Under the pieces are notes generated by a model, which did no database searches, was not told where the DNA came from, and worked only from the letters and a program-made list of their open reading frames with translations. Source: Anaeromyxobacter sp. Fw109-5 (lineage in GTDB: Bacteria > Myxococcota > Myxococcia > Myxococcales > Anaeromyxobacteraceae). From it: 64,000 nucleotides of DNA. Below are positions 1 to 64,000 of the stretch, piece after piece. The stretch covers positions 868,001 to 932,000 of the forward strand of contig NC_009675.1 of the NCBI RefSeq assembly GCF_000017505.1, read 5' to 3'. The position numbers and the translations under genes were made by a program. The first letter of the stretch is position 1. Each line of letters begins with the position of its first letter.

Positions 1-24
1 GGAGGTGCATCACCCGCGGTGCGG

Positions 25-1392
25 TCAGGCCGGGCGGCGGGCCTTCGCGAGCGCCTTCTCCGCCACGCCGGCGGCGACGAGGATCGGGTCGTAGACCGGG
101 GCGAGCGGCGGTGCGTACGCGAGGTCGAGCTGCTCCAGCGCGGAGACCGACCACCCGGCGGTGAGCGCCGTGGCGTAGACGTCGACGCGCCCGGTGACCC
201 CCTCGGCGCCGACCAGCTGAGCGCCGAGGAGCCGCCCCGTCGCGCGCTCCGCGAGGAGCACGGTCGTGATCTCGCTCGCGCCCGGATAGGCGTGGCCACG
301 GCTGCGGTGCGTCGAGGTCGCGGCCACGAAGTCGAGCCCCGCCCGGCTCGCCTCGGCCGGCGCGAGGCCGGTGCGCCCCACCTCCAGGCCGAAGACCTTG
401 AACGCGGCGCTCCCCACGATCCCCCCGAACCGCTCGTCCGCGCCGGCGGCGTTCGCGCCCGCCACCTTCCCCTGCTTGTTCGCGGTGGTGCCGAGCGGGA
501 TCCACGCCGGGCGTCCCGTCACCAGGTGCCTCGCCTCCGCGCAGTCGCCCGCCGCCCACACGCCGGGCGCGCTCGTCCGCTGGGCGTCGTCGACGGCGAT
601 CGCGCCGCTCGCGCCAGTGGCGAGGCCGGCCGCCTCGGCCAGCGCGGAGTTCGGGCGCACGCCGACGGAGACGAGGACGAGGTCCGCCGGGAACGGGCCA
701 CGATCGGTCACGACCGCGAGCTCCCGGTCGCCGCGGCGGATCTCCGTCACCGAGACGCCGGTGTGGGCCTCGACCCCGTGGCGCGCGAGCTCCCGCTGGA
801 CGGCCTCGACGACGGGCGGGGCGAAGCCGGGCAGGAGCTGGGTCATCTTCTCGAGCACCGTGACGGCGAGGCCGCGCGCGCGCAGCGCCTCCGCCATCTC
901 CATCCCGACGTATCCGGCCCCCACGATCACGGCCCGGCGGGGCGCCGCCTCGGCCAGGAACCGCTTCATGGCGGCGCCGTCGGTGAGCTCGCGCAGCACG
1001 AACACGCCCGGCAGGTCCATGCCCGGAAGCGGCGGCCGCACCGCGCGCGCGCCGGTCGCGAGGACGAGCGCGTCGTACCCCAGCTCCAGCTCCTGGCCCG
1101 AGGAGAGGTCGCGCGCCCGCACCCGCCTGCGCCCGAGGTCGATCGCCGACGCCTCGTGGCGCGTCCGGACGTCGATCCCGCGCTCGTCGCGGAACCGCTC
1201 GGGCGTGATCACGACGAGGTCCTCGATCGCGCGGCCGGGGTCGAGGAGGTTGTACGGCATCCCGCACGCGCCGTAGGACACGTACGGCCCGCGCTCGAGG
1301 ACCACCACCTCCGCCTCGGGCGCGCGACGCTTTGCCTGGCTCGCGGCGCTCATCCCTGCCGCGACGCCGCCGACGACGACGATCCGGGCCAT
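25..1392 (-). CDS. CoA-disulfide reductase / NADH oxidase-like flavoprotein
   Basis: 455-residue pyridine-nucleotide-disulfide oxidoreductase. The N-terminal FAD motif is VVVGGVAAGMSAA, and a single catalytic cysteine lies in SYGACGMPY at residue 43, the position used by CoA-disulfide reductases (one Cys, not the CxxxxC pair). A second nucleotide site (VIVGAGYVGMEMA) and the late FAD motif VWAAGDCAE follow, then a dimerisation domain. The likely role is NAD(P)H-dependent reduction of CoA disulfide or a related thiol, polysulfide or O2. ATG 1392 is chosen because GGAGGGG precedes it; 28 further in-frame codons upstream lack such a site. It follows the zf-HC2 gene in the same direction with an 87-nt gap. 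The family is clear; the substrate is not. Confidence 0.88.
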   Translation of the reverse strand: MARIVVVGGVAAGMSAASQAKRRAPEAEVVVLERGPYVSYGACGMPYNLLDPGRAIEDLVVITPERFRDERGIDVRTRHEASAIDLGRRRVRARDLSSGQELELGYDALVLATGARAVRPPLPGMDLPGVFVLRELTDGAAMKRFLAEAAPRRAVIVGAGYVGMEMAEALRARGLAVTVLEKMTQLLPGFAPPVVEAVQRELARHGVEAHTGVSVTEIRRGDRELAVVTDRGPFPADLVLVSVGVRPNSALAEAAGLATGASGAIAVDDAQRTSAPGVWAAGDCAEARHLVTGRPAWIPLGTTANKQGKVAGANAAGADERFGGIVGSAAFKVFGLEVGRTGLAPAEASRAGLDFVAATSTHRSRGHAYPGASEITTVLLAERATGRLLGAQLVGAEGVTGRVDVYATALTAGWSVSALEQLDLAYAPPLAPVYDPILVAAGVAEKALAKARRPA

Positions 1393-1479
1393 CGACCCCT
1401 CCGCCATACGAGCCGCGACCCCTCGCAGCCGGTTCGCGCGGTCGCGTACCGAAGGTGATCGCGAATCACGAACCATGGG

Positions 1480-1707
1480 TCAGTGCAGCCGGCCCGGGCT
1501 CCACGCGGGATGCCCCGCGTTCGAGAGCTCGTGCAGCGCCTGGACCGTGACGAGCAGCTCGAGCGCGAGCCTGGCGCACGCCGAGCAGCCGGCGACGTGG
1601 CACCTGACGCGGTCCAGGACGGCGGGATCGCGCTCGCCGTCGATCAGCTCCGAGAGCCGCTCCGAGAAGTCGGCGCAGCGAAGGGGATCGGGCGGACCGG
1701 AGCGCAT
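1480..1707 (-). CDS. small zf-HC2 (anti-sigma-type zinc-binding) protein
   Basis: 75 residues. It has the zinc-binding anti-sigma signature: C11, then H37-x3-C41-x2-C44 (CHVAGCSAC) after an LSELIDGE helix. In the family this fold binds zinc and often a sigma factor. No sigma-factor gene is adjacent and there is no transmembrane segment, so its partner is unknown. The start is well supported by GGAGGT seven nt upstream of ATG 1707. It lies between deformylase and a thiol-disulfide flavoenzyme, which would suit a redox-sensing role, but that is inference. Confidence 0.8.
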   Translation of the reverse strand: MRSGPPDPLRCADFSERLSELIDGERDPAVLDRVRCHVAGCSACARLALELLVTVQALHELSNAGHPAWSPGRLH

Positions 1708-1767
1708 GGCGGACCTCCGTGTTCGCCATGTTCGAGCCGCGAGGGACGGGCGCGGAGCCGGTCCTTC

Positions 1768-1795
1768 GTGGGGCGTGCTGGGGCCACGCGCCCAC
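1768..1795 (-). terminator. possible terminator hairpin after def
   Basis: GTGGG/GCGTG pairs with CACGC/CCCAC around a 7-nt loop with one bulged G. It lies just downstream of the deformylase stop on the minus strand. There is no T-tract, so it is a weak intrinsic terminator at best. Confidence 0.3.
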
Positions 1796-1830
1796 GGCCG
1801 GCGACACGAAGGCGCCCCTTCAACAGCCTG

Positions 1831-2388
1831 CTAGAGCGCGGTCTCGTGCTTCGGCGCGTCGCGCACCGCCCGCGCCGCCTCCTCGGCCCGCTGCGTCTTG
1901 AGCTTCTTCATCCGCTTGCGGATGAGCTCGCGCTTCAGGCTCGAGAGGTGGTCCACGAAGAGCGTGCCGTTCAGGTGATCGGTCTCGTGCTGCACCGCGA
2001 TCGCGAGCAGCTCGTCCGCCTCGAGCTCGAACGGCTTGCCGTGGTAGTCGAGCGCCCGGACCCACACCTTCGCGGCGCGGGCGACGTCCTCGGCCTCGCC
2101 GGGGATGGACAGGCAGCCCTCGGTCCACGTCGTCTCGCCCTCGGCGCGGACGATCTCCGGGTTCACGAGATGGATCAGCTTCTGCCCCTCCTGCCGGGGA
2201 GAGGTGTCGATGACGATCACCCGCTTCAGGACCGCGATCTGCGGCGCGGCGAGCCCGACGCCGTCGGCGGCGTACATGGTCTCGGCCATGTCGTCGAGGA
2301 GCCGGCGGATGGAGTCGTCCACCCGCTCGACGGGGTTCGCGACCTCCTTGAGGATCGGATCTGGCCAGATGACGATTTCACGCACCAT
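1831..2388 (-). CDS. def: peptide deformylase
   Basis: 185 residues. It removes the N-terminal formyl group from nascent proteins, using Fe2+ or Zn2+. All three motifs are present: GVGLAAPQI, EGCLSIPG (metal-ligand Cys) and QHETDHLNG (HExxH). A basic Lys/Arg-rich C-terminal tail (RKRMKKLK) follows the catalytic domain. The start MVREIVIWPDP is typical of the family. An in-frame ATG at 2463 that overlaps the upstream stop (ATGA) would add 25 residues and is a real alternative. It is probably co-transcribed with the large coiled-coil gene upstream. Confidence 0.93.
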   Translation of the reverse strand: MVREIVIWPDPILKEVANPVERVDDSIRRLLDDMAETMYAADGVGLAAPQIAVLKRVIVIDTSPRQEGQKLIHLVNPEIVRAEGETTWTEGCLSIPGEAEDVARAAKVWVRALDYHGKPFELEADELLAIAVQHETDHLNGTLFVDHLSSLKRELIRKRMKKLKTQRAEEAARAVRDAPKHETAL

Positions 2389-2459
2389 GAGGTCAGGCAC
2401 TCCAACGGGTTGAGACTGATTCCTAATCCGCGCGCTGGCCGGACGCACCTGAACGGCGG

Positions 2460-5400
2460 TCATTCGCCCAGGCCGCCGAGGTACTCGGAGCGGAGCCGGT
2501 CGTCGGCGAGCACCTCGCGCGCGTCCGCCACCACGCACCGGATCTCCTCGAGCGCCTCCGGCAGCCCAGCTTCTCGCACGCCGACGTACCTCGCGGGGGC
2601 GAACTCGGCGGACAGGCGGTCGGCCGCCTCCCTGACCTCGTGTGGGGTGCAGAGGCGGCCGAGGCCGAGGACCGTGAAGTAGTCCGCGCGGCGGGCGTGG
2701 TCGAGCTTCTCGCGCACGCGCGCGAGATCGATGGCGGTGGCCGCCGCGGCGGCCGGGTGTCCCCCCCGCAGCAAGCGAACGCGCAGCGACCCGACGAGGA
2801 CGAGCGCGGCCAGGACCTGCCGGGTCGTCAGGGCGTCGAGCGGGCTCGCGGCGACGATCTCGTCGAGCGTGCGGAGGCCATCCGCCAGCGCCACTGCGCG
2901 GCGCTCCTCCGGCGAGAGCTGGAGCTCTCCGGGCGGCGGCGGGGCGTCGTCCGGCGCGAGGAGGGTGCCAGGACCACCGAGCACCTCGTCCACGCGGGGA
3001 GCCAGCCAGCGGCGGCGCACGCCCTCGATCGCGAGCGCCAGCGGGCCGCGCTCGAGCGCGATCCGCTCCTCGGCGGGGACCGCCGCCCCGGCCCAGCGGA
3101 AGCGCGCGACGGGATCGGCGAACGCGCCGAAGACGATCTCCTCGGCGCGCCGGCGCACGAGGCCCGTGAGCTCGGTGGGCTTCAGGAAGCCGCGCTCGAG
3201 CAGGAGGAGGGCGGCGCGCCGCGATGGGAGCGCCGCGGCGGCGGAGGCGATCTGCCGGTGCTGGTCGCGCGTCAGGAGGCCGAAGCGGAGCGCGAGCTCC
3301 TCGACCCGCTCGGTGGGATCGGCGCTCGTCGCGCCGACGACGCGCCCGTCCTCGAGGTAGAGCGAGCGCGCCGTCTCGCCTCGAACGTCGAACCGGCCGC
3401 TCACGCGCGCGGACCAGGCGAGCGCGAGGAGCCTGGGCGCAGGGAGGTCGGCGAGCGTCCCGCTGCGGAGCTCGGGAGGGGGCGGCTTCCGAGCTCGCTC
3501 CGTCGCGGCCGGCTCCACCTCGCTGGGCTCCGCGACCGCGGCGGCGGCGTCCGGCGGAGCGAGGCCCGCCCCTGGCTCGGCACGCCAGCCGGCGATCGGG
3601 GCCGCCGAAGCGTCAGGAGGCGCGAGCCCTCGCAGCGCCGCCACGCGGCGGCGCGCGAGGTCCTCCAGGGGGGGCCCGGCCATGGGCGCGGCGCCGGCGC
3701 CCTCGTCGGGGAACGGGAACGCCATCGGCTGGCGTGCCGCCTCGTCCGCCAGGCGCCGCAGCTCGGCCTCGGCCTCCTCGCGCCGCCGGGCCTCCTCGTC
3801 GGTGCGCCGGCGCAGGGTCTCCATCTCCTGGCGGGCGCTCTCGATCGCGCGGCGGAGGTTCTCCTCCTCCTCCTCGCGCCGGCGCTCCGCCTCCTCGGCC
3901 TCGCGTCGCGCCTCCTCGTCGGCGATCCGGCGGAGCTCCTCGGCCGCCTGCTCCTCGGCGGCCGCGCGCTCGAGGACGCTCTGGATGCGGTGCTCCGCCG
4001 CGCGACGCTCCTCGTCGAGCTGTCCGCGAAGCCGCTCGAGCTCGGTCTCGAGCCGGCGGCGCGCGTCCGCCTCGCTCGCCGCCTTCTCCTCCGCGGCGCG
4101 CGCCCTCAGCGCCTCCTCCTCCGCGCCGCGCTGCGCGCGCTCCTCGGCCTCGCGCTTCTCCTCCTCCGCGCGCCGGGCGGCCTCCGCGGCCTCGCGCTTC
4201 TCGGCCTCCGCGCGCCGGGCGGCCTCCGCGGCCTCGCGCTTCTCGGCCTCCGCGCGCCGGGCGGCCTCCGCGGCCTCGCGCTTCTCGGCCTCCGCGCGCC
4301 GGGCGGCCTCCGCCGCCTCGCGCTTCTCCGCCTCGGCGCGCAGGACGGCCTCGCGCTTCTCGGCCTCCGCGCGCCGGGCGGCCTCCGCCGCCTCGCGCTT
4401 CTCCGCCTCGGCGCGCAGGACGGCCTCGTGCTTCTCGGCCTCCGCGCGCCGGGCGGCCTCCGCGGCCTCGCGCTTCTCCGTCTCGGCGCGCAGGACCGCC
4501 TCGCGCTTCTCGGCCTCGGCACGCAGGACGGCCTCGCGCTTCTCGGCCTCCGCGCGCCGGGCGGCCTCCGCGGCCTCGCGTCGCTCCGCGTCGGCGCGCT
4601 GGGCCGCCTCGGCGGCGGCGCGCTTCTCGGTCTCCGCGCGCTGGACGGCTTCCTTGGCGTCGCGCCGCTCCGCCTCCGCCCGCCTGGCGGCGTCGGCGGC
4701 GGCGCGCTTCTCCAGCTCGGCGCGCCGCGCGGCCTCGGCGGCGGCGCGCTGAGCGTCCGCCTGGAGTCGTGCGCGGGCCCCTGCCTCCGCCGCGGCGCGC
4801 GCCTCCGCCTCCGCCCGCGCGCGCTCCTCCGTGCGGGCGCGGGCCTCCGCCTCCCGGGCGCGTGCGGCCTTCTCCACCGCGACGCGCTCCGCCTCCGCCC
4901 GCTGGGCGGCCTCCACCGTGGCGCGGTCGGCCTGCCGCGCGCGCGCCTTCCGCTCCGCGAGGTGGCGCCGTTCGGCCTCCTCCGCCCTGCGCAGGAGGGC
5001 CTCGAGCCCATCCTCCTCCACTGCCGCGGCGGCCGCAGGTGCGGGGGCGCTCGCGGTGCGGCGAAGCTCGTCCGCTCGCGCGCGGAGCGCGTCGGCCGCG
5101 GCGCGGCGGGCATCGGTCTCTCGAGGCCGCGGCGCCGCCGGCGCGGGGACGCTGCGGGCGGGAGGCGCGGCCGCCCGGGAGAGTTTCGAGGAGGGCGCGC
5201 TCGCGCTCGCGGCCGGGTTCCTCGCCCGCTGGGTGGGCGCGCCCGCGGAGCTCGCGCGGGCTGGGCCCGCGAGCGCCGGCGCCGCCGCTGCGGCGCGCTT
5301 CAGCGCGGCGGTCACCTCGTCCGCGAGCTGCTCCGGATCCACCGGGCGGGCGAGCTGGGCGGCCCCCGCCGGCAGCCCCTCGGCCTGCCCGAGGACGATG

Positions 5401-5633
5401 AGCGGAACGGGCGCGCCTCCGTCGCCCGCGGCGAGCCGGCACGCGAGCGCGAGCGCCTCGCCTCCCTCGCAGGTGGCGCCGACCAGGGCGAGGGCAGGCA
5501 TCGCCTGTCCGATGACGGCGACCGCGTCCGAGGCGTTGGTCGCCAGCACCGCCTGGTGTCCGCCGCGCGCGAGCACGCGCTTCACGGCCGAGATCTCGGC
5601 GATGTCGTCGTTGACGAGGAGGATGCGCGCCAC
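2460..5633 (-). CDS. pseudo-receiver / long coiled-coil / DUF4388 (PATAN) / J-like protein
   Basis: 1057 residues. Residues ~1-110 are receiver-like (ILLVNDD), but the phospho-acceptor Asp is replaced in [12 protein letters not shown] and the conserved Lys by Arg (ARP), so this looks like a pseudo-receiver. An Ala/Pro-rich linker is followed at ~190-620 by an Ala/Glu/Arg coiled coil built from 14- and 11-residue repeats ([14 protein letters not shown] and [11 protein letters not shown]). Residues ~720-880 match DUF4388/PATAN ([26 protein letters not shown]). The C-terminus resembles a DnaJ helical hairpin (DYFTVLGLG) but lacks HPD. GTG 5633 has no SD; CATAAT ends 8 nt before it, so the message may be leaderless. 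PATAN proteins are common in myxobacterial signalling and gliding. The exact function is unknown. Confidence 0.82.
4159..4590 (-). repeat. in-frame 42-bp and 33-bp tandem repeats inside the coiled-coil gene
   Basis: About seven 42-bp units and four 33-bp units alternate, almost identical at the DNA level. They encode 14-residue (two-heptad) and 11-residue (hendecad) coiled-coil modules. Near-identity suggests recent expansion or homogenisation, and unit number probably varies between strains. Confidence 0.85.
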
Positions 5634-5641
5634 GGCGCGCG

Positions 5642-5647
5642 ATTATG
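5642..5647 (-). promoter_or_regulatory. -10 element (CATAAT), leaderless candidate
   Basis: CATAAT on the minus strand ends 8 nt before GTG 5633, in otherwise GC-rich DNA without a Shine-Dalgarno. Confidence 0.4.
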
Positions 5648-5729
5648 GATCGCGCCCAGCAGGGGACCAAGCCGGCGCCCGGCGCGCCAGGTGCGATAGC
5701 GGCGCCGCCGCAGCGGCTCGGCGGCGGCG

Positions 5730-7937
5730 TCACAGCATCGACTGCGGATCCATGTCGAACCGCACCGCTCCACCGCCCGGCGGCCGGCGGGCGACGCGCG
5801 CGAGCGCGCCGTGCACGCGGAAGAGGGCCTGGGCCGACGTGGCCCGAAAGAGGAGGTGCCAGCGGGTGCGGCCCCGGATCCGCTCGATGGCGGCCGGCGC
5901 CGGGCCGAGCATGGCGACCTCGCCGCGGAGGGCCGGCCGGGCTGCGTCGGCCAGCGCCTCCGCCGTCCGGCGGGCGCCGGCCTCCGAGCCTTCGACCCTG
6001 GCCGCGAGGAGCCTGCCGAAGGGCGGGTAGCCGTGGCGCACCCGCCGGTCGAGCTCGCCCTGCGCGAACGCGGCGTAGTCGTGGCCGGCCGCGCAGGACA
6101 CGGCCGGCGTGGCCGGGTTGAAGGTCTGGACGATCACGCGGCCCGCGTCGGCGCCGCGCCCGGCGCGGCCGGCCACCTGGGCGAGGAGCTGGAAGGTGCG
6201 CTCCGCGGCGCGAAAGTCGGGGAGGGCGAGCGCGGTGTCGGCGAGCACGACGCCGACCAGGGTCACCCCGGGGAAGTCGTGCCCCTTCGTCACCATCTGC
6301 GTCCCGACGAGCACGTCGAGCTCGCGTCGCGCGAAGCGCGCGAGCAGCGCCGCCGTCTCCTCCGCCGTCCCGACCGCGTCTCGGTCGAGCCGCGCGACGC
6401 GCGCGCCGGGGAGGAGCCCGCGCACCGCCTCCTCCACCTGCTCCGTCCCCACGCCCACCCCGACGCGCGGGCCGCCGCACGCGGGGCAGCGCCCCCCCAT
6501 CCGCTCGGTCCGGCCGCAGTAGTGGCAGAGCAGGATGCCGCGACGCGCGTGGTGCGTGAGCGAGACCGCGCAGTCGGTGCAGCGCGCCTCTTCGCCGCAC
6601 GCCTCGCACACCACCAGCGTCTCGTACCCACGGCGATTCAGGAACAGGATGGCCTGCTGCCCGGCCGCGACCGTCGCGGCGAGCGCCTCGGCGAGCCGGG
6701 GCGAGACGAGCCCCGCGCCGACGTCGCGCCCGGACCGGCGGAGCTTCGAGAGATCCACGAGCTCGACCTCGGGCATGGGCCGATCGTCCACCCGGGACGG
6801 CAGCTCGAGGAGGCGGTAGCGGCCGCGGCGGGCGTTCTCCAGCGTCTCCAGCGACGGGGTGGCGGAGCCGAGCACCACCACCGCGCCCTCGAGCTTCGCG
6901 CGCACCACCGCCAGGTCGCGCGCGTGGTAGGCGGGACCGTCCTCCTGCTTGAAGCTCCCCTCGTGCTCCTCGTCGACCACCACGATGGCGAGGTCCTGCA
7001 CGGGGGCGAAGATCGCGCTGCGGACGCCCACGCAGATGCGGGCCTCTCCGGTGCGCAGCCGCTGCCACTCCGCGTGCCGCTCGGCGGGGGAGAGCCCGGA
7101 GTGGAGCAGGGCGACCTCGTCGCCGAAGCGCGCGCGAAACCGTCCGGCGAGCTGCGGCGTGAGCGCGATCTCCGGCACGAGCACGAGCGCGCCCCTGCCG
7201 GCGGCGCGGGCGCGGGCGATGGCCTGGAGGTACACCTCGGTCTTCCCCGAGCCGGTGACTCCGTGGAGGAGGAACGGCGCGAACGCGCCGGACGCGCCGG
7301 CGATCGCCTCGAGCGCGGCCGCCTGCGCGGGCGTGAGCTCGGGCGGCGCCGCGGAGGCGGCGAGGAGCCCCCCGCGCGCGACCGGCGCCTCGCGCTCGAG
7401 CCGCACGAGGCCCCGCCGGGCGAGCGCGGTGAGGGCGGGCCGGCCGTTCGGGAACGCGGCGCGGAGCTCCTCCACGGGGATGCGCCCGCGCGCGAGCAGG
7501 TACTCGAGCACGGAGCGCTGCGCGCGCGAGCGCGACAGGGAAGGGAGGGCGTCCCCCGCGCCGGGCTCCGGAGCGGCGTACTCCACGCCGCGCCGCGCCG
7601 GTCCGGCGGCGCCGCCGCGGGCGTTGAGGCCGGGGGGCAGCGCGGCGCGCAGGAGCTCTCCGGGGGGGACGAGGTAGTACTCCTCCGCCCAGCGGATGAG
7701 CTCGACGAGCTTCGGCGTGAACGGCGGCAGGCGGTCCAGCACCTCCGTCACGTCGCGCAGGGCGAGGCCGTCCGGCGCCTCCGCTGGAAAGCCCACCACG
7801 TAGCCCGTGGCGCGCCGGCTCTTGCCGAACGGCACGGCGACGCGCTGCCCGAGGGCGATCGCCGGGGTGAGCGCGGGTGGGACGCGGTAAGTGAACGTCC
7901 CGCGTACCGCGGCGGCGACGGCGACCTCGACGAGCAC
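5730..7937 (-). CDS. priA: primosomal protein N' (PriA helicase)
   Basis: 735 residues, the normal PriA length. PriA is a 3'-to-5' DNA helicase that reloads the replisome at collapsed forks. Visible: N-terminal DNA-binding domain (VRGTFTYRVP), Walker A GVTGSGKTE near residue 225, DEEH box (VVVDEEHEGSFKQ), and an eight-Cys zinc-binding insert starting CEACGEEARCTDC and ending CHYCG...CPACG. C-terminal helicase motifs follow (QVAGRAGR). Start GTG 7937 gives the canonical N-terminus LVEVAVAAAV; it has no SD, and TACACT ends 6 nt upstream. It is divergent from the trihaem cytochrome gene. Confidence 0.95.
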   Translation of the reverse strand: MLVEVAVAAAVRGTFTYRVPPALTPAIALGQRVAVPFGKSRRATGYVVGFPAEAPDGLALRDVTEVLDRLPPFTPKLVELIRWAEEYYLVPPGELLRAALPPGLNARGGAAGPARRGVEYAAPEPGAGDALPSLSRSRAQRSVLEYLLARGRIPVEELRAAFPNGRPALTALARRGLVRLEREAPVARGGLLAASAAPPELTPAQAAALEAIAGASGAFAPFLLHGVTGSGKTEVYLQAIARARAAGRGALVLVPEIALTPQLAGRFRARFGDEVALLHSGLSPAERHAEWQRLRTGEARICVGVRSAIFAPVQDLAIVVVDEEHEGSFKQEDGPAYHARDLAVVRAKLEGAVVVLGSATPSLETLENARRGRYRLLELPSRVDDRPMPEVELVDLSKLRRSGRDVGAGLVSPRLAEALAATVAAGQQAILFLNRRGYETLVVCEACGEEARCTDCAVSLTHHARRGILLCHYCGRTERMGGRCPACGGPRVGVGVGTEQVEEAVRGLLPGARVARLDRDAVGTAEETAALLARFARRELDVLVGTQMVTKGHDFPGVTLVGVVLADTALALPDFRAAERTFQLLAQVAGRAGRGADAGRVIVQTFNPATPAVSCAAGHDYAAFAQGELDRRVRHGYPPFGRLLAARVEGSEAGARRTAEALADAARPALRGEVAMLGPAPAAIERIRGRTRWHLLFRATSAQALFRVHGALARVARRPPGGGAVRFDMDPQSML

Positions 7938-7943
7938 GGCGGG

Positions 7944-7949
7944 AGTGTA
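7944..7949 (-). promoter_or_regulatory. -10 element of priA (TACACT)
   Basis: TACACT on the minus strand ends 6 nt before the GTG start, placing the transcription start on or next to the start codon (leaderless). Confidence 0.45.
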
Positions 7950-7979
7950 GCAAGCGCCCTCGCCGGGCGCCCCACGCGG

Positions 7980-7985
7980 TAGACT
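7980..7985 (+). promoter_or_regulatory. -10 element of trihaem cytochrome gene (TAGACT)
   Basis: TAGACT lies 24 nt upstream of the ATG, leaving a short leader that contains GGAGGAGG. It opposes the priA -10 in the same 72-bp gap. Confidence 0.4.
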
Positions 7986-8009
7986 GCTCCGTCTCCGGAG
8001 GAGGAATCC

Positions 8010-8714
8010 ATGCGCTCTCGCCCGCTGCCGCTCGCCCTCGCCCTCGCCTCGCTCGCCCTCGCCTGCGGTGAGCGGCGCACCGAGGCCCCTCCGCCCGCAC
8101 CGGCGCAGCAGCCCGTCCCCGCGGCGCCCTCGGAGACGGCGGCCCCTGCGCCCACGCCGGCTCCGGCGTCGAGCGAGAGCCCCGCGGCCCAGAAGCCCGA
8201 GCCGACCCTCGAGCCCACCCCGGCCCCGCCCCCCGGGGCGCCCAAGCCGACCGTCGAGCCGACCCCAGCGCCCAAGCCGTCGCCCGCGCCGCCCAAGCCG
8301 ACCGCCAAGCCGGCCCCGACCGCGCCGGCGCCTGCGGCGCCGGCTGCGACCCCGGCTCCGGCCGCGGAGAAGCCCGCGGCGACGCCGGCGCCGGCTCCCG
8401 CCGCACAGCCCGCCCCTGCGCCTGCGCCCGCGGCGCCCGCGGGCGCGCAGCATGCCAAGGTGGGCGACGCGAAGTGCAAGATGTGTCACCGCGTCCAGCA
8501 CCAGTCCTGGGCGGCGAGCCCGCACGCGGCGAAGGGGCTCGACTGCGAGGGCTGCCATGGCAACGGCGGCGACTACTGGCCGGCCTCGGTGATGCGCGAC
8601 CCCGCGAAGGCGACGGCGGCCGGCCTCGTGCGACCCGGCGTGGACTCCTGCCGCAAGTGCCACCCGCACGCCGACATGAGCCTCCTTCCGAAGGCCCACG
8701 CGCACAAGCCCTGA
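8010..8714 (+). CDS. trihaem c-type cytochrome lipoprotein
   Basis: 234 residues. The signal peptide ends in a lipobox (LALAC, Cys 19), so it should be lipid-anchored in the envelope. Residues ~25-150 are almost entirely Pro, Ala, Thr, Lys and Glu, a stiff extended linker. The C-terminal 80 residues carry three haem-attachment sites: CKMCH (156), CEGCH (179), CRKCH (214), plus extra His residues for axial ligation. It resembles small cytochrome c3/c554-type electron carriers held away from the membrane. It is likely a periplasmic or outer-membrane electron shuttle. A strong GGAGGAGG ribosome site sets the start. Neighbouring cytochrome at 9.2 kb suggests a shared respiratory role. Confidence 0.88.
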   Translation: MRSRPLPLALALASLALACGERRTEAPPPAPAQQPVPAAPSETAAPAPTPAPASSESPAAQKPEPTLEPTPAPPPGAPKPTVEPTPAPKPSPAPPKPTAKPAPTAPAPAAPAATPAPAAEKPAATPAPAPAAQPAPAPAPAAPAGAQHAKVGDAKCKMCHRVQHQSWAASPHAAKGLDCEGCHGNGGDYWPASVMRDPAKATAAGLVRPGVDSCRKCHPHADMSLLPKAHAHKP

Positions 8715-8925
8715 CGCCCCTCGCGATCCGCGCCGGTGGTAGACGCCCTCCCCGCTCGCGGGAGGTGCGCGCCGCGCGGCGTTTCCTCTGTCGGTCAATC
8801 CTGACTGGGTGTATTGCCGCAGGTCGCCGCTGTGGGTGGGTGTTTCGTCGCACCCGACGCCCGCGCGCGTGAGCGCTGGAAATGCGCGGAGATCCGCGCG
8901 CCGTTCGCGATCAGTGAAACTGCTC

Positions 8926-8955
8926 CCCTCTCTTAACGCAGGCGTTAAGAGGGGG
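8926..8955. repeat. long inverted repeat (TTAACGC / GCGTTAA core)
   Basis: A 14-bp stem around CTCTTAACGC and GCGTTAAGAG with a 2-4 nt centre and one G-T pair. There is no T-run on either side, so an operator or cruciform is more likely than a terminator. Confidence 0.6.
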
Positions 8956-9018
8956 CCCGCGGCGACCGCCACGTCCCGTGACCGGGCGACGCAGCCGGGG
9001 CCGAGGCGTTAGCGCTGC

Positions 9019-9059
9019 GTGAACGTCTCGGTGAACGCTGCGGTGAACAGTGCACTGTT
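9019..9059. promoter_or_regulatory. three GTGAAC direct repeats (12-bp period) and a 14-bp palindrome
   Basis: GTGAAC occurs at 9019-9024, 9031-9036 and 9043-9048. The third overlaps the perfect palindrome AACAGTGCACTGTT. About 97 bp remain to the decahaem start codon. This is a likely transcription-factor array. Confidence 0.45.
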
Positions 9060-9155
9060 TTCGCGGACTTCCGCGCGCGCGCGGGCACCGCGCGTGCAGT
9101 CGGTGCGGCGAGCCGGCGCATCGGGGGACGACCGGCCTCGAGGGAGACCGAGGAA

Positions 9156-10853
9156 ATGAGACGGATCTTGAAGACGCTGATCGCCGGCGCGGCCCTGCTG
9201 GCCTCGCCCGCCTACGCCGGGAGGCCGTGCCCGGACGCGGACGCGGACGGCTACAAGGACGTGGCCTGTGGTGGGACCGACTGCAACGACGCCGCCGCGA
9301 GCGTGAACCCGGGCGCCGCGGAGGTGTGCGGCGACGCCGTGGACAACAACTGCAGCGGCGTGGTGGACGAGGGTTGCTCCGGTGGGTCCGGCCCGCACGC
9401 CGGCCTCACGTGGACGGGCTACGCGATGTGCCGCGGCTGCCACGCGCAGCAGGCGAACGACGTGTTCGCCTCCGGCCACTACCAGTGGAACGGCGCCGCC
9501 CTCTACAACGTGAACGACGCGGGCACCACGCAGGGGAAGTACCAGAGCTCCATCAACAGCTACTGCGTGAACATCCTCGGCAACTGGGACGGGATCAACG
9601 CCGCCCGCGCCGGCGCCTGCTCGGCCTGCCACGTCGGTCGAGGCCTCGAGCCGGTGGCCGCCTCGAGCGCCGCCCAGCTCGACAACATCGACTGCCTCAT
9701 CTGTCACCAGGACGGCTACAAGCGGAAGTTCGACGCCACCACCGGCCAGATGGTGGCGGACACGGCGGCGATGACCATCACGATGGACCAGGCGGTGCAA
9801 ACGCTCCACCGGCCCACCCGCGCGAGCTGCCTGCAGTGCCACGCCAAGGCCGGCGGCGGCGACGCGGTGAAGCGCGGCGACATGGCGCTCGCCCAGATCG
9901 CCACCACGGACGGGAACTACGACGTCCACATGGCGACGACGCGCGGCGACCTGAAGTGCACGAGCTGCCACGCCGTGCAGCGCCACCGCATCGCGGGCTC
10001 GGGCACGGACCTCCGCGTCGTCGATCTGGACGTGGAGATGAAGTGCGCGCAGTGCCACCCCACCAAGGAGACGTCGACCGGCCACGCGACGCTGAAGGTG
10101 AACGACCACGTCGGGCGCGTCGCGTGCCAGACCTGCCACATCCCGCGCTACGCGCGGAACGCGGCGGACACCGCCGCGGACGAGGCCACCGAGATCCACC
10201 GCGACTGGGCGCACACCCACAACGCGACGCCGCCCATCCATCCGGCGCGCACCTCCGCGAACGATCTCCTGCCGCGGTACGCGTTCTGGAACCGCTACTC
10301 GAACTCCGGGCTCCTCTTCGACACGCCGGCGCTCGACCCGGCGACGGGCGCGTACCCGACCTCGCGGCCGGTGGGGGGCATCAACGACACCGCCTCGAAG
10401 CTCTACCCGTTCAAGTACAAGACCTCGAACGTGCCCTTCGCCACGAACCGCGGCCAGTTCATCGCGCTCGACACCTCCACCTTCTTCGCGACGGGCAACG
10501 CCACGCAGGCGGTGGCGGACGGCCTCGTGAACATGGGCTACGCGTCGAGCGAGCCGTGGACGTGGGTGACCTCCGACACCTACCAGCTCGTCACGCACAC
10601 GGTGCCGCCGGCCTCCGGGAACGTGCTGGGGTGCGCGAGCTGCCACGAGAGCACGGCGCAGCTGAACCTCGCGGCCCTCGGCTACGTGAAGAAGGCGGAC
10701 CTCTCCGTCATCTGCACGCAGTGCCACGCGCTCCGCGCGTGGAAGGGGTACGCGGCGGGCCACGACACCCACGTGACGCGGAAGCAGAAGGACTGCTCCA
10801 TCTGCCACGCCTTCACGCGGCCGGAGAGGAACCTCTCGACCGTGATCCGCTGA
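9156..10853 (+). CDS. decahaem c-type cytochrome with MopE-like N-terminal motif
   Basis: 565 residues. A Sec signal peptide (ending SPAYA) shows export. Residues ~24-73 match the MopE-type putative metal-binding motif: DADADGY, TDCND, VNPGAAEVCGDAVDNNC, VVDEGC. From ~residue 91 there are ten CxxCH haem sites: CRGCH, CSACH, CLICH, CLQCH, CTSCH, CAQCH, CQTCH, CASCH, CTQCH, CSICH. The arrangement of the middle sites resembles octahaem tetrathionate-reductase-family proteins, with extra haems. The likely role is periplasmic or outer-surface electron transfer, or reduction of a sulfur or nitrogen oxyanion or a metal. Substrate unknown. A hairpin terminator follows. A weak GAGG precedes the ATG. 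Confidence 0.9.
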   Translation: MRRILKTLIAGAALLASPAYAGRPCPDADADGYKDVACGGTDCNDAAASVNPGAAEVCGDAVDNNCSGVVDEGCSGGSGPHAGLTWTGYAMCRGCHAQQANDVFASGHYQWNGAALYNVNDAGTTQGKYQSSINSYCVNILGNWDGINAARAGACSACHVGRGLEPVAASSAAQLDNIDCLICHQDGYKRKFDATTGQMVADTAAMTITMDQAVQTLHRPTRASCLQCHAKAGGGDAVKRGDMALAQIATTDGNYDVHMATTRGDLKCTSCHAVQRHRIAGSGTDLRVVDLDVEMKCAQCHPTKETSTGHATLKVNDHVGRVACQTCHIPRYARNAADTAADEATEIHRDWAHTHNATPPIHPARTSANDLLPRYAFWNRYSNSGLLFDTPALDPATGAYPTSRPVGGINDTASKLYPFKYKTSNVPFATNRGQFIALDTSTFFATGNATQAVADGLVNMGYASSEPWTWVTSDTYQLVTHTVPPASGNVLGCASCHESTAQLNLAALGYVKKADLSVICTQCHALRAWKGYAAGHDTHVTRKQKDCSICHAFTRPERNLSTVIR

Positions 10854-10884
10854 CGTCGCGGCCGTAGAGGTCGTCGTCGCACGG

Positions 10885-10908
10885 GGGCGGCGCCGCGAGG
10901 CGCCGCCC
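10885..10908. terminator. convergent hairpin terminator
   Basis: Perfect 10-bp stem GGGCGGCGCC/GGCGCCGCCC with a GCGA tetraloop followed by TCTTC. It lies between the convergent decahaem and esterase genes and can serve both. Confidence 0.6.
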
Positions 10909-10928
10909 TCTTCGATCGGCCGGGCGCC

Positions 10929-11567
10929 TCAGCTCGCCGGGACCCCGAGGAAGGAGCGAGCCTCCTCGAAGATTCGATCGAGCGACGCGGCCAGCTCGTG
11001 GCCGTCGTCCACCGCGACGAGGCGTGCCGTCGGCGTGCGCGCCACGAACGCCTCGACGTCCTCGAACGGGACCGTGTCGTCTCGCGTCCCCGCGATGCAC
11101 AGGGTGGGCACGCGGACCTCCGGGAAGGCGGGGTAGCCGGCGGCGTCCTCGAAGAACTGGAAGCCGATGCGCCGCGTCCTGCCGGACGCGTAGTGCATCG
11201 TCTCGAGCCCCGCCGCACGCCAGGCCTCGAGGTCCGCCGGCCCCAGGCGCGCGCGCCACCGCTCGAAGAGCCGGAACGCCGGCGCGAGCAGCACGAGCCG
11301 CTCGACCGAGGGGTCCCGGGAAGCCGCCAGCGCGGCGAGGTATCCGCCGAGCGAGCTGCCGATGATGGCGTGAGGCGCCTCGGCGCCTCCGAGCGCCGCC
11401 TCGGCGACGGCGAGCATGGAGGACGGGGAGCAGCGCTCGAAGCCGTCCGGCCCGGGGGTGAGATCCGGGACGTGCAGCGGCTCGCCGAGCGCCGCGAACC
11501 GCTCGGAGAGGACGCGCGCCTTGTGAGAGGAGGGGCCCGACGCGAAGCCGTGGAGGTAGAGGAGCAC
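10929..11567 (-). CDS. YqiA-like alpha/beta-hydrolase (esterase)
   Basis: 212 residues. It starts with the oxyanion motif LLYLHGFASGPSSHKA, typical of the YqiA/UPF0227 esterases. The nucleophile elbow is GSSLGG (Ser near 71), the acid is in GTRDDTVPF and the catalytic His in DDGHEL. It is cytoplasmic with no signal peptide. Start GTG 11567 lacks an SD; TAGGCT ends 8 nt upstream. It reads in the same direction as rarA upstream, 63 bp apart. The substrate is probably a short acyl ester, not determinable here. Confidence 0.85.
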   Translation of the reverse strand: MLLYLHGFASGPSSHKARVLSERFAALGEPLHVPDLTPGPDGFERCSPSSMLAVAEAALGGAEAPHAIIGSSLGGYLAALAASRDPSVERLVLLAPAFRLFERWRARLGPADLEAWRAAGLETMHYASGRTRRIGFQFFEDAAGYPAFPEVRVPTLCIAGTRDDTVPFEDVEAFVARTPTARLVAVDDGHELAASLDRIFEEARSFLGVPAS

Positions 11568-11575
11568 GGCGGGGA

Positions 11576-11581
11576 AGCCTA
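11576..11581 (-). promoter_or_regulatory. -10 element of esterase gene (TAGGCT)
   Basis: TAGGCT on the minus strand ends 8 nt before GTG 11567; no Shine-Dalgarno is present. Confidence 0.35.
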
Positions 11582-11630
11582 GCGCGGAGCCGGCCCGCGC
11601 GCCGCGTCGAGCGCTCGACCGCGCCTGCGT

Positions 11631-12965
11631 TCACGCCTCGTCCGGCTCCGGCTCCGGCTCCGGCTCGCCGCGCAACGCCCGCAGCCGCGCCGCCAGCGTC
11701 TTCTCGAGCCCGTTGTCCGAGAGGGTCACGATCCGCTCCGCGCGCAGCGCGTCGGGCAGGTACTGCTCGGCCACGTAGTGCCCCTCGAAGTTGTGCGGGT
11801 AGCGGTAGCCGCCGCCGTAGCCGAGCCCCTCCATGAGCTTCGTGGACGCGTTGCGGAGCTTCAGCGGCACCGGCAGCGGGCCTCGCTCGCGCACGAGGCG
11901 GCGAGCGGCGCCGTAGGCGGTCAGGGCGGCGTTCGACTTGGGGGCGAGGGCGAGGTACACGGCGGCCTGGCTCATGGGCAGGACGCCCTCCGGCAAGCCC
12001 ACGAGCTCCACCGCCTGCAGCGCCGCCACGGCCACCTGGAGCGCCTGCGGGTCCGCGTTGCCCACGTCCTCGGAGGCGAAGATCACCATCCGGCGCAGGA
12101 CGAAGCGCGGCTCCTCCCCGCCCTCCAGCATCCGCACCAGGTAGTAGACGGCCGCGTCCGGATCCGATCCGCGCATCGACTTGATGAACGCGGAGACCAC
12201 GTTGTAGTGCTCCTCGCCCGCCTTGTCGTAGAGGACGGTGCGCTGCTGCAGCGCCTCCTCCGCGTCCGCGCGCGTCACCGCGGCGCGCCCGGCGAGCCGC
12301 ACCGCGGCCGCCGCCACCTCGAGCGCGTTCAGCGCGCGCCGCGCGTCGCCGTAGGCGTAGCGCGCGATCGCCGCGCGCGCCTCCGGCTCGAGGGACACGG
12401 CGCCCGCCAGCCCCTCGGGCGCGGCCGCGGCGCGGTCGAGCAGCGCCGCCACCTCCTCCTCGGTGAGCGCCCGCAGCGTGACCACCCGGCAGCGCGACAG
12501 GAGCGCGGCGTTCACCTCGAAGGAAGGGTTCTCGGTGGTCGCGCCGATGAGGGTGATCGTTCCGTCCTCGACGTGGGGGAGGAACGCGTCCTGCTGGGCC
12601 TTCGTGAAGCGGTGGATCTCGTCCACGAAGAGGATGGTGCGCTTGCGGTGCATGCGGCGGCGGTCCCGCGCCGCGGCGACGATCTCGCGGATCTCCTTCA
12701 CGCCCCCGAGCACGGCGCTGAAGGGCACGAACTCCGCGCCGGTCCGCTTCGCGACGATGCGGGCGAGGGTGGTCTTCCCCGTCCCCGGCGGGCCCCAGAC
12801 GATGAGCGACGGCACCTGGTCGGCCTCGATGGCGCGGCGCAGGCCCGTGTCCCTGCCGAGCACGTGCTCCTGCCCGACGAAGTCCTCCAGGCGGCGGGGG
12901 CGCATCCGCTCGGCGAGCGGCTTTCCGCTCTCGTCCCGCTCGGCAGCGCGATCGAAGAGGTCCAT
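11631..12965 (-). CDS. rarA: replication-associated recombination protein A (AAA+ ATPase)
   Basis: 444 residues, the usual RarA/MgsA length. It is an AAA+ clamp-loader-like ATPase acting at stalled forks. Walker A GPPGTGKTT, Walker B ILFVDEIHRF, sensor-1 GATTENPSFEVN and the C-terminal tetramerisation domain (RGSDPDAAVYYL, EDVGNADPQAL, YPHNFEGHYV) are all visible. The C-terminus ends in a short Glu-Pro repeat encoded by a 6-bp DNA repeat. The start ATG 12965 lacks an SD; TATAAG ends 9 nt upstream. Divergent from nadK with a very short gap. Confidence 0.95.
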   Translation of the reverse strand: MDLFDRAAERDESGKPLAERMRPRRLEDFVGQEHVLGRDTGLRRAIEADQVPSLIVWGPPGTGKTTLARIVAKRTGAEFVPFSAVLGGVKEIREIVAAARDRRRMHRKRTILFVDEIHRFTKAQQDAFLPHVEDGTITLIGATTENPSFEVNAALLSRCRVVTLRALTEEEVAALLDRAAAAPEGLAGAVSLEPEARAAIARYAYGDARRALNALEVAAAAVRLAGRAAVTRADAEEALQQRTVLYDKAGEEHYNVVSAFIKSMRGSDPDAAVYYLVRMLEGGEEPRFVLRRMVIFASEDVGNADPQALQVAVAALQAVELVGLPEGVLPMSQAAVYLALAPKSNAALTAYGAARRLVRERGPLPVPLKLRNASTKLMEGLGYGGGYRYPHNFEGHYVAEQYLPDALRAERIVTLSDNGLEKTLAARLRALRGEPEPEPEPDEA

Positions 12966-12974
12966 GGCGAACCG

Positions 12975-12984
12975 CTTATATAAT
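12975..12984. promoter_or_regulatory. shared palindromic TATA element of rarA and nadK
   Basis: TTATATAA (12976-12983) is palindromic and is the only AT-rich patch around. Read on + it gives TATAAT (12979-12984), 7 nt before nadK ATG 12992. Read on - it gives TATAAG, 9 nt before rarA ATG. Both messages would be leaderless. No good -35 is seen for either. Confidence 0.5.
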
Positions 12985-12991
12985 GCCCCGC

Positions 12992-13831
12992 ATGGAAGAC
13001 CAGTCGTGCCCCGTGCCCCGGCGCATCGGCATCGTCCACAAGGTCAGCTCGGCGGAGGCGTCGGAGACGGCGCACTTCGTGGAGCAGTTCCTCCGCTCGA
13101 AGGGCGTCGACGTCGTCACGGACGAGGCGGAGGTCGGCCGGGTCGCCGACCTCGTCGTCGTGCTCGGCGGCGACGGCACCCTCATCCACGCCGCGCGCCT
13201 GCTCGGCGGCAGGCCGGTGCCGATCCTGGGCGTGAACATGGGCAACCTCGGGTTCATGACCGAGGTGCCCCAGGGCGAGCTGTATCCGGCCCTCGAGCGG
13301 GTGCTCGCGGGCGACGCGCTGGTGTCCGAGCGCATGAAGCTGCGCGTCCACCTGCACCGCGGCGGCCGGCCGGAGCGCGACGTGGACGCCGAGGTGCTGA
13401 ACGACGTGGTCATCGGCAAGGGCGCGCTCGCGCGGATGGCGGAGCTCGACGCGCGCTGCGCGGGCGGCTACCTCGCGACGTACAAGGCGGACGGGATCAT
13501 CGTCGCGACCCCCACCGGCTCCACCGCGTACGCGCTGGCCGCGAACGGGCCCATCGTCTATCCCACCATGCGCGGCATGATCCTCGCGCCCATCTGCCCG
13601 CACACGCTCACGCAGCGGCCGATCGTGCTGCCCGACGAGCTGAGCGTCCAGATCGTCCTCATGAACGACTCGGAGGTGTACCTCACCCTCGACGGGCAGA
13701 AGGGCGTGCGGATCGCGAAGGGAGATCTCGTGCAGGTGAAGCAGTCGTCGAACCGGGTCCTGCTCGTGCGGAACCCGAACCTCGACTACTTCGGCATCTT
13801 GCGCGCAAAGCTCCGCTGGGGCGAGCGGTGA
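12992..13831 (+). CDS. nadK: NAD kinase
   Basis: 279 residues. It phosphorylates NAD to NADP. Motifs: GGDGTLIHAAR (GGDG), GVNMGNLGFMTE, TPTGSTAYALAANGPIV, and the C-terminal beta-sandwich with LDGQKG. ATG 12992 (MEDQSC) is preferred to ATG 12983 because TATAAT at 12979-12984 overlaps the latter and predicts transcription starting at 12991-12992. No SD supports either start. Confidence 0.94.
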   Translation: MEDQSCPVPRRIGIVHKVSSAEASETAHFVEQFLRSKGVDVVTDEAEVGRVADLVVVLGGDGTLIHAARLLGGRPVPILGVNMGNLGFMTEVPQGELYPALERVLAGDALVSERMKLRVHLHRGGRPERDVDAEVLNDVVIGKGALARMAELDARCAGGYLATYKADGIIVATPTGSTAYALAANGPIVYPTMRGMILAPICPHTLTQRPIVLPDELSVQIVLMNDSEVYLTLDGQKGVRIAKGDLVQVKQSSNRVLLVRNPNLDYFGILRAKLRWGER

Positions 13832-13962
13832 CGGAGGCAGGCTCCAGGCGTCGGGCCGCAGGCTTCAGGAGGGCGTCTCCAGCGAAGACCTCGCGCTTGC
13901 GATGGTCTCGACTCCCGCCGGCGACCGCACCCTGAAGCCCGAAGCCTCCGGAGCAGCGCCAG

Positions 13963-14190
13963 TTACGTCGGCGCGTGCGAGAGCGGGGGCGGCGGCAGGT
14001 TCCGGTAGGTCTCACCGGCGGCGGGGCCGTCGCACGCGTGGTCCGGCAGCGGCGATCTCTCGTCCGTGACCACCGTGAAGTCGCACCACCGGCAGCGGTA
14101 CGCCGGGACCTTCACCGGCGGTTCCCCCGGCACCTCGAGCTCGTGCCGCTCGAACAGCACGCGCACCGTCCCGGACACGTGGATCGTCAT
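13963..14190 (-). CDS. small CxxC protein, function unknown
   Basis: 75 residues with a clear GGAGGA site before ATG 14190. It has YRCRWCDFTVVTDE and a later HAC, which could form a small zinc site, between an N-terminal beta-rich part (MTIHVSGTVRVLF) and a Pro-rich tail. Not recognised as a known family. Divergent from recN. The 130 bp between it and nadK hold nothing I can identify. Confidence 0.65.
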   Translation of the reverse strand: MTIHVSGTVRVLFERHELEVPGEPPVKVPAYRCRWCDFTVVTDERSPLPDHACDGPAAGETYRNLPPPPLSHAPT

Positions 14191-14351
14191 GGCGTCCTCC
14201 GTCCCCTCGAGCGTCCCACCGCGCCGGGGCGACGGGAAGCGCCTCCCCGGGACGTGGAGGGCAGGCGGTCGGGTCCCGTCCGGGCGAGCACCCGAACGCC
14301 TGCACCACTGAAAATTTGCGCAGTGTCAGGGGCCCGTGGATCAATGTCGCC

Positions 14352-16187
14352 ATGCTCACGACGCTGCGCATCTCGGGCTTCGCGATCGTCGACGCGATCG
14401 AGGTCCGCTTCGGCCCGGGGCTGAACGTGCTCACGGGAGAGACCGGGGCCGGCAAGTCGATCCTGGTGAACGCGCTCCACCTCGTCCTCGGCGGCCGGAT
14501 GACGGGAGAGGTGCTCCGGGACGGCGCCGAGGAGGCGGTGGTGGAGGCGCTCTTCGAGCTGCCCGACGACCACCGCGTGCTCGCACGCCTCGAGGCGGCG
14601 GGGCTCCCCCGCTCGGCCGGGGGAGGGGCAGGGGGGAGCGCGGAGCTGCTCGTGCGGCGGGTGGCCGCGCGCGGCGGGCGCGGGCGGGCGTTCGTGAACG
14701 GCGCGCTGTGCACCGTCTCCATGCTGGAGGAGGCGCTGCGCGGGCTCGTGGACGTCTCGGGCCAGCACGAGCACGTGTCGCTGCTCGATCCGTCGACGCA
14801 CACCGAGATTCTCGACGCGTTCGCCGGCCTCCTCCGGCCGAGCGACGCGCGGGTGGCGGGCGGCGCGGGATCGTCCCTCCTCCGATACCGCGCCGCCCAC
14901 GCGGCGCTCGCCGCCCTCGTCCGCGAGCGGGAGTCGCTCGCCGCGGACGAGGGCGAGCGGGCGCGGCGGGCGGACTACCTCGCGTTCCAGCTGCGGGAGC
15001 TCGACGCGGCCGATCCCCGCGCAGGCGAGCTCGAGGCGCTCGAGGACGAGCGGCGCGTGCTCGCCTCCGCCGAGAAGCTGCGGGACGCGGCTCGCGCGGG
15101 GGAGGCGCTCGCCTACGGCGAGGAGGGCAGCGCCTCGGAGCGGGTGGCGCAGGCTGCGCGGGCCCTGGCGGAGGCCGGCTTGCTGGACCGTCGCCTCGAG
15201 GGACCGCTCGCGCTCCTCCGCTCGGCGGCGGTCGAGCTCGAGGAGGCGGGGCGCGAGCTCGGCCGCTACGCCGACGCGGTGGGCGGCGATCCCGAGCGGC
15301 TCGTCGTGGTCGAGGACCGGCTCGAGCTCCTGCGCGCGCTCGCGCGCAAGCACGGGGGCTCCCTGGACGCAGCGATCGCCCGGCGCGCCGCGATGCGCGA
15401 GGAGCTCGCCCGGCTCTCCGGCGGAGGCGAGCGGCTGCGCGACCTCGGCCCCGAGATCGACGCGCGCGCGGCGGCGGCGCTGGCCGCCGCAGCCGAGCTG
15501 ACGAAGGCGCGCGGCGAGGCGGCGCGCGCCTTCGCGGACGCGGTGCGCGCCGAGCTGCAGGGGCTCGCGATGGGGCGCTGCCGCCTGGAGGTGGCGATGC
15601 TCGCGCCCGAGGCGGGGGTGGACGTCGGCGGCAAGCGCCTCGGCCCCACCGGCGCCGAGCGGGCCGAGCTGCTCCTCGCGCCGAACCCGGGCGAGCCGCC
15701 CCGACCTCTCGCAAGGATCGCCTCCGGAGGCGAGCTCTCGCGCGTGCTGCTCGCCGTGAAGCGAACCCTCGCGCGCAACGATCCCGTGGCGACCTACGTC
15801 TTCGACGAGGTCGACGCCGGCATCGGCGGCGCGGTGGCGGAGGCGATGGGGCGCGTCCTCGCGGACGTCGCGCGCGGGCGGCAGGTCATCTGCGTGACCC
15901 ATCTCCCCCAGGTCGCCGCCTTCGCGGAGCGTCACCATCGGGTGGAGAAGCGCGTGTCGGCGGGCCGCACGGCGACGTCGGTGGCGCTGCTCGACGGCGA
16001 CGACGCGCGGCGCAGGGAGATCGCCCGCATGATCGCGGGGGCGACCGTGACCGACTCCGCGATCGAGCACGCCGGCGCCCTCATCGCCGCGGCTCGCGCG
16101 CCGTTGCCGTCGGCGGAGCGGGGCCGGCGTGCTGCGCCCGCGCGGGCCGCAGCCCGTCGCGTCACCGCGACGGCCCCAGATCGTTAG
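14352..16187 (+). CDS. recN: DNA repair protein RecN (SMC-like ATPase)
   Basis: 611 residues. RecN acts at DNA double-strand breaks. N-terminal MLTTLRISGFAIVDAIEV and Walker A GETGAGKSI; signature and Walker B near the C-terminus (ASGGELSRVLLAVK, YVFDEVDAGIGGAVAEAMG) followed by CVTHLPQVAAFA. A long Ala/Arg/Glu coiled coil lies between. ATG 14352 gives the conserved N-terminus; a TTG at 14316 would add 12 residues. No SD is visible. The PP2C gene starts 34 nt downstream. Confidence 0.94.
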   Translation: MLTTLRISGFAIVDAIEVRFGPGLNVLTGETGAGKSILVNALHLVLGGRMTGEVLRDGAEEAVVEALFELPDDHRVLARLEAAGLPRSAGGGAGGSAELLVRRVAARGGRGRAFVNGALCTVSMLEEALRGLVDVSGQHEHVSLLDPSTHTEILDAFAGLLRPSDARVAGGAGSSLLRYRAAHAALAALVRERESLAADEGERARRADYLAFQLRELDAADPRAGELEALEDERRVLASAEKLRDAARAGEALAYGEEGSASERVAQAARALAEAGLLDRRLEGPLALLRSAAVELEEAGRELGRYADAVGGDPERLVVVEDRLELLRALARKHGGSLDAAIARRAAMREELARLSGGGERLRDLGPEIDARAAAALAAAAELTKARGEAARAFADAVRAELQGLAMGRCRLEVAMLAPEAGVDVGGKRLGPTGAERAELLLAPNPGEPPRPLARIASGGELSRVLLAVKRTLARNDPVATYVFDEVDAGIGGAVAEAMGRVLADVARGRQVICVTHLPQVAAFAERHHRVEKRVSAGRTATSVALLDGDDARRREIARMIAGATVTDSAIEHAGALIAAARAPLPSAERGRRAAPARAAARRVTATAPDR

Positions 16188-16208
16188 GCGCCGGGTGTGC
16201 GCCGATGC

Positions 16209-16214
16209 TACGCT
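16209..16214 (+). promoter_or_regulatory. -10 element of PP2C gene (TACGCT)
   Basis: TACGCT ends 7 nt before GTG 16222 with no Shine-Dalgarno, suggesting a leaderless message separate from recN. Confidence 0.35.
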
Positions 16215-16221
16215 CCGGCGC

Positions 16222-17007
16222 GTGGTGCACCCGGCTCCGCTCTCCGTCACCGCCCGCGGCCTGACCGACGTCGGGCGGCGACGCGACCACAACGAGGACG
16301 CGCTGCTCGTCGACGACGACCTCCATCTGTACGTGGTGGCGGATGGAATGGGGGGGCATGCGGGCGGGGGCACGGCCTCGCGGCTCGCCGTCGACACGAT
16401 CCAGCGGACCCTGCGGGCGGCACGCGCGCGCGCGCCGGACGCCTTCGCGCCCGAGCTCCCGGAGTCGAGCCCGCTGCCCGGCGTCCTGCGCGGGGCGGTC
16501 GAGCAGGCGTGCGCGGTGATCCACGCGGCGGCGCAAGCAGACCCCGAGCTCGCGGGGATGGGGACCACCGTAACGGCCGTGCTCCTCGACGGTCGCTCGG
16601 CGTTCGTGGCCCATGTGGGCGACAGCCGCTGCTACCTGCTGCGCGGCGCGCGCATCCAGCAGGTGACCGAAGACCACTCGCTCGTCAACGAGCAGGTGAA
16701 GGCCGGCGCGCTCACCGCCGCCGAGGCGAAGCACAGCCGGTTCAAGAACATCATCACGCGCTCGGTTGGGTTCGAGCGCGAGGTGCTGGTGGATCTCGCG
16801 GCGTTCGCGCTCGCCCCGGGAGACGCGATCGTCGTCTGCTGCGACGGGCTCACGAACCTCGTCGAGGACGACGAGATCCTCCGGGTCGTGACCGAGGCGC
16901 CGCTGGAGGACGCGCCGCCGCGGCTCGTCGCCCTCGCGAACGCGCGCGGGGGCGACGACAACATCACCGTGATCGCGGTCCGGGTCGGCCCAGACGAGGC
17001 CCCCTGA
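16222..17007 (+). CDS. PP2C-type Ser/Thr protein phosphatase
   Basis: 261 residues, Stp1/PrpC type, dephosphorylating Ser/Thr phosphoproteins with Mn2+/Mg2+. Metal-ligand motifs are intact: RRRDHNEDAL, VVADGMGGHAGG, GTTVTAVLLD, HVGDSRCYLLR, TEDHSLV, CCDGLTN, RGGDDNITVI. No transmembrane region. Two adjacent GTG codons (16222, 16225) are possible starts. Usually paired with a Hanks-type kinase, but none is in this neighbourhood. Confidence 0.92.
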   Translation: MVHPAPLSVTARGLTDVGRRRDHNEDALLVDDDLHLYVVADGMGGHAGGGTASRLAVDTIQRTLRAARARAPDAFAPELPESSPLPGVLRGAVEQACAVIHAAAQADPELAGMGTTVTAVLLDGRSAFVAHVGDSRCYLLRGARIQQVTEDHSLVNEQVKAGALTAAEAKHSRFKNIITRSVGFEREVLVDLAAFALAPGDAIVVCCDGLTNLVEDDEILRVVTEAPLEDAPPRLVALANARGGDDNITVIAVRVGPDEAP

Positions 17008-17057
17008 GCTCCGTCGACGCCGGACACGCGTGGTGAATCTGTAGGGAAGACACGCGC

Positions 17058-17086
17058 TTGACAGGGGAGCGACCCCTCTGCTACCC
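17058..17086 (+). promoter_or_regulatory. candidate sigma-70 promoter for the M23 peptidase
   Basis: A perfect -35 TTGACA (17058-17063), 17-bp spacer, then CTACCC as a weak -10. It lies 111 bp before ATG 17197. Confidence 0.35.
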
Positions 17087-17196
17087 GTCTGAGCGTCTTT
17101 CGCGAGCTCCCGAGGCCCCGGGGCTGGCGTTCTGGCTCGGCGGACGCGTCGTTAGCTTCTCGGCGCGAACTGGGCGGGCAGCGGAGCTCTATCGGG

Positions 17197-18114
17197 ATGG
17201 CCGCACCTCCGAAGACGCAGGTCTTCACCGTCATCGTCGTCAGCGATCACTCGCAGGCGATCCGGAAGTTCCGGGTCCCCCGGCGCTGGCTGAAGAACCT
17301 CGCCTACGGGAGCGGCGCCATCGCGCTGATCGCGCTCCTCACCATCGGTCACTACCTCGCCCTCCTCGGCTCCGCGTCGGAGAACGCGGTCCTCAAGGAG
17401 GAGAACGCGCAGCTCAGGTCGCAGATCCTGCTCGTCCAGGAGAAGGTCGCCCACATCTCGGCGACCCTCGACCGCGTCGAGCGCTTCGACGCGAAGCTCC
17501 GCACCGCCGTCACCCAGCTCCAGGATCCGGAGCGGAACCTCGCCATCGGCCCGGTGGGGGGCGCCGAGGTGGAGGCGCAGATCCCGGGGCCGGCACCGGC
17601 CGCGGAGGCGAGCCTCACCGCGCTGCCCGGCAAGCTCTCCTCGCTGGAGACGGAGGCCTCGCGGCAGGAGCAGAGCCTGCGCGAGCTGCAGGAGTACTTC
17701 GACGACCAGCGCTCGCTGCTCGCCTCCACCCCGTCGATCTGGCCGGCGCGCGGGTGGGTGACGTCCGACTTCGGCACGCGCCTCGATCCCTGGACGGCCG
17801 AGCGGAGGATGCACCAGGGCCTCGACATCGCGACGCCCCACGGCCAGCCGGTCCACACGCCGTCGGACGGCACGGTGGTGTTCGCCGGGACGGAGGGCAG
17901 CTACGGCAAGGTCCTCGTCATCGATCACGGCTACGGCGTGAGGACGCGGTACGCGCACCTGTCGGAGATCTTCGTGCGGGCGGGCTCCCTCGTCCGTCGC
18001 GGGGACAAGGTCGCCGCCGTCGGGAACACCGGCCGCTCGACCGGGACGCACCTCCACTACGAGGTGCGCGTGAACGGCATCCCGGAGAATCCGCGCAAGT
18101 TCATCCTGGAGTGA
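17197..18114 (+). CDS. membrane-anchored M23 metallopeptidase
   Basis: 305 residues. One N-terminal transmembrane segment (~36-56) is followed by a coiled coil (~62-180) and a C-terminal LytM/M23 domain. Zinc ligands: MHQGLDIATPHG (HxxxD) and THLHYEV (HxH); GTVVFAGTEGSYGKVL and TRYAHLSEIFV are also typical. It should cut, or regulate the cutting of, peptidoglycan cross-links in the periplasm. GGAG lies about 10 nt before the ATG. A divisome-type EnvC/NlpD role is possible but unproven. Confidence 0.9.
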   Translation: MAAPPKTQVFTVIVVSDHSQAIRKFRVPRRWLKNLAYGSGAIALIALLTIGHYLALLGSASENAVLKEENAQLRSQILLVQEKVAHISATLDRVERFDAKLRTAVTQLQDPERNLAIGPVGGAEVEAQIPGPAPAAEASLTALPGKLSSLETEASRQEQSLRELQEYFDDQRSLLASTPSIWPARGWVTSDFGTRLDPWTAERRMHQGLDIATPHGQPVHTPSDGTVVFAGTEGSYGKVLVIDHGYGVRTRYAHLSEIFVRAGSLVRRGDKVAAVGNTGRSTGTHLHYEVRVNGIPENPRKFILE

Positions 18115-18154
18115 GCCGCCGGAAGCGCGCGGAGCGCGAGCCGCGAGGTCATGA

Positions 18155-18841
18155 TCAACGACCCGCGCGCGCGAGCTCGGCGGGGACGCGGCGCGGGGCG
18201 AGGCGCGCGTAGCCGGCGAACAGCGCGCCGGCGAGCAGCTTCTCCTGGTCGCCCGGGCGCCCTCCGCGGCCCCTGGCCGAGCTGCGGATCGCGCTGTTCA
18301 GCTCCCGCTCCCCGTCGGAGGCCTCCCCGGGGCGGTCGGGCGTCATGACGCCGCGCGCCACGGAGCGCCCGCCGCGGTGGACGAACACGACGGTGCCGCG
18401 CTCCACGCGCTCGACGATGCCGACGTGGGTGAAGCGGTCGCCGCGCGTGCCGTCCCGGTTCCGATCGTACGTGTCGTGCCAGAACACCAGATCGCCGGGC
18501 TCAGGCCAGGCGCCGCCGCCGCCGAAGACGACGCCGTAGCGCTGCACGGCGCGGTAGAGCGCGGCGACCCCCGAGCGCTCGCCCGGCGCCGCCGCTGCCG
18601 CCAGCCGGCGGAGCGGCACACCCTCCGCCTCGTACACCGCCTGGACGAACCCCGAGCAGTCCGCGTTGAACCGCTCCCCGGCGATCTCGAAGCTGCCGGT
18701 GTGGCCGACGAACGACGCCCCGCGGGCGGCGAGCCGCGCCTGCAGCTCGGCGAACGCCCCCTCGTCCCGGGTCCAGCGCCCCGGCCCCGCGCAGGCGGCG
18801 AGCAGGAGCGCCGCGATCGCTGCCGAGCGGACGAGCGTCAC
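18155..18841 (-). CDS. NlpC/P60-like cell-wall lipoprotein
   Basis: 228 residues from GTG 18841. A short signal peptide ends in lipobox LLAAC. The catalytic Cys is in [16 protein letters not shown] and the His in [11 protein letters not shown], with [18 protein letters not shown] between, all typical of NlpC/P60 or CHAP-type amidases and endopeptidases. It probably cleaves peptidoglycan stem peptides. An upstream ATG at 18886 would lengthen the N-terminus by 15 residues. Convergent with the M23 peptidase and divergent from secA. Confidence 0.85.
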
Positions 18842-18879
18842 CCCCGAAACATACCCCGAACGCCCGAGAGTTCCCTCGT

Positions 18880-18907
18880 TTGACATCCTGTGGCGCGACG
18901 TTACCTA
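18880..18907 (+). promoter_or_regulatory. candidate secA promoter
   Basis: Perfect -35 TTGACA (18880-18885), 16-bp spacer, TACCTA (18902-18907). About 75 nt of leader precede the secA GTG. TTACC/GGTAA half-sites at 18901-18916 may bind a regulator. Confidence 0.45.
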
Positions 18908-18981
18908 ACGGGGTAAGACGGGGCGCCCGCCTGGCCTCAGCTGCGATCCGGCGGGCCCCCGTCTCCTGTCTCGAGGGCTCC

Positions 18982-21816
<2,835 letters not shown>

Positions 21817-21841
21817 CCCGTCCACCGCAGCGCTCCCCCCG

Positions 21842-21870
21842 GCGGCCCCCGCGTCGAGCGCGGGGGCCGC
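21842..21870 (+). terminator. secA hairpin terminator
   Basis: Perfect 12-bp stem GCGGCCCCCGCG/CGCGGGGGCCGC with a 5-nt loop, 25 nt after the secA stop. Only scattered T residues follow. Confidence 0.6.
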
Positions 21871-21950
21871 GTCGTGTCCGGCGACGGCGTGCCGGCGGGC
21901 GCCCGCTCAGCCCCCGTGGGCCGACTCTGCTAACCTCCCGCGTCCCTCGA

Positions 21951-23135
21951 ATGCGACCTCGCTCCGCCGCACTGCTCCTCTCCGCGCTGCTCCTCGCCGG
22001 CGCCCCGGCCGCGGCGGCGGGCGCCACGGGAGAGGCCCGCGGCGACGGCCTCCACGCCTCCGATCCGCAGAGCGGCGCGGTGTCGCCGGAGACCCCGGCC
22101 GAGCCGACCGCGAAGGCCGCGTCGGCGGCGGTCGCCGCCCCGCCCCGCGGCGTGCGCGGCTTCGGCCTGCCGGTGCTCTTCTGGCTGCCGGAGACGAAGC
22201 TCGGGTTCGGCGCGACGGGTGGGCTGCACCTGCACCTCCGCGGAGCGCCGCGGGCTTCGTCGGTGTTCGCCGCCCTGGTCTACACGCTCGAGGGGCAGGG
22301 CTCGGTGGACCTCGCCGGCGACGTGACCACGAAGGGCGGCGCCTTCGTCGGTGGCCGCATCCGCGCGCTCCACTTCCCGGACGTCTACTACGGCCTCGGC
22401 CCGGAGTCGCACGAGGGCGATCGCGAGCCGTTCACCCGCCGCACGCTCGAGGGGTACCTCGTCGCCGAGTGGCCGATCGCCGGCCCGTCGCTGCGCGCCG
22501 GCCCGCGCGTCGACTTCCGCGCCGAGGAGATCCAGGACATCGAGCCAGGCGGCGCGCTCGCCGCGGGCGCCGTCGCGGGCGCCGGCGGGTTCCGCGGGGC
22601 AGGGCTCGGCGCCAGCATCACCTTCGACACGCGCGATGGTGCATTCTGGCCGTCGCGCGGCGCCTTCGCGCAGGCCTGGTACTCGCTCTACCCCTCCGCG
22701 CTCGGCGACCACGGCGGGGCCGGGCGCGGGCTCGTGGAGGGGCGCAAGTTCGTGCCGCTCGGCGCGGGCCGCGTCCTCGGCTTCGCCGGCATCGCCGAGT
22801 GGTCGCACGGCGACGTGCCGTTCACGATGCTGCCGCGGCTCGGCTCCACGCGCTTCCTGCGCGGCATCCGCGAGGGGCGCTACCGCGATCGGCTCGCGTG
22901 GGCGGGCCAGACGGAGCTGCGTCTCCCCGTGCGCGGGCGGCTCTCGGCCACCGTGTTCGGTGCGCTCGGCGACGTCGCGAGCTCCCCGAGCGACCTCGGG
23001 CTCGGCACCATCAAGGTCGCCGGCGGCGCCGGGCTGCGGTGGCGTCTGACCGACGAGGGCGCCAACATCCGGCTCGACGTCGCCGTCGGTCCCGCGGGCC
23101 CCGAGGTGTACGTGCTCGTCCTCGAGGCGTTCTGA
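21951..23135 (+). CDS. Omp85/BamA-superfamily outer-membrane barrel protein
   Basis: 394 residues. A signal peptide (AALLLSALLLAGAPAAAAG) and low-complexity linker lead into a beta-barrel of the surface-antigen (D15) type: VYTLEGQGSVDLAGDV, LGASITFDTRD, FWPSRGAFAQAW, a late FLRGIREGRYRDR motif with the conserved RG, and a terminal Phe. No POTRA domains are obvious, so it is a short relative. Possibly an outer-membrane enzyme or transporter. TAACCT lies 14 nt before the ATG; no SD. Confidence 0.8.
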   Translation: MRPRSAALLLSALLLAGAPAAAAGATGEARGDGLHASDPQSGAVSPETPAEPTAKAASAAVAAPPRGVRGFGLPVLFWLPETKLGFGATGGLHLHLRGAPRASSVFAALVYTLEGQGSVDLAGDVTTKGGAFVGGRIRALHFPDVYYGLGPESHEGDREPFTRRTLEGYLVAEWPIAGPSLRAGPRVDFRAEEIQDIEPGGALAAGAVAGAGGFRGAGLGASITFDTRDGAFWPSRGAFAQAWYSLYPSALGDHGGAGRGLVEGRKFVPLGAGRVLGFAGIAEWSHGDVPFTMLPRLGSTRFLRGIREGRYRDRLAWAGQTELRLPVRGRLSATVFGALGDVASSPSDLGLGTIKVAGGAGLRWRLTDEGANIRLDVAVGPAGPEVYVLVLEAF

Positions 23136-23168
23136 ACGACGGTTCGCGGTGCGCGACCACCTCCTTCG

Positions 23169-23194
23169 CCGCCGGCGCGGCGACGCGCCGGCGG
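23169..23194. terminator. convergent hairpin terminator
   Basis: 10-bp stem CCGCCGGCGC/GCGCCGGCGG with a 6-nt loop between the convergent barrel-protein and CBS genes. Confidence 0.5.
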
Positions 23195-23208
23195 TCGCCC
23201 CTCGGGGC

Positions 23209-23766
23209 TCACTCCCCCTCGGGCCGCGGATGCATCGCCAGCTCCGGCTCGGGCGGCAGGTTCAGCACCTCCTCCGCGCAGAGCTCCACGACGAAGTCCG
23301 CGAGGTCGCGGATCGAGAACATGCCCGCGGGCCGACCTTCGCCGTCCACGAGGGGCACGTGGCGGAAGCGCCCGACGCTCATCTTGTTCACCGCGTAGGC
23401 GACGGGGTCGCTCGGGTGGAGCGTCTCCGGGTCCCGCGTCATGAACTGGGCGATCGGCGCGCCGGCGTACCCGGGGACCGGCAGCGCCCGCTCCAGCAGG
23501 TCGCGCTCCGTGAAGATCCCGGCGAGCCGTCTCCCGTCGTCGTTCGCGACGACGAGCAGGGCGGAGACGCGTCGCTCCCGCATGAGCGCGATGCCCTCCG
23601 CCACCGTCGCGTCGGGCGCGACCGTGACCGGCTCGCCGCGCTTCACCTCGGCGAGCGGCGTCCGCAGCAGCTCCCGGCCCACGTGGCGGTCGCGGCCGAC
23701 GTCCGGCTCGCCCTCGTCTCCCTCCAGCGGCTCGAGCTCGCCCGCTGCCTCGCGCTCCTGGATCAC
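23209..23766 (-). CDS. tandem CBS-domain protein
   Basis: 185 residues from GTG 23766, chosen for a good GGAGGA site. Two CBS domains: V(T)VAPDATVAEGIALMRERRVSAL...GIFTERDLL and PETLHPSDPVAYAVNKMSVGRFRHVPLV...GMFSIRDLADFV. CBS pairs bind adenine nucleotides or SAM and sense energy state. No catalytic domain is attached. Divergent from the HhH glycosylase. Partner unknown. Confidence 0.88.
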   Translation of the reverse strand: MIQEREAAGELEPLEGDEGEPDVGRDRHVGRELLRTPLAEVKRGEPVTVAPDATVAEGIALMRERRVSALLVVANDDGRRLAGIFTERDLLERALPVPGYAGAPIAQFMTRDPETLHPSDPVAYAVNKMSVGRFRHVPLVDGEGRPAGMFSIRDLADFVVELCAEEVLNLPPEPELAMHPRPEGE

Positions 23767-23821
23767 GGCGTCCTCCTTGGCCGGCGGCGCTTCGAAAAGA
23801 AGTTGCCCTCCGGACCCCCCG

Positions 23822-24799
23822 ATGCTCCTTTTCCGCGAGGAGCCCCCGCAACGCCCTCGCGGGGACGACGTGCGAGTACCCGAGCCCTTCGACCTCGACC
23901 TCACGGTCCGCAGCCATGGCTGGTACGACCTGCCGCCGTGGCGATACGACCCGGCGCGCCGCGTGCTCGGCCGCCCGCTCCTCCTCGCGGGAGGGAGGAC
24001 GGTCTACGCGGAGGTCGCGGCGGGGCAGGGCGGGCTCGCGTTCCGCGCGCTGGCCGAGGGGCGGCTCGGCCCGGCCGAGGCGCGCGCCGCGCGGGCGGCG
24101 ATGCGGACCTGCCTGTCGCTCGACGAGGATCTCTCCGGGTTCCACGCCCGGGCCGCCGCGCTCGAGGCGCGCCGCGCGGAGGGCCGGGCGAAGGACCTGC
24201 CCGATCTCCGCTGGGCGCTGGCGCGCGGCGCGGGACGGCTGCTCCGCTCCCCGACCGTGTTCGAGGACGCGGTGAAGACCCTCTGCACCACCAACTGCTC
24301 ATGGGCGCTCACGCGCGCGATGGTCTCGCGCCTGTGCGACGCGCTCGGCGCGACCGCGCCGCTCGGTACGCGGGCGTTCCCCACCCCCTCCGCGATGGCG
24401 TCGATGCCGGAGCGCTTCTACCGGGACGAGATCCGCGCCGGGTACCGCGCTCCCTTCCTCGCGGCGCTCGCCCGCGACGTCGCCTCGGGCGCCCTGGACC
24501 TCGAGGGGCTCCGCGGGACGGCGGAGCCGACCGACGCGCTCGCGCGGCGCATTCGCGCCCTCGCCGGGTTCGGCCCGTACGCGACCGAGCACCTCCTGCG
24601 GCTGCTCGGCAGGCACGATCACCTCGCGCTCGACGCCTGGACCCGCCCGGCCCTCGCGCGGCTGCGCGGGCGCCGCCGCGTCCCGACGGATCGGGCCCTG
24701 CGCCGCTGGTACGCGCCGTACGGGGAGTTCGCGGGCCTCGCGATGTGGCTCGAGGTCACCGCCGACTGGCACGACGGTCTGCCGGCCTGGCCGCCCTGA
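23822..24799 (+). CDS. HhH-GPD superfamily DNA glycosylase
   Basis: 325 residues. The helix-hairpin-helix is LAGFGPYATEHLLRLLG, followed by LALDAWTRPAL, which holds the catalytic Asp of this superfamily. TVFEDAVKTLCTTNCSWALTRAMVSRLC matches the OGG1/AlkA-type core that excises damaged bases. The first ~95 residues form an AlkA_N/OGG_N-like beta domain. ATG 23822 has no SD; GTG 23870 with GGGGA five nt upstream is a credible alternative start. Substrate base unknown. Confidence 0.82.
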   Translation: MLLFREEPPQRPRGDDVRVPEPFDLDLTVRSHGWYDLPPWRYDPARRVLGRPLLLAGGRTVYAEVAAGQGGLAFRALAEGRLGPAEARAARAAMRTCLSLDEDLSGFHARAAALEARRAEGRAKDLPDLRWALARGAGRLLRSPTVFEDAVKTLCTTNCSWALTRAMVSRLCDALGATAPLGTRAFPTPSAMASMPERFYRDEIRAGYRAPFLAALARDVASGALDLEGLRGTAEPTDALARRIRALAGFGPYATEHLLRLLGRHDHLALDAWTRPALARLRGRRRVPTDRALRRWYAPYGEFAGLAMWLEVTADWHDGLPAWPP

Positions 24800-24852
24800 T
24801 GGCGGGCGGAGGCCGTGGTACAACGCACGCGGATCCCGCGGGGAGGCCGGAG

Positions 24853-25101
24853 ATGAAGGCAGCGTTCGTTCTGGTGAAGTGCGAGCTGGGCAGCCTCGAG
24901 GAGGTCGCGAACGCGATCATGGAGATCGAGGGCGTCTCGGAGGTGCACTCCGTCACCGGAGAGTACGACCTGCTCGTGAAGCTGTACGCGCCCGCCTACG
25001 AGGCGTTCGGGGACCTCATCCCCGATCGCCTGCAGAAGGTGCCCGGCGTGAAGCACACCCAGACCATGCTCGCGTTCCGGGCGTTCAAGCCCATGGCGTG
25101 A
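24853..25101 (+). CDS. stand-alone Lrp/AsnC ligand-binding (RAM) domain protein
   Basis: 82 residues, essentially only the alpha/beta sandwich that senses amino acids in Lrp regulators: AFVLVKCELGSLEEVANAI, GVSEVHSVTGEYDLLVKL, VPGVKHTQTMLAF. There is no DNA-binding helix-turn-helix. GGGAGGCCGGAG precedes the ATG. Such lone RAM proteins probably bind a small ligand or modulate a partner. Downstream of the glycosylase. Confidence 0.88.
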   Translation: MKAAFVLVKCELGSLEEVANAIMEIEGVSEVHSVTGEYDLLVKLYAPAYEAFGDLIPDRLQKVPGVKHTQTMLAFRAFKPMA

Positions 25102-25123
25102 GGCGCGGCCCGCGCGCCGCCCG

Positions 25124-26215
25124 TCAGGGGGCGGGCGGAGCCGGGGGAGGGGGCGGGGGCGCGACACCGGGGGTCACGCCGCGGCCGTACTCCCGCTCGT
25201 ACATCTTCAGGACGGCGAGCAGGAAGGTCACGATGAGCGGCCCCAGCACGAGGCCGATCCCGCCGAACGTGGCGAGGCCGCCGATCAGGGCGAAGAAGAC
25301 GATCCCGCCGTGCAGCTCCATCCCGCCCTTGAGCAGGTAAGGCCGGGCGACGTTGTCGATGAGCGAGACGACGGCGGCACCCCACGCGACGAGGAACGTC
25401 CCCGCGAGGACGTGGCCCGTCGCCAGCAGCAGGAGCCCGACGCCGACCACCATGAACGCGCCGCCGAGCGCGGGGACGAGCGCGACCACGAACGTGGCGA
25501 GGGTGAAGAAGACGAGGTTCGGCGCGCGCGCGATGAGGTAGCCGACCAGGGCGGTGGCGGTCTGGATGCCGGCCGTCGCGAGGGTCGCGGTGAGCACCGA
25601 GACGCTCGTCTTGCTGAAGTCCTCGATGAGCTCGCGCAGCAGCCCGGGCCGGAGCGGTACGTGCCGGTCCAGCCAGCCGACGAGGCGCGAGCCGTCGACG
25701 AGCATGAAGAACAGCGCGATGAGCATCATCACGACCTGGAAGACGGCGCTGCCCGTCGCGGAGATCACCGTCGCGACGACCCCCGCGGCCTGCTGCCCTT
25801 GCTGGGCGATCTGCTTGATCTGCTGCTGCGGCTCGGGGATCGCCGCGACGACCTTGCGCGCCGCCTGCTCCAGCGGGTCGGGGAGCCGCGCGAGGATCCC
25901 GCCGATCCCCTCGCTCGCGAAGAGCTTCCGGAGGAACTGCACGCCGTCCAGCACCTCCCCCACGATCAGGGTCCCGATCGCGGCGAGCGGCAGCACCACC
26001 GCGAGCAGCACGGCGATGGTGAGGGCGGCGGCGGCGATCTCCCGGCGGCCGCGCAGCTTGCGCGCCAGCCACTCCATCGGGCGGCGCAGCGTCGCGGAGA
26101 GCACGGCGGCGAGGAAGAACGCGACCCAGAACGGCCAGACGAGGGCGGCCGTGAGCGCGAGCGCGACGACGAGCATCGAGACGAGCAGGCGGCGCGCGTG
26201 TGTGGGCGGGGGCAT
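25124..26215 (-). CDS. AI-2E family (PerM-like) membrane transporter
   Basis: 363 residues with about eight hydrophobic segments arranged as in the AI-2E/PerM family: two N-terminal helices, a soluble middle region (~90-165), then VFQVVMMLIALFFMLVDG, GYLIARAPNLVFFTLATFVVALVP and GGLATFGGIGLVLGPLIV. The Pro-rich tail is unusual. Substrate not predictable; relatives export AI-2 or small ions. It starts 9 nt after the reductase stop, so co-transcription is likely. Confidence 0.88.
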   Translation of the reverse strand: MPPPTHARRLLVSMLVVALALTAALVWPFWVAFFLAAVLSATLRRPMEWLARKLRGRREIAAAALTIAVLLAVVLPLAAIGTLIVGEVLDGVQFLRKLFASEGIGGILARLPDPLEQAARKVVAAIPEPQQQIKQIAQQGQQAAGVVATVISATGSAVFQVVMMLIALFFMLVDGSRLVGWLDRHVPLRPGLLRELIEDFSKTSVSVLTATLATAGIQTATALVGYLIARAPNLVFFTLATFVVALVPALGGAFMVVGVGLLLLATGHVLAGTFLVAWGAAVVSLIDNVARPYLLKGGMELHGGIVFFALIGGLATFGGIGLVLGPLIVTFLLAVLKMYEREYGRGVTPGVAPPPPPPAPPAP

Positions 26216-26224
26216 GCAGGGGTC

Positions 26225-26932
26225 CTAGAAGTTCGCGTGGACGCGCTCGGGCGGGATCCCCGCCCGCGCGAGCGTCCGCCGCACGTCCTCCACCATCGCC
26301 GTCATCCCGGAGGCGAAGGCCACCGCGTCGGTCGGCGGGCCGCCGCCGAAGGCGAGCGATCGCGCAACCTCCTGGACGCGCCCGCGGAGGCCCTGCCAGG
26401 CGTCGTCGGCCCCCGAGGGACACAGGATCACGCGCACGCCGCGGCGTTCCCAGGCGAGGTGCTCGCCCAGGTAGGCGAACTCGCCGCCGTGCCGCTGGCC
26501 GTAGAAGAGGGTCACTCGCCCGAAGCGCTCTCGCGCCCGCACGAGGTGCTGCACGAGGGCGCGCACGGGCGCGATCGCGGAGCCGGCGGCGAAGAGGAGC
26601 ACGTCCTTGCCCTCGGCCTCGTGGACGGGGAACCCCTTGCCGAAGGGCGGCGTCAGCTCGAGCCGTTCACCGGGGACGGCCCGCGCGATCACCGCGTCGG
26701 CGACGTGCCCACCGCGCTTGACGAGCAGGTCGGCTGGCCCGGCGGGATCGGGCGCGCTGGCGAGCGCGAAGAAGCCCTCGCCGGCATCCGTCCGGATCTT
26801 CACCACCTGCCCGGGGAGCACGTGCGCGGCCGCGAGCGACGGCGGCAGCGCGATCCGCAGCCCCCGGAAGGTCGTGGTCTCGTCCCAGGCCGCGAGCACC
26901 GGCACGAGGGCGTGTGCTGTGGGCCCCGTCAT
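26225..26932 (-). CDS. FNR-like FAD/NAD(P)H oxidoreductase
   Basis: 235 residues. An FAD-binding barrel (PGQVVKIRTDAGEGFFALASAP) is followed by an NAD(P) domain (LLFAAGSAIAPVRALVQHL, LFYGQRHGGEFAYL, AFASGMTAMVEDVRRTLARAG). There is no iron-sulfur domain. It moves electrons between NAD(P)H and an unknown carrier. ATG 26932 lacks an SD; TAGGTT ends 7 nt upstream. Confidence 0.85.
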   Translation of the reverse strand: MTGPTAHALVPVLAAWDETTTFRGLRIALPPSLAAAHVLPGQVVKIRTDAGEGFFALASAPDPAGPADLLVKRGGHVADAVIARAVPGERLELTPPFGKGFPVHEAEGKDVLLFAAGSAIAPVRALVQHLVRARERFGRVTLFYGQRHGGEFAYLGEHLAWERRGVRVILCPSGADDAWQGLRGRVQEVARSLAFGGGPPTDAVAFASGMTAMVEDVRRTLARAGIPPERVHANF

Positions 26933-26939
26933 CGCGCGA

Positions 26940-26945
26940 AACCTA
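26940..26945 (-). promoter_or_regulatory. -10 element of FNR-like gene (TAGGTT)
   Basis: TAGGTT on the minus strand ends 7 nt before ATG 26932; leaderless candidate. Confidence 0.4.
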
Positions 26946-27020
26946 TCACCGGGCGGCCGCCGGAGGCGTGTCCGCGGCGGCCCGGCGCGGCGGCTCGGGA
27001 GGGGCGTTGGTCCGCGAGGG

Positions 27021-27863
27021 TCACCCAGCGTCATCGCTCCGGACGCGAGCGGGGATCCTCCGCCGCTCCGCCGCGCCCTCCAGCGCGTCCAGGTCGAGCA
27101 GCCACCCGTCGCGGGCCGCCACCGTCGGGACCCCCGTCCGCTGCGAGATCTCGAGCGCGAGCTCCTCCGCCCGGCCGCGCGCGAGCTGCATCCCCAGGTG
27201 CGTGAGGACGGCGAGCCGCGGCCGGATCTCGGCGACGAGCGTCTCGGCGTCGTCCGCGCCGAGGTGCAGGTAGCGGCGGTCCCGCCCGCGCTCGCGGGTG
27301 GTGTTCACGACGAGGAGGTCGACGCCCGCGTAGGCGCGCGGCAGGGCGTCCATCCAGAACGTGTCCACGACGTGACCCGCCGTGAAGCCGGGCGCGTGGA
27401 GCCGATACCCGTAGGTCTCGATGCCGTGGTCGTGGGCGAGCGGCGTCTCGACGACCACTCCCGGCGCGAGCTCGTGCCGGCTCCCCTCGGAGAGGACCAG
27501 CCGGCGCGCCACGAAGCCTTGCGCGTACCGGAACACCACCGGCTCCTCGTCGAGCGCGTCGCTGGGCGCGAGGAGCGTCCCCCGCGGCGCGAAGCCCCCG
27601 CGGCTCATCGCCTCGACGACCGCGGTGGCGTCCCCCGCGTGATCGAGGTGCCGGTGCGTCACGAGGAGCGCGTCCACCTTCGCGGGATCGACGCGCGGGC
27701 GCGAGGCGAGCGCGCGCACCAGCGCGCCCGGTCCGGGGTCGACCCACAGCGTCGCGCCGCCGAGCGTCCACACGAGCCCGCCGGAGTGGCGGAGCTGGGT
27801 CGAGACGACGAACCGCGCGCCAGCGGTCCCGAGGAACTTGAGGGTCCGTGCCGGCGAGCTCAC
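27021..27863 (-). CDS. metallo-beta-lactamase-fold hydrolase
   Basis: 280 residues. The metal motif THRHLDHAGD (HxHxDH) is intact, and GTAGARFVVSTQLRHSGG, PLAHDHGIETYGYRL and VLTHLGMQL match RNase Z/PhnP-like MBL proteins. It probably hydrolyses a phosphodiester or related bond with two metals. GTG 27863 has no SD; TAGAAC ends 6 nt upstream. Confidence 0.85.
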   Translation of the reverse strand: MSSPARTLKFLGTAGARFVVSTQLRHSGGLVWTLGGATLWVDPGPGALVRALASRPRVDPAKVDALLVTHRHLDHAGDATAVVEAMSRGGFAPRGTLLAPSDALDEEPVVFRYAQGFVARRLVLSEGSRHELAPGVVVETPLAHDHGIETYGYRLHAPGFTAGHVVDTFWMDALPRAYAGVDLLVVNTTRERGRDRRYLHLGADDAETLVAEIRPRLAVLTHLGMQLARGRAEELALEISQRTGVPTVAARDGWLLDLDALEGAAERRRIPARVRSDDAG

Positions 27864-27869
27864 GGCACG

Positions 27870-27875
27870 GTTCTA
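27870..27875 (-). promoter_or_regulatory. -10 element of MBL-fold gene (TAGAAC)
   Basis: TAGAAC on the minus strand ends 6 nt before GTG 27863; no Shine-Dalgarno. Confidence 0.3.
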
Positions 27876-27929
27876 ACGCCCGCCGCGGGCGGGGGCACGC
27901 CCGCGCCGCGCGGCGGCCGCGGGGAGCGG

Positions 27930-28445
27930 TCAGTACGAGAGGAGCGCGTGGACGTGCTCGCGGCCGAGCCGCTTCGCACCGCCGAGGAACCCGAGCTCGA
28001 CGAGGAACGAGTAGGCGACGAGCGTCGCGCCCTGACGCGTGACGAGCCGGCCGACCGCGTCGGCGGTGCCGCCCGTCGCGAGCACGTCGTCCACGACCAG
28101 GACGCGCTCGCCCGCCTTCACCGCGTCGATGTGCAGCTCGAGGGAGTTCTCGCCGTACTCCAGGGAGTAGACCTCCCGGATGGTCTCCCAGGGGAGCTTG
28201 CCCGGCTTGCGCGCGATGGTGAGCCCCGCGCCGAGCGCGTACGCGAGCGGCGCCGCGAAGAGGAAGCCGCGCGACTCGATGCCCACGACCTTCGAGATCC
28301 GCTCGTCCTTCCAGCGCGCGACGAAGGCGTCGATGACCTCGCGGAAGGTGGTGGGATCGGCGAGGACCGGGGTGATGTCCTTGAAGACGATCCCCTTCTG
28401 CGGGAAGTCGGGGACGTCTCGGATGCGGGCGCGGACGGCTTCCAT
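27930..28445 (-). CDS. apt: adenine phosphoribosyltransferase
   Basis: 171 residues. It salvages adenine to AMP using [39 protein letters not shown] and the PRPP motif [16 protein letters not shown] are diagnostic. ATG 28445 gives [15 protein letters not shown], the family N-terminus. An ATG at 28457 would add four residues but sits inside TAATGT, which ends 8 nt before 28445 and looks like a -10. Confidence 0.95.
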
Positions 28446-28453
28446 GGCGGCGG

Positions 28454-28459
28454 ACATTA
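28454..28459 (-). promoter_or_regulatory. -10 element of apt (TAATGT)
   Basis: TAATGT on the minus strand ends 8 nt before ATG 28445; leaderless candidate. Confidence 0.35.
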
Positions 28460-28529
28460 CCACGGCTCGTCCGCTCCCCGCCTCGACGGCGGCCTGCCGG
28501 GCCAGGGCGTCGCGCGCCCGCGCCCGGCC

Positions 28530-29384
28530 CTAGGGGAGGAAGAGGAGTGGGTTGCGCGGCCGGGTCCCCTGGCGCACCTCGAAGTGCAGGTGGGGTCCGG
28601 TCGTCCGCCCGGTCTGGCCGACGCGCGCGATCGGGTCGCCGCGCGAGACCCGTTGGCCGTCCTTCACCAGCACGCGCGAGTTGTGGGCGTACAGCGTCAC
28701 GAGATCGTTCGCGTGCTTCAGGATGACGAGCGCCCCGTAGCCGGGCTGGTCGCCCGCGAAGATGACGGTCCCTTCGGCGGCGGCGCGCACCGGCGCGCCC
28801 TCCGGGGCGGCGATGTCGATCCCGTCGTGCCGCTGTCCGGCCCGCACGCCGTAGCGGCCGTAGAGCACCCCCTTCAGCGGCCACGCCAGCGGCGTGCCGC
28901 CGTCCTCGCGCGCGGCGGCCGGGGCGCGAGCGGGGCGGGGCGGCTCTGGCGCTGCGCCGGGGGCGGTCGGGGTGGAGGGGGCGGGCGGGAGCGGCGCGGC
29001 GGCCGGGGCGGGCGCGGCGGCGGCGCCGTCCGCCGGGGAGAGCTCCACGACGCGGCTCGCGCCGGGCACGAACAGCTCCGTGCCAGCGGCGACCGCCCGG
29101 GGGTCGGAGATCCCGTTCGACTCGAGGAGGTCCGCGGGGTCCACGCCGTAGCTCTTGGCGATGCGGTAGATGGTCTCGCCGCGCCGGACGACGTGCACGA
29201 CGCCGGCGAGGCCCGGCTCCTCGTGATGCGGGGGGGCCTCGAGCGGGACCGGCAGCGCGCCGCGCGGCGGTGCCGCCGCAGCCGGGGCCTCCGGGGAGGA
29301 ACCGCGCGGCGCGAGCGAGGGCGGGGGAGCGCAGGCGGCGAGCGCGAGGACGAGCGCGGCGGCGCCGCGCGTGACGCCCCTCAC
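28530..29384 (-). CDS. nlpD: NlpD-like LysM + M23 lipoprotein
   Basis: 284 residues. Signal peptide with lipobox (LALAAC), a LysM domain (VHVVRRGETIYRIAKSYGVDPADLLESNGI), a Pro/Ala linker, and a C-terminal M23 domain. Both zinc motifs are intact: RHDGIDIAAPEG and GPHLHFEVRQG, so it may be catalytically active, unlike E. coli NlpD. It acts on septal peptidoglycan. GTG 29384 overlaps the surE stop (GTGA), with AGGAG 8 nt upstream. The surE-nlpD order is widely conserved. Confidence 0.88.
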   Translation of the reverse strand: MRGVTRGAAALVLALAACAPPPSLAPRGSSPEAPAAAAPPRGALPVPLEAPPHHEEPGLAGVVHVVRRGETIYRIAKSYGVDPADLLESNGISDPRAVAAGTELFVPGASRVVELSPADGAAAAPAPAAAPLPPAPSTPTAPGAAPEPPRPARAPAAAREDGGTPLAWPLKGVLYGRYGVRAGQRHDGIDIAAPEGAPVRAAAEGTVIFAGDQPGYGALVILKHANDLVTLYAHNSRVLVKDGQRVSRGDPIARVGQTGRTTGPHLHFEVRQGTRPRNPLLFLP

Positions 29385-30145
29385 AACGCCGGCTCCTTCT
29401 CGTAACCGGGCACCGTCCAGCTCCGCAGCCCCTGCAGCACTGCGTCGTGCGAGGAGTCGAGGTGGAGGGGCGTCACGGCGACGAGCCCCTCGCCGAGGAC
29501 GCAGTTGCAGTCGGACCCCGGGATGTCCTCGTTCGTCGGACCGCCCTCCCCCCCGATCCAGTAGTACTTGCGGCCGCGCGGGTCGGTCTTCTCGACCACC
29601 TCGTTGCCGTACGTGCGCCGGCCGAGACGCGTGAAGCGGTACCCGCGCACCGGACCGCGCGGCACGTTGACGTTGAGGAGGAGCGGGGCGGGCGGCTGGG
29701 TCGCGACCACGCGGCGGGCCAGCGCCACCGCGAACCGGGCCGCCTCGTCGAAGACGTGCGGCGGCGAGCACGCGAGGGAGACGGCCAGTGCGTGCACCCC
29801 GAGGAGCGCTCCTTCCATCGCGGCGGCGACCGTGCCGGAGTAGAGCACGTCGTTGCCGAGGTTCGGCCCATGGTTGATGCCCGACACGACCACGTCCGGA
29901 CGCGCGCCGCGGAGGACGTGGTTCAGGCCCATGTACACGGCGTCCGTCGGCGTGCCGTCCACGGCGTACCAGCGCGGCGCCATCTCGAAGAGCCGGAGCG
30001 GCCGGTGCAGCGAGATCGCGTGGGACGAGGCGGACTGCTCGCGATCCGGGGCGACCACCCACACCTCGTCGCCCTCGAAGGCGTCCGCGAGCGCCTTCAG
30101 CCCCGGCGCGTGGACGCCGTCGTCGTTCGAGAGGAGGACTCGCAC
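29381..30145 (-). CDS. surE: 5'/3'-nucleotidase SurE
   Basis: 254 residues. It dephosphorylates nucleoside monophosphates with a divalent metal. MRVLLSNDDGVHAPGL (metal Asp pair), VAPDREQSASSHAIS, VSGINHGPNLGNDVLYSGTV and the C-terminal swapped tail are present. GTG 30145 lacks an SD; TAGATT ends 7 nt upstream. Confidence 0.95.
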   Translation of the reverse strand: MRVLLSNDDGVHAPGLKALADAFEGDEVWVVAPDREQSASSHAISLHRPLRLFEMAPRWYAVDGTPTDAVYMGLNHVLRGARPDVVVSGINHGPNLGNDVLYSGTVAAAMEGALLGVHALAVSLACSPPHVFDEAARFAVALARRVVATQPPAPLLLNVNVPRGPVRGYRFTRLGRRTYGNEVVEKTDPRGRKYYWIGGEGGPTNEDIPGSDCNCVLGEGLVAVTPLHLDSSHDAVLQGLRSWTVPGYEKEPAL

Positions 30146-30152
30146 GCGCGTG

Positions 30153-30158
30153 AATCTA
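30153..30158 (-). promoter_or_regulatory. -10 element of surE (TAGATT)
   Basis: TAGATT on the minus strand ends 7 nt before GTG 30145, making a leaderless surE-nlpD message likely. Confidence 0.4.
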
Positions 30159-30209
30159 CCAACCGGGCGGGCGCGCCGCCAGGCGAGCCACGGGCGCGTG
30201 CGCGGAAGA

Positions 30210-30665
30210 TCAATCGAGCCGCGCGAGCTCGGAGGCGACCGCCTCGGCGACCTCGCGCGCGTGCTGCACGGCCGCGGGCCGTACGCGCGTGAGGGCGCGG
30301 CGCACCGCCGCCTCGACCGTGCCGCTGCGCAGCTCGTCCACGGCGCGGCCCTTGCTCGACAGGAAGAGCAGCGCGCGGCGGGCGTCGCGCGGATCCGGAC
30401 GGCGCTCCACGAGCCCGCGGTCGCCGAGGCGCCGGAGGATGCCGGTGAGCGTGCTGGGATGGAGGTGCAGGATCTCGGAGACCTCTCCGGCCGAGACGCC
30501 GGGGTAGCGGCCGACGATGCGGACCACCAGCCGCTGCGGCGCCGTGATCTCGAGCCGCGACTCCATCCGCTTGGACGCGGACTGCAGGGCGTGATCCAGC
30601 GCCCAGAGCGTCCGCATGAACTCCAGCACCGGCCCCAGCGTCTTTCCGTTGACCTTCTCGCTCAT
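30210..30665 (-). CDS. MarR-family transcriptional regulator
   Basis: 151 residues. Winged-helix core: ITAPQRLVVRIVGRYPGVSAGEVSEILHLHPSTLTGILRRLGDRGLVERRPDPRD, ending in the wing and dimer helices. It would repress or activate as a dimer in response to a small ligand. ATG 30665 is chosen for AGAGAGG upstream; ATG 30701 adds 12 basic residues. Divergent from the GAF histidine kinase, a plausible target. Confidence 0.9.
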   Translation of the reverse strand: MSEKVNGKTLGPVLEFMRTLWALDHALQSASKRMESRLEITAPQRLVVRIVGRYPGVSAGEVSEILHLHPSTLTGILRRLGDRGLVERRPDPRDARRALLFLSSKGRAVDELRSGTVEAAVRRALTRVRPAAVQHAREVAEAVASELARLD

Positions 30666-30848
30666 CCGCGGCGCGGCGCCTCTCTGTGCTCGTGCGGCCA
30701 TCGCGCCATTTCACCCCGATCCCGGCGCGATTGCCACGGGCGAGGTCCCGTCCCGCGCTCGTGCGACACATCTCCACACCCTTGTACCGGACCGTCCGTT
30801 CTGGGTTAATGGCGACTCCAACCCGCAGTCCGTGTCCGGGGGGACACC

Positions 30849-32627
30849 GTGGACTCGCGAGACGAGAGCACCGCGGCTTCGCACGCGGGCGGCACCGATC
30901 CCTGCTGGGAGGCGGAGCGCGCCGCGCGCAGGGAAGCCGAGGCGTCTGCGGCGCGGCTCGCGCGCCTCCAGGCGGTCACCGCGGCCCTCTCGAGCGCGCG
31001 GACGCCGGACGAGGTGGCGGAGGTCACGCTCGGCCGCGGGGTCTGGGCCCTCGGCGGCGCGCGCGGTCTCCTCCTCGTTCCAGGGGCGGGGGGTGGAATG
31101 GACGTGCTCCCTTCGCCGGGCGCGGCGGACGCGTTCGCGAGCGCGGCCGCGCGGCTCCCCGGTCCCGGTCCGGTGCGCGACGCCTTCCACCACGGCGCGC
31201 CGGTGTTCCTCCCGGACCGGGCCGCCATCGCGGCGCGCTACCCGGGCCTGGACGGGCTCGCGGGCGCCGCGCTCGTCGCCCTGCCGCTGCCGTCGCAGGG
31301 GCTCCCGCTCGGCGTGCTCCTCGTCGGCTACGACGCGCCCCGCGCGTTCCCGGAGCCGGACCGCGCCCTCGCGTTCTCGCTCGCGTTCCACTGCGCGCAG
31401 GCGCTCGACCGCGCTCGCCTGTTCGTGGCGGAGCGGCTCGCGCGCGCCGAGGCGGTGGCGGCGCAGCGCCGGCTCGCGTTCCTCGACGAGGTCTCGGCCC
31501 ACCTGGCGGCGACGCTGGAGGAGGACGAGATGCTCGCGGGCCTGGTGAGGCTCGCCGTCCCCGCCCTCGGAGACTGGGCGGGGGTCCTCGCGCTGGGCGA
31601 CGAGGGGCTCGAGGTGGCGGCGCGGCTCGGACCGGACGCGGTCGGCGCGCCGGTGGAGGCGCTCGTCCGTGGATTGGCGCTCGAGCGGCTCCTCGCGGCG
31701 GGGGACGCCGCGCGGGCGGAGACCGTCGAGGAGTTCTCGGCCCCTGGCGATGCCGCGGGGGGGCCGGCGCCGCGCGCCGCGGTCCTCGCGCCCCTCGTCG
31801 CCGCCGGCGGGGTGATCGGGGTCCTCGCGGTCGCCAGCGCGGATCCGGCGCGGCGCTACGGGGCCGGGGATCGCGTGCTGGTCGCGGACGTCGCGCGCCG
31901 CACGGCGCTGGCGGTGGCCCACGTGCGCCTGCTGCGCGACGCGCGGGTCGCGGCCCGCGCGCGCGAGGAGTTCCTCCAGGTCGCGTCGCACGAGCTGCGC
32001 GGGCCGCTCGGGACGCTCCGGCTCGGGGTCCAGCTGCTGCTGCGCGAGGGCGGCTCGAAGCCGCCGGAGGCGCGCCTGCGGATGATCGAGCGCCAGGCGG
32101 ATCGGCTGGTGCGGCTCGCGGACACCCTCCTCGACGTGTCGCGCATCACGGCGGGCCGCTTCGCCCTCGCGCGCGAGGACGGCGACCTCGCGGCGCTGGT
32201 CCGCGACGTCGTCGCCCGGTACGCGGAGGAGGCGAGCGACGCGCGCTGCGCGCTGACCTGCGAGGCGCCTGGCCCGCTCCGCGGCTCCTACGACGCGTCG
32301 CGCCTCGAGCAGGTGCTGTCGAACCTGGTCTCGAACGCGCTCAAGTACGGCCGCGGTCGCCCGGTCCGCGTGGCGCTCTCCTCCGCCGACGGCGTGGCGC
32401 GGCTCAGCGTGGCGGATCGCGGGATCGGCATCGCTCCCGCCGACCAGGCGCGCATCTTCGGGCGGTTCGAGCGCGCGGTGTCGGGGCGCCACTACTCCGG
32501 CCTCGGCCTCGGCCTCTGGATCGTCCGGCAGATCGTCGCCGCGCACGGCGGCCGCATCGGCGTGGAGAGCACGCTGGGCGAGGGCGCCACCTTCACGGTC
32601 GACCTCCCGCTCTCGCCCAGCGCCTGA
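30849..32627 (+). CDS. GAF-GAF sensor histidine kinase
   Basis: 592 residues, soluble. Two GAF domains (~40-195 and ~215-365) precede HisKA (FLQVASHELRGPLGTLR, phospho-His) and HATPase_c (N box LEQVLSNLVSNALKYG, G1 VADRGIGIAP, G2 GLGLGLWIVRQI). It senses a cytoplasmic ligand and starts a phosphorelay. No response regulator is adjacent. Start GTG 30849 has a G-rich upstream stretch. Confidence 0.92.
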   Translation: MDSRDESTAASHAGGTDPCWEAERAARREAEASAARLARLQAVTAALSSARTPDEVAEVTLGRGVWALGGARGLLLVPGAGGGMDVLPSPGAADAFASAAARLPGPGPVRDAFHHGAPVFLPDRAAIAARYPGLDGLAGAALVALPLPSQGLPLGVLLVGYDAPRAFPEPDRALAFSLAFHCAQALDRARLFVAERLARAEAVAAQRRLAFLDEVSAHLAATLEEDEMLAGLVRLAVPALGDWAGVLALGDEGLEVAARLGPDAVGAPVEALVRGLALERLLAAGDAARAETVEEFSAPGDAAGGPAPRAAVLAPLVAAGGVIGVLAVASADPARRYGAGDRVLVADVARRTALAVAHVRLLRDARVAARAREEFLQVASHELRGPLGTLRLGVQLLLREGGSKPPEARLRMIERQADRLVRLADTLLDVSRITAGRFALAREDGDLAALVRDVVARYAEEASDARCALTCEAPGPLRGSYDASRLEQVLSNLVSNALKYGRGRPVRVALSSADGVARLSVADRGIGIAPADQARIFGRFERAVSGRHYSGLGLGLWIVRQIVAAHGGRIGVESTLGEGATFTVDLPLSPSA

Positions 32628-32734
32628 GAGGGCGTCCAGAGCTCCCCTCCCGCCTCCTTCCCCGGCCACCTGGACCGCCCGGCCCCGCGCGTGGCACAGT
32701 GCGCGGCGCGCGCGCTAGGGAGCGCCGCTGCTTC

Positions 32735-34183
32735 ATGCATCCGATCGTCGGGCTGCCCGCCGCCCTGCTCCGCGGGCTCTTCCTCGCCGCCGCCGCGCCG
32801 GCGCTCGGCCTCCTGCGCGGCGCGCCGCCTCCGCTGGGAGGGGGCCGCGCCGCGGGCCCGGCGAGTCGGGTCCGGGCCTCGCTGCGCGCCTCGTCCACCG
32901 AGGGCGTGTTCGCGGAGCTGGTCGCCGCGACGGCCGGCCCCACGGTGCTCACCGGATGGGCGCTCCACCTCGGCGCGACGCCGCTCGAGGTCGGGTTCAT
33001 CGCGGCCCTGCCGCAGCTCGCCCAGGCGGTGCAGCTCCCGGCGGCCTGGACGACGGCGACGTTCGGCCGCCGCCGCGTGGCGGTGGCGGCGGTGACGCTG
33101 TCGCGTCAGGCGCTCCTACCGCTCGCCGTGCTCCCGCTGCTGCCCGTCTCCGCGGCCGCGGCGCGGGCGATCCTGCTCGGCGTCGCGGCGCTGTCCGCGG
33201 TGCTCGCGGTGGTCGGCAACAACGCGTGGAGCGCGTGGATGGGCGAGCTCGTCCCCTCGCGGCTCCGCGGCCGCTACTTCGGGCGCAGGACCGCGATCTG
33301 CGCCGCCTGCGGCACGGCCGCGGGGCTCGGGGTGGCGCGGCTGCTCGACGCAGCCTCGTCGCGTGCCGCCGCGTCCCTGGCCCTCGGCGGCCTCGCGCTC
33401 GCCGCGAGCGGCTTCGGCGCCGTCACGACCCTGCTCATGCTGCGCCAGCACGAGCCGCCCGCGCCCGCGCCGGCGCCGCCGTCGCTCGCGGACGCGGTGC
33501 GGCCGCTGCGCGATCGCGACGCGCGCGCCGTGCTGGCGTATCAGGTGGCGTGGAACGCCTCCGTGGGGCTCGCCGGCGGGTACTTCACCTTCCACCTCCT
33601 CCACAACCTGCGGGCCGGGTTCACCCTCGTCGCGGCGCACGCCGCCATCTCGGCGGCCGCGCGGGTCCTGTCGGCGCCGATGTGGGGACGCGTGCTGGAC
33701 CGCGCGGGGGCTCGCCCGGTGCTGGCGGCCTGCTCGTTCGCAGCCGCGGGGCTCCCGCTGCTGTGGCTCGCGACGTCGCCCGGCGTGCTCTGGCCCATCG
33801 CCATCGACGCTGCCCTCGGCGGGATCGCGTGGGGCGGGCACGCGCTCGCGACGTTCGCGCTCCCCCTCGAGATCGGCGCCCGCCGCGACCGGCCCTTCCA
33901 GCTCGCCGTGTTCTCCATGGCGGGCGGGGTGGCCTACGCCGCCGCGGCCGCCGTCGGGGGCGCCGCGGTCGCGGCGCTGCCCGCGCAGCTCGCCGCCCTG
34001 GGACGCGCCGGCGGCCACGGGCTCGAGCTGCTGTTCGTGGTCTCCGCCGGAGGTCGGCTCGCGAGCGCCTTCCTCGCGCTGCGGACGGATCCGCGCGGCA
34101 CCGTCTCGCTCGCAGAGGTGCAGCGCGCGGCGACCGGCGCGGCGCGCGGCGCGCTCGCGTACGTGCGCATCCTGCGGCGGTGA
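32735..34183 (+). CDS. MFS-type transporter
   Basis: 482 residues with about twelve hydrophobic segments, a central hydrophilic loop (~230-255), and an MFS-like motif after TM2 (ATFGRRRVAV). WSAWMGELVPSRLRGRYFGRRTA resembles the MFS permeases that lack a known substrate in soil bacteria. AGGGAG lies about 12 nt before the ATG. Drug or metabolite efflux is possible. Substrate unknown. Confidence 0.85.
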   Translation: MHPIVGLPAALLRGLFLAAAAPALGLLRGAPPPLGGGRAAGPASRVRASLRASSTEGVFAELVAATAGPTVLTGWALHLGATPLEVGFIAALPQLAQAVQLPAAWTTATFGRRRVAVAAVTLSRQALLPLAVLPLLPVSAAAARAILLGVAALSAVLAVVGNNAWSAWMGELVPSRLRGRYFGRRTAICAACGTAAGLGVARLLDAASSRAAASLALGGLALAASGFGAVTTLLMLRQHEPPAPAPAPPSLADAVRPLRDRDARAVLAYQVAWNASVGLAGGYFTFHLLHNLRAGFTLVAAHAAISAAARVLSAPMWGRVLDRAGARPVLAACSFAAAGLPLLWLATSPGVLWPIAIDAALGGIAWGGHALATFALPLEIGARRDRPFQLAVFSMAGGVAYAAAAAVGGAAVAALPAQLAALGRAGGHGLELLFVVSAGGRLASAFLALRTDPRGTVSLAEVQRAATGAARGALAYVRILRR

Positions 34184-34810
34184 ACAGTCGCGCCCCTCGA
34201 CTTCGCGCCCGCTGCGCGGCCGCTACGCCCGGGGTGAGCGGACGTCCCGGGACCCGCCGGGCAAGTACGTGAGCGCGGGTGCAGCCGCAGCCGGAAAGCG
34301 AGTCCCCGCACCAGGGTTCACTGCGGGAGGGGAAAGCCCTCATCATCCATCACAAGTCGGCGACGGCTCTGCCCGGAAACGGCCGTATCCGCCAGGCGGG
34401 CGGTCCCGAGGCTGGCTCGAGACGAGGGGGACCGGCCGAAGCGCTACCGAGGACCGGAACCGTCGCCGCGCGATCGGCTAACAAGAAACCCGAGGGCGAG
34501 ACGCGGCACGGGCGTGCTTGGAGGAGCGGAACTCCGAGGAGCCAGGCCATTTCACTGCACGTGAGCCAGGGCGCTTCCGGCCATGGCCAGAGCAACCCAT
34601 TTGCCCGACGGTAACCGTTGACACGGTTGTCTCGCAGCTCGCTTTCCGCGGCGCGAGCAGCCCGAGAACGCGTGCCTCGCAGCGTTCGCGGGCCACCCGG
34701 GGGCGCCGGAGCTGCGCGGGAGGGGGCGCGGCACCCCTGGTCATCGGTCGCGCCTCGCGCCGTTCTCGTGCGCCTGGGGACGACCGAAAATTGCGTGAGA
34801 CACTGCGTGC
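34184..34810. other. gene-free region containing the 5' end of the HNH relic
   Basis: 34184-34338 shows no gene. From ~34339 the sequence is homologous to the terminal and leader region of the HNH element at 53.9-55.7 kb. It contains the terminal-repeat copy and a 150-bp leader identical in both copies, with TTGACA at 34618-34623. Confidence 0.7.
34339..34520 (+). repeat. HNH-element terminal repeat, copy A
   Basis: Begins TCATCATCCATCACAAGTCGG and includes GGCTGGCTCGAGACGAGGGG and GCGCGATCGGCTAACAAGAA. It matches copies B (53878-54068) and C (55525-55701, inverted). Confidence 0.75.
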
Positions 34811-35313
34811 ATGTCCACCGCACGTGAGCTCACGAACCACCTCGTGCGCCTGCTCCGCGAGGAGCAGGGCGCGATGGCCGACTTCCTCCTCGCCCTCGCC
34901 GACTTCGATCGGAAGAAGCTGTGGCGCGAGCTCGGCCATACCTCGCTCTTCTACTACCTCCACCGCGAGCTCAGGCTCTCGAAGGGCGCCGCCCAGAACC
35001 GCGAGACCGCGGCCGAGCTCATCCAGGCGTTCCCCGAAGTGGAGGCGGCGCTGCGCGCGGGCGAGCTCTGTTTATCCACCGTGAACGAGCTCGCGAAGGT
35101 GCTCACCCCCGAGAACCGCGCGGAGGTGCTGCCCCTTCTTCGGCCTCTCGCGCCGCGAGGCGGAGGCGGTCGCCGTGTCTCTCCGGCCGGCCGAGGCGGT
35201 GCCCACCCGCGACGTCATCACCGCGTTCCGGCCGGCCGCCATCGTAGCGGCCACGGTCCAGGCCGCGCTCCTGGCACCCTCACCCGAGTCGCCGGCGCTT
35301 CGAGTTCACCCGG
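34811..35313 (+). pseudogene. truncated, frameshifted HNH-endonuclease gene
   Basis: The first ~108 codons are nearly identical to the intact gene at 54159-55226 (MSTARELTNHLVRLLREE). Two bases (GG) are missing between 35135 and 35136 in the string coding for LPRFFGLSRRE, shifting the frame. DNA homology continues out of frame to ACCCGG at 35313, then stops, so the HNH domain is absent. A 333-codon reading frame runs on into unrelated DNA but is not a real protein. Confidence 0.85.
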
Positions 35314-35344
35314 TGTCCAGCCGGAGACACAGAGCAGGGGGTGG

Positions 35345-35388
35345 GGCCCCAGCGGCTCTGCCGCTGGGGCGGGGGGCGCAGCCCCCCG
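35345..35388. repeat. double extragenic palindrome
   Basis: Two adjacent hairpins: CCCCAGCGGC/GCCGCTGGGG (10 bp, 35347-35369) and GGGGGGC/GCCCCCC (7 bp, 35371-35387). An A5 run follows on +. It lies at the 3' end of the ybaK-like gene but the T-run is on the wrong side for a terminator, so it looks like a REP-type element. It abuts the broken end of the HNH relic. Confidence 0.55.
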
Positions 35389-35859
35389 TCAAAAAGGATG
35401 CAACCCGAGCCGCTCCACCGGGACGACGTGCTCGCTGCGCAGCCAGGCCGCGGTGTCGAGCCGAAGGGCGTCCTCGTGCGTGCCGCCGCGGACGACGATC
35501 CACGGCTCGTGGGCGAGCGCATCGTCCACGAAGATGGGCAGGCCGAACAGCCCGAGCGGCGGCTCCGCGCCGACCTCGCACGGGGGGAAGCGGCCCTGGA
35601 ACGAGGGCTCCGGCGCGAGCGCGGCCCGCTCGGCCCCGGTGACGCGTCGCAGGGCCTCGAGGTCCACACGCTGCGTCGCGGAGACGACCGCGAGCGCGAG
35701 GCGGCCGTCGAGGTCCACCACGACCGGCTTCGCGATCCGCTCGCCGGAGACGTGCTCAGCGGCGGCGAGCCGCTGGGCCGGGACGGCGCGCACGTGCACG
35801 GTGTGCTCGTAGGCGAGGTGGTGCTGCTTGAGGTAGCGGTCGATGGGTTCCGGGATCAC
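35389..35859 (-). CDS. YbaK/aminoacyl-tRNA deacylase family protein
   Basis: 156 residues. It hydrolyses mischarged aminoacyl-tRNA (prolyl-tRNA-type editing). IDRYLKQHHLAYEHTVH, VSGERIAKPVVVDLDGRLALAVV, LRRVTGAERAALAPE and GLFGLPIFVDDAL fit the family. GTG 35859 is set by GGAGG five nt upstream. Divergent from the methyltransferase-like gene, with a 230-bp gap in which I see no gene. Confidence 0.85.
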   Translation of the reverse strand: MIPEPIDRYLKQHHLAYEHTVHVRAVPAQRLAAAEHVSGERIAKPVVVDLDGRLALAVVSATQRVDLEALRRVTGAERAALAPEPSFQGRFPPCEVGAEPPLGLFGLPIFVDDALAHEPWIVVRGGTHEDALRLDTAAWLRSEHVVPVERLGLHPF

Positions 35860-36089
35860 GGCGACCTCCTCTGCATGGCGCGGGCGTGGAACGGCAGATC
35901 TGTAATCGCGCGCCGGCCCCGATCGACGGGGAGGTTCGGCGCGGTGGGGCGGGCCCTGCCGGGCGAGCCCTCGTCCCGGACGCCCTCTCCCGGGGCCCTT
36001 GCTTCCTGCCTCGCGGGGACGAATGGTTCGCGTGGCGGTCGTCGCGAGCGCAAACAAGGGCGCCGACGGCACGGCGGCCGCTCCCTCTC

Positions 36090-36704
36090 ATGCCAAACTC
36101 CGCCGCGGCTCCCCTACTGGAGCGCCGTCAGACTCCTCAGCTCGCCCGCGCGGCCCACGATCTCGTGCGGGCCTCCCTCGGCGACCTGCGCGGAGCCGAG
36201 GTCCTCGTCGCCTCGGACGACTCCGGCGCGCTCGCGGCCACGCTCGAGCGTGACGGCGCGCGGGTGACGCCCGTCACCCTGGGCCGGGACGGGCTCTCGC
36301 ATCCCGACACCTGGCGCGCGATCGACCTGCCGACCTGGTCGTTCGACGCCGTCGTCGCGGAGGGGCTCCTCTCCGGAGCCCCGGACCCCGAGGCGCTGCT
36401 CTACCGGCTCCGCGCCTGGGTGCGGCCGGAGGCGCCGTTCGCCTTCACGGAGCCGCTCGCCCCGGCGGCGTGGGACGCTCGGACCAGTCCGCCCCGGCGC
36501 GCGCTCGGCGCGCGCGAGCTCGAGCTCCTCCGCAGGCACCTCCCTGGGCTGCGCGTCACGCGGCTCCCGGCGGCCCCCTCGGCGCGCCCGGCGTCGGCGT
36601 GGGCCGACGTGCTCCGCACCGCCGTCGAGAGCGCGGCCACGTGGCTGCCGGGCCTGGATCGCGACGTGCGCATCGCCGTGCTGTCGGGGCGGCTCCCGCC
36701 CTGA
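36090..36704 (+). CDS. methyltransferase-like protein, function unknown
   Basis: 204 residues. The layout AAHDLVRASLGDLRGAEVLVASDDSGALAATLERDGARVTPV, then SFDAVVAEGLLSGAPDPEALLYRLRAWVRPEAPFAFTEPL, resembles a Rossmann-fold class I SAM methyltransferase, but the glycine-rich GxGxG motif is not intact. It could be an inactive or diverged enzyme. No SD. It reads toward the radical SAM gene 116 bp downstream. Confidence 0.6.
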   Translation: MPNSAAAPLLERRQTPQLARAAHDLVRASLGDLRGAEVLVASDDSGALAATLERDGARVTPVTLGRDGLSHPDTWRAIDLPTWSFDAVVAEGLLSGAPDPEALLYRLRAWVRPEAPFAFTEPLAPAAWDARTSPPRRALGARELELLRRHLPGLRVTRLPAAPSARPASAWADVLRTAVESAATWLPGLDRDVRIAVLSGRLPP

Positions 36705-36820
36705 CGGTGAGGGGCCCACGGATCGAGATTCGTTCCGCGACCCTGGGGCCCCCGAAGGACTTCGCTCTCGGTGACGTTCGTCAAGGCCGGGGCGGCGATC
36801 CGTGACCACCTTGCGCCGCG

Positions 36821-37525
36821 ATGGCGATCCTCGCCCACGATCTCGACGCGACGGAGGGGCTCGGCGGGCCGCGCCTCAGGGCGCTGCTGGACCTCGGCTT
36901 CCCCTGCAACCTCGCCTGCGGCGGGTGCGCGCGGGTCCACCGGCGGGGCCGCCCGAACCGCTCCTCCGCGCTCGCGGTCGCCGCGCGGCTCGCCGGGCTC
37001 GTGGGGGAGTCCGGCGCGGCCGCGACGTCGCTCGTCCTCTTCGGCGGCGAGCCGCTCCTCGACGCCGACGCCGTGGTCAGCTGCTCGGCGCTCGTGCGCG
37101 ACGCGTGCGCGCGGGAGGGGTGCGGTTACGAGGCCACGGTGATGACCAACGCGACGCTCCTCGACGGCTACGTCGCCCGCCGCCTCTCGCGGGCGGGGGT
37201 GACGACGCTGCAGGTGACGGTTCCCGTCCGCGGCCGGGTCGCGCCGGAGGGCTCGCTCGACCGCCAGCGCTTCGCCCGGATGGTGCGCAGCATGCGCGAG
37301 GCGCGCGACGAGCTGGAGGTGCTCGTCCGGTTCGAGGTGAACGGCACCGACGACCTGCGCGAGGCGCTCTCGACGGTGCGCGCGCTCGAGCACGAGGGGC
37401 TGCTCTCCCCGCCGCGCCCCGCGGGGGTGCTGCTCGGGCCGCGCGCGAGCTACGCCGCGCAGGCGCGGGCGCTCTTCGTCGCGCGCCCGACGCGCGCGCC
37501 GTCGGCGCTCACTCGATGCCCATGA
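36821..37525 (+). CDS. short radical SAM protein
   Basis: 234 residues. The cluster motif is CNLACGGC (CxxxCxxC), followed by VLFGGEPLLDADAV (GGE) and ATVMTNATLLDGYVARRL. It stops after about three-quarters of a radical SAM barrel with no SPASM or extra Fe-S domain. It may be truncated or a minimal member. The 3' end overlaps the convergent polyferredoxin gene by 17 bp. Product and substrate unknown. Confidence 0.75.
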   Translation: MAILAHDLDATEGLGGPRLRALLDLGFPCNLACGGCARVHRRGRPNRSSALAVAARLAGLVGESGAAATSLVLFGGEPLLDADAVVSCSALVRDACAREGCGYEATVMTNATLLDGYVARRLSRAGVTTLQVTVPVRGRVAPEGSLDRQRFARMVRSMREARDELEVLVRFEVNGTDDLREALSTVRALEHEGLLSPPRPAGVLLGPRASYAAQARALFVARPTRAPSALTRCP

Positions 37526-38579
37526 TCCGGTAGGCGAGGCGGAACGCCTCCGCGCTCAGGCTCGTCTCCCAGAACCCGGTCGCCCGGGCGAGCCCCCAGA
37601 AGGCGAGCATCGTGGAGAGCGCCACGGCCGGCACGAGCCACGGCGAGAGCGACCGCGCCCCCTTCCGCGTGACGCCGAGGCAGTCGGGCGTCGTGCAGGC
37701 GGCGACGCACGACATGCAGCCCGTGCACTCCGACGAGATCACGCGCAGGCGCGCGTGCACCGGGATCTCGGCGGGACAGGCGCGCGTGCAGGCGCGGCAG
37801 TCGTTGCACGCCTCGGGATCGCGCCGGACGGAGAGCGGCGAGAGGAGGCTCGCCACGCCGAGGAGGGCGCCGTACGGGCAGAGATACCGGCACCAGAAGT
37901 GCTTCACGAGGAGCGAAAGCGCCACGAGCGCGCCCATCACGGCGAGCGCGGTCGTGGAGGGGTGCCGGAAGAAGAGGAGCATCTTCGCGTCGGCCGCCGC
38001 GTTGTAGGGCGAGCGGAGGAAGCCCTCGATCGCGTCGAGCGGCATCTGCGCGACGCTCCAGGCGAAGAAGCCGAGGAGCAGGTACTTGAGCGAGGCGAGC
38101 GGGAGGTCGAGCCACCGCGGCACCGCGGGCCAGCGCCGGCGCCACAGCGTGCGTCGCCCCACCCACTCCAGCGCGCGGGAGATCGTCCCGACCGGGCAGA
38201 CCCAGGAGCAGAACGCCTTGCGCGCGAGGAGCGAGGTGGCGACCGCCGCGAGCAGGATGGCGAGGCCGGCGGGGTGGACCTCGTCCCAGTAGCGGGTGAG
38301 GAGGAACCGCTTCAGGCCGACGAGCGCGGCGATGGGGAGGAAGCCCTCGACCGCAGGCGGACGCGACGCGGTGAGCGGTCCGTCGCTCGTCGCCTGGGAG
38401 ACGAAGCGGGCGAACTCCAGGCCGACGAGCGCCACGAAGGCCAGGTACGCGAGCTGGACGGCCCACCGCACGCGGGGGAGCAGCCGGTGCGGGTTCGACC
38501 ACCGGGCGGTCGCAGGGACGGCTGGGGGGGCAGGGGAGGGCGAGGGCTCGATCGGCGAGGAGGCGGTCGGGGTGTTCAT
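37509..38579 (-). CDS. NapH/CcoG-like membrane polyferredoxin
   Basis: 356 residues. About five to six transmembrane helices carry two CxxxCP motifs at the membrane face (FCSWVCPVG, WCRYLCPYG), then two 4Fe-4S clusters (CNDCRACTRACP, CTGCMSCVAACTTPDC). This is the NapH/NosR-C/YccM architecture, moving electrons from quinol to a periplasmic reductase. A Pro/Ala-rich N-terminus precedes TM1. No reductase subunit is adjacent; the decahaem cytochrome at 9 kb is a possible distant partner. Confidence 0.88.
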   Translation of the reverse strand: MNTPTASSPIEPSPSPAPPAVPATARWSNPHRLLPRVRWAVQLAYLAFVALVGLEFARFVSQATSDGPLTASRPPAVEGFLPIAALVGLKRFLLTRYWDEVHPAGLAILLAAVATSLLARKAFCSWVCPVGTISRALEWVGRRTLWRRRWPAVPRWLDLPLASLKYLLLGFFAWSVAQMPLDAIEGFLRSPYNAAADAKMLLFFRHPSTTALAVMGALVALSLLVKHFWCRYLCPYGALLGVASLLSPLSVRRDPEACNDCRACTRACPAEIPVHARLRVISSECTGCMSCVAACTTPDCLGVTRKGARSLSPWLVPAVALSTMLAFWGLARATGFWETSLSAEAFRLAYRIMGIE

Positions 38580-38761
38580 GCGCGGACGCGGTTTCCTGTC
38601 GGACAGGGGACCCGAAGCGGTCGCGTCGGTCGGACGGACCGTCCCCAACTTTTCCTTCGACGCTCCTCCAAGAGGGGCCGAGCGGGCATAGCCCCTTCCG
38701 AGCGGGGACGCGATGCGTAACATTGCGCGTCCCGAAAGATTCCTTACTTCACGGAGCGTTC

Positions 38762-39622
38762 ATGGCGACGCAGACCTCCCACCTCCCCCGTATCCTCGAC
38801 CGCCACGCCGACGGGCTCCTCGCAGACTGGATCCGCGAGCAGCGACAGGTGTCGTCCCGGACGGGCGCCATCAAGGAGGCGGAGCTGCGCGAGGAGTGCG
38901 GCGAGTTCCTGCGCCTGCTGCGCCAGGCGGTGGGGGACGGAAGCGCCGTGGACGTGAACGGCCCGGAGTTCGACCCGCTGCGCGAGCTCCTGGCGAACGT
39001 CTCCCGCACGCGCGGGACGCAGGGGTTCTCCCCCACGGAGACCGCCACCTTCGTGTTCTCCTTCAAGCGGCCGCTGTTCCAGCGCCTGCGCGAGGAGCTG
39101 GGGCGCGACACCGCCGCCTTCGCCGACGAGACCTGGGCGACCACGGAGCTGCTCGACCGGCTCGGCCTCTTCACCACCGAGGTGTACCAGAAGACGCGCG
39201 AGCAGGTGATCGCGCGGCAGCAGGAGGAGATGCTCGAGCTCTCCACGCCAGTCGTGAAGCTCTGGGACGGCATCCTCGCGCTGCCCATGATCGGGACGCT
39301 CGACTCGAACCGGACCCAGGTCGTGATGGAGACGCTGCTCGAGAAGATCGTGGAGACCGGCTCGCAGGTCGCGATCATCGACATCACCGGCGTCCCCACC
39401 GTGGACACCCTCGTCGCGCAGCACCTCATGAAGACGGTGGCGGCGGCGCGGCTCATGGGCGCGGACTGCATCATCAGCGGCATCCGCCCCGCCATCGCCC
39501 AGACCATCGTCCACCTCGCCATCGACCTCGGCAACGTCATCACCAAGGCGAACCTCGCCGACGCCTTCAAGACGGCGCTCGAGCGGCTGGGCACCGAGTC
39601 GACGGCGCTCGCGCGGCGATAG
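38762..39622 (+). CDS. rsbR: stressosome co-antagonist RsbR
   Basis: 286 residues. A helical N-terminal sensor domain (~1-150) is linked to a STAS domain beginning ELSTPVVKLWDGILALPMIG. The Thr residues in DITGVPTVDT and GIRPAIAQT sit where B. subtilis RsbRA is phosphorylated by RsbT (recalled, not aligned). With RsbS it should build the stressosome. GGAG 6 nt before the ATG. First gene of a six-gene operon; the promoter is not clear (TTGCGC/TACTTC is weak). Confidence 0.93.
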   Translation: MATQTSHLPRILDRHADGLLADWIREQRQVSSRTGAIKEAELREECGEFLRLLRQAVGDGSAVDVNGPEFDPLRELLANVSRTRGTQGFSPTETATFVFSFKRPLFQRLREELGRDTAAFADETWATTELLDRLGLFTTEVYQKTREQVIARQQEEMLELSTPVVKLWDGILALPMIGTLDSNRTQVVMETLLEKIVETGSQVAIIDITGVPTVDTLVAQHLMKTVAAARLMGADCIISGIRPAIAQTIVHLAIDLGNVITKANLADAFKTALERLGTESTALARR

Positions 39623-39632
39623 GGCCTCGGAC

Positions 39633-40004
39633 ATGGAGCGCATCCCGATCCTGAGGATGGGCGAGTTCCTGCTCGTCACCATCCAGGTCGACATGCACGA
39701 TCAGCTCGCGCTCGCGCTGCAGGACGACCTGACGGCGCAGATCACCCGCACCGGCGCGCGCGGCGTGCTCATCGACATCTCCTCGCTGGACGTCGTGGAC
39801 TCCTTCATCGGGCGCATGCTCGGCTCCATCGCGTCCATGTCGCAGCTCATGGACGCCGAGACGGTCGTCGTGGGGATGCGGCCTTCGGTGGCGATCACGC
39901 TCGTGGAGCTGGGGCTCACGCTGCACGGCATCCGCACCGCCCTCGACGTGGAGAAGGGGATGACGCTGCTCCGCGCGAGCGCCGCCCGCAGACGCCGGGC
40001 GTGA
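39633..40004 (+). CDS. rsbS: stressosome scaffold RsbS
   Basis: 123 residues, a single STAS domain: PILRMGEFLLVTIQVDMHD, LIDISSLDVVDSFIGRMLGSIASMSQLMDAETVVVGMRPSVAITLVELG. The Ser in DISSLDVVDS corresponds to the RsbT phosphorylation site. It captures RsbT in unstressed cells. An Arg-rich tail (RRRR) is unusual. 10 nt after rsbR. Confidence 0.95.
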   Translation: MERIPILRMGEFLLVTIQVDMHDQLALALQDDLTAQITRTGARGVLIDISSLDVVDSFIGRMLGSIASMSQLMDAETVVVGMRPSVAITLVELGLTLHGIRTALDVEKGMTLLRASAARRRRA

Positions 40005-40011
40005 GGATCGC

Positions 40012-40416
40012 ATGCTCGTCTTGAAGGAGGAGACGGTCGCGATCGCGTCCGACGCGGACGTCGTGCTCGTCCGGCAGCTGGTCCGACGCCACGCGCTGGA
40101 GCTGCGGTTCTCCCTCGTGGACCAGACGAAGCTGGTCACGGCGGCGAGCGAGCTCGCGCGCAACGCCCTCGAGCACGGCCGGGGCGGGGAGCTGCTCCTC
40201 CAGATCCTCCAGGAGCCGCCGCGGTCCGGCCTGCGGCTCGTCTTCACCGATCGCGGCCCGGGGATCGCGAACGTGGAGCTCGCCATGAAGGACGGTTACA
40301 CCACGGGGGGCGGGCTCGGCTTGGGGCTCGGAGGGGCGAAGCGGCTGGTGAACGAGTTCGCGATCGAGTCCACACCGGGGTCCGGGACGCGCGTCACGGT
40401 GACGAAGTGGCGCTGA
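40012..40416 (+). CDS. rsbT: stressosome switch kinase RsbT
   Basis: 134 residues, a GHKL Ser/Thr kinase: SELARNALEHGRGG (N box), DRGPGIANVELAM (G1), GGLGLGLGGAKRLVNEF (G2). It phosphorylates RsbS/RsbR, then leaves to activate a downstream target. 7 nt after rsbS. Confidence 0.94.
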   Translation: MLVLKEETVAIASDADVVLVRQLVRRHALELRFSLVDQTKLVTAASELARNALEHGRGGELLLQILQEPPRSGLRLVFTDRGPGIANVELAMKDGYTTGGGLGLGLGGAKRLVNEFAIESTPGSGTRVTVTKWR

Positions 40417-41414
40417 CCCACGGAGAGAGCCTCGTCGTCCCCGTCGGCGAGGAGTCGCAGGTCGGCGAGGCCCGCCGCTCGGCGCGCCGGATGGCCAGCG
40501 ACCTGGGGCTCGGCGAGGTGGCCGCCGAGCGGGCCGCCATCGTGGCGAGCGAGGCGGCCCGCAACATCGTGACCCACGGCGGCGGCGGCCTCGTCGCCAT
40601 CCACCCCATCGGCCACCCGCCGAGCGGGATCGCGATCATCGGCCTCGATCGGGGGCGGGGGATCGGCGACGTCGCGACCGCGATGCGCGACGGTCACTCG
40701 ACCGCCGGCACCCCCGGCGAGGGGCTCGGCGCCATGTCGCGCGTCGGCTCCGCCTTCGATCTGTGGAGCGCGCCGGGGAAGGGGACCGCGCTCGTGGCCG
40801 AGGTCTGGGCGGCGGGGCAGCGCCCGCCGCGCCGGCTGGCGGCAGGGGCGCTGTCGGTCGCGAAGCCCGGCGAGCAGGTGTGCGGCGATGGGTGGGCGCT
40901 CGTGGAGCTCGAGGACCGGGCGGTGCTCGCCGTCGCGGACGGCCTCGGGCACGGCCGTGCCGCGGCGGACGCCGCGCGCGTGGCGATCGAGGTCGTGCGC
41001 CGGACGGCGGACCTCGCGCCGCGCGACATCGTCGACGCGGCCCACGCGGCGTTGCGGGCGACCCGGGGCGCCGCCCTGGCGGTCGCGGCGCTGGACCTCG
41101 CGACGGGAGAGCTGCGCTACGCCGGGCTCGGCAACGTGGTCGGCGCGATCGTCGGCGGCGGCGCCTCGCGGCGCCTCGTCTCGCTCGCCGGGACGGTCGG
41201 GCACGCGGTGCGCTCCATCCAGGAGTTCTCCTATTCGCTCCCCGAGGGCGCCGTCCTCGTCATGCACTCCGACGGCATCGCGACGCACTGGGACGTCGCC
41301 GCGTACCCCGGCCTCGCGGCGCGGCATCCGGCGCTCCTCGCGGGCGTGCTGTTCCGGGATCATGCCCGGGGCCGCGACGACGCGACCGTCCTCGCCGCGC
41401 GGAGGGCGCGTTGA
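40407..41414 (+). CDS. RsbT-like ATPase fused to RsbX-type PP2C phosphatase
   Basis: 335 residues. N-terminal half: GHKL fold like RsbT (SEAARNIVTHGGGGLVAI, DRGRGIGDVATAM, GEGLGAMSRV). C-terminal half: SpoIIE/RsbX-type phosphatase (VADGLGHGRAAADAA, LGNVVGAIVGGG, HSDGIATHWD, RDDATVLAARR). In B. subtilis RsbX resets the stressosome by dephosphorylating RsbR/RsbS; here it carries its own kinase-like domain. GTG 40407 overlaps rsbT by 10 bp, implying translational coupling. Confidence 0.88.
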   Translation: MALTHGESLVVPVGEESQVGEARRSARRMASDLGLGEVAAERAAIVASEAARNIVTHGGGGLVAIHPIGHPPSGIAIIGLDRGRGIGDVATAMRDGHSTAGTPGEGLGAMSRVGSAFDLWSAPGKGTALVAEVWAAGQRPPRRLAAGALSVAKPGEQVCGDGWALVELEDRAVLAVADGLGHGRAAADAARVAIEVVRRTADLAPRDIVDAAHAALRATRGAALAVAALDLATGELRYAGLGNVVGAIVGGGASRRLVSLAGTVGHAVRSIQEFSYSLPEGAVLVMHSDGIATHWDVAAYPGLAARHPALLAGVLFRDHARGRDDATVLAARRAR

Positions 41415-43567
41415 GCGCGCGGGCCGCCGCCCCGGGCGCTCCGCTCCTGACCATCGCGGTGCGCCGCGAGGAGGACGTCGTGCTCGCGCGGCAGCGTGCG
41501 CGGCAGGTGGCGCGGCTCGTCGGGATCGCTTCGTCCGAGCAGACGCGCCTCGCCACCGCCGTGTCGGAGATCGCGCGCAACGCCTGGAAGTACGCGGGCG
41601 GCGGGAAGGTCGAGATCGCGCTCGAGCCCGACGAGGAGGAGGGGAGCGCGCTCGTCGTCCGCGTCCGGGATCGGGGCGGCGGGGTGACCGAGCTGGACGC
41701 CATCCTGGCCGGGCGGTACCGCTCCCCGACCGGGATGGGGCTCGGGATCTCCGGCAGCCGCCGCCTCGTCGATCGATTCGACATCCAGACCGGCCCGTCC
41801 GGCACCACGGTGACCCTGGCGAAGCTCTTGCCCCCGGGGTCGGGGCCCGCGACGCCGCGCGAGCTCGCCGCCGTGGTGGAGGAGCTTCAGCGGGAGCGGC
41901 CGCACGACGCCCTCGAGGAGCTCACGAGCCAGAACCAGGAGCTGCTGCGGACGCTCGACGCGCTGAGGGAGCGCGAGCGGCAGCTCGTGGCGGTGAACCG
42001 CGAGCTCGAGGACACGAACCGCGGCGTCGTAGCGCTCTACGCCGAGCTGGACGAGAAGGCCGACTACCTCCGGCGCGCGTCGGAGCTGAAGAGCCGGTTC
42101 CTCTCGAACATGAGCCACGAGTTCCGGACGCCGCTCAACACCGTCATCTCGTTCTGTCGGATGCTGCTCGACGAGACCGACGGTCCCCTGAACGACGAGC
42201 AGCGCAAGCAGGTGGGCTTCGCGAGGCGCGCCGCGGAGGGGATGCTGGACCTCGTGAGCGACCTGCTCGATCTCGCCAAGGTCGAGGCGGGGAAGACCAC
42301 GGTCCGCTCCTCGCCGTTCGAGGCGAGCGAGCTGTTCGGCGCGCTCCGCGGCATGCTGCGCCCGCTCCTGGCGACGACCCAGGTGACGCTCCACTTCGAG
42401 GACCCCGTCGGCCTGCCGACGCTCTACACCGACGAGGGCAAGATCTCGCAGATCCTCCGCAACTTCATCTCGAACGCCCTCAAGTTCACCGAGCGCGGCG
42501 AGGTCCGCGTGAGCGCGCGGCGTCAGGGCGACCGGGTCGTGTTCTCGGTGTCCGACACCGGCATCGGGATCGCCAGGGAGGACCTGGATCGGATCTTCCA
42601 GGAGTACGGGCAGCTCGACTCGCCGGTGCAGCGGCGGGTGCGCGGCACGGGGCTGGGGCTCCCGCTCTCGAAGCGGCTCGCCGAGCTGCTCGGGGGGCGC
42701 CTGGCGGTGAAGAGCGAGCCCGGCGTCGGCTCCACCTTCTCGCTCGAGGTGCCGCTCCTGTACGGGGGTCCCCCCGAGATCGGTACGGTCGCGGACGTGT
42801 GCGCCCTCCACGATCCCACCCGGTACCCCGTGCTCGTCGTCGAGGACAACCCCGAGACCATCTTCGCGTACGAGAAGTACGTGAGGGGGACGCCGTTCCA
42901 GGTGCTCCCGGTGGGGACGCTGCCCGAGGCGCGCCACGCGGTGCAGCGGCTGCGCCCGATCGCGGTGGTGCTCGACGTCATGCTGGGAGCCGAGGCGGCG
43001 TGGCCGCTGCTGTCCGAGCTCAAGGGCTCCGCGCTCACCCGCGGGATCCCGGTCTACGTCGTGACGATGGTCGAGAACCGCGGCAAGGCGAAGGGCCTCG
43101 GCGCGGACGACTTCTCCGAGAAGCCCCTCGAGCGGGCGTGGCTCCTCTCGCGCCTCGAGACGGCCGCGGCGCTGCTCCCGCGCGAGGAGGTGGTGGTCGT
43201 CGACGACGAAGAGGCGTCGCGCTACCTGCTCCGCTCGCTGCTCGAGGAGACGCGCTACGCCGTCCAGGACGCCTCGTCGGGCGAGGAGGCGCTGGCGCTG
43301 GTCGCGGAGCGGCGCCCGGCGGCGGTCTTCCTCGACTGGAAGATGCCGGGGATGGACGGCGGGGAGGTGCTGGCGCGGCTCCTCGCGGATCCGCAGACCC
43401 GCGACGTGCCGGTGATCGTCTACACCGGCGAGGAGCTCGGCCCCGAGCAGCGCGCCCGCGCCGGAGGCGCCGCGGCGATCCTCGGCAAGGGCCGGCCGAG
43501 GGCGTCCGCGCTGCAGGAGATCCGCGAGGCCCTGGCGCGGCTCGCAGGAGGCGTGACGAGGTCGTGA
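41411..43567 (+). CDS. RsbT-domain hybrid histidine kinase with two receivers
   Basis: 718 residues. Order: RsbT-like GHKL domain (~1-140; SEIARNAWKYAGGGKVEIA, RGGGVTELDAIL, GMGLGISGSRRLVDRF), coiled coil (~155-225), HisKA (FLSNMSHEFRTPLNTVIS), HATPase_c, receiver 1 (LVVEDNPET, VVLDVMLG, SEKPL) and receiver 2 (VVVDDEEAS, FLDWKMPGMDG). TTG 41411 overlaps the previous stop (TTGA) with GGAGGG just upstream. The fusion physically ties a stressosome-type kinase domain to a two-component relay. Confidence 0.9.
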   Translation: MSARAAAPGAPLLTIAVRREEDVVLARQRARQVARLVGIASSEQTRLATAVSEIARNAWKYAGGGKVEIALEPDEEEGSALVVRVRDRGGGVTELDAILAGRYRSPTGMGLGISGSRRLVDRFDIQTGPSGTTVTLAKLLPPGSGPATPRELAAVVEELQRERPHDALEELTSQNQELLRTLDALRERERQLVAVNRELEDTNRGVVALYAELDEKADYLRRASELKSRFLSNMSHEFRTPLNTVISFCRMLLDETDGPLNDEQRKQVGFARRAAEGMLDLVSDLLDLAKVEAGKTTVRSSPFEASELFGALRGMLRPLLATTQVTLHFEDPVGLPTLYTDEGKISQILRNFISNALKFTERGEVRVSARRQGDRVVFSVSDTGIGIAREDLDRIFQEYGQLDSPVQRRVRGTGLGLPLSKRLAELLGGRLAVKSEPGVGSTFSLEVPLLYGGPPEIGTVADVCALHDPTRYPVLVVEDNPETIFAYEKYVRGTPFQVLPVGTLPEARHAVQRLRPIAVVLDVMLGAEAAWPLLSELKGSALTRGIPVYVVTMVENRGKAKGLGADDFSEKPLERAWLLSRLETAAALLPREEVVVVDDEEASRYLLRSLLEETRYAVQDASSGEEALALVAERRPAAVFLDWKMPGMDGGEVLARLLADPQTRDVPVIVYTGEELGPEQRARAGGAAAILGKGRPRASALQEIREALARLAGGVTRS

Positions 43568-45555
43568 GCACCCGGGCGCACATCCTGTTCGTCGAGGACG
43601 ACGCGGGGACGCGCTACGCCGTGAACCGCGTCCTCGCGAACGCCGGCTTCCGGGTCAGCGTCGCCGCCACGGGGGCGCAGGCGCTGGCCCTCGCGCGCTC
43701 GGCGCGGCCGGACCTCGTGCTGCTCGACGTGCAGCTCCCGGACGCGATCGGCTTCGACGTCTGCCGCGAGCTCAAGGCAGACCCCGCCACGTCGGCGCTG
43801 CCGGTGGTGTTCCTCTCCGCGCGGCGCGCGGACGCCGAGGACCTCGTGCGCGGCCTGGAGGGGGGCGCGGACCTGTACCTCACGCACCCGGTCGAGCCCC
43901 ACGTGCTGGTCGCGGCGCTGAACGCCCTGCTGCGCGTCCGCCTCGCCGAGGCGCGCCTCCGCCGGTTCGTCGACTCGAACATGATCGGCGTGGCGGAGTT
44001 CGACGCGGAGAGCGTCCTCACCGACGGTAACGACGAGCTCCTGCGCATCCTGGGGCTCACGCGCGAGGACATCGCGGCGGGGCGCGTGACCTGGCCCGAG
44101 ATCGTCCCCTCCGAGTGGCAGGCGCAGCAGGCGAGCCTCGAGGGGCGGCCTCGGCGCGAGGGCATGGTGGGGCCGCTGGAGAAGGAGTACCAGCGCAAGG
44201 ACGGGAGCCGGGTGTCCGTGCTCATCGGCGCCGCGGCGCTCCCGGCGCGGTCCGAGGGCGTCGCGTTCGTGCTCGACCTGTCCGAGCGCAAGCGCGCCGA
44301 GCGCGAGCGCGAGGAGGCGCTCGCGCGCGCCGAGGCGGCCCAGCGGCGGATGGGGTTCTTGCTCTCGGCCACGAGCGCGCTCATGGTCTCGCCCGGCGAG
44401 ATCGCGGCCGCCCTGCGCCGGCTCGCCACGCTGTGCGCGCGGGAGATCGCCGACTGGTGCATCGTCGACCGCGCCACGCCCGAGGGCGCCGTGCGGATGG
44501 CGGTGGCGGCGGCCGATCCCGCGCGCGCCGCCGACGCGGCCGTGGTGGAGGCGCGGGCCCCCGGCCGGGCGGGCGCCATCGCCCGCGCCCTCGCCGAGGG
44601 GACGCCCCAGCAGCTGGAGCTCGTGGACGATCCCGAGGCGCTCGAGCCCGCGCGCGACGGACGGCACCGGCAGGCCCTGCTCACCCTCCGGGTGGGCGCG
44701 GCGGCGGTGTTCCCCCTCGTCCAGGGCGGCCACGTGCTGGGCGCGCTGACGATGGTGAGGGCGCGCCGGGGGGCGACGATCGCGCCGGTCGAGCTCGCGC
44801 TCGGCGAGGAGGTGGCGGGGCGGGCCGCCGTCGCGCTCGAGAACGAGCTGCTCCACGAGGAGCTCTCGCGGTCGCTCCGCGCCCGCGAGCAGACGCTCGC
44901 CGAGGTCTCGCACGATCTCCGCAACCCGCTCTCGTCGATCATCCTCGCGGCGGCGCAGCTGGAGCGCTCGGCGGGGCGCTCCGAGCTGCCCGACCTCGTC
45001 GGGCGGCGCGCCGCGAGCATCCGCCGCGCCGGGGACCGGATGAACCACCTCGTCCAGGACCTGCTCGACCTCGCGCGCGCCGAGAACGGGCGGCTCGAGC
45101 TCGACGTCGGGGAGCACTCCGCGCGCGAGCTCGTCGACGACGCGGTGGAGAGCATCGCGCCCGTCGTGCGGGAGCGCGAGCTGCGCGTGCGGGCCGCGGT
45201 GGAGCCGCTCCTCGTCCGGTGCGATCGCGAGCGGGTGCACCGCGTCCTCGCGAACCTGCTCTCGAACGCGGTGAAGGTGAGCCCGCGCAAGGGCACCGTC
45301 GAGCTCACGGCCCGCCAGCGCGAGCGCGCGGTGCTGTTCACCGTCGCGGACGAGGGGCCGGGGATCTCGCTGGACGAGCAGCGCCACATGTTCGAGCACT
45401 ACTGGCGCGGCCGCGAGTCGGGGGCGCAGGGCGTCGGGATCGGCCTGTCGATCGTGAAGACCCTCGTGGAGCGGCACGGCGGGAAGGTGTGGGTCGACAG
45501 CGTGCCCGGCGCGGGCGCGCGGTTCTCCTTCACCTTGCCGCGCGCCGAGGACTGA
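43564..45555 (+). CDS. REC-PAS-GAF hybrid histidine kinase
   Basis: 663 residues. N-terminal receiver (ILFVEDDAGTR, VLLDVQLPDAIGFD), where the usual Lys is His (LTHPVEP); PAS (~135-245); GAF (~265-430); HisKA (TLAEVSHDLRNPLSSII); HATPase_c (HRVLANLLSNAVKVS, ADEGPGISL, GVGIGLSIVKTL). GTG 43564 overlaps the upstream stop (GTGA). Last gene of the stressosome operon; it can receive phosphate from the preceding kinase. No DNA-binding output protein follows. Confidence 0.91.
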   Translation: MSTRAHILFVEDDAGTRYAVNRVLANAGFRVSVAATGAQALALARSARPDLVLLDVQLPDAIGFDVCRELKADPATSALPVVFLSARRADAEDLVRGLEGGADLYLTHPVEPHVLVAALNALLRVRLAEARLRRFVDSNMIGVAEFDAESVLTDGNDELLRILGLTREDIAAGRVTWPEIVPSEWQAQQASLEGRPRREGMVGPLEKEYQRKDGSRVSVLIGAAALPARSEGVAFVLDLSERKRAEREREEALARAEAAQRRMGFLLSATSALMVSPGEIAAALRRLATLCAREIADWCIVDRATPEGAVRMAVAAADPARAADAAVVEARAPGRAGAIARALAEGTPQQLELVDDPEALEPARDGRHRQALLTLRVGAAAVFPLVQGGHVLGALTMVRARRGATIAPVELALGEEVAGRAAVALENELLHEELSRSLRAREQTLAEVSHDLRNPLSSIILAAAQLERSAGRSELPDLVGRRAASIRRAGDRMNHLVQDLLDLARAENGRLELDVGEHSARELVDDAVESIAPVVRERELRVRAAVEPLLVRCDRERVHRVLANLLSNAVKVSPRKGTVELTARQRERAVLFTVADEGPGISLDEQRHMFEHYWRGRESGAQGVGIGLSIVKTLVERHGGKVWVDSVPGAGARFSFTLPRAED

Positions 45556-45566
45556 CCGAACGAGCC

Positions 45567-46463
45567 TCACCGCTCGATCGGCCGCAGCCGGCCGAGCGCG
45601 TCCCAGGTGTACAGCGCGAGCGACGCCCAGATCAGCCCGAACGCCGCGGCGTGCGGGCGCGTGAAGGGCTCCCGGTACAGCGCCACGCCGAGCAGGAACT
45701 GGCCGGTCGGCGCGATGTACTGCACGAGCCCCATCGTCGAGAGGCGCAGCCGGTGCACGCCGAGCGTGAACCACACGAGCGGGAGGGCGGTGATCACCCC
45801 GGCCGCGGCGAGGAGGACGGTCGTGCCGGGCGTGCTGCCGAATGCGCCCGCGCCGCCGGCGGCCCGGACCCCGAGGAACGCGAGCGCGAGCGGGGCGAGC
45901 AGGGCGGTCTCGGCGAACAGGCCGCCGACGGCCTCGATGGCGGCGCGCTTGCGGACGAGGCCGTAGACGCCGAACGAGGTGGCGAGGACGAGCGAGACCC
46001 AAGGGAAGGTGCCCGCGCGCAGCACGAGGACCAGCACCCCCGCGGCCGCGAGCCCGATGGCGGCCCGCTGCCGCCCGGAGAGCGTCTCGCCGAGGAACGC
46101 CACCCCGAGGAGCACGTTGACGAGCGGGTTCATGAAGTACCCGAGGCTCGCCTCGACGATGCGGCCGGCGTTCACCGCCCAGATGTAGACGAGCCAGTTC
46201 GTGGAGATGAGGGTCGTCGTCGCCGCCAGGATCCGCCAGCGACCTCCGCGGAAGGGCGCGGTGAACGCGCCCTGCTCGCCGCGCACCGCGAGCAGGGCGG
46301 CGAGCAGGACGAGGGACCAGACCACCCGGTGCGCGAGGATCTCGGGGGCCGGGACGTGCTTCAGCGCCTTGAAGTACAGGGGCAACAGGCCCCAGGAGAG
46401 GTACGCGGCGAGCGCGTAGGCGAGCCCTGCGGAGCGCTCGTCGCGGGAGGAGGGGGAGGTCAC
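45567..46463 (-). CDS. rarD: RarD-type EamA/DMT permease
   Basis: 298 residues with ten hydrophobic segments. AAYLSWGLLPLYFKALKHVPAPEILAHRVVWS, TNWLVYIWAVNAGRIVEASLGYFMNPLVNVLLG and LQYIAPTGQFLLGVALYREPF-like strings are diagnostic of RarD. Probable small-metabolite exporter. GTG 46463 lacks an SD; TAGGAT ends 9 nt upstream. Divergent from uspA, convergent with the stressosome operon. Confidence 0.92.
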   Translation of the reverse strand: MTSPSSRDERSAGLAYALAAYLSWGLLPLYFKALKHVPAPEILAHRVVWSLVLLAALLAVRGEQGAFTAPFRGGRWRILAATTTLISTNWLVYIWAVNAGRIVEASLGYFMNPLVNVLLGVAFLGETLSGRQRAAIGLAAAGVLVLVLRAGTFPWVSLVLATSFGVYGLVRKRAAIEAVGGLFAETALLAPLALAFLGVRAAGGAGAFGSTPGTTVLLAAAGVITALPLVWFTLGVHRLRLSTMGLVQYIAPTGQFLLGVALYREPFTRPHAAAFGLIWASLALYTWDALGRLRPIER

Positions 46464-46472
46464 GCGGGGCGC

Positions 46473-46478
46473 ATCCTA
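46473..46478 (-). promoter_or_regulatory. -10 element of rarD (TAGGAT)
   Basis: TAGGAT on the minus strand ends 9 nt before GTG 46463. Confidence 0.35.
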
Positions 46479-46500
46479 CGCCAGCGGTCCGCCCCCGGCT

Positions 46501-46506
46501 TACACT
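46501..46506 (+). promoter_or_regulatory. -10 element of uspA (TACACT)
   Basis: TACACT lies 21 nt before ATG 46528, followed by a leader with GGAGGGAG. It opposes the rarD -10 in a 64-bp gap. Confidence 0.35.
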
Positions 46507-46527
46507 TCGCCCGGAGGGAGCCCGCCG

Positions 46528-46983
46528 ATGCCGACCGCCGACTGGAAGCGGATCTGCTGCCCGATCGACTTCTCCGACGCCTCGCGCGCCGCCATGGAGG
46601 TCGCCGCCGACCTCGCCCGCCGGACGGGCGCCGAGCTGTGGCTGCTGCACGCCTATCCCGTCCCCGGCTACACCTTCCCGGACGGCTCGGTCGTGGCCAG
46701 CCCGAAGATGCTGCAGGACCTGGCGGATGGCGCGCAGCGCCACCTCGACGAGTGGCGCACGGCGGCCGAGGGCCTCGGCGCTCCGCGCGTGGAGACCGCG
46801 AAGGAGGCCGGCGAGCCCGCCGCCGAGATCGTGGCGTTCGCGCGCGAGCGCGGCGTGGACCTGCTCGTCCTCGGCACCCACGGGCGCACCGGGCTCGAGC
46901 ACGCGCTGATGGGCTCGATCGCCGAGCGCGTGGTGCGCAAGGCGCACTGCCCCGTGCTCACGGTGCGGCCGCCCCCGGCGTAG
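46528..46983 (+). CDS. universal stress protein (UspA family)
   Basis: 151 residues. N-terminal ICCPIDFSDASRAAMEVAADLA and the ATP-binding signature GTHGRTGLEHALMGSIAERVVRKAHCPVLTV are intact, so it probably binds ATP. GGAGGGAG precedes the ATG. The 3' end overlaps the convergent SRPBCC gene by 26 bp. Confidence 0.93.
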   Translation: MPTADWKRICCPIDFSDASRAAMEVAADLARRTGAELWLLHAYPVPGYTFPDGSVVASPKMLQDLADGAQRHLDEWRTAAEGLGAPRVETAKEAGEPAAEIVAFARERGVDLLVLGTHGRTGLEHALMGSIAERVVRKAHCPVLTVRPPPA

Positions 46984-47458
46984 CCGCCCCCGGCGCGAGC
47001 AGGGCCGAGATCCGCTGCGCGCGGTGCCCGAAGATCCGCGCCAGCGCGCGGCGGACGAAGAGCGCGTGGGCGAGCGTACCCAGCGGCCCGAGCGGCAGCT
47101 CGTACTCGACGCGATCCTCGACCACCGTCCCGCCGGGTGCGTCCTCGAAGGCGTGGAGGTGACGCCAGCGCCGGTACGGGCCGGACAGCTGGACGTCGAC
47201 GAACCGCTCGCCGGGGACGCACTCCTCGATGCGCGTCCGCCAGGAGAACGGCACGCCGAAGAGCGAGAGCCGGTAGTCGATCAGGGTCCCGGCGGCGAGC
47301 GCGATGGGGCCGCGCGTCACGATGCGGAAGCGCAGGAAGCGCGGCGTGATCGCCTCGAGGTTGTGCGCGTCGGAGAAGAAGGAGAACACCTCCTCGCGGG
47401 GGCGCGGCACGAGCTGCACGCGCTCGAGCACCCAGAGGCGTCCCATGGACGCTTTCAT
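46958..47458 (-). CDS. SRPBCC-fold ligand-binding protein
   Basis: 166 residues. PREEVFSFFSDAHNLEAITPRFLRFRI, GTLIDYRLSLFGVPFSWRTRI, FVDVQLSGPYRRWRHLHAFE and GTVVEDRVEYELPLG define the START/Bet v1-like SRPBCC fold of cell-division-inhibitor-type/cyclase proteins. It holds a hydrophobic ligand in a helix-grip pocket. ATG 47458 or 47446. Ligand unknown. Confidence 0.85.
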   Translation of the reverse strand: MKASMGRLWVLERVQLVPRPREEVFSFFSDAHNLEAITPRFLRFRIVTRGPIALAAGTLIDYRLSLFGVPFSWRTRIEECVPGERFVDVQLSGPYRRWRHLHAFEDAPGGTVVEDRVEYELPLGPLGTLAHALFVRRALARIFGHRAQRISALLAPGAATPGAAAP

Positions 47459-47554
47459 AGCGGCCCGGGGAGGGGTTTGCTGGCGCCCGCAGGGTTCGCT
47501 CGATATGGACGGCAGGCGGCGGCCACTCGGGCGGCCACCCACCCGGAGACGCAC

Positions 47555-48541
47555 ATGGCCGAGCTCGTCACCGAGTACATGGGGCTCGCGCTGCCCAGCC
47601 CGCTCGTCCTCGCGAGCTGCGCGCTGTCCAATCGCGTCGAGAACCTCGAGATGGCGGAGGGCCACGGCGCGGGGGCGGTGGTGCTGCGCTCGCTGTTCGA
47701 GGAGCAGCTCGAGGGCGCCGCGAGCGCGCTCGAGGAGGAGCTGCTGCGAGGCGCCGAGTCGAACCCGGAGGCGCGCACCTACTTCCCGCCGCAGCGGGTC
47801 GGGCCGCACGACTACCTGTCGCTCGTCGAGCGGGCGAAGCGCGCCCTCGAGATCCCGGTCATCGCGAGCCTCAACTGCGCGGCGCCCGGCAGCTGGACGG
47901 ACTACGCGCGCGACATCGAGCAGGCGGGGGCCGATGCGCTGGAGGTGAACCTGTACTCCGTGGAGGCGGACCCGACGGTGTCGGGCGCCGAGGTCGAGGC
48001 GCGCTACCTCGAGGTCGTCGCGGCGGTCCGGCAGGCGGTGCGGATCCCGATCGCCGTGAAGCTGTCGCCGTTCTTCTCCTCGCTGGCGCACTTCGCCACC
48101 CGTCTCGACGGGCTCGGCGTGAACGGCCTCGTCCTCTTCAACCGCTTCCTCCAGCCGGACATCTCGCTCGAGCGGATGGCCGCGCTGCCGACCATGACCC
48201 CGTCCGCGCCGTCCGAGGCGCTCGTTCCGCTGCGCTGGATCGCGCTGCTGCACGGCCGCGTGCGCGCCCACCTCGCGGCGAGCACCGGCGTGTACGACGC
48301 GCCCGGCGTGCTGAAGCAGGTCCTCGCCGGGGCGCAGGTCGTGCAGCTCGCCTCGACGCTCATGAAGAACGGCATCCCGCACCTCGGCAAGGTGCTCGCG
48401 GGGATCGAGGACTGGCTCGATCGGCGCGGCGTCTCGAGCCTCGACGAGCTGCGCGGGGCCCTGTCGCAGCGGGAGGTGAGCGACCCGGGCGCGTTCGAGC
48501 GCGCCCAGTACGTGCACCTCATCCTGTCGCAGAACATCTGA
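47555..48541 (+). CDS. dihydroorotate-dehydrogenase-like FMN protein
   Basis: 328 residues. A PyrD-like TIM barrel: YMGLALPSPLVLASCALSNRVEN, VIASLNCAAPGSWTDYA, DALEVNLYSVEADPTVSG, IAVKLSPFFSSLAHFA, GLVLFNRFLQPDI, and a phosphate-binding end (LASTLMKNGIPHLGKVL). The usual catalytic Cys/Ser and NxPN signatures of true DHODs are altered, so pyrimidine synthesis is doubtful. GGAG lies 6 nt before the ATG. Confidence 0.85.
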   Translation: MAELVTEYMGLALPSPLVLASCALSNRVENLEMAEGHGAGAVVLRSLFEEQLEGAASALEEELLRGAESNPEARTYFPPQRVGPHDYLSLVERAKRALEIPVIASLNCAAPGSWTDYARDIEQAGADALEVNLYSVEADPTVSGAEVEARYLEVVAAVRQAVRIPIAVKLSPFFSSLAHFATRLDGLGVNGLVLFNRFLQPDISLERMAALPTMTPSAPSEALVPLRWIALLHGRVRAHLAASTGVYDAPGVLKQVLAGAQVVQLASTLMKNGIPHLGKVLAGIEDWLDRRGVSSLDELRGALSQREVSDPGAFERAQYVHLILSQNI

Positions 48542-48565
48542 CCGCCGGCCCTCGGGCGTGGCAGC

Positions 48566-49219
48566 ATGGCGCCGATGGCCTCGCCGCGCCCGCCCCTCCG
48601 CGCCCCCGCCGCCCTCGCCCGGGCCTTCGCGTGCGCGGGGGCGGGCCTCGCCGACGCCGCCGCTCGCGAGCGGAACCTCCGCATTCACCTCGGCCTCGGC
48701 GTGCTCGCCGCCTGCGCCGCGGCCGTGCTCGACCTCTCCCCCGCCGAGCGCGCGCTGGTCCTCGCCTGCGCTGGGGCGGTCGTCGCGATCGAGGCGGTGA
48801 ACTCCGCGGTCGAGACGGTCGTCGACGTCGTCCTCCCGGGCCCCGACCCCCGCGCGCGCTTCGCGAAGGACGCCTCGGCCGGCGCCGTGCTCGCTTTCGC
48901 GGTGGCGAGCGTGGCCGTCGCGCTGGAGATCCTGCTGCCCCGCGCCGCCGCCCTCGCGGACGACGCGCGGGCGCTCGCGCCCTCCGCGGCCGGGGCGGCG
49001 CTCTCCGCCCTCGCCGCGTGGCGGCTCCCCGCCCCCGTGGCGCGGCGCGCTCCCGCGCGGCTCGCGCTCGCGCTGGCGGGCGGGCTTGGGCTGGGCGTCG
49101 TGGCGGCTGCCGCGCGGAGCGTCACGGCGCTCGCGGTGGCGGCGCTGCTCCTCGCCGTGGGCGCGGGTACGGCCGCCCGCCGGGCCGCCGGCGAGGGCCC
49201 TCCCACGCACCGCGGGTGA
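48566..49219 (+). CDS. DgkA-type diacylglycerol/undecaprenol kinase
   Basis: 217 residues. The N-terminal ~125 residues match the small membrane kinase DgkA: ERNLRIHLGLGVLAA, AVVAIEAVNSAVETVVDVV (catalytic Glu and metal Glu) and RFAKDASAGAVLAFAVA. The C-terminal ~90 residues add three further hydrophobic stretches absent from the E. coli enzyme. It recycles a lipid alcohol to its phosphate in the inner membrane. Starts at 48566 or 48575; SD weak. Confidence 0.82.
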   Translation: MAPMASPRPPLRAPAALARAFACAGAGLADAAARERNLRIHLGLGVLAACAAAVLDLSPAERALVLACAGAVVAIEAVNSAVETVVDVVLPGPDPRARFAKDASAGAVLAFAVASVAVALEILLPRAAALADDARALAPSAAGAALSALAAWRLPAPVARRAPARLALALAGGLGLGVVAAAARSVTALAVAALLLAVGAGTAARRAAGEGPPTHRG

Positions 49220-49228
49220 CGGGGATCC

Positions 49229-49489
49229 TCAGCCCTCGGGCAGCGGATCGCCGGGGTGCTTCGGGATCTGCATGCGCGAGGCGTCCCGGGACCGCTGCTC
49301 GTCGTCGCCGTGCACGCGCGACGCCTCCCGCTCGTCCTGCTCCTGGGTCCACGTCGTCCCGGCGCCGGCCGACGAGAGCCCCTCGAGCGGCCGCTCACCG
49401 TGGCGCGCCTCCACCTCGAGGTCCTTCGTCTCGTTCTCGCGCCGCCGCTCCAGCTCGCGATCCCGCATCGGATCCTTCCGCTCCGCCAT
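49229..49489 (-). CDS. small hydrophilic protein, function unknown
   Basis: 86 residues, very rich in Glu, Arg and Asp (MAERKDPMRDRELERRREN), no Cys, no hydrophobic segment, probably disordered or a coiled coil. GGAGGA 7 nt before the ATG supports it. Not recognised. Divergent from rubrerythrin; the gap has inverted repeats GGTA-N8-TACC (49544-49559) and CGGCCCGC/GCGGGCCG (49575-49607). Confidence 0.6.
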   Translation of the reverse strand: MAERKDPMRDRELERRRENETKDLEVEARHGERPLEGLSSAGAGTTWTQEQDEREASRVHGDDEQRSRDASRMQIPKHPGDPLPEG

Positions 49490-49643
49490 GCGCGCGTCCT
49501 CCTCACGATCACGCTGGCCACCCACCCGGGGCGATGCAATCCCGGTACGTCCCGATACCTTCCGGTCACCGCATCGGCCCGCTGCGCAGCCGTCGTCCGG
49601 CGGGCCGACCCTTTTTCCTGAGCCGCACACCGGAGGACACCTC
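49490..49643. promoter_or_regulatory. divergent regulatory gap before rubrerythrin
   Basis: Holds GGTA-N8-TACC (49544-49559) and an 8-bp inverted repeat CGGCCCGC/GCGGGCCG (49575-49607). No clear -35/-10 pair. Possible operator for peroxide-responsive control; regulator unknown. Confidence 0.3.
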
Positions 49644-50063
49644 ATGGCCAACCTGAAGGGCAGCAAGACCGAGCAGAACCTCAAGGACGCGTTCGCGGGC
49701 GAGTCGCAGGCCAACCGCCGCTACCTCTACTTCGCGAAGATCGCGGACGTGGAGGGGTACCCCGAGGTCGCCATGAACTTCCGCGAGACGGCGGAGGGGG
49801 AGACCGGGCACGCGCACGGCCACCTCGACTTCCTGAAGGTCGTCGGCGATCCCGCCACCGGCCTGCCGATGGGCGACACGGCGACGAACCTCAAGGCGGC
49901 CATCGCCGGTGAGACGCACGAGTACACGGACATGTACCCGGGCTTCGCCAAGACCGCCCGCGACGAGGGCTTCACCGAGGCGGCGGACTGGTTCGAGACG
50001 CTCGCCAAGGCCGAGAAGTCCCACGCTGGCCGCTTCGACAAGATGCTGAAGAGCATCAGCTAG
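49644..50063 (+). CDS. rubrerythrin (ferritin-like domain only)
   Basis: 139 residues. Di-iron ligands sit in [42 protein letters not shown] and [11 protein letters not shown]. The C-terminal rubredoxin domain of classical rubrerythrin is missing, so electrons must come from a partner. It reduces H2O2 in the cytoplasm. Strong GGAGG before the ATG. Followed by a long hairpin, then an Fe-S oxidoreductase and DUF3501 gene. Confidence 0.93.
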
Positions 50064-50085
50064 CGCGCCAAGCACGCTCGTACGG

Positions 50086-50124
50086 CGACCCGGCGCGCCC
50101 CCTTCGAGGGCGTGCGCCGGGTCG
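50086..50124 (+). terminator. long hairpin after rubrerythrin
   Basis: 11-bp outer stem CGACCCGGCGC/GCGCCGGGTCG plus a 4-bp inner stem around a TTCGA loop, followed by TTCC. Located between rubrerythrin and the Fe-S gene. Likely terminator or attenuator that lowers downstream expression. Confidence 0.6.
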
Positions 50125-50159
50125 TTCCGCGTCGGGCCACCCCGGGAGAAACTGCCACC

Positions 50160-51524
50160 ATGACCACGCCCGACCAGCAGAAGCGCATCTCGTACCAGCC
50201 GACGCCGGGCCTCTCGTACGACCCCTCGGAGGCGAAGTACTGGGACCCGGCGGCGCTCGAGGGAGAGGTGCGCCGCACCTTCGAGATCTGTCACGGCTGC
50301 CGCATGTGCTTCAAGTATTGCGACAGCTTCCCGCGCCTGTTCACGCTGCTCGACCAGAAGTACGACGGCGACGTCCACAGGCTCGACCGAGGGGACGTCG
50401 GCCGCGTGATGGACGCGTGCTTCCAGTGCAAGCTGTGCGAGGTGCAGTGCCCGTACACCCCGCGCGACGGGCACGAGTTCCAGCTCGACTTCCCGGCGCT
50501 CGTCCACCGCTACCGCGGCGTGCACCAGCGGGGGAAGCCTCGCACGCTGCGGCAGCGCGTGCTCAACGATCCCGACGGCGCCGCGCGCATGGCGCGCCTG
50601 TCGCTCGGCGCCGCCAACGCGGCGAACCGCTCGCGCCCCCTGCGCGTCCTCATGGAGAAGACGGTCGGCATCCACCGCGAGAAGAAGCTCCCCGACTTCG
50701 CGGCCCAGCCGTTCGACCGATGGGCGGAGCAGAACGGCTACGTCAGGCCCGAGCCGGGGGGTGAGGCGGTCCTCTTCCAGACCTGCTTCGTGCAGCACAA
50801 CGAGCCGGAGATCGGCAAGGACGCGCTGTTCGTGCTGCGCCGCTGCGGCGTGGACGTGCGCGTCGTGAAGGGGCTCCTCTGCTGCGGGATGCCCGCCTGG
50901 GAGCACGGTGACCTCGAGGCGCTGCGGCGCCAGGCGCGCAGGGACCTCGACCTGCTCATGCCCTACGTGGAGAAGGGCGCGAAGGTGCTCGTCGTGAACC
51001 CGACCTGCTCGATGATGATGCGCCGCGAGTGGCCGCACCTGCTCGCGGGCGAGGATCGCGCCCGGGCGGCGAAGCTCGCGCCCGCGGTCATGGACGTGTC
51101 GGAGTACCTCTGGTCGATCCGCAACGAGGAGCGGTTCTCGACTGCCTTCAAGTCGGCGCCGCCCGGCGGCAAGGTGGCGTACCACGCGCCCTGCCACCTG
51201 CGCGCGCAGGCGATCGGGTTCAAGGGTCGCGATCTCCTCCGGAAGATCCCGGGCGTCACGGTGGCGGCGACGGTGATGGAGTGCTGCGGCCACGACGGCA
51301 CCTTCGCGATGACCGTCGAGGGGTTCGAGCCGTCGAAGCGCATCGGCCAGAAGGCGTTCGAGGGGATGAAGTCGGCGGAGGCGCCGACCTGGGCGACCGA
51401 CTGTCCGCTGGCGGCGCTGCAGTTCGAGCAACACGCGGGGAAGAAGCCGCTCCACCCGCTCTCGCTGCTCGCGCGCGCGTACCGCGAGGGCGGCTTCGAC
51501 GGCGGCGAAGGGGGAGCGCGATGA
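50160..51524 (+). CDS. GlpC/HdrD-like Fe-S oxidoreductase (two CCG domains)
   Basis: 454 residues. Two 4Fe-4S motifs (CHGCRMCFKYCD and CFQCKLCEVQCP) are followed by two CCG domains (GLLCCGMPAWEHGD, VMECCGHDGTFA). This is the GlpC/heterodisulfide-reductase-D type, moving electrons between Fe-S clusters and a thiol or quinone partner. Its neighbours suggest it donates electrons to rubrerythrin. GGGAG ~12 nt before the ATG. Confidence 0.88.
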   Translation: MTTPDQQKRISYQPTPGLSYDPSEAKYWDPAALEGEVRRTFEICHGCRMCFKYCDSFPRLFTLLDQKYDGDVHRLDRGDVGRVMDACFQCKLCEVQCPYTPRDGHEFQLDFPALVHRYRGVHQRGKPRTLRQRVLNDPDGAARMARLSLGAANAANRSRPLRVLMEKTVGIHREKKLPDFAAQPFDRWAEQNGYVRPEPGGEAVLFQTCFVQHNEPEIGKDALFVLRRCGVDVRVVKGLLCCGMPAWEHGDLEALRRQARRDLDLLMPYVEKGAKVLVVNPTCSMMMRREWPHLLAGEDRARAAKLAPAVMDVSEYLWSIRNEERFSTAFKSAPPGGKVAYHAPCHLRAQAIGFKGRDLLRKIPGVTVAATVMECCGHDGTFAMTVEGFEPSKRIGQKAFEGMKSAEAPTWATDCPLAALQFEQHAGKKPLHPLSLLARAYREGGFDGGEGGAR

Positions 51525-52081
51525 GGCCGGTGCGACGCGAGGAGCTGATGGACCTCTCGACCTACGAGCGCGCGCGGGCCGAGATCCGGCCGGGCGTGCT
51601 CGAGGCGAAGCGGCGCCGGCGCGTCCACGTGGGCGGCGCGCTCACCTTCCTGTTCGAGAACGCCGCCACCGTCCGGTACCAGGTGCAGGAGATGATGCGC
51701 GCGGAGCGCATGACGCGCGAGGAGGACGTCCGGCACGAGCTCGAGACCTACAACGAGCTGCTCGGGGGGAAGGGCGAGCTGGGCGTCACGCTGCTCATCG
51801 AGATCCCGGACCCCGCCGAGCGCGACCGCAAGCTGCGCGAGTGGCTCGCGCTGCCGCGGCACCTCTACCTCCAGACCGCCGACGGGCGGAAGGTCCGGGC
51901 CACCTTCGACCCGCGCCAGGTCGGTGAGGACCGGCTGTCCTCCGTGCAGTACCTCAAGTTCGACGTCGGCGGCGAGGTGCCCGTCGCGGCGGGCGCCGAC
52001 CTCCCCGGCCTCACGGTGGAGGCGCGGCTCGACGAGGAGCAGCGCGAGGCGCTGCGCGCGGACCTGGCGAGCGACGGGTGA
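51521..52081 (+). CDS. DUF3501 protein
   Basis: 186 residues. RREELMDLSTYERARAEIRPGVLEAKRRRRVHVG and FLFENAATVRYQVQEMMRAERM match DUF3501, a family that commonly follows rubrerythrin and CCG-domain genes. Function unknown; a redox accessory or assembly role is inferred from context. ATG 51521 overlaps the upstream stop (ATGA). Confidence 0.88.
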   Translation: MRPVRREELMDLSTYERARAEIRPGVLEAKRRRRVHVGGALTFLFENAATVRYQVQEMMRAERMTREEDVRHELETYNELLGGKGELGVTLLIEIPDPAERDRKLREWLALPRHLYLQTADGRKVRATFDPRQVGEDRLSSVQYLKFDVGGEVPVAAGADLPGLTVEARLDEEQREALRADLASDG

Positions 52082-52173
52082 CCCTCCAGCCGGGGCGGTT
52101 GCCGCTCGCTCCCTCAGCGGTTACCCCTTCGAGGATGGACGGGCGCCCGCCCGCCCGACGGAGGTTCGAGCCG

Positions 52174-52302
52174 ATGCGACGCCATCCGACCGCTCCCCGC
52201 GCTCACGCGCTGGCCGTGCCGCGCCCCGCCGCGTCCGACTGGCAGGAATGGGCGGTGGCGGTCGTGGCGGTGGCCGCCCTGTTCGCGGCCCTGCTCCGCT
52301 GA
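52174..52302 (+). CDS. possible small single-pass membrane protein
   Basis: 42 residues ending in one hydrophobic helix (WAVAVVAVAALFAALL). GGAGG lies ~10 nt before ATG 52174. A longer form from GTG 52078, overlapping the DUF3501 stop, is possible. Not recognised; may not be real. Confidence 0.35.
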   Translation: MRRHPTAPRAHALAVPRPAASDWQEWAVAVVAVAALFAALLR

Positions 52303-52359
52303 GGTGGTCCCCCGGCCCGGAGGGCGGAGACGCGAGCAGGCGCGAGGTGCGCCGGCCGT

Positions 52360-52962
52360 TCAGCGGACGTCGCGCAGCGTCCGCGCCGAGAGCCGGCGGC
52401 GCAGCACGAGGAACAGCTCGGCCGCCGCGATGGCGTCGGTCAGCGCGTCGTGGGAGGCGTACTCGGGGAGCTTGGCGCGCCGGCGCGCCGCCGCGAGGTT
52501 CAGCTCCGGCTCGATGCCCGTCGCGTCCGGATCCACGAACCGCGCGCGCTTCGCCGCCTTGAGCAGCAGCACGACGGTGTCCACCACCGGCGGTCCGGGC
52601 CATCGCCGCCCCGCCCGGCGGTAGGCGCGGCGGAGGAAGGACACGTCGAGGGCAGCGTTGTGCACGAGGAGCGCGCCCTCCCGGATGCGTGCGTCGATCT
52701 GGTCGAGCACCGTCTCGAGCGGCGGTGCCTCGGCGACGTCGCGCGGCACGAGGTGGTGCGCACGCATCGAGTCCGGGCGGATGCCCTCGCGGACGTCGGG
52801 CCGGACGAGCGAGGCGTAGGACTCGGCCAGCCGGATCGCGCCGCCCCGGATCGGCACCATCCCCACCGCGAGGATGGGATCGGACTTCGGGTCGAGCCCG
52901 CCGGTCTCCAGATCGAGCGCCCAGTACGTGACGCTTTCCCACGGCGGCGAAGGCCAGAGCAC
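52360..52962 (-). CDS. DnaQ-like 3'-5' exonuclease
   Basis: 200 residues. DEDDh exonuclease motifs: YWALDLETGGLDP (ExoI), LVHNAALDVSFLRRAYRRAG (ExoII) and SHDALTDAIAAAELFLVL (ExoIII, HxxxxD). Related to the epsilon subunit of DNA polymerase III and likely a proofreading or repair nuclease. GTG 52962 has AGGAAG ~6 nt upstream. Confidence 0.9.
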   Translation of the reverse strand: MLWPSPPWESVTYWALDLETGGLDPKSDPILAVGMVPIRGGAIRLAESYASLVRPDVREGIRPDSMRAHHLVPRDVAEAPPLETVLDQIDARIREGALLVHNAALDVSFLRRAYRRAGRRWPGPPVVDTVVLLLKAAKRARFVDPDATGIEPELNLAAARRRAKLPEYASHDALTDAIAAAELFLVLRRRLSARTLRDVR

Positions 52963-53130
52963 GAGCCACTTCCTAGCACGCGGCGCGCCGGCCGTGCGCG
53001 GGCGCAGGTGGCGGACGGCCCCCCCTCTCGCCCGTGGCCACCGGCGGCGACCTTCACGTGAGCGTCGTGCTCGCGCCGGTTGGCGCGCGTCCCGGCCGTG
53101 CGAAACGTCTCCGGTTGAACGGGGGTACGC

Positions 53131-53700
53131 ATGGCTCGCATCGCCTTCATCGTGGACGACATGTTCGAGGATTCGGAGCTCCGCGTGCCGTACGACCGGC
53201 TCCGCGACGCCGGGCACGAGGTGATCGTCGTCGGACTGGAGCAGGGCAAGCGGATCGAGGGCAAGCAGAAGAAGGAGAAGCTGACCGTCGAGCGTGCGGC
53301 GAAGGACGTCCGGGCCCAGGAGCTGGACGCCCTCGTCATCCCGGGCGGCTACTCGCCCGACCACCTGCGGACGAGCATCGACATGGTGCGGCTCACGCGG
53401 GACATGTTCGTCGCGGGCAAGCCCGTCGCCGCCGTGTGCCACGGCCCCTGGATGCTCGTGGAGGCCGACGCGATCGACGGGCGCACGGTCACCTCCTGGC
53501 CGTCGCTCAAGACCGACCTCATCAACGCCGGCGCGCGCTGGGTCGATCGGGAGGTGGTCGAGGACGGGAACCTCATCACCTCGCGCAACCCCGGCGACCT
53601 GGCCGCCTTCTCCAGCGCGATCCTCCGCCAGCTCGAGCGCGCCGCGGAGGCCCACCGCGCGGGCGGAGAGCCACGAGGCGACACGCCGACCATGCATTGA
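53131..53700 (+). CDS. DJ-1/PfpI family protein
   Basis: 189 residues. IAFIVDDMFEDSELRVPYDRLRDAGHEV, LDALVIPGGYSPDHLR and the nucleophile elbow AVCHGPWMLVEA (catalytic Cys-His) are diagnostic. Members act as deglycases, proteases or stress chaperones. Followed by a hairpin (53768-53789), then the mobile element. Confidence 0.93.
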   Translation: MARIAFIVDDMFEDSELRVPYDRLRDAGHEVIVVGLEQGKRIEGKQKKEKLTVERAAKDVRAQELDALVIPGGYSPDHLRTSIDMVRLTRDMFVAGKPVAAVCHGPWMLVEADAIDGRTVTSWPSLKTDLINAGARWVDREVVEDGNLITSRNPGDLAAFSSAILRQLERAAEAHRAGGEPRGDTPTMH

Positions 53701-53767
53701 CCGCCGCGGCGCACCGGCATCGCGCGCTCGCCCCCTCGCGAGGCGCACGAGCCCGTCCCTCGACTCC

Positions 53768-53789
53768 GGTCCCGCGCGAGCGCGGGACC
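53768..53789 (+). terminator. hairpin after the PfpI gene
   Basis: 9-bp stem GGTCCCGCG/CGCGGGACC with a CGAG loop, nested within an outer CGTCCC/GGGACG pair (53754-53802). Confidence 0.5.
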
Positions 53790-53863
53790 TACGCTCGGGA
53801 CGAACGGGCCCGAGGCGGGAAGCGCAGCGAGGAGTAGCGAGGCGTACTGCTTCCGTCGGTCGG

Positions 53864-53877
53864 GGTCGCGGTCGGGG
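53864..53877 (+). repeat. 14-bp direct repeat, left flank of HNH element
   Basis: GGTCGCGGTCGGGG, identical to 55702-55715. The two copies abut the element's outer ends, as a target-site duplication would. Confidence 0.6.
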
Positions 53878-54068
53878 TCTGATCATTCGTCAACAAGTCC
53901 GGCGGCCGGGTCCGCGGCGGCGGCCCGTCTCCGCCTCGTGCACGTCGCCGAAGGTTGGCTCGAGAGGAGGGGTCAGGACCGGACCGGACCGGCGCCGAAT
54001 ACCGGTACCGGTACGGCGCGATCGGCTCACCAGAAGCCCGTACGGGAGGCGGCGCACGGGCGTGCGCC
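53878..54068 (+). repeat. HNH-element terminal repeat, copy B (left)
   Basis: Contains GGTTGGCTCGAGAGGAGGGG and GGCGCGATCGGCTCACCAGA. It is inverted relative to copy C across the HNH gene. It is the most diverged of the three copies. Confidence 0.7.
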
Positions 54069-54158
54069 CGCAGCTCGCCATCCAGTCGCCCTCGAGCAGG
54101 CTGGTCACGCGGATGAGGCAGGAAGGCTACCGGGAGAAATGCGGGTTCTGCTCCGACG

Positions 54159-55226
54159 TCAACCGCCGACGCCGCAGTAGCGGTCCATCACCGCATCTCC
54201 AAAGATCTGCCGGGCGGAGAGCAGATTGTGGGGACGGCAGGCGAGCCGGACGTTGTCCATCGTGGACGCCCCGCCCAGCGCGAGGGGCTCGATGTGGTCG
54301 TACTCGAGCCGCCGCCGGCAGTCGCAGCGCTCGCCGGATTCGAACCGCCACTCGCACTGCCCCCCGGCCCGGCGCCACACCTCCCGCTTCACCTCGGCAG
54401 GGATCGTGTCGCGGCGGGACCCTCGGCGGCTCTTCCGAGGCTTCTCGACGAGACCGCGGCGCTTCGCGTGCTGGGCGAGGATGAGGTCGAGGCCGCGCTC
54501 GAGGATCTCCGCCGCGCTGCCTCCCGGGCAGGCATGCCCGAGCGCGTCCGTGGCGGCCTCGAGCTTCTCGAGGAAGCGGCGGGAGACGGTGACGTGCACG
54601 CGGGCGAGCTCGGCGTCGAGCCGCTCCACGGACTCGCGGGGTGGCGGCGAAGGCAGGGGTATGGGGGCAGCGACCACGACGGGAGAGGTTGGTTCATCCA
54701 GGTGAACCACGACTGGTTCATCCGGGTGAACTCGCAGCGCCGCCGACTCGGGCGAGGGTGCCAGGAGCACGGCCTGGGCCGTGGCCGCTACGATGGCGGC
54801 CGGCCGGAACGCGGTGATGACGTCGCGGGTGGGCACCACCTCGGCCGGCCGGAGAGACACGGCGACCGCCTCCGCCTCGCGGCGCGAGAGGCCGAAGAAC
54901 CGGGGCAGCACCTCCGCGCGGTTCTCGGGGGTGAGCACCTTCGCGAGCTCGTTCACGGTGGATAAACAGAGCTCGCCCGCGCGCAGCGCCGCCTCCACTT
55001 CGGGGAACGCCTGGATGAGCTCGGCCGCGGTCTTGCGGTTCTGGGCGGCGCCCTTCGAGAGCCTGAGCTCGCGGTAGAGGTAGTAGAAGAGCGAGGTATG
55101 GCCGAGCTCGCGCCACAGCTTCTTCCGATCGAAGTCGGCGAGGGCGAGGAGGACGTCGGCCATCGCGCCCTGCTCCTCTCGGAGCAGGCGCACGAGGTGG
55201 TTCGTGAGCTCGCGTGCGGTGGACAT
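54159..55226 (-). CDS. HNH endonuclease protein (13E12-repeat-like architecture)
   Basis: 355 residues. A helical N-terminal region (~1-150; MSTARELTNHLVRLLREEQ, LGHTSLFYYLYRELRLSKGAAQNR) leads through a Pro/Val linker and a short helix region (VTVSRRFLEKLEAATDALGHA) to a C-terminal HNH nuclease (~295-345): CEWRFESGERCDC, LEYDHIEPLALGG, NVRLACRPHN, with both zinc-site Cys pairs likely intact. The layout resembles DUF222/REP13E12 HNH proteins, which are also repeated in their genomes. It could cut DNA to help the element move. No SD before ATG 55226. Confidence 0.87.
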   Translation of the reverse strand: MSTARELTNHLVRLLREEQGAMADVLLALADFDRKKLWRELGHTSLFYYLYRELRLSKGAAQNRKTAAELIQAFPEVEAALRAGELCLSTVNELAKVLTPENRAEVLPRFFGLSRREAEAVAVSLRPAEVVPTRDVITAFRPAAIVAATAQAVLLAPSPESAALRVHPDEPVVVHLDEPTSPVVVAAPIPLPSPPPRESVERLDAELARVHVTVSRRFLEKLEAATDALGHACPGGSAAEILERGLDLILAQHAKRRGLVEKPRKSRRGSRRDTIPAEVKREVWRRAGGQCEWRFESGERCDCRRRLEYDHIEPLALGGASTMDNVRLACRPHNLLSARQIFGDAVMDRYCGVGG

Positions 55227-55268
55227 GCACGCAGTGTCTCATGCGAATTTCGGCCCTCCCCAAGCTCG

Positions 55269-55421
55269 CGAGAACGGCGCGAGGCGCGACCGATGACCAG
55301 GGGTGCCGCGCCCCCTCCCGCGCAGCTCCGGCGCCCCCGGGTGGCCCGCGAACGCTGCGAGGCACGCGTTCTCGGGCTGCTCGCGCCGCGGAAAGCGAGC
55401 TGCGAGACAACCGTGTCAACC
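55269..55421 (-). other. conserved noncoding leader of the HNH element
   Basis: About 150 bp upstream of the HNH gene that read identically in the relic (34616-34768), although flanking terminal repeats have diverged. Contains TTGACA and GC-rich pairing arms. May be a promoter/leader or a structured RNA. Confidence 0.5.
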
Positions 55422-55524
55422 GTTACCCGCGGGCAAACGGGTTGCTCTGGCGGTGAGAAGCGTCCAGATTCGCCCACGGTGAAATGACCTGGTCCTCATC
55501 CAGAGTTCCGCGCCAAGCCCCAAG

Positions 55525-55701
55525 CATGCCGGTGCCGCGTTCCGCCCCACGGGCTTCTTGTTAGCCGATCGCGCCGGGACGGTTCCGAGCCTCGGTAACG
55601 CTCCGACCGGCCCCCCTCGTCTCGAGCCAGCCTCGGGGCCAGCCCGCCCGCGGACACGGCCGTTCCCGGAAGAACCGTTGCCGACTTGTGATGAATGAAG
55701 A
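55525..55701 (-). repeat. HNH-element terminal repeat, copy C (right)
   Basis: On the minus strand begins TCTTCATTCATCACAAGTCGG and includes GGCTGGCTCGAGACGAGGGG and GGCGCGATCGGCTAACAAGA. Pairs with copy B; closest to copy A. Confidence 0.75.
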
Positions 55702-55715
55702 GGTCGCGGTCGGGG
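55702..55715 (+). repeat. 14-bp direct repeat, right flank of HNH element
   Basis: GGTCGCGGTCGGGG, identical to 53864-53877 and absent from the equivalent side of the relic, so it is not part of the element. Confidence 0.6.
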
Positions 55716-55763
55716 CCCCTCGACCACGCGTCTCCGCTGCGCGGGAGACGTACGCGCCGAGGC

Positions 55764-57575
55764 TCAGAACATGTCCGTTCGATAGTGGTACGCCGCCCTC
55801 TCCTGCCAGGTCTCGATGGCGCGGAAGGTGTCGCGCAGCCGGCTGCGCTCGAGCGACGACAGGTCGGCGATCGACACGACGTTCACCGGGGGCCTGCCCT
55901 CCGCGATCATCCGGAGCTGCTCGCGCAGGCGCAGCCGCAGGAGGAACCCGTACGCCTCGGTGAGCGTCTCGAGCGTGTCCTTGGCGATGAGCCCTGCGTC
56001 GAAGGCGGCGCGGATCCGGCCGAGCGTGTTCGAGGTGCGCGCCCCCGCCTCGAGGCCGTACACGCGCGCCAGGAACACGATCGAGCTGATGCCCTTGAGC
56101 TTCAGATCGACGGTGGACGTATCGCCGCGGATGCGGAGCACGAGCCCGCCCGGCGGGCGGAACGTGAGGGCGCTCTTCGCCATCGCCGAGAGGAACGTGC
56201 GCGCGCCGCCGGCGCGGGCGGCGAGGGCGTGGAGCGCCGAGACGTCGAGCTGGCCGTGGACCGGCCGGAAGTCGAAGAAGATCGAGGCCTCGAGGAGCGC
56301 GGTCGGGGTCGCCTTCTCGAGCCAGCCGTGGAAGCGCTCGCGCCACTCCTCGAGGGCCCCCTGCCAGCGGGTCGCCATGTAGCCGCCCGGGCAGCGCGGG
56401 AAGCCGGCCGCCTGCAGGTCGGCGATCGCGCGCTCCGCGAAGCGCGCGAAGTAGGCGCGCGCGGCCGGAGAGTCCTCGCCGTAGACGAGGGCGTTGTCCT
56501 GGTCCGTGAGGAGCGTCTGCTCCATCCGCCCCTCGGAGCCGAACGCCAGCCAGGAGTAGGGCGTGGGCGGCGGGCCGAGGTCGGCCTCCGCCAGGCGCAG
56601 GATGCGGGCGAGCAGGGAGTCGTTGAGGCGCGCGACGAAGCCGCCGATGACGATCGGGTCGAGCCCTCCCGCGAACAGCGCGGACGCCATCTCCGCGACG
56701 CGCGACCCGTACCCGGGGAGCGCGTCCCGGCTCGAGAGCCGCTCGACGCTGCGCATCACCGCCACCGGGCCGGCGGCGGTGAACCTGAGGAGATCGGTGG
56801 ACGACACCACGCCCACGATGTCGTCGCCGCGCGTCACCGGCAGGTGATGCACCCCCGCGTCGAGCAAGATCCGCCAGGCCTCGTACACCGGCGTCTCGGC
56901 GGGGACGGCTCGCGCAGGCGCGCTCGCCACCTCGAGCACCGGCGTCTCCGGCCCCCGGCCCGCGGCGAGGACTCGGCGCGCGAAGTCGCGGTCGGTGACG
57001 ATGCCGGGGGGCGTCGAGTCGACGATCGCCGAGCTCACGCAGCGCTCCGCCATGGTCCGCGCCGCCTCTCCGACGGTGGCCGAGGGCGGCACCCGCACCG
57101 GCGTCCTGCCGCGCAGCAGCGTCGCCACCGGGACCCCCAGGTCCGGCTGGAAGCTCGCCACCTGCGAATGCTCGAGGCTGTTGCGGAGCCGCTCCGCGAG
57201 GCCCGAGGCGAAGTGCCCCGCGAACGCGGCGTGCGCCAGGAGCGCCTCGAACTCGGGCCTGGGGAGCCGGTACGCCAGGAGGTCCTCCTCGACCGTCACG
57301 TCGAGGGTCGCCTCGCCGGAGATGAGCGAGGTGAAGCCGAAGATCTCGCCCTCCTCCAGCAGCTGCACGGTCTGGCCTTCGCGCTCGAGGCGCACCGCGC
57401 CCTTGCGGATCACGAACAGGTGGCGGGAAGGCTCGCCGCCGCGGGACAGCAGCCGCGTGCCGGCCGGGTGGAAGACGATCTCGATGGCGTGCGCGGCGGC
57501 GTCGAAGACGGGCTGCGGGAGCCCGTCGAACGGCGGGGTGGACCGCACGAACGCCACCGGATCCAGAGCGACCAT
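55764..57575 (-). CDS. cNMP-binding / CBS / DUF294 nucleotidyltransferase-like signalling protein
   Basis: 603 residues. Order: cyclic-nucleotide-binding domain (~15-130; HLFVIRKGAVRLEREG, EIFGFTSLISGEATLDVTV), two CBS domains (~150-270; GIVTDRDFARRVL, GVVSSTDLLRF), a DUF294 nucleotidyltransferase core (~330-420; WLAFGSEGRMEQTLLTDQDNALVY) and its C-terminal domain. Relatives may uridylylate or otherwise modify a partner in response to nucleotides. ATG 57575 lacks an SD; TATCCT ends 7 nt upstream. Confidence 0.9.
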   Translation of the reverse strand: MVALDPVAFVRSTPPFDGLPQPVFDAAAHAIEIVFHPAGTRLLSRGGEPSRHLFVIRKGAVRLEREGQTVQLLEEGEIFGFTSLISGEATLDVTVEEDLLAYRLPRPEFEALLAHAAFAGHFASGLAERLRNSLEHSQVASFQPDLGVPVATLLRGRTPVRVPPSATVGEAARTMAERCVSSAIVDSTPPGIVTDRDFARRVLAAGRGPETPVLEVASAPARAVPAETPVYEAWRILLDAGVHHLPVTRGDDIVGVVSSTDLLRFTAAGPVAVMRSVERLSSRDALPGYGSRVAEMASALFAGGLDPIVIGGFVARLNDSLLARILRLAEADLGPPPTPYSWLAFGSEGRMEQTLLTDQDNALVYGEDSPAARAYFARFAERAIADLQAAGFPRCPGGYMATRWQGALEEWRERFHGWLEKATPTALLEASIFFDFRPVHGQLDVSALHALAARAGGARTFLSAMAKSALTFRPPGGLVLRIRGDTSTVDLKLKGISSIVFLARVYGLEAGARTSNTLGRIRAAFDAGLIAKDTLETLTEAYGFLLRLRLREQLRMIAEGRPPVNVVSIADLSSLERSRLRDTFRAIETWQERAAYHYRTDMF

Positions 57576-57582
57576 GTGGGCG

Positions 57583-57588
57583 AGGATA
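57583..57588 (-). promoter_or_regulatory. -10 element of DUF294 gene (TATCCT)
   Basis: TATCCT on the minus strand ends 7 nt before ATG 57575; leaderless candidate. Confidence 0.4.
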
Positions 57589-57729
57589 GCAGAGCGGCGC
57601 CGGTCGCCCGGGGGCGGGCCGCGACTCCGCGGGTTCGGTTCTTGCTCCGTCCCCGCAGGTCCCGTCGAATGGGCGGGATCGGCCCCTGCGGCGCGCTGCG
57701 CCGTGGTTCCTCGACGACAGGAGTGGCTC

Positions 57730-58347
57730 ATGCGCACCCCCCGAATCCGCCTCCTCGCCCTGGCCCTCTCCCTCGCGGCGCCACACCTCGCCGCCGCGGA
57801 CACCGCTCCCGGCTCCGGCTGGTCGCTCACCCTGGGCGTCTGGGGAGGCGCGTCCCGGTACGACGTCCTCGGCCTGAAGCACGGCGTCGAGAGCCTCGAC
57901 CCGGACACGCTCGACGGCACCCTCGACACCTACGGCGCCTCCGCGCTCCTGCGGCTCGGCTGGCTCGACGTGGGCGCGCTCTACGAGGGCTCCTTCGGCG
58001 AGGCGACCGACAGCTTCGTCCTCACGCCGCTCGTCGGGTTCAAGTGGGACGTCACCGACGTCCTGCGGGTGGACTTCCTCGGCGAGCTCGGCGGCCACCG
58101 CGTGACGCACCTCGGCGCCGACGCCGAGTCCGTCTGGCTCCCGTACGTGGGCGTGCGCCCCACGCTCTCGCTTCGACTCCCGCTGGGCCCGGTGCGCGTC
58201 GTCCTCTCGGGCGCGCCGTTCGTGCGCTGGGACCTCGTCGAGAAGGAGGTCGTGGTGCCGTCCTCGTCCGGCGCGGACACGCGCTCCACCTACGACGTCG
58301 GCGGCACGACGTTCGGCGTGGTGGGTGGCATCGGCCTGGAGATTTGA
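57730..58347 (+). CDS. exported beta-barrel-like protein, function unknown
   Basis: 205 residues. Signal peptide (LLALALSLAAPHLAAA) then alternating amphipathic strands (WSLTLGVWGGASRYDV, ASALLRLGWLDVGALYEGSF, LRVDFLGELGGHRV, VRVVLSGAPFVRWDLV) ending in GGIGLEI, consistent with a small outer-membrane barrel. GGAG 6 nt before the ATG. Its 3' 58 bp overlap the convergent kinase gene. Confidence 0.75.
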   Translation: MRTPRIRLLALALSLAAPHLAAADTAPGSGWSLTLGVWGGASRYDVLGLKHGVESLDPDTLDGTLDTYGASALLRLGWLDVGALYEGSFGEATDSFVLTPLVGFKWDVTDVLRVDFLGELGGHRVTHLGADAESVWLPYVGVRPTLSLRLPLGPVRVVLSGAPFVRWDLVEKEVVVPSSSGADTRSTYDVGGTTFGVVGGIGLEI

Positions 58348-58844
58348 GCCAGCACCGCGTCCACCGCCGCCTCGTCCTCCCCGCCCGCCGCGACCACCTC
58401 CGGCGCGACGGGCGGCTCGTACTCCCGCCCGGCGCCGGGGAGCTCCGGCGCGCCGCCGGCGCGGGCCCGGGCCCAGAGCCCCTTCGGATCGCGCGCGGCG
58501 CAGACCTCGGCGGGCACTGCGAGGTGGACCTCCACGAAGCGCGGCGCCCGGGCGCGCACGCGATCGCGAAAGGCGCGGCGGCTCGCGGTCGCCGCGACGA
58601 CGGCCACGAGCCCGTCGGCGGCGAGCAGCAGCGCGAGATCCCCGAGCGTCTCGTAGAAGGCCTCGCGCGAGGCGGGGTCGTAGCCGGGCGACGGGTGGAC
58701 CGCGGCGCGCACGGCGTCGCCGTCGAGCAGCGCGGCGGGCCGCCCCAGCGCGGCGAGCCGCGCCCGGAGCCTTCGGGCGAGGGTGGACTTCCCGGACGAC
58801 GGGAGCCCGGTCACCCACACCACCGCGCCCCCGGGCCCCGTCAC
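58290..58844 (-). CDS. adenylylsulfate-kinase-like (CysC-type) kinase
   Basis: 184 residues. Walker A GLPSSGKSTLARRL, LLDGDAVR, then AVVAATASRRAFRDRVRARAPRFVEVHLAVP and CAARDPKGLWARARAGG match APS kinase, which makes PAPS from APS. The usual TLSDVGR-like acceptor loops are less conserved, so a related phosphotransfer is possible. GTG 58844 overlaps the upstream phosphotransferase stop (GTGA), so the two are coupled. Confidence 0.82.
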   Translation of the reverse strand: MTGPGGAVVWVTGLPSSGKSTLARRLRARLAALGRPAALLDGDAVRAAVHPSPGYDPASREAFYETLGDLALLLAADGLVAVVAATASRRAFRDRVRARAPRFVEVHLAVPAEVCAARDPKGLWARARAGGAPELPGAGREYEPPVAPEVVAAGGEDEAAVDAVLAQISRPMPPTTPNVVPPTS

Positions 58845-59950
58845 GGGTCGTCCCCGGGGAAGAGCGCCTCCGGCCAGGCGAGGTCCAGGCGGCCCGCGTC
58901 GAGCGCGCGCTCGGCGAGGCCGAGCAGGGCGTCGCGCGCGTCCGCCGACAGGCGCGGGTAGAAGCGGGGGGAGGCGAGCACCAGCGCGCGCCAGGCGAGG
59001 TAGGGCGGAGCGCTCTCCAGCACCCCGGCGTCCCCGGTCGCCGTGAGGTAGCGCTCCCAGAAGCGGCGCCACAGCGGACCGAGGGCGTGCCACGCGCCCG
59101 GGTGATCGAGCGCGAAGAACGGGTAGTTCACCGACAGCGCCACGACGTCGTCGGCCGGATCGCCCTTGCCGCCCCGCGAGGCGTCGAGGAGCGCGAAGCT
59201 CGCGCCGTCCACGCCCGGACCGGGCGGCCGGAACACGACGTTGAACGGGTGGAAGTCGCCGTGGGTCCGCGCGAGCCGGCCCGTCCGTTCGCGGAGCCGC
59301 CAGCGCCAGGCCAGGCAGCGCTCCTCGATGGCGCGGAGCCGTGCCGGCGGCGCCGCCGGCACGTCGGGCGGGTAGCCGTCCACCATCCCGAAGATGCCCT
59401 CGCCGTGCCCGACGAGATCGCGCACGGCCCGACGCCAGGCGGCGGGATCCACGAGCCGCCGGGCGTGTAGCGAGGCGAGGTAGTCGGCGAGCGCGCCGGC
59501 GCGCGCGAGGTCGAGCGGCGCCGCGGAGCCCGCGTGCGCGAGGCGGCGGAGGTCCTCCGCATACAGCGTCCCCTCCGCCCACTCCGTCACGAGGTACGGC
59601 TCACCCGTCCCGGCGAGCGAGAGGAAGCGCCCGTCGCGCGCGACGCCCACGTCGAGCGCGCGCACGTGCGCGGGGAGCGCGTTGAAGAGGTCGTAGGAGA
59701 GCAGGGCGCTCTCGACGCGGTCCGGGCGGCGGTCGTGCCCGAACGCGTCGGCGCGCTGCGTGCGGAACACGAAGCGCCGCAGCGCCCCGTCCGGCGCGCG
59801 CACCGTGACGCGCAGCGGCTCGCCGTAGCCGATCGCCTTCTCGGCGTCGCCGCCCGCGGCGTCCGCGGCGAGCGGCTCGACCGCCTCGAGCGCCGCGCCC
59901 GGGACGATCGCGGCCGCGAGGGCGCGGAGGCCTTCCGGCACCTCTGCCAT
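58841..59950 (-). CDS. aminoglycoside-phosphotransferase-fold kinase
   Basis: 369 residues. The Brenner motif THGDFHPFNVVF (catalytic Asp) and a metal-binding LLDASRGGKGDPADDVVAL are present; YLVTEWAEGTLYAEDLRRL forms the hinge. Not a close match to antibiotic-resistance enzymes; more like APH-fold small-molecule kinases. GGGGAG before ATG 59950. Paired with the CysC-like gene, perhaps to make a sulfated or phosphorylated metabolite. Confidence 0.82.
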   Translation of the reverse strand: MAEVPEGLRALAAAIVPGAALEAVEPLAADAAGGDAEKAIGYGEPLRVTVRAPDGALRRFVFRTQRADAFGHDRRPDRVESALLSYDLFNALPAHVRALDVGVARDGRFLSLAGTGEPYLVTEWAEGTLYAEDLRRLAHAGSAAPLDLARAGALADYLASLHARRLVDPAAWRRAVRDLVGHGEGIFGMVDGYPPDVPAAPPARLRAIEERCLAWRWRLRERTGRLARTHGDFHPFNVVFRPPGPGVDGASFALLDASRGGKGDPADDVVALSVNYPFFALDHPGAWHALGPLWRRFWERYLTATGDAGVLESAPPYLAWRALVLASPRFYPRLSADARDALLGLAERALDAGRLDLAWPEALFPGDDP

Positions 59951-60111
59951 GTTCGGCTCCCCGGCACGCACATAGCCCACCTCCGCGCCGGCGACTCGGC
60001 GCAGCCGGGTGCGGCGAGAGAGCGCGAGCGCGGCGACGCGCCGAAGGGGGGACCGCCGGCGCGGCGGGCCGCCATTCCGCGGCGGCGGGCGGGCGGCAGC
60101 CACGTTTTCCC

Positions 60112-60140
60112 TTGGCCGACCGCGAGCTTGGTCGTAAACA
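60112..60140 (+). promoter_or_regulatory. promoter of the Lgt-like gene
   Basis: TTGGCC, 17-bp spacer, TAAACA ending 7 nt before ATG 60148; no Shine-Dalgarno. Confidence 0.4.
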
Positions 60141-60147
60141 CGGCGCG

Positions 60148-60945
60148 ATGCCGTTCGCCCTCATCCCCTACTTCGAGTTCCCGAGCCTCACGCTGGGCCC
60201 CTTCACCATCCAGTCGTTCGGCGTGCTGTCCGCGCTCGGCATCCTCGCCGCGGTGAACCTCGCGGCGCGCGGCGCGCGCGAGACCGGCAGGAACCCGCAG
60301 GTGATCCTCGACTTCGCGGTGGTGGGGGTGCTCACCGGCATCGTCGTCGGGCACCTCGTGCACCTGTTCTTCTACCACCCCGAGGAGCTCGAGAATCCCT
60401 GGCAGATCCTCAAGTTCTGGGAGGGTCTCTCGTCCATGGGCGGGCTCCTCGGAGGCGTGCTCGCCGCGGCCGTCTACTTCTGGCGCAAGCGCATCCGCTT
60501 CCACGACTACGGCGACGCGTTCGCGCTCGGCGTGGCGCCGGGGTGGGGCGTCGCCCGCGTCGGCTGCTTCACGGTGCACGATCACCCGGGCGTCCACAGC
60601 GACTTCTTCCTCGCCGTCCGGTTCCCGGAGGGCCCCCGCCACGACCTGGGCCTGTACGAGGCGATCCTGCTCCTCTCGCTCGCCGCGATCCTGTGGGCGC
60701 TGCACCGGCGCGGCGCGCTGCGCGGTCGTCTCCTCGGGCTGCTCGCGGTGGCGTACGGGATCGGGCGCTTCCTGCTGGACTTCCTCCGCGCCCGCGACGT
60801 CCCCTACGCCGACGCGCGTTACCTGGGGCTCACGCCCGCGCAGTACGTCGCGGTCGCCCTGGTGGCATACGGGGTGTGGGCGATGGCCCGCGGACCGGGC
60901 CCTGCGCGAGAGGCGCGGCGGTTCGCGGCCGGCGCCCGGCGGTGA
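60148..60945 (+). CDS. prolipoprotein diacylglyceryl transferase-like membrane protein
   Basis: 265 residues, about seven transmembrane helices with the Lgt layout: IPYFEFPSLTLGPFTIQSFGVLSALGI, EGLSSMGGLLGG, GVARVGCFTVHDHPGVHSD, YGIGRFLLDFLR. The catalytic His expected before GG (E. coli H103) reads Met here, and the RxGNF signature reads RVGCF. It may be a diverged or non-canonical Lgt. A true lgt may lie elsewhere. Confidence 0.75.
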   Translation: MPFALIPYFEFPSLTLGPFTIQSFGVLSALGILAAVNLAARGARETGRNPQVILDFAVVGVLTGIVVGHLVHLFFYHPEELENPWQILKFWEGLSSMGGLLGGVLAAAVYFWRKRIRFHDYGDAFALGVAPGWGVARVGCFTVHDHPGVHSDFFLAVRFPEGPRHDLGLYEAILLLSLAAILWALHRRGALRGRLLGLLAVAYGIGRFLLDFLRARDVPYADARYLGLTPAQYVAVALVAYGVWAMARGPGPAREARRFAAGARR

Positions 60946-60951
60946 TACAAC
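60946..60951 (+). promoter_or_regulatory. -10 element of J-domain gene (TACAAC)
   Basis: TACAAC overlaps the end of the lgt-like stop region and ends 8 nt before ATG 60960. Confidence 0.3.
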
Positions 60952-60959
60952 GTCGCCCG

Positions 60960-62867
60960 ATGGGCGACTCGCGGGCGCGTTCTCTACGGGCTGCGCTGGT
61001 CCACGTCGGGCGGCCGCCCCCCGACCCGGCGATCGTCGCCGCGGAGGCGCGGCTCCGCGCGGTCCTGGACGAGGTCACGGCGCTGGACCTCGAGGTGGAG
61101 GCGCTGTCCGCCGCGCTGGCCCGGTTCGCGGGCGCGTACGAGCGGTCGCTGCGCGAGGCGTTCCAGGAGGTCCAGGCGGCGGAGCGGCTCGTCCGCCGGA
61201 TCCAGACGCTCTCCGATCGGCTCGCGGCGATCGAGGGGGCGCTCCGGGCGGACGCACCCGCGGCGAACGCGGCGCGGCGCGCCGGGGACTCGGCGGTCGC
61301 GGCGGCGGCGGCGCGCGCCGCCCGGGCGCGCGGGCTTGCGGCGGGAAGGGGCGGGGAGGACGCTGAGCCCGGCGCCGGGCCCGACGAGGTCGACGAGGCG
61401 GACGTCGAGGAGGGCGCGGCGCTCGAGCCCGAGGAGCTCGCCCTGAAGCGCCTGCACCGGAGCCTCGCGCGGCTGCTCCACCCCGACCTCGCCCGGGACG
61501 AGGGCGCGCGGGGGCGGCTCGGCGAGCTGATGGCGCGCGTGAACGCCGCGTACGAGGCGGGAGACCTCGCCACCCTGGAGCTCATGGCCGAGCGGCTCGG
61601 CGCGGGCGAGCTCGACCCGGACGTCTCCCCCGAGGAGCGCCGCGCGCACCTCGAGAAGCGCGCGGCGGCGCTCGAGCGGATCCGCCTCGCGCTCGAGCGC
61701 GAGCGCGAGCGGCTCCTCGGCAGTGACACCGCGCGCCTGCTCGCGGAGTCGCGCCGGCGCGAGCAGGCGGGCGGCGATCTCCTCGCGGAGACGCGCGCCG
61801 AGCTCGCCGAGGAGGCGCGCGCCGCGTACGCGGACGCGCTCGCGCGGCTGGAGCGGGTCGGCACGGCGGCGCGCGCGGTCGCGCGCGCGAGGACGGCGGT
61901 CATGACGAAGATCGTGAGGCGCGGCCCGACCGGCGCGCGGCGGACGTTCGATCCGCTGGCGGAGGGCGGACTCGTGCGGATGGGCGCGGCGCGGCTCGAT
62001 CGGCAGCGCGCGACGCCCGCCGCGCGGGAGCTCGCGCGGCGCCTGGAGGAGGCGGAGCCGGTCGAGGCGGCGCTCACGCTGCTCGCGTTCTTCGCGGAGG
62101 AGGCGGGCGGCAGGGCCCCGGACGCGATCGCGCGCGCGGAGGGATGGGCGGCGACCTGGGAGCGGCTCCGCCCCGTGCTCCCGGAGGCGCAGGAGCTGCC
62201 GCGGGTGCTCGGGCGGCTGCCGCGCCACCTCGTCCTCGGCGCCCGCGCGCACGGCGACGAGCTCGTCGCCGGCGTCCAGCTCGCCGAGCCGGAGCTGCTC
62301 GCCGGCGTGCAGATCGCGCTCGAGCGGGAGGGGGTCGCCGCGCTCGGCCGCGAGGTGCTGGCGGCGCTCGGTCCGGAGGAGGCGTGCGAGGGCTGCGGGG
62401 CGGAGGGCCCGGCGCGTCACCTCCTGCGCACCCGCGGCCTGGACGAGCGGCACGGGCTCGCCTGCGCGGGCTGCGGCGCGATCCTGCGGAGCTACTGGCG
62501 CTACGGCGAGCTGGACGGCCTCGAGGCGCTCGCCCCGCACGCCCTCCGGCTGGGGCTCGTGGCCGAGGTGACGATCCAGCTGGCCGGGACCGCGATCGGT
62601 TTCCAGCTGCTGCCCGCCCAGCGCGAGGCGCTCACCGCCGCGGCACTCCTGCGTCGCTTCGCCGACCTGTACCTCGTCGCGTACGACGTCGAGCTGGAGG
62701 CGGGCGCGACATCGCTCGTCGCGGCGCGGGGAGGCGCATTGCCCATGTCGGCGCCTCTCCCGGCGGGCGCCAGGGTGCGCCTGGCGCTCGATCCCTCGGC
62801 GGGCATGACCGCCGAGGCGCTGCTCGATCTGCTGCGGCACCGGATCGAGCGTCGCTTCCGGCCCTGA
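60960..62867 (+). CDS. J-domain-like coiled-coil protein with zinc ribbon
   Basis: 635 residues. Coiled coil (~15-95), acidic linker, then RLHRSLARLLHPDLARDEG with an HPD tripeptide followed by LMARVNAAYE, the second and third helices of a J-domain (helix I missing). A second coiled coil (~215-310) follows. A CEGC/CAGC four-Cys zinc site lies near residues 475-510, then a globular tail. Cytoplasmic. It may recruit Hsp70 to an unknown client. Confidence 0.78.
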   Translation: MGDSRARSLRAALVHVGRPPPDPAIVAAEARLRAVLDEVTALDLEVEALSAALARFAGAYERSLREAFQEVQAAERLVRRIQTLSDRLAAIEGALRADAPAANAARRAGDSAVAAAAARAARARGLAAGRGGEDAEPGAGPDEVDEADVEEGAALEPEELALKRLHRSLARLLHPDLARDEGARGRLGELMARVNAAYEAGDLATLELMAERLGAGELDPDVSPEERRAHLEKRAAALERIRLALERERERLLGSDTARLLAESRRREQAGGDLLAETRAELAEEARAAYADALARLERVGTAARAVARARTAVMTKIVRRGPTGARRTFDPLAEGGLVRMGAARLDRQRATPAARELARRLEEAEPVEAALTLLAFFAEEAGGRAPDAIARAEGWAATWERLRPVLPEAQELPRVLGRLPRHLVLGARAHGDELVAGVQLAEPELLAGVQIALEREGVAALGREVLAALGPEEACEGCGAEGPARHLLRTRGLDERHGLACAGCGAILRSYWRYGELDGLEALAPHALRLGLVAEVTIQLAGTAIGFQLLPAQREALTAAALLRRFADLYLVAYDVELEAGATSLVAARGGALPMSAPLPAGARVRLALDPSAGMTAEALLDLLRHRIERRFRP

Positions 62868-62982
62868 GCCCTTGGAGCCTTGGGGCACAGCCGAGCCCCC
62901 TGCGGGCGTTCGTCCGGGCGGGCTGCGAGACTCGGTCGCGCTTACATCGATCTCACGGGGTTCGTGTCCACCGGGAGGGATC

Positions 62983-63360
62983 ATGAAGCGCTTCACCGCC
63001 ATCGCCGCAGCCCTGGTGCTGGGCATCGTCATCGGCTCGGCCCGGCGCTCGCTCGACGGGCAGCACGACCCCTGCGCGTCGTTCACCGTCGCCGGGATCC
63101 TGCAGGATCCCGAGCTCGCCCGGCAGTATTTCGGGGCGCTGCGCGGCGACGATTCGCGCGCGCGACAGCAGCTCGACGCGATGGTCGGCGAGCTGCGCGC
63201 GATGCACGGCTGTTCCGCCGCTTCCTCGAGCGAGGGGGCGTCCGGGGAGCCCTTCGCCCACCCTCCCGTCGCGCCGCGGCTGCCGCCCGGCCATCCGCCC
63301 ATCGAGGGCTCGCCCGCCCCCGTCTTCGGGCTGGAGCCGGGAAGCACGCTCACCATCTGA
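62983..63360 (+). CDS. small exported protein, function unknown
   Basis: 125 residues with an N-terminal hydrophobic segment (FTAIAAALVLGIVIGSA) that is an uncleaved anchor or signal. The rest has two Cys residues and a Pro-rich C-terminus (HPPVAPRLPPGHPP). GGGAGGG before the ATG gives a secure start. Not recognised. Confidence 0.7.
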   Translation: MKRFTAIAAALVLGIVIGSARRSLDGQHDPCASFTVAGILQDPELARQYFGALRGDDSRARQQLDAMVGELRAMHGCSAASSSEGASGEPFAHPPVAPRLPPGHPPIEGSPAPVFGLEPGSTLTI

Positions 63361-63439
63361 CCGACGACGAATCGCCTCGAGCGTCCGTCCTACCGACCGG
63401 CTCCCCATCGGAGTGCAGACTCCCGCCAGGGGCTCGCTG

Positions 63440-63445
63440 TATAAC
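63440..63445 (+). promoter_or_regulatory. -10 element of response regulator (TATAAC)
   Basis: TATAAC ends 10 nt before ATG 63456; no Shine-Dalgarno. Confidence 0.35.
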
Positions 63446-63455
63446 CCGGCGGTCC

Positions 63456-63848
63456 ATGGCCACGACGCACCGCTCCATCCTTCTCATCGAAGACGACTCC
63501 GGGATCCGCGACACCGTCGCCGAGTGCCTGGCGTCGGAGGGGTACGAGGTGGCGCCGGTCGAGAACGGGAGAGAGGCGCTCTCCTGGCTGAGGAACACCT
63601 CCCGGAGGAACACCGCCCGCCCCGACCTCATCATGGTGGACCTCGTCATGCCCGTGATGAATGGCGCCCAGTTCATCGAGGAGCTGCGCGGCGACGCGAG
63701 CCTCCGCGACATCCCCATCGTGCTGATGACGGCGGCCTCCCCATCGAGCGCGATGCCGCTCCCGCGCGCGGACGCCTACCTGGCGAAGCCCTTCGACCTC
63801 GGGGCGCTGCTCGACACGGTCGAGCGTCACTGCACCGCCGCCGCGTAG
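63456..63848 (+). CDS. single-domain response regulator (CheY-like)
   Basis: 130 residues, receiver only. ILLIEDDSGIRD (acidic pair), DLIMVDLVMPVMNG (phospho-Asp), IVLMTAA and AYLAKPFD (Lys) are all intact. No output domain, so it works by protein contact or phosphotransfer; its kinase is unknown. Confidence 0.93.
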   Translation: MATTHRSILLIEDDSGIRDTVAECLASEGYEVAPVENGREALSWLRNTSRRNTARPDLIMVDLVMPVMNGAQFIEELRGDASLRDIPIVLMTAASPSSAMPLPRADAYLAKPFDLGALLDTVERHCTAAA

Positions 63849-63853
63849 CGACC

Positions 63854-64000
63854 GTGCGCGTCCTCGTCACCGGCGCCACCGGCTTCCTGGGCGGCGCGGT
63901 GGCGCGCGAGCTGCTCGCGCGCGGCCACTCGGTGCGCGTGCTCGCGCGCGAGGGCTCCGACACCGCGCCCCTGCTCGAGGGTGCGGACGCACGGCTGGGC
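63854..64000 (+). CDS. NAD-dependent epimerase/dehydratase, N-terminus (partial)
   Basis: 49 codons before the window ends. VRVLVTGATGFLGGAVARELLARGHSVRVLARE is the GxxGxxG Rossmann motif of extended SDR enzymes. It starts GTG 63854, five nt after the response-regulator stop, suggesting an operon. It runs off the window. Confidence 0.8.
   Translation, partial: MRVLVTGATGFLGGAVARELLARGHSVRVLAREGSDTAPLLEGADARLG

Follow-up and report, generated by a model that had tools for sequence, protein, structure and literature searches.

An insertion-sequence-like family of HNH elements with inverted ends and 9-bp target duplications in Anaeromyxobacter

In a 64,000-nt stretch of the Anaeromyxobacter sp. 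Fw109-5 genome (contig NC_009675.1, positions 868,001 to 932,000; hereafter the window, whose numbering is used below unless another sequence is named) a single gene for an HNH protein is enclosed by inverted repeats. This arrangement raises the question whether the gene and its surroundings form a mobile unit and, if so, which enzyme moves it. To our knowledge, DUF222/HNH '13E12' genes, which are repeated in many bacterial genomes, have no known way of moving.

Alignment with its relatives places the boundaries of the focal element at 53879 (CTGATCATTC) and 55702 (GAATGAAGAG). The BLAST boundaries of other genome copies match these outer ends, and since the homology of the other family-A copies begins and stops at identical points, the element is fixed as 53879–55702 (1,824 bp, minus strand). 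Its terminal inverted repeats are CTGATCATTCGTCAAC at the ORF-downstream end (53879–53894, plus strand), as judged from alignment with the ends of 12 other elements and from motif counts, and CTCTTCATTCATCACA at the ORF-upstream end (55687–55702, minus strand), as judged from the end alignment and a motif match at genome positions 923687–923696. Imperfect subterminal inverted repeats of ~180 bp (arm 1, 53883–54065, plus strand; arm 2, 55524–55698, minus strand) surround the single HNH ORF (54159–55226, minus strand, 355 aa). The two arms had already been noticed in a reading of the sequence alone and they withstood our controls: their inverted alignment has a local score of 77, while none of 2,000 dinucleotide shuffles scored above 34 and randomly paired segments of the window reached 48 at best. 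A conserved 19-bp subterminal box, GATCGGCYNNCAAGAAGCC, is a candidate protein-binding site and occurs at 54020–54038 (plus strand, 1 mismatch) and, inverted, at the opposite end of the element (55552–55570, minus strand). An Rfam search of positions 53500–56000 found no RNA family, and no match to HEARO/omega RNA even at E 5. Outside the element, a ~120-bp dispersed intergenic repeat, of which AAGCGCAGCGAGGAGTAGCGAGGCGTACTGCTTCC is a part, adjoins the insertion site (53735–53857, plus strand); it is also present at Fw109-5 428088–428198 and at locus L045 (1382–1496), and it borders element ends at two loci.

The protein encoded by the focal ORF matches the Pfam HNH domain in its C-terminal part (PF01844, 3.8e-5, above cutoff). 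Nothing else in Pfam exceeded the cutoff, neither RuvC nor a direct DUF222 match, which agrees with the sequence-only reading that a transposase or RuvC-like domain is absent. A 52% identical homolog from a congener (L099, genome G002) matches DUF222 (PF02720, 1.5e-6, above cutoff), which makes DUF222-HNH (13E12) the probable type of the focal protein. The predicted architecture comprises a ParB/KorB-like N-terminus (residues 1–127), a disordered linker and a C-terminal HNH domain (271–348); AlphaFold, run with 30 relatives, modelled the helical domain (1–125) and the HNH domain with confidence and the linker between them as disordered. By comparing the N-terminal domain of the model to the DNA-binding domains of ParB, Spo0J, KorB and Noc (VIA) we obtained a best Z of 9.2 (Spo0J) with an rmsd of 2.8 over 112 residues, while the C-terminal domain resembles the HNH domains of McrA, the Gme HNH nickase and IscB. 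As a Foldseek search of the whole model against the PDB gave no match at E below 0.001, the ParB-like N-terminal fold is only a lead, and helical domains can reach a Z of about 9 by chance. Residues H311, H333 and N334 and the Cys residues are invariant in 30 proteins, and the ORFs of the elements are mostly intact. Among recent within-genome paralogs dN/dS ranges from 0.27 to 0.57 (Nei–Gojobori counting, with GC bias not modelled); judged by these substitution counts, the HNH ORF is under purifying selection.

Searching the Fw109-5 genome, a single contig of 5,277,990 bp, we found 42 tblastn matches to the focal HNH protein. The family of the focal element (family A) has one complete second copy at genome positions 3348257–3350083 with 88% DNA identity. 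Its other copies are a truncated one within the window (34338–35313, plus strand, in the orientation opposite to the focal copy and 92% identical to its ORF-upstream half), a rearranged one (genome 507856–508942), a deleted one (genome 4086965–4087683) and solo ends. The sister family B, with ~38% protein identity to family A, has about 25 copies, at least 13 of which are 90–94% identical over 1.9 kb with sharp ends. In total the 5.3-Mb genome holds about 30 copies of HNH elements. The most similar copies are only about 96% identical and no near-identical pair exists, so that the copies give no sign of current activity.

Families A and B share the same end core, ATTCRTCACA. Five of the nine congeneric genomes that we searched contain this motif (48 matches in Fw109-5, 26 in A. 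oryzae, 18 in A. soli, 14 in A. terrae and 9 in A. oryzisoli), the reversed pattern gave 0 matches in all nine, nearly every site is the end of an HNH element, and no site lies beside a transposase gene. A longer end consensus, CTCATGATTCATCACA / CTGACGATTCATCACA, is common to the HNH elements of A. oryzae, A. oryzisoli, A. soli and A. terrae, and allowing up to 3 mismatches to the 16-bp end we counted 40 sites in A. oryzae (control 0). The 19-bp box lies in inverted orientation ~135 bp inside each end in the elements of A. oryzae and A. oryzisoli and in family A of Fw109-5 (42, 22 and 8 copies, respectively; control 0). The suggested mobile element that carries only an HNH gene between terminal inverted repeats is thereby borne out by a multi-copy family with same-ended copies in five species, and the existence of such copies both in the genome and in its relatives favours mobility. 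ATTCRTCACA is absent from the A. dehalogenans group, from PSR-1 and from Myxococcales farther removed, where the paralogs share mainly the ORF region. Among the A. dehalogenans-type genomes, G001 and G002 carry HNH paralogs (L086–L106) with a dN/dS of 0.27 and without ATTCRTCACA ends, some of which are preceded by a GCTCGTGGTGAGCTTGTCGAACC-like repeat in tandem copies.

Next to the focal element, exact copies of the 14-mer GGTCGCGGTCGGGG are found at 53864–53877 and 55702–55715, and these had been proposed to be its flanking duplication. The 14-mer, however, has 219 copies in the Fw109-5 genome, in the context of GGTCGN hexamer arrays (reversed control 0–1), so its presence on both flanks says little. 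We therefore rejected its reading as a target-site duplication, since the 14-mer belongs to the genome-wide arrays (left flank 53858–53878, right flank 55703–55715, both plus strand) and is thus target sequence, which cannot be counted as a duplication. At the focal copy, the array in which it lies prevents any duplication from being read. GGTCGN arrays also occur without any element, for instance at genome positions 1074846, 1992793, 2332799 and 2497060; several of these adjoin REP-like palindromes (CCCTCGACTCCGC...ACGCTCGGGATGA), and such arrays hardly occur at the HNH loci that we examined in the relatives.

Nearly all family-B copies in Fw109-5 are flanked on both sides by such arrays in one orientation relative to their ends. 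This constancy would fit homing, in which cleavage of GGTCGN arrays or hairpin repeats by the HNH endonuclease is followed by recombinational repair that copies the element in, with the arrays as homology. The uninformative 14-bp flank would in turn suit a dispersed gene family that does not move at all and has chance or repeat-derived flanks, and the HNH paralogs without such ends in some relatives (A. dehalogenans group) fit this picture as well. Elements outside the arrays speak against both explanations. At the junctions of 30 such elements, 9-bp direct repeats agree in at least 8 of 9 positions in 22 cases and in all 9 positions in 18, whereas 20,000 trials in which left flanks were paired with right flanks at random never exceeded 11 of 30. 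GGCGCAGCC (or its complement), which forms the centre of a GGGGCGCAGCCCC hairpin, is the 9-mer most often duplicated; other duplicated sequences are GC-rich and often palindromic (GCCGCAGGC, CCCGGTGGG and GCCTGTAAGGC). In Fw109-5 itself the family-A copy at 3348257, which lies outside the arrays, has CCGCGAGGG/CCTCGAGGG at its junctions. From these alignments the target-site duplication of the family is read as 9 bp, visible only in copies outside arrays and mostly in other species. Homing leaves no duplications, yet they are constant in length outside arrays, in four other species and at non-homologous sites, and the flanks of many copies are unrelated; we thus consider homing improbable.

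Comparison of orthologous sites provided further evidence. In A. terrae a spacer of about 45 bp separates the genes that flank the focal site, and it contains no element and no array; this element-free relative is also without both 14-mers, which favours mobility. An A. oryzae element with the duplication AGGGTTCGGC is missing in A. oryzisoli, two A. dehalogenans-group genomes and PSR-1, and the empty spacers are collinear with the A. oryzae flanks minus one copy of the duplication, with matching length, although divergence of the spacers prevents a letter-by-letter reading of the single target copy. Seen through this comparison of genomes, the family is mobile and moves with a 9-bp duplication. 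A non-mobile gene family is contradicted by the sharp boundaries, the inverted ends, the 9-bp duplications and the empty sites, and we regard it as scarcely credible. Two spacers drew our attention for a different reason. In A. soli the spacer of the focal site is occupied by a divergent HNH element (L139, C2:29490–30830) that follows the same dispersed repeat as the focal one, and this spacer has apparently been hit on two occasions. Similarly, a family-B-like HNH element at Fw109-5 2942826–2944625 occupies a site orthologous to that of the A. oryzae element 5885183–5886995, a spacer thus hit in two species.

Which enzyme moves the family can be approached by asking what else carries its ends. 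All elements with paired ends that we inspected encode an HNH protein, and neither the focal element nor any same-ended element examined in five genomes contains a transposase. Unpaired motif sites proved to be solo ends, HNH remnants or sites within coding sequence, and the same was found on following up the A. oryzae 16-bp-end sites beyond the known HNH elements, none of which had a transposase partner. This motif search for ends covered nine genomes and is blind to a transposase gene without such ends. Amplified deletion derivatives were not seen: three shortened A. oryzae elements have breakpoints that all differ and hence look decayed rather than like a spreading short form.

The sequence-only reading had left a choice between movement by the HNH protein and mobilisation of a passenger in trans. 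In the latter case a classical transposase (e.g. DDE) encoded elsewhere would act on the ends, and the HNH gene would serve as a nuclease, in regulation or as an aid to spread. Inverted ends and 9-bp duplications are typical of DDE transposases, and REP/RAYT systems offer a precedent in which ends and transposase can be separate. On the other hand, no same-ended element bearing a transposase was found in the five genomes, nearly all copies retain a full-length or near full-length HNH ORF with deletion derivatives occurring as singletons, and the ORF appears to be under purifying selection among recent copies. We consider the passenger explanation the less likely of the two, though clearly more plausible than homing. 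The lack of same-ended non-HNH elements, the lack of amplified derivatives and the purifying selection together favour an HNH protein acting on its own element, and we assign a probability of about 0.6 to the reading that the elements form a new family of insertion-sequence type and are transposed by their own DUF222/13E12-type HNH protein.

For this reading we infer the HNH protein to be the catalyst, together with its place of binding and the joining of the ends. The ParB/KorB-like N-terminal domain would bind at the inverted termini, at the subterminal GATCGGC...AAGAAGCC boxes or at both. Cuts at the element ends would come from the HNH domain, which would also open a GC-rich palindrome or, in Fw109-5, the GGTCGN arrays with a 9-bp stagger; the element would be joined at the staggered break, and gap filling would leave the 9-bp duplication. 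We know of no HNH enzyme that carries out strand transfer. As HNH nucleases hydrolyse DNA, joining would need host enzymes or new chemistry. A wider proposal, which could equally well turn out right or wrong, is a transposase class that combines an HNH (beta-beta-alpha-metal) nuclease with a ParB-like DNA-binding domain, separate from the DDE, HUH, serine, tyrosine and Cas1 enzymes; it may also explain the spread of 13E12-type HNH repeats in other bacteria.

In comparison to known systems, the elements resemble DDE insertion sequences (ISfinder families) in their size of about 1.5–2.1 kb, single ORF, inverted ends, 9-bp duplication and intergenic palindromic targets. A target of the last kind is also used by IS1397, which inserts in REP. 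Unlike DDE insertion sequences, they lack a DDE, HUH, serine or tyrosine transposase domain, and HNH is their only nuclease domain. Measured by the usual features of an insertion sequence, we thus found terminal inverted repeats, a duplication of constant length and multiple copies with empty sites, but no transposase of a known class. IscB of the IS200/IS605 group shares the HNH domain similarity and the mobile context, and an IscB model matched the focal protein weakly and in the HNH part only. The focal protein differs from IscB by having no RuvC domain, and its locus matches no omega-RNA family; furthermore, the ends of the HNH elements are inverted repeats with a target duplication, while IS200/IS605 elements have neither. 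Free-standing HNH homing endonuclease genes are likewise selfish HNH genes without a transposase, but the elements described here have target duplications and conserved terminal repeats and are not inserted by homology. REP13E12/13E12 of mycobacteria is similar in its C-terminal HNH domain and probably its DUF222-type N-terminus, in its genomic repetition and in the absence of a transposase. For the Anaeromyxobacter elements, the present analysis demonstrates inverted ends, 9-bp duplications, a target preference and sites empty in relatives. REP13E12/DUF222 repeats have been flagged as a repetitive element near mobile elements (PMC10589994). In the literature we searched, mostly outside subscription papers and preprints, no HNH-only transposon was found.

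Taken on its features, the element is insertion-sequence-like with a 13E12-type protein; should its HNH protein prove to be the transposase, it would belong to a categorically new kind. With the ends, the 9-bp duplication and the targets of the family now defined, this question becomes directly testable: a positive answer would add a new catalytic class to DNA transposition, a negative one would point to an unseen transposase acting in trans. In expert annotation Fw109-5 has 16 insertion sequences of 12 kinds (PMC3129680, Table 1), fewer than the HNH copies and thus too few to include them. A sizeable mobile family, with about 30 copies in one genome, can therefore escape annotation that is based on transposases.

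The GGTCGN arrays of Fw109-5 also enclose other sequences. Two ~1.2-kb units at 1810195–1811765 (L145) and 1861904–1863762 (L146) lie between such arrays and are nearly identical in sequence by eye. Each contains two ORFs whose products belong to the 23S rRNA-intervening-sequence protein family (PF05635; L146 was the unit tested), and the units are possibly another element with the GGTCGN array as its target.
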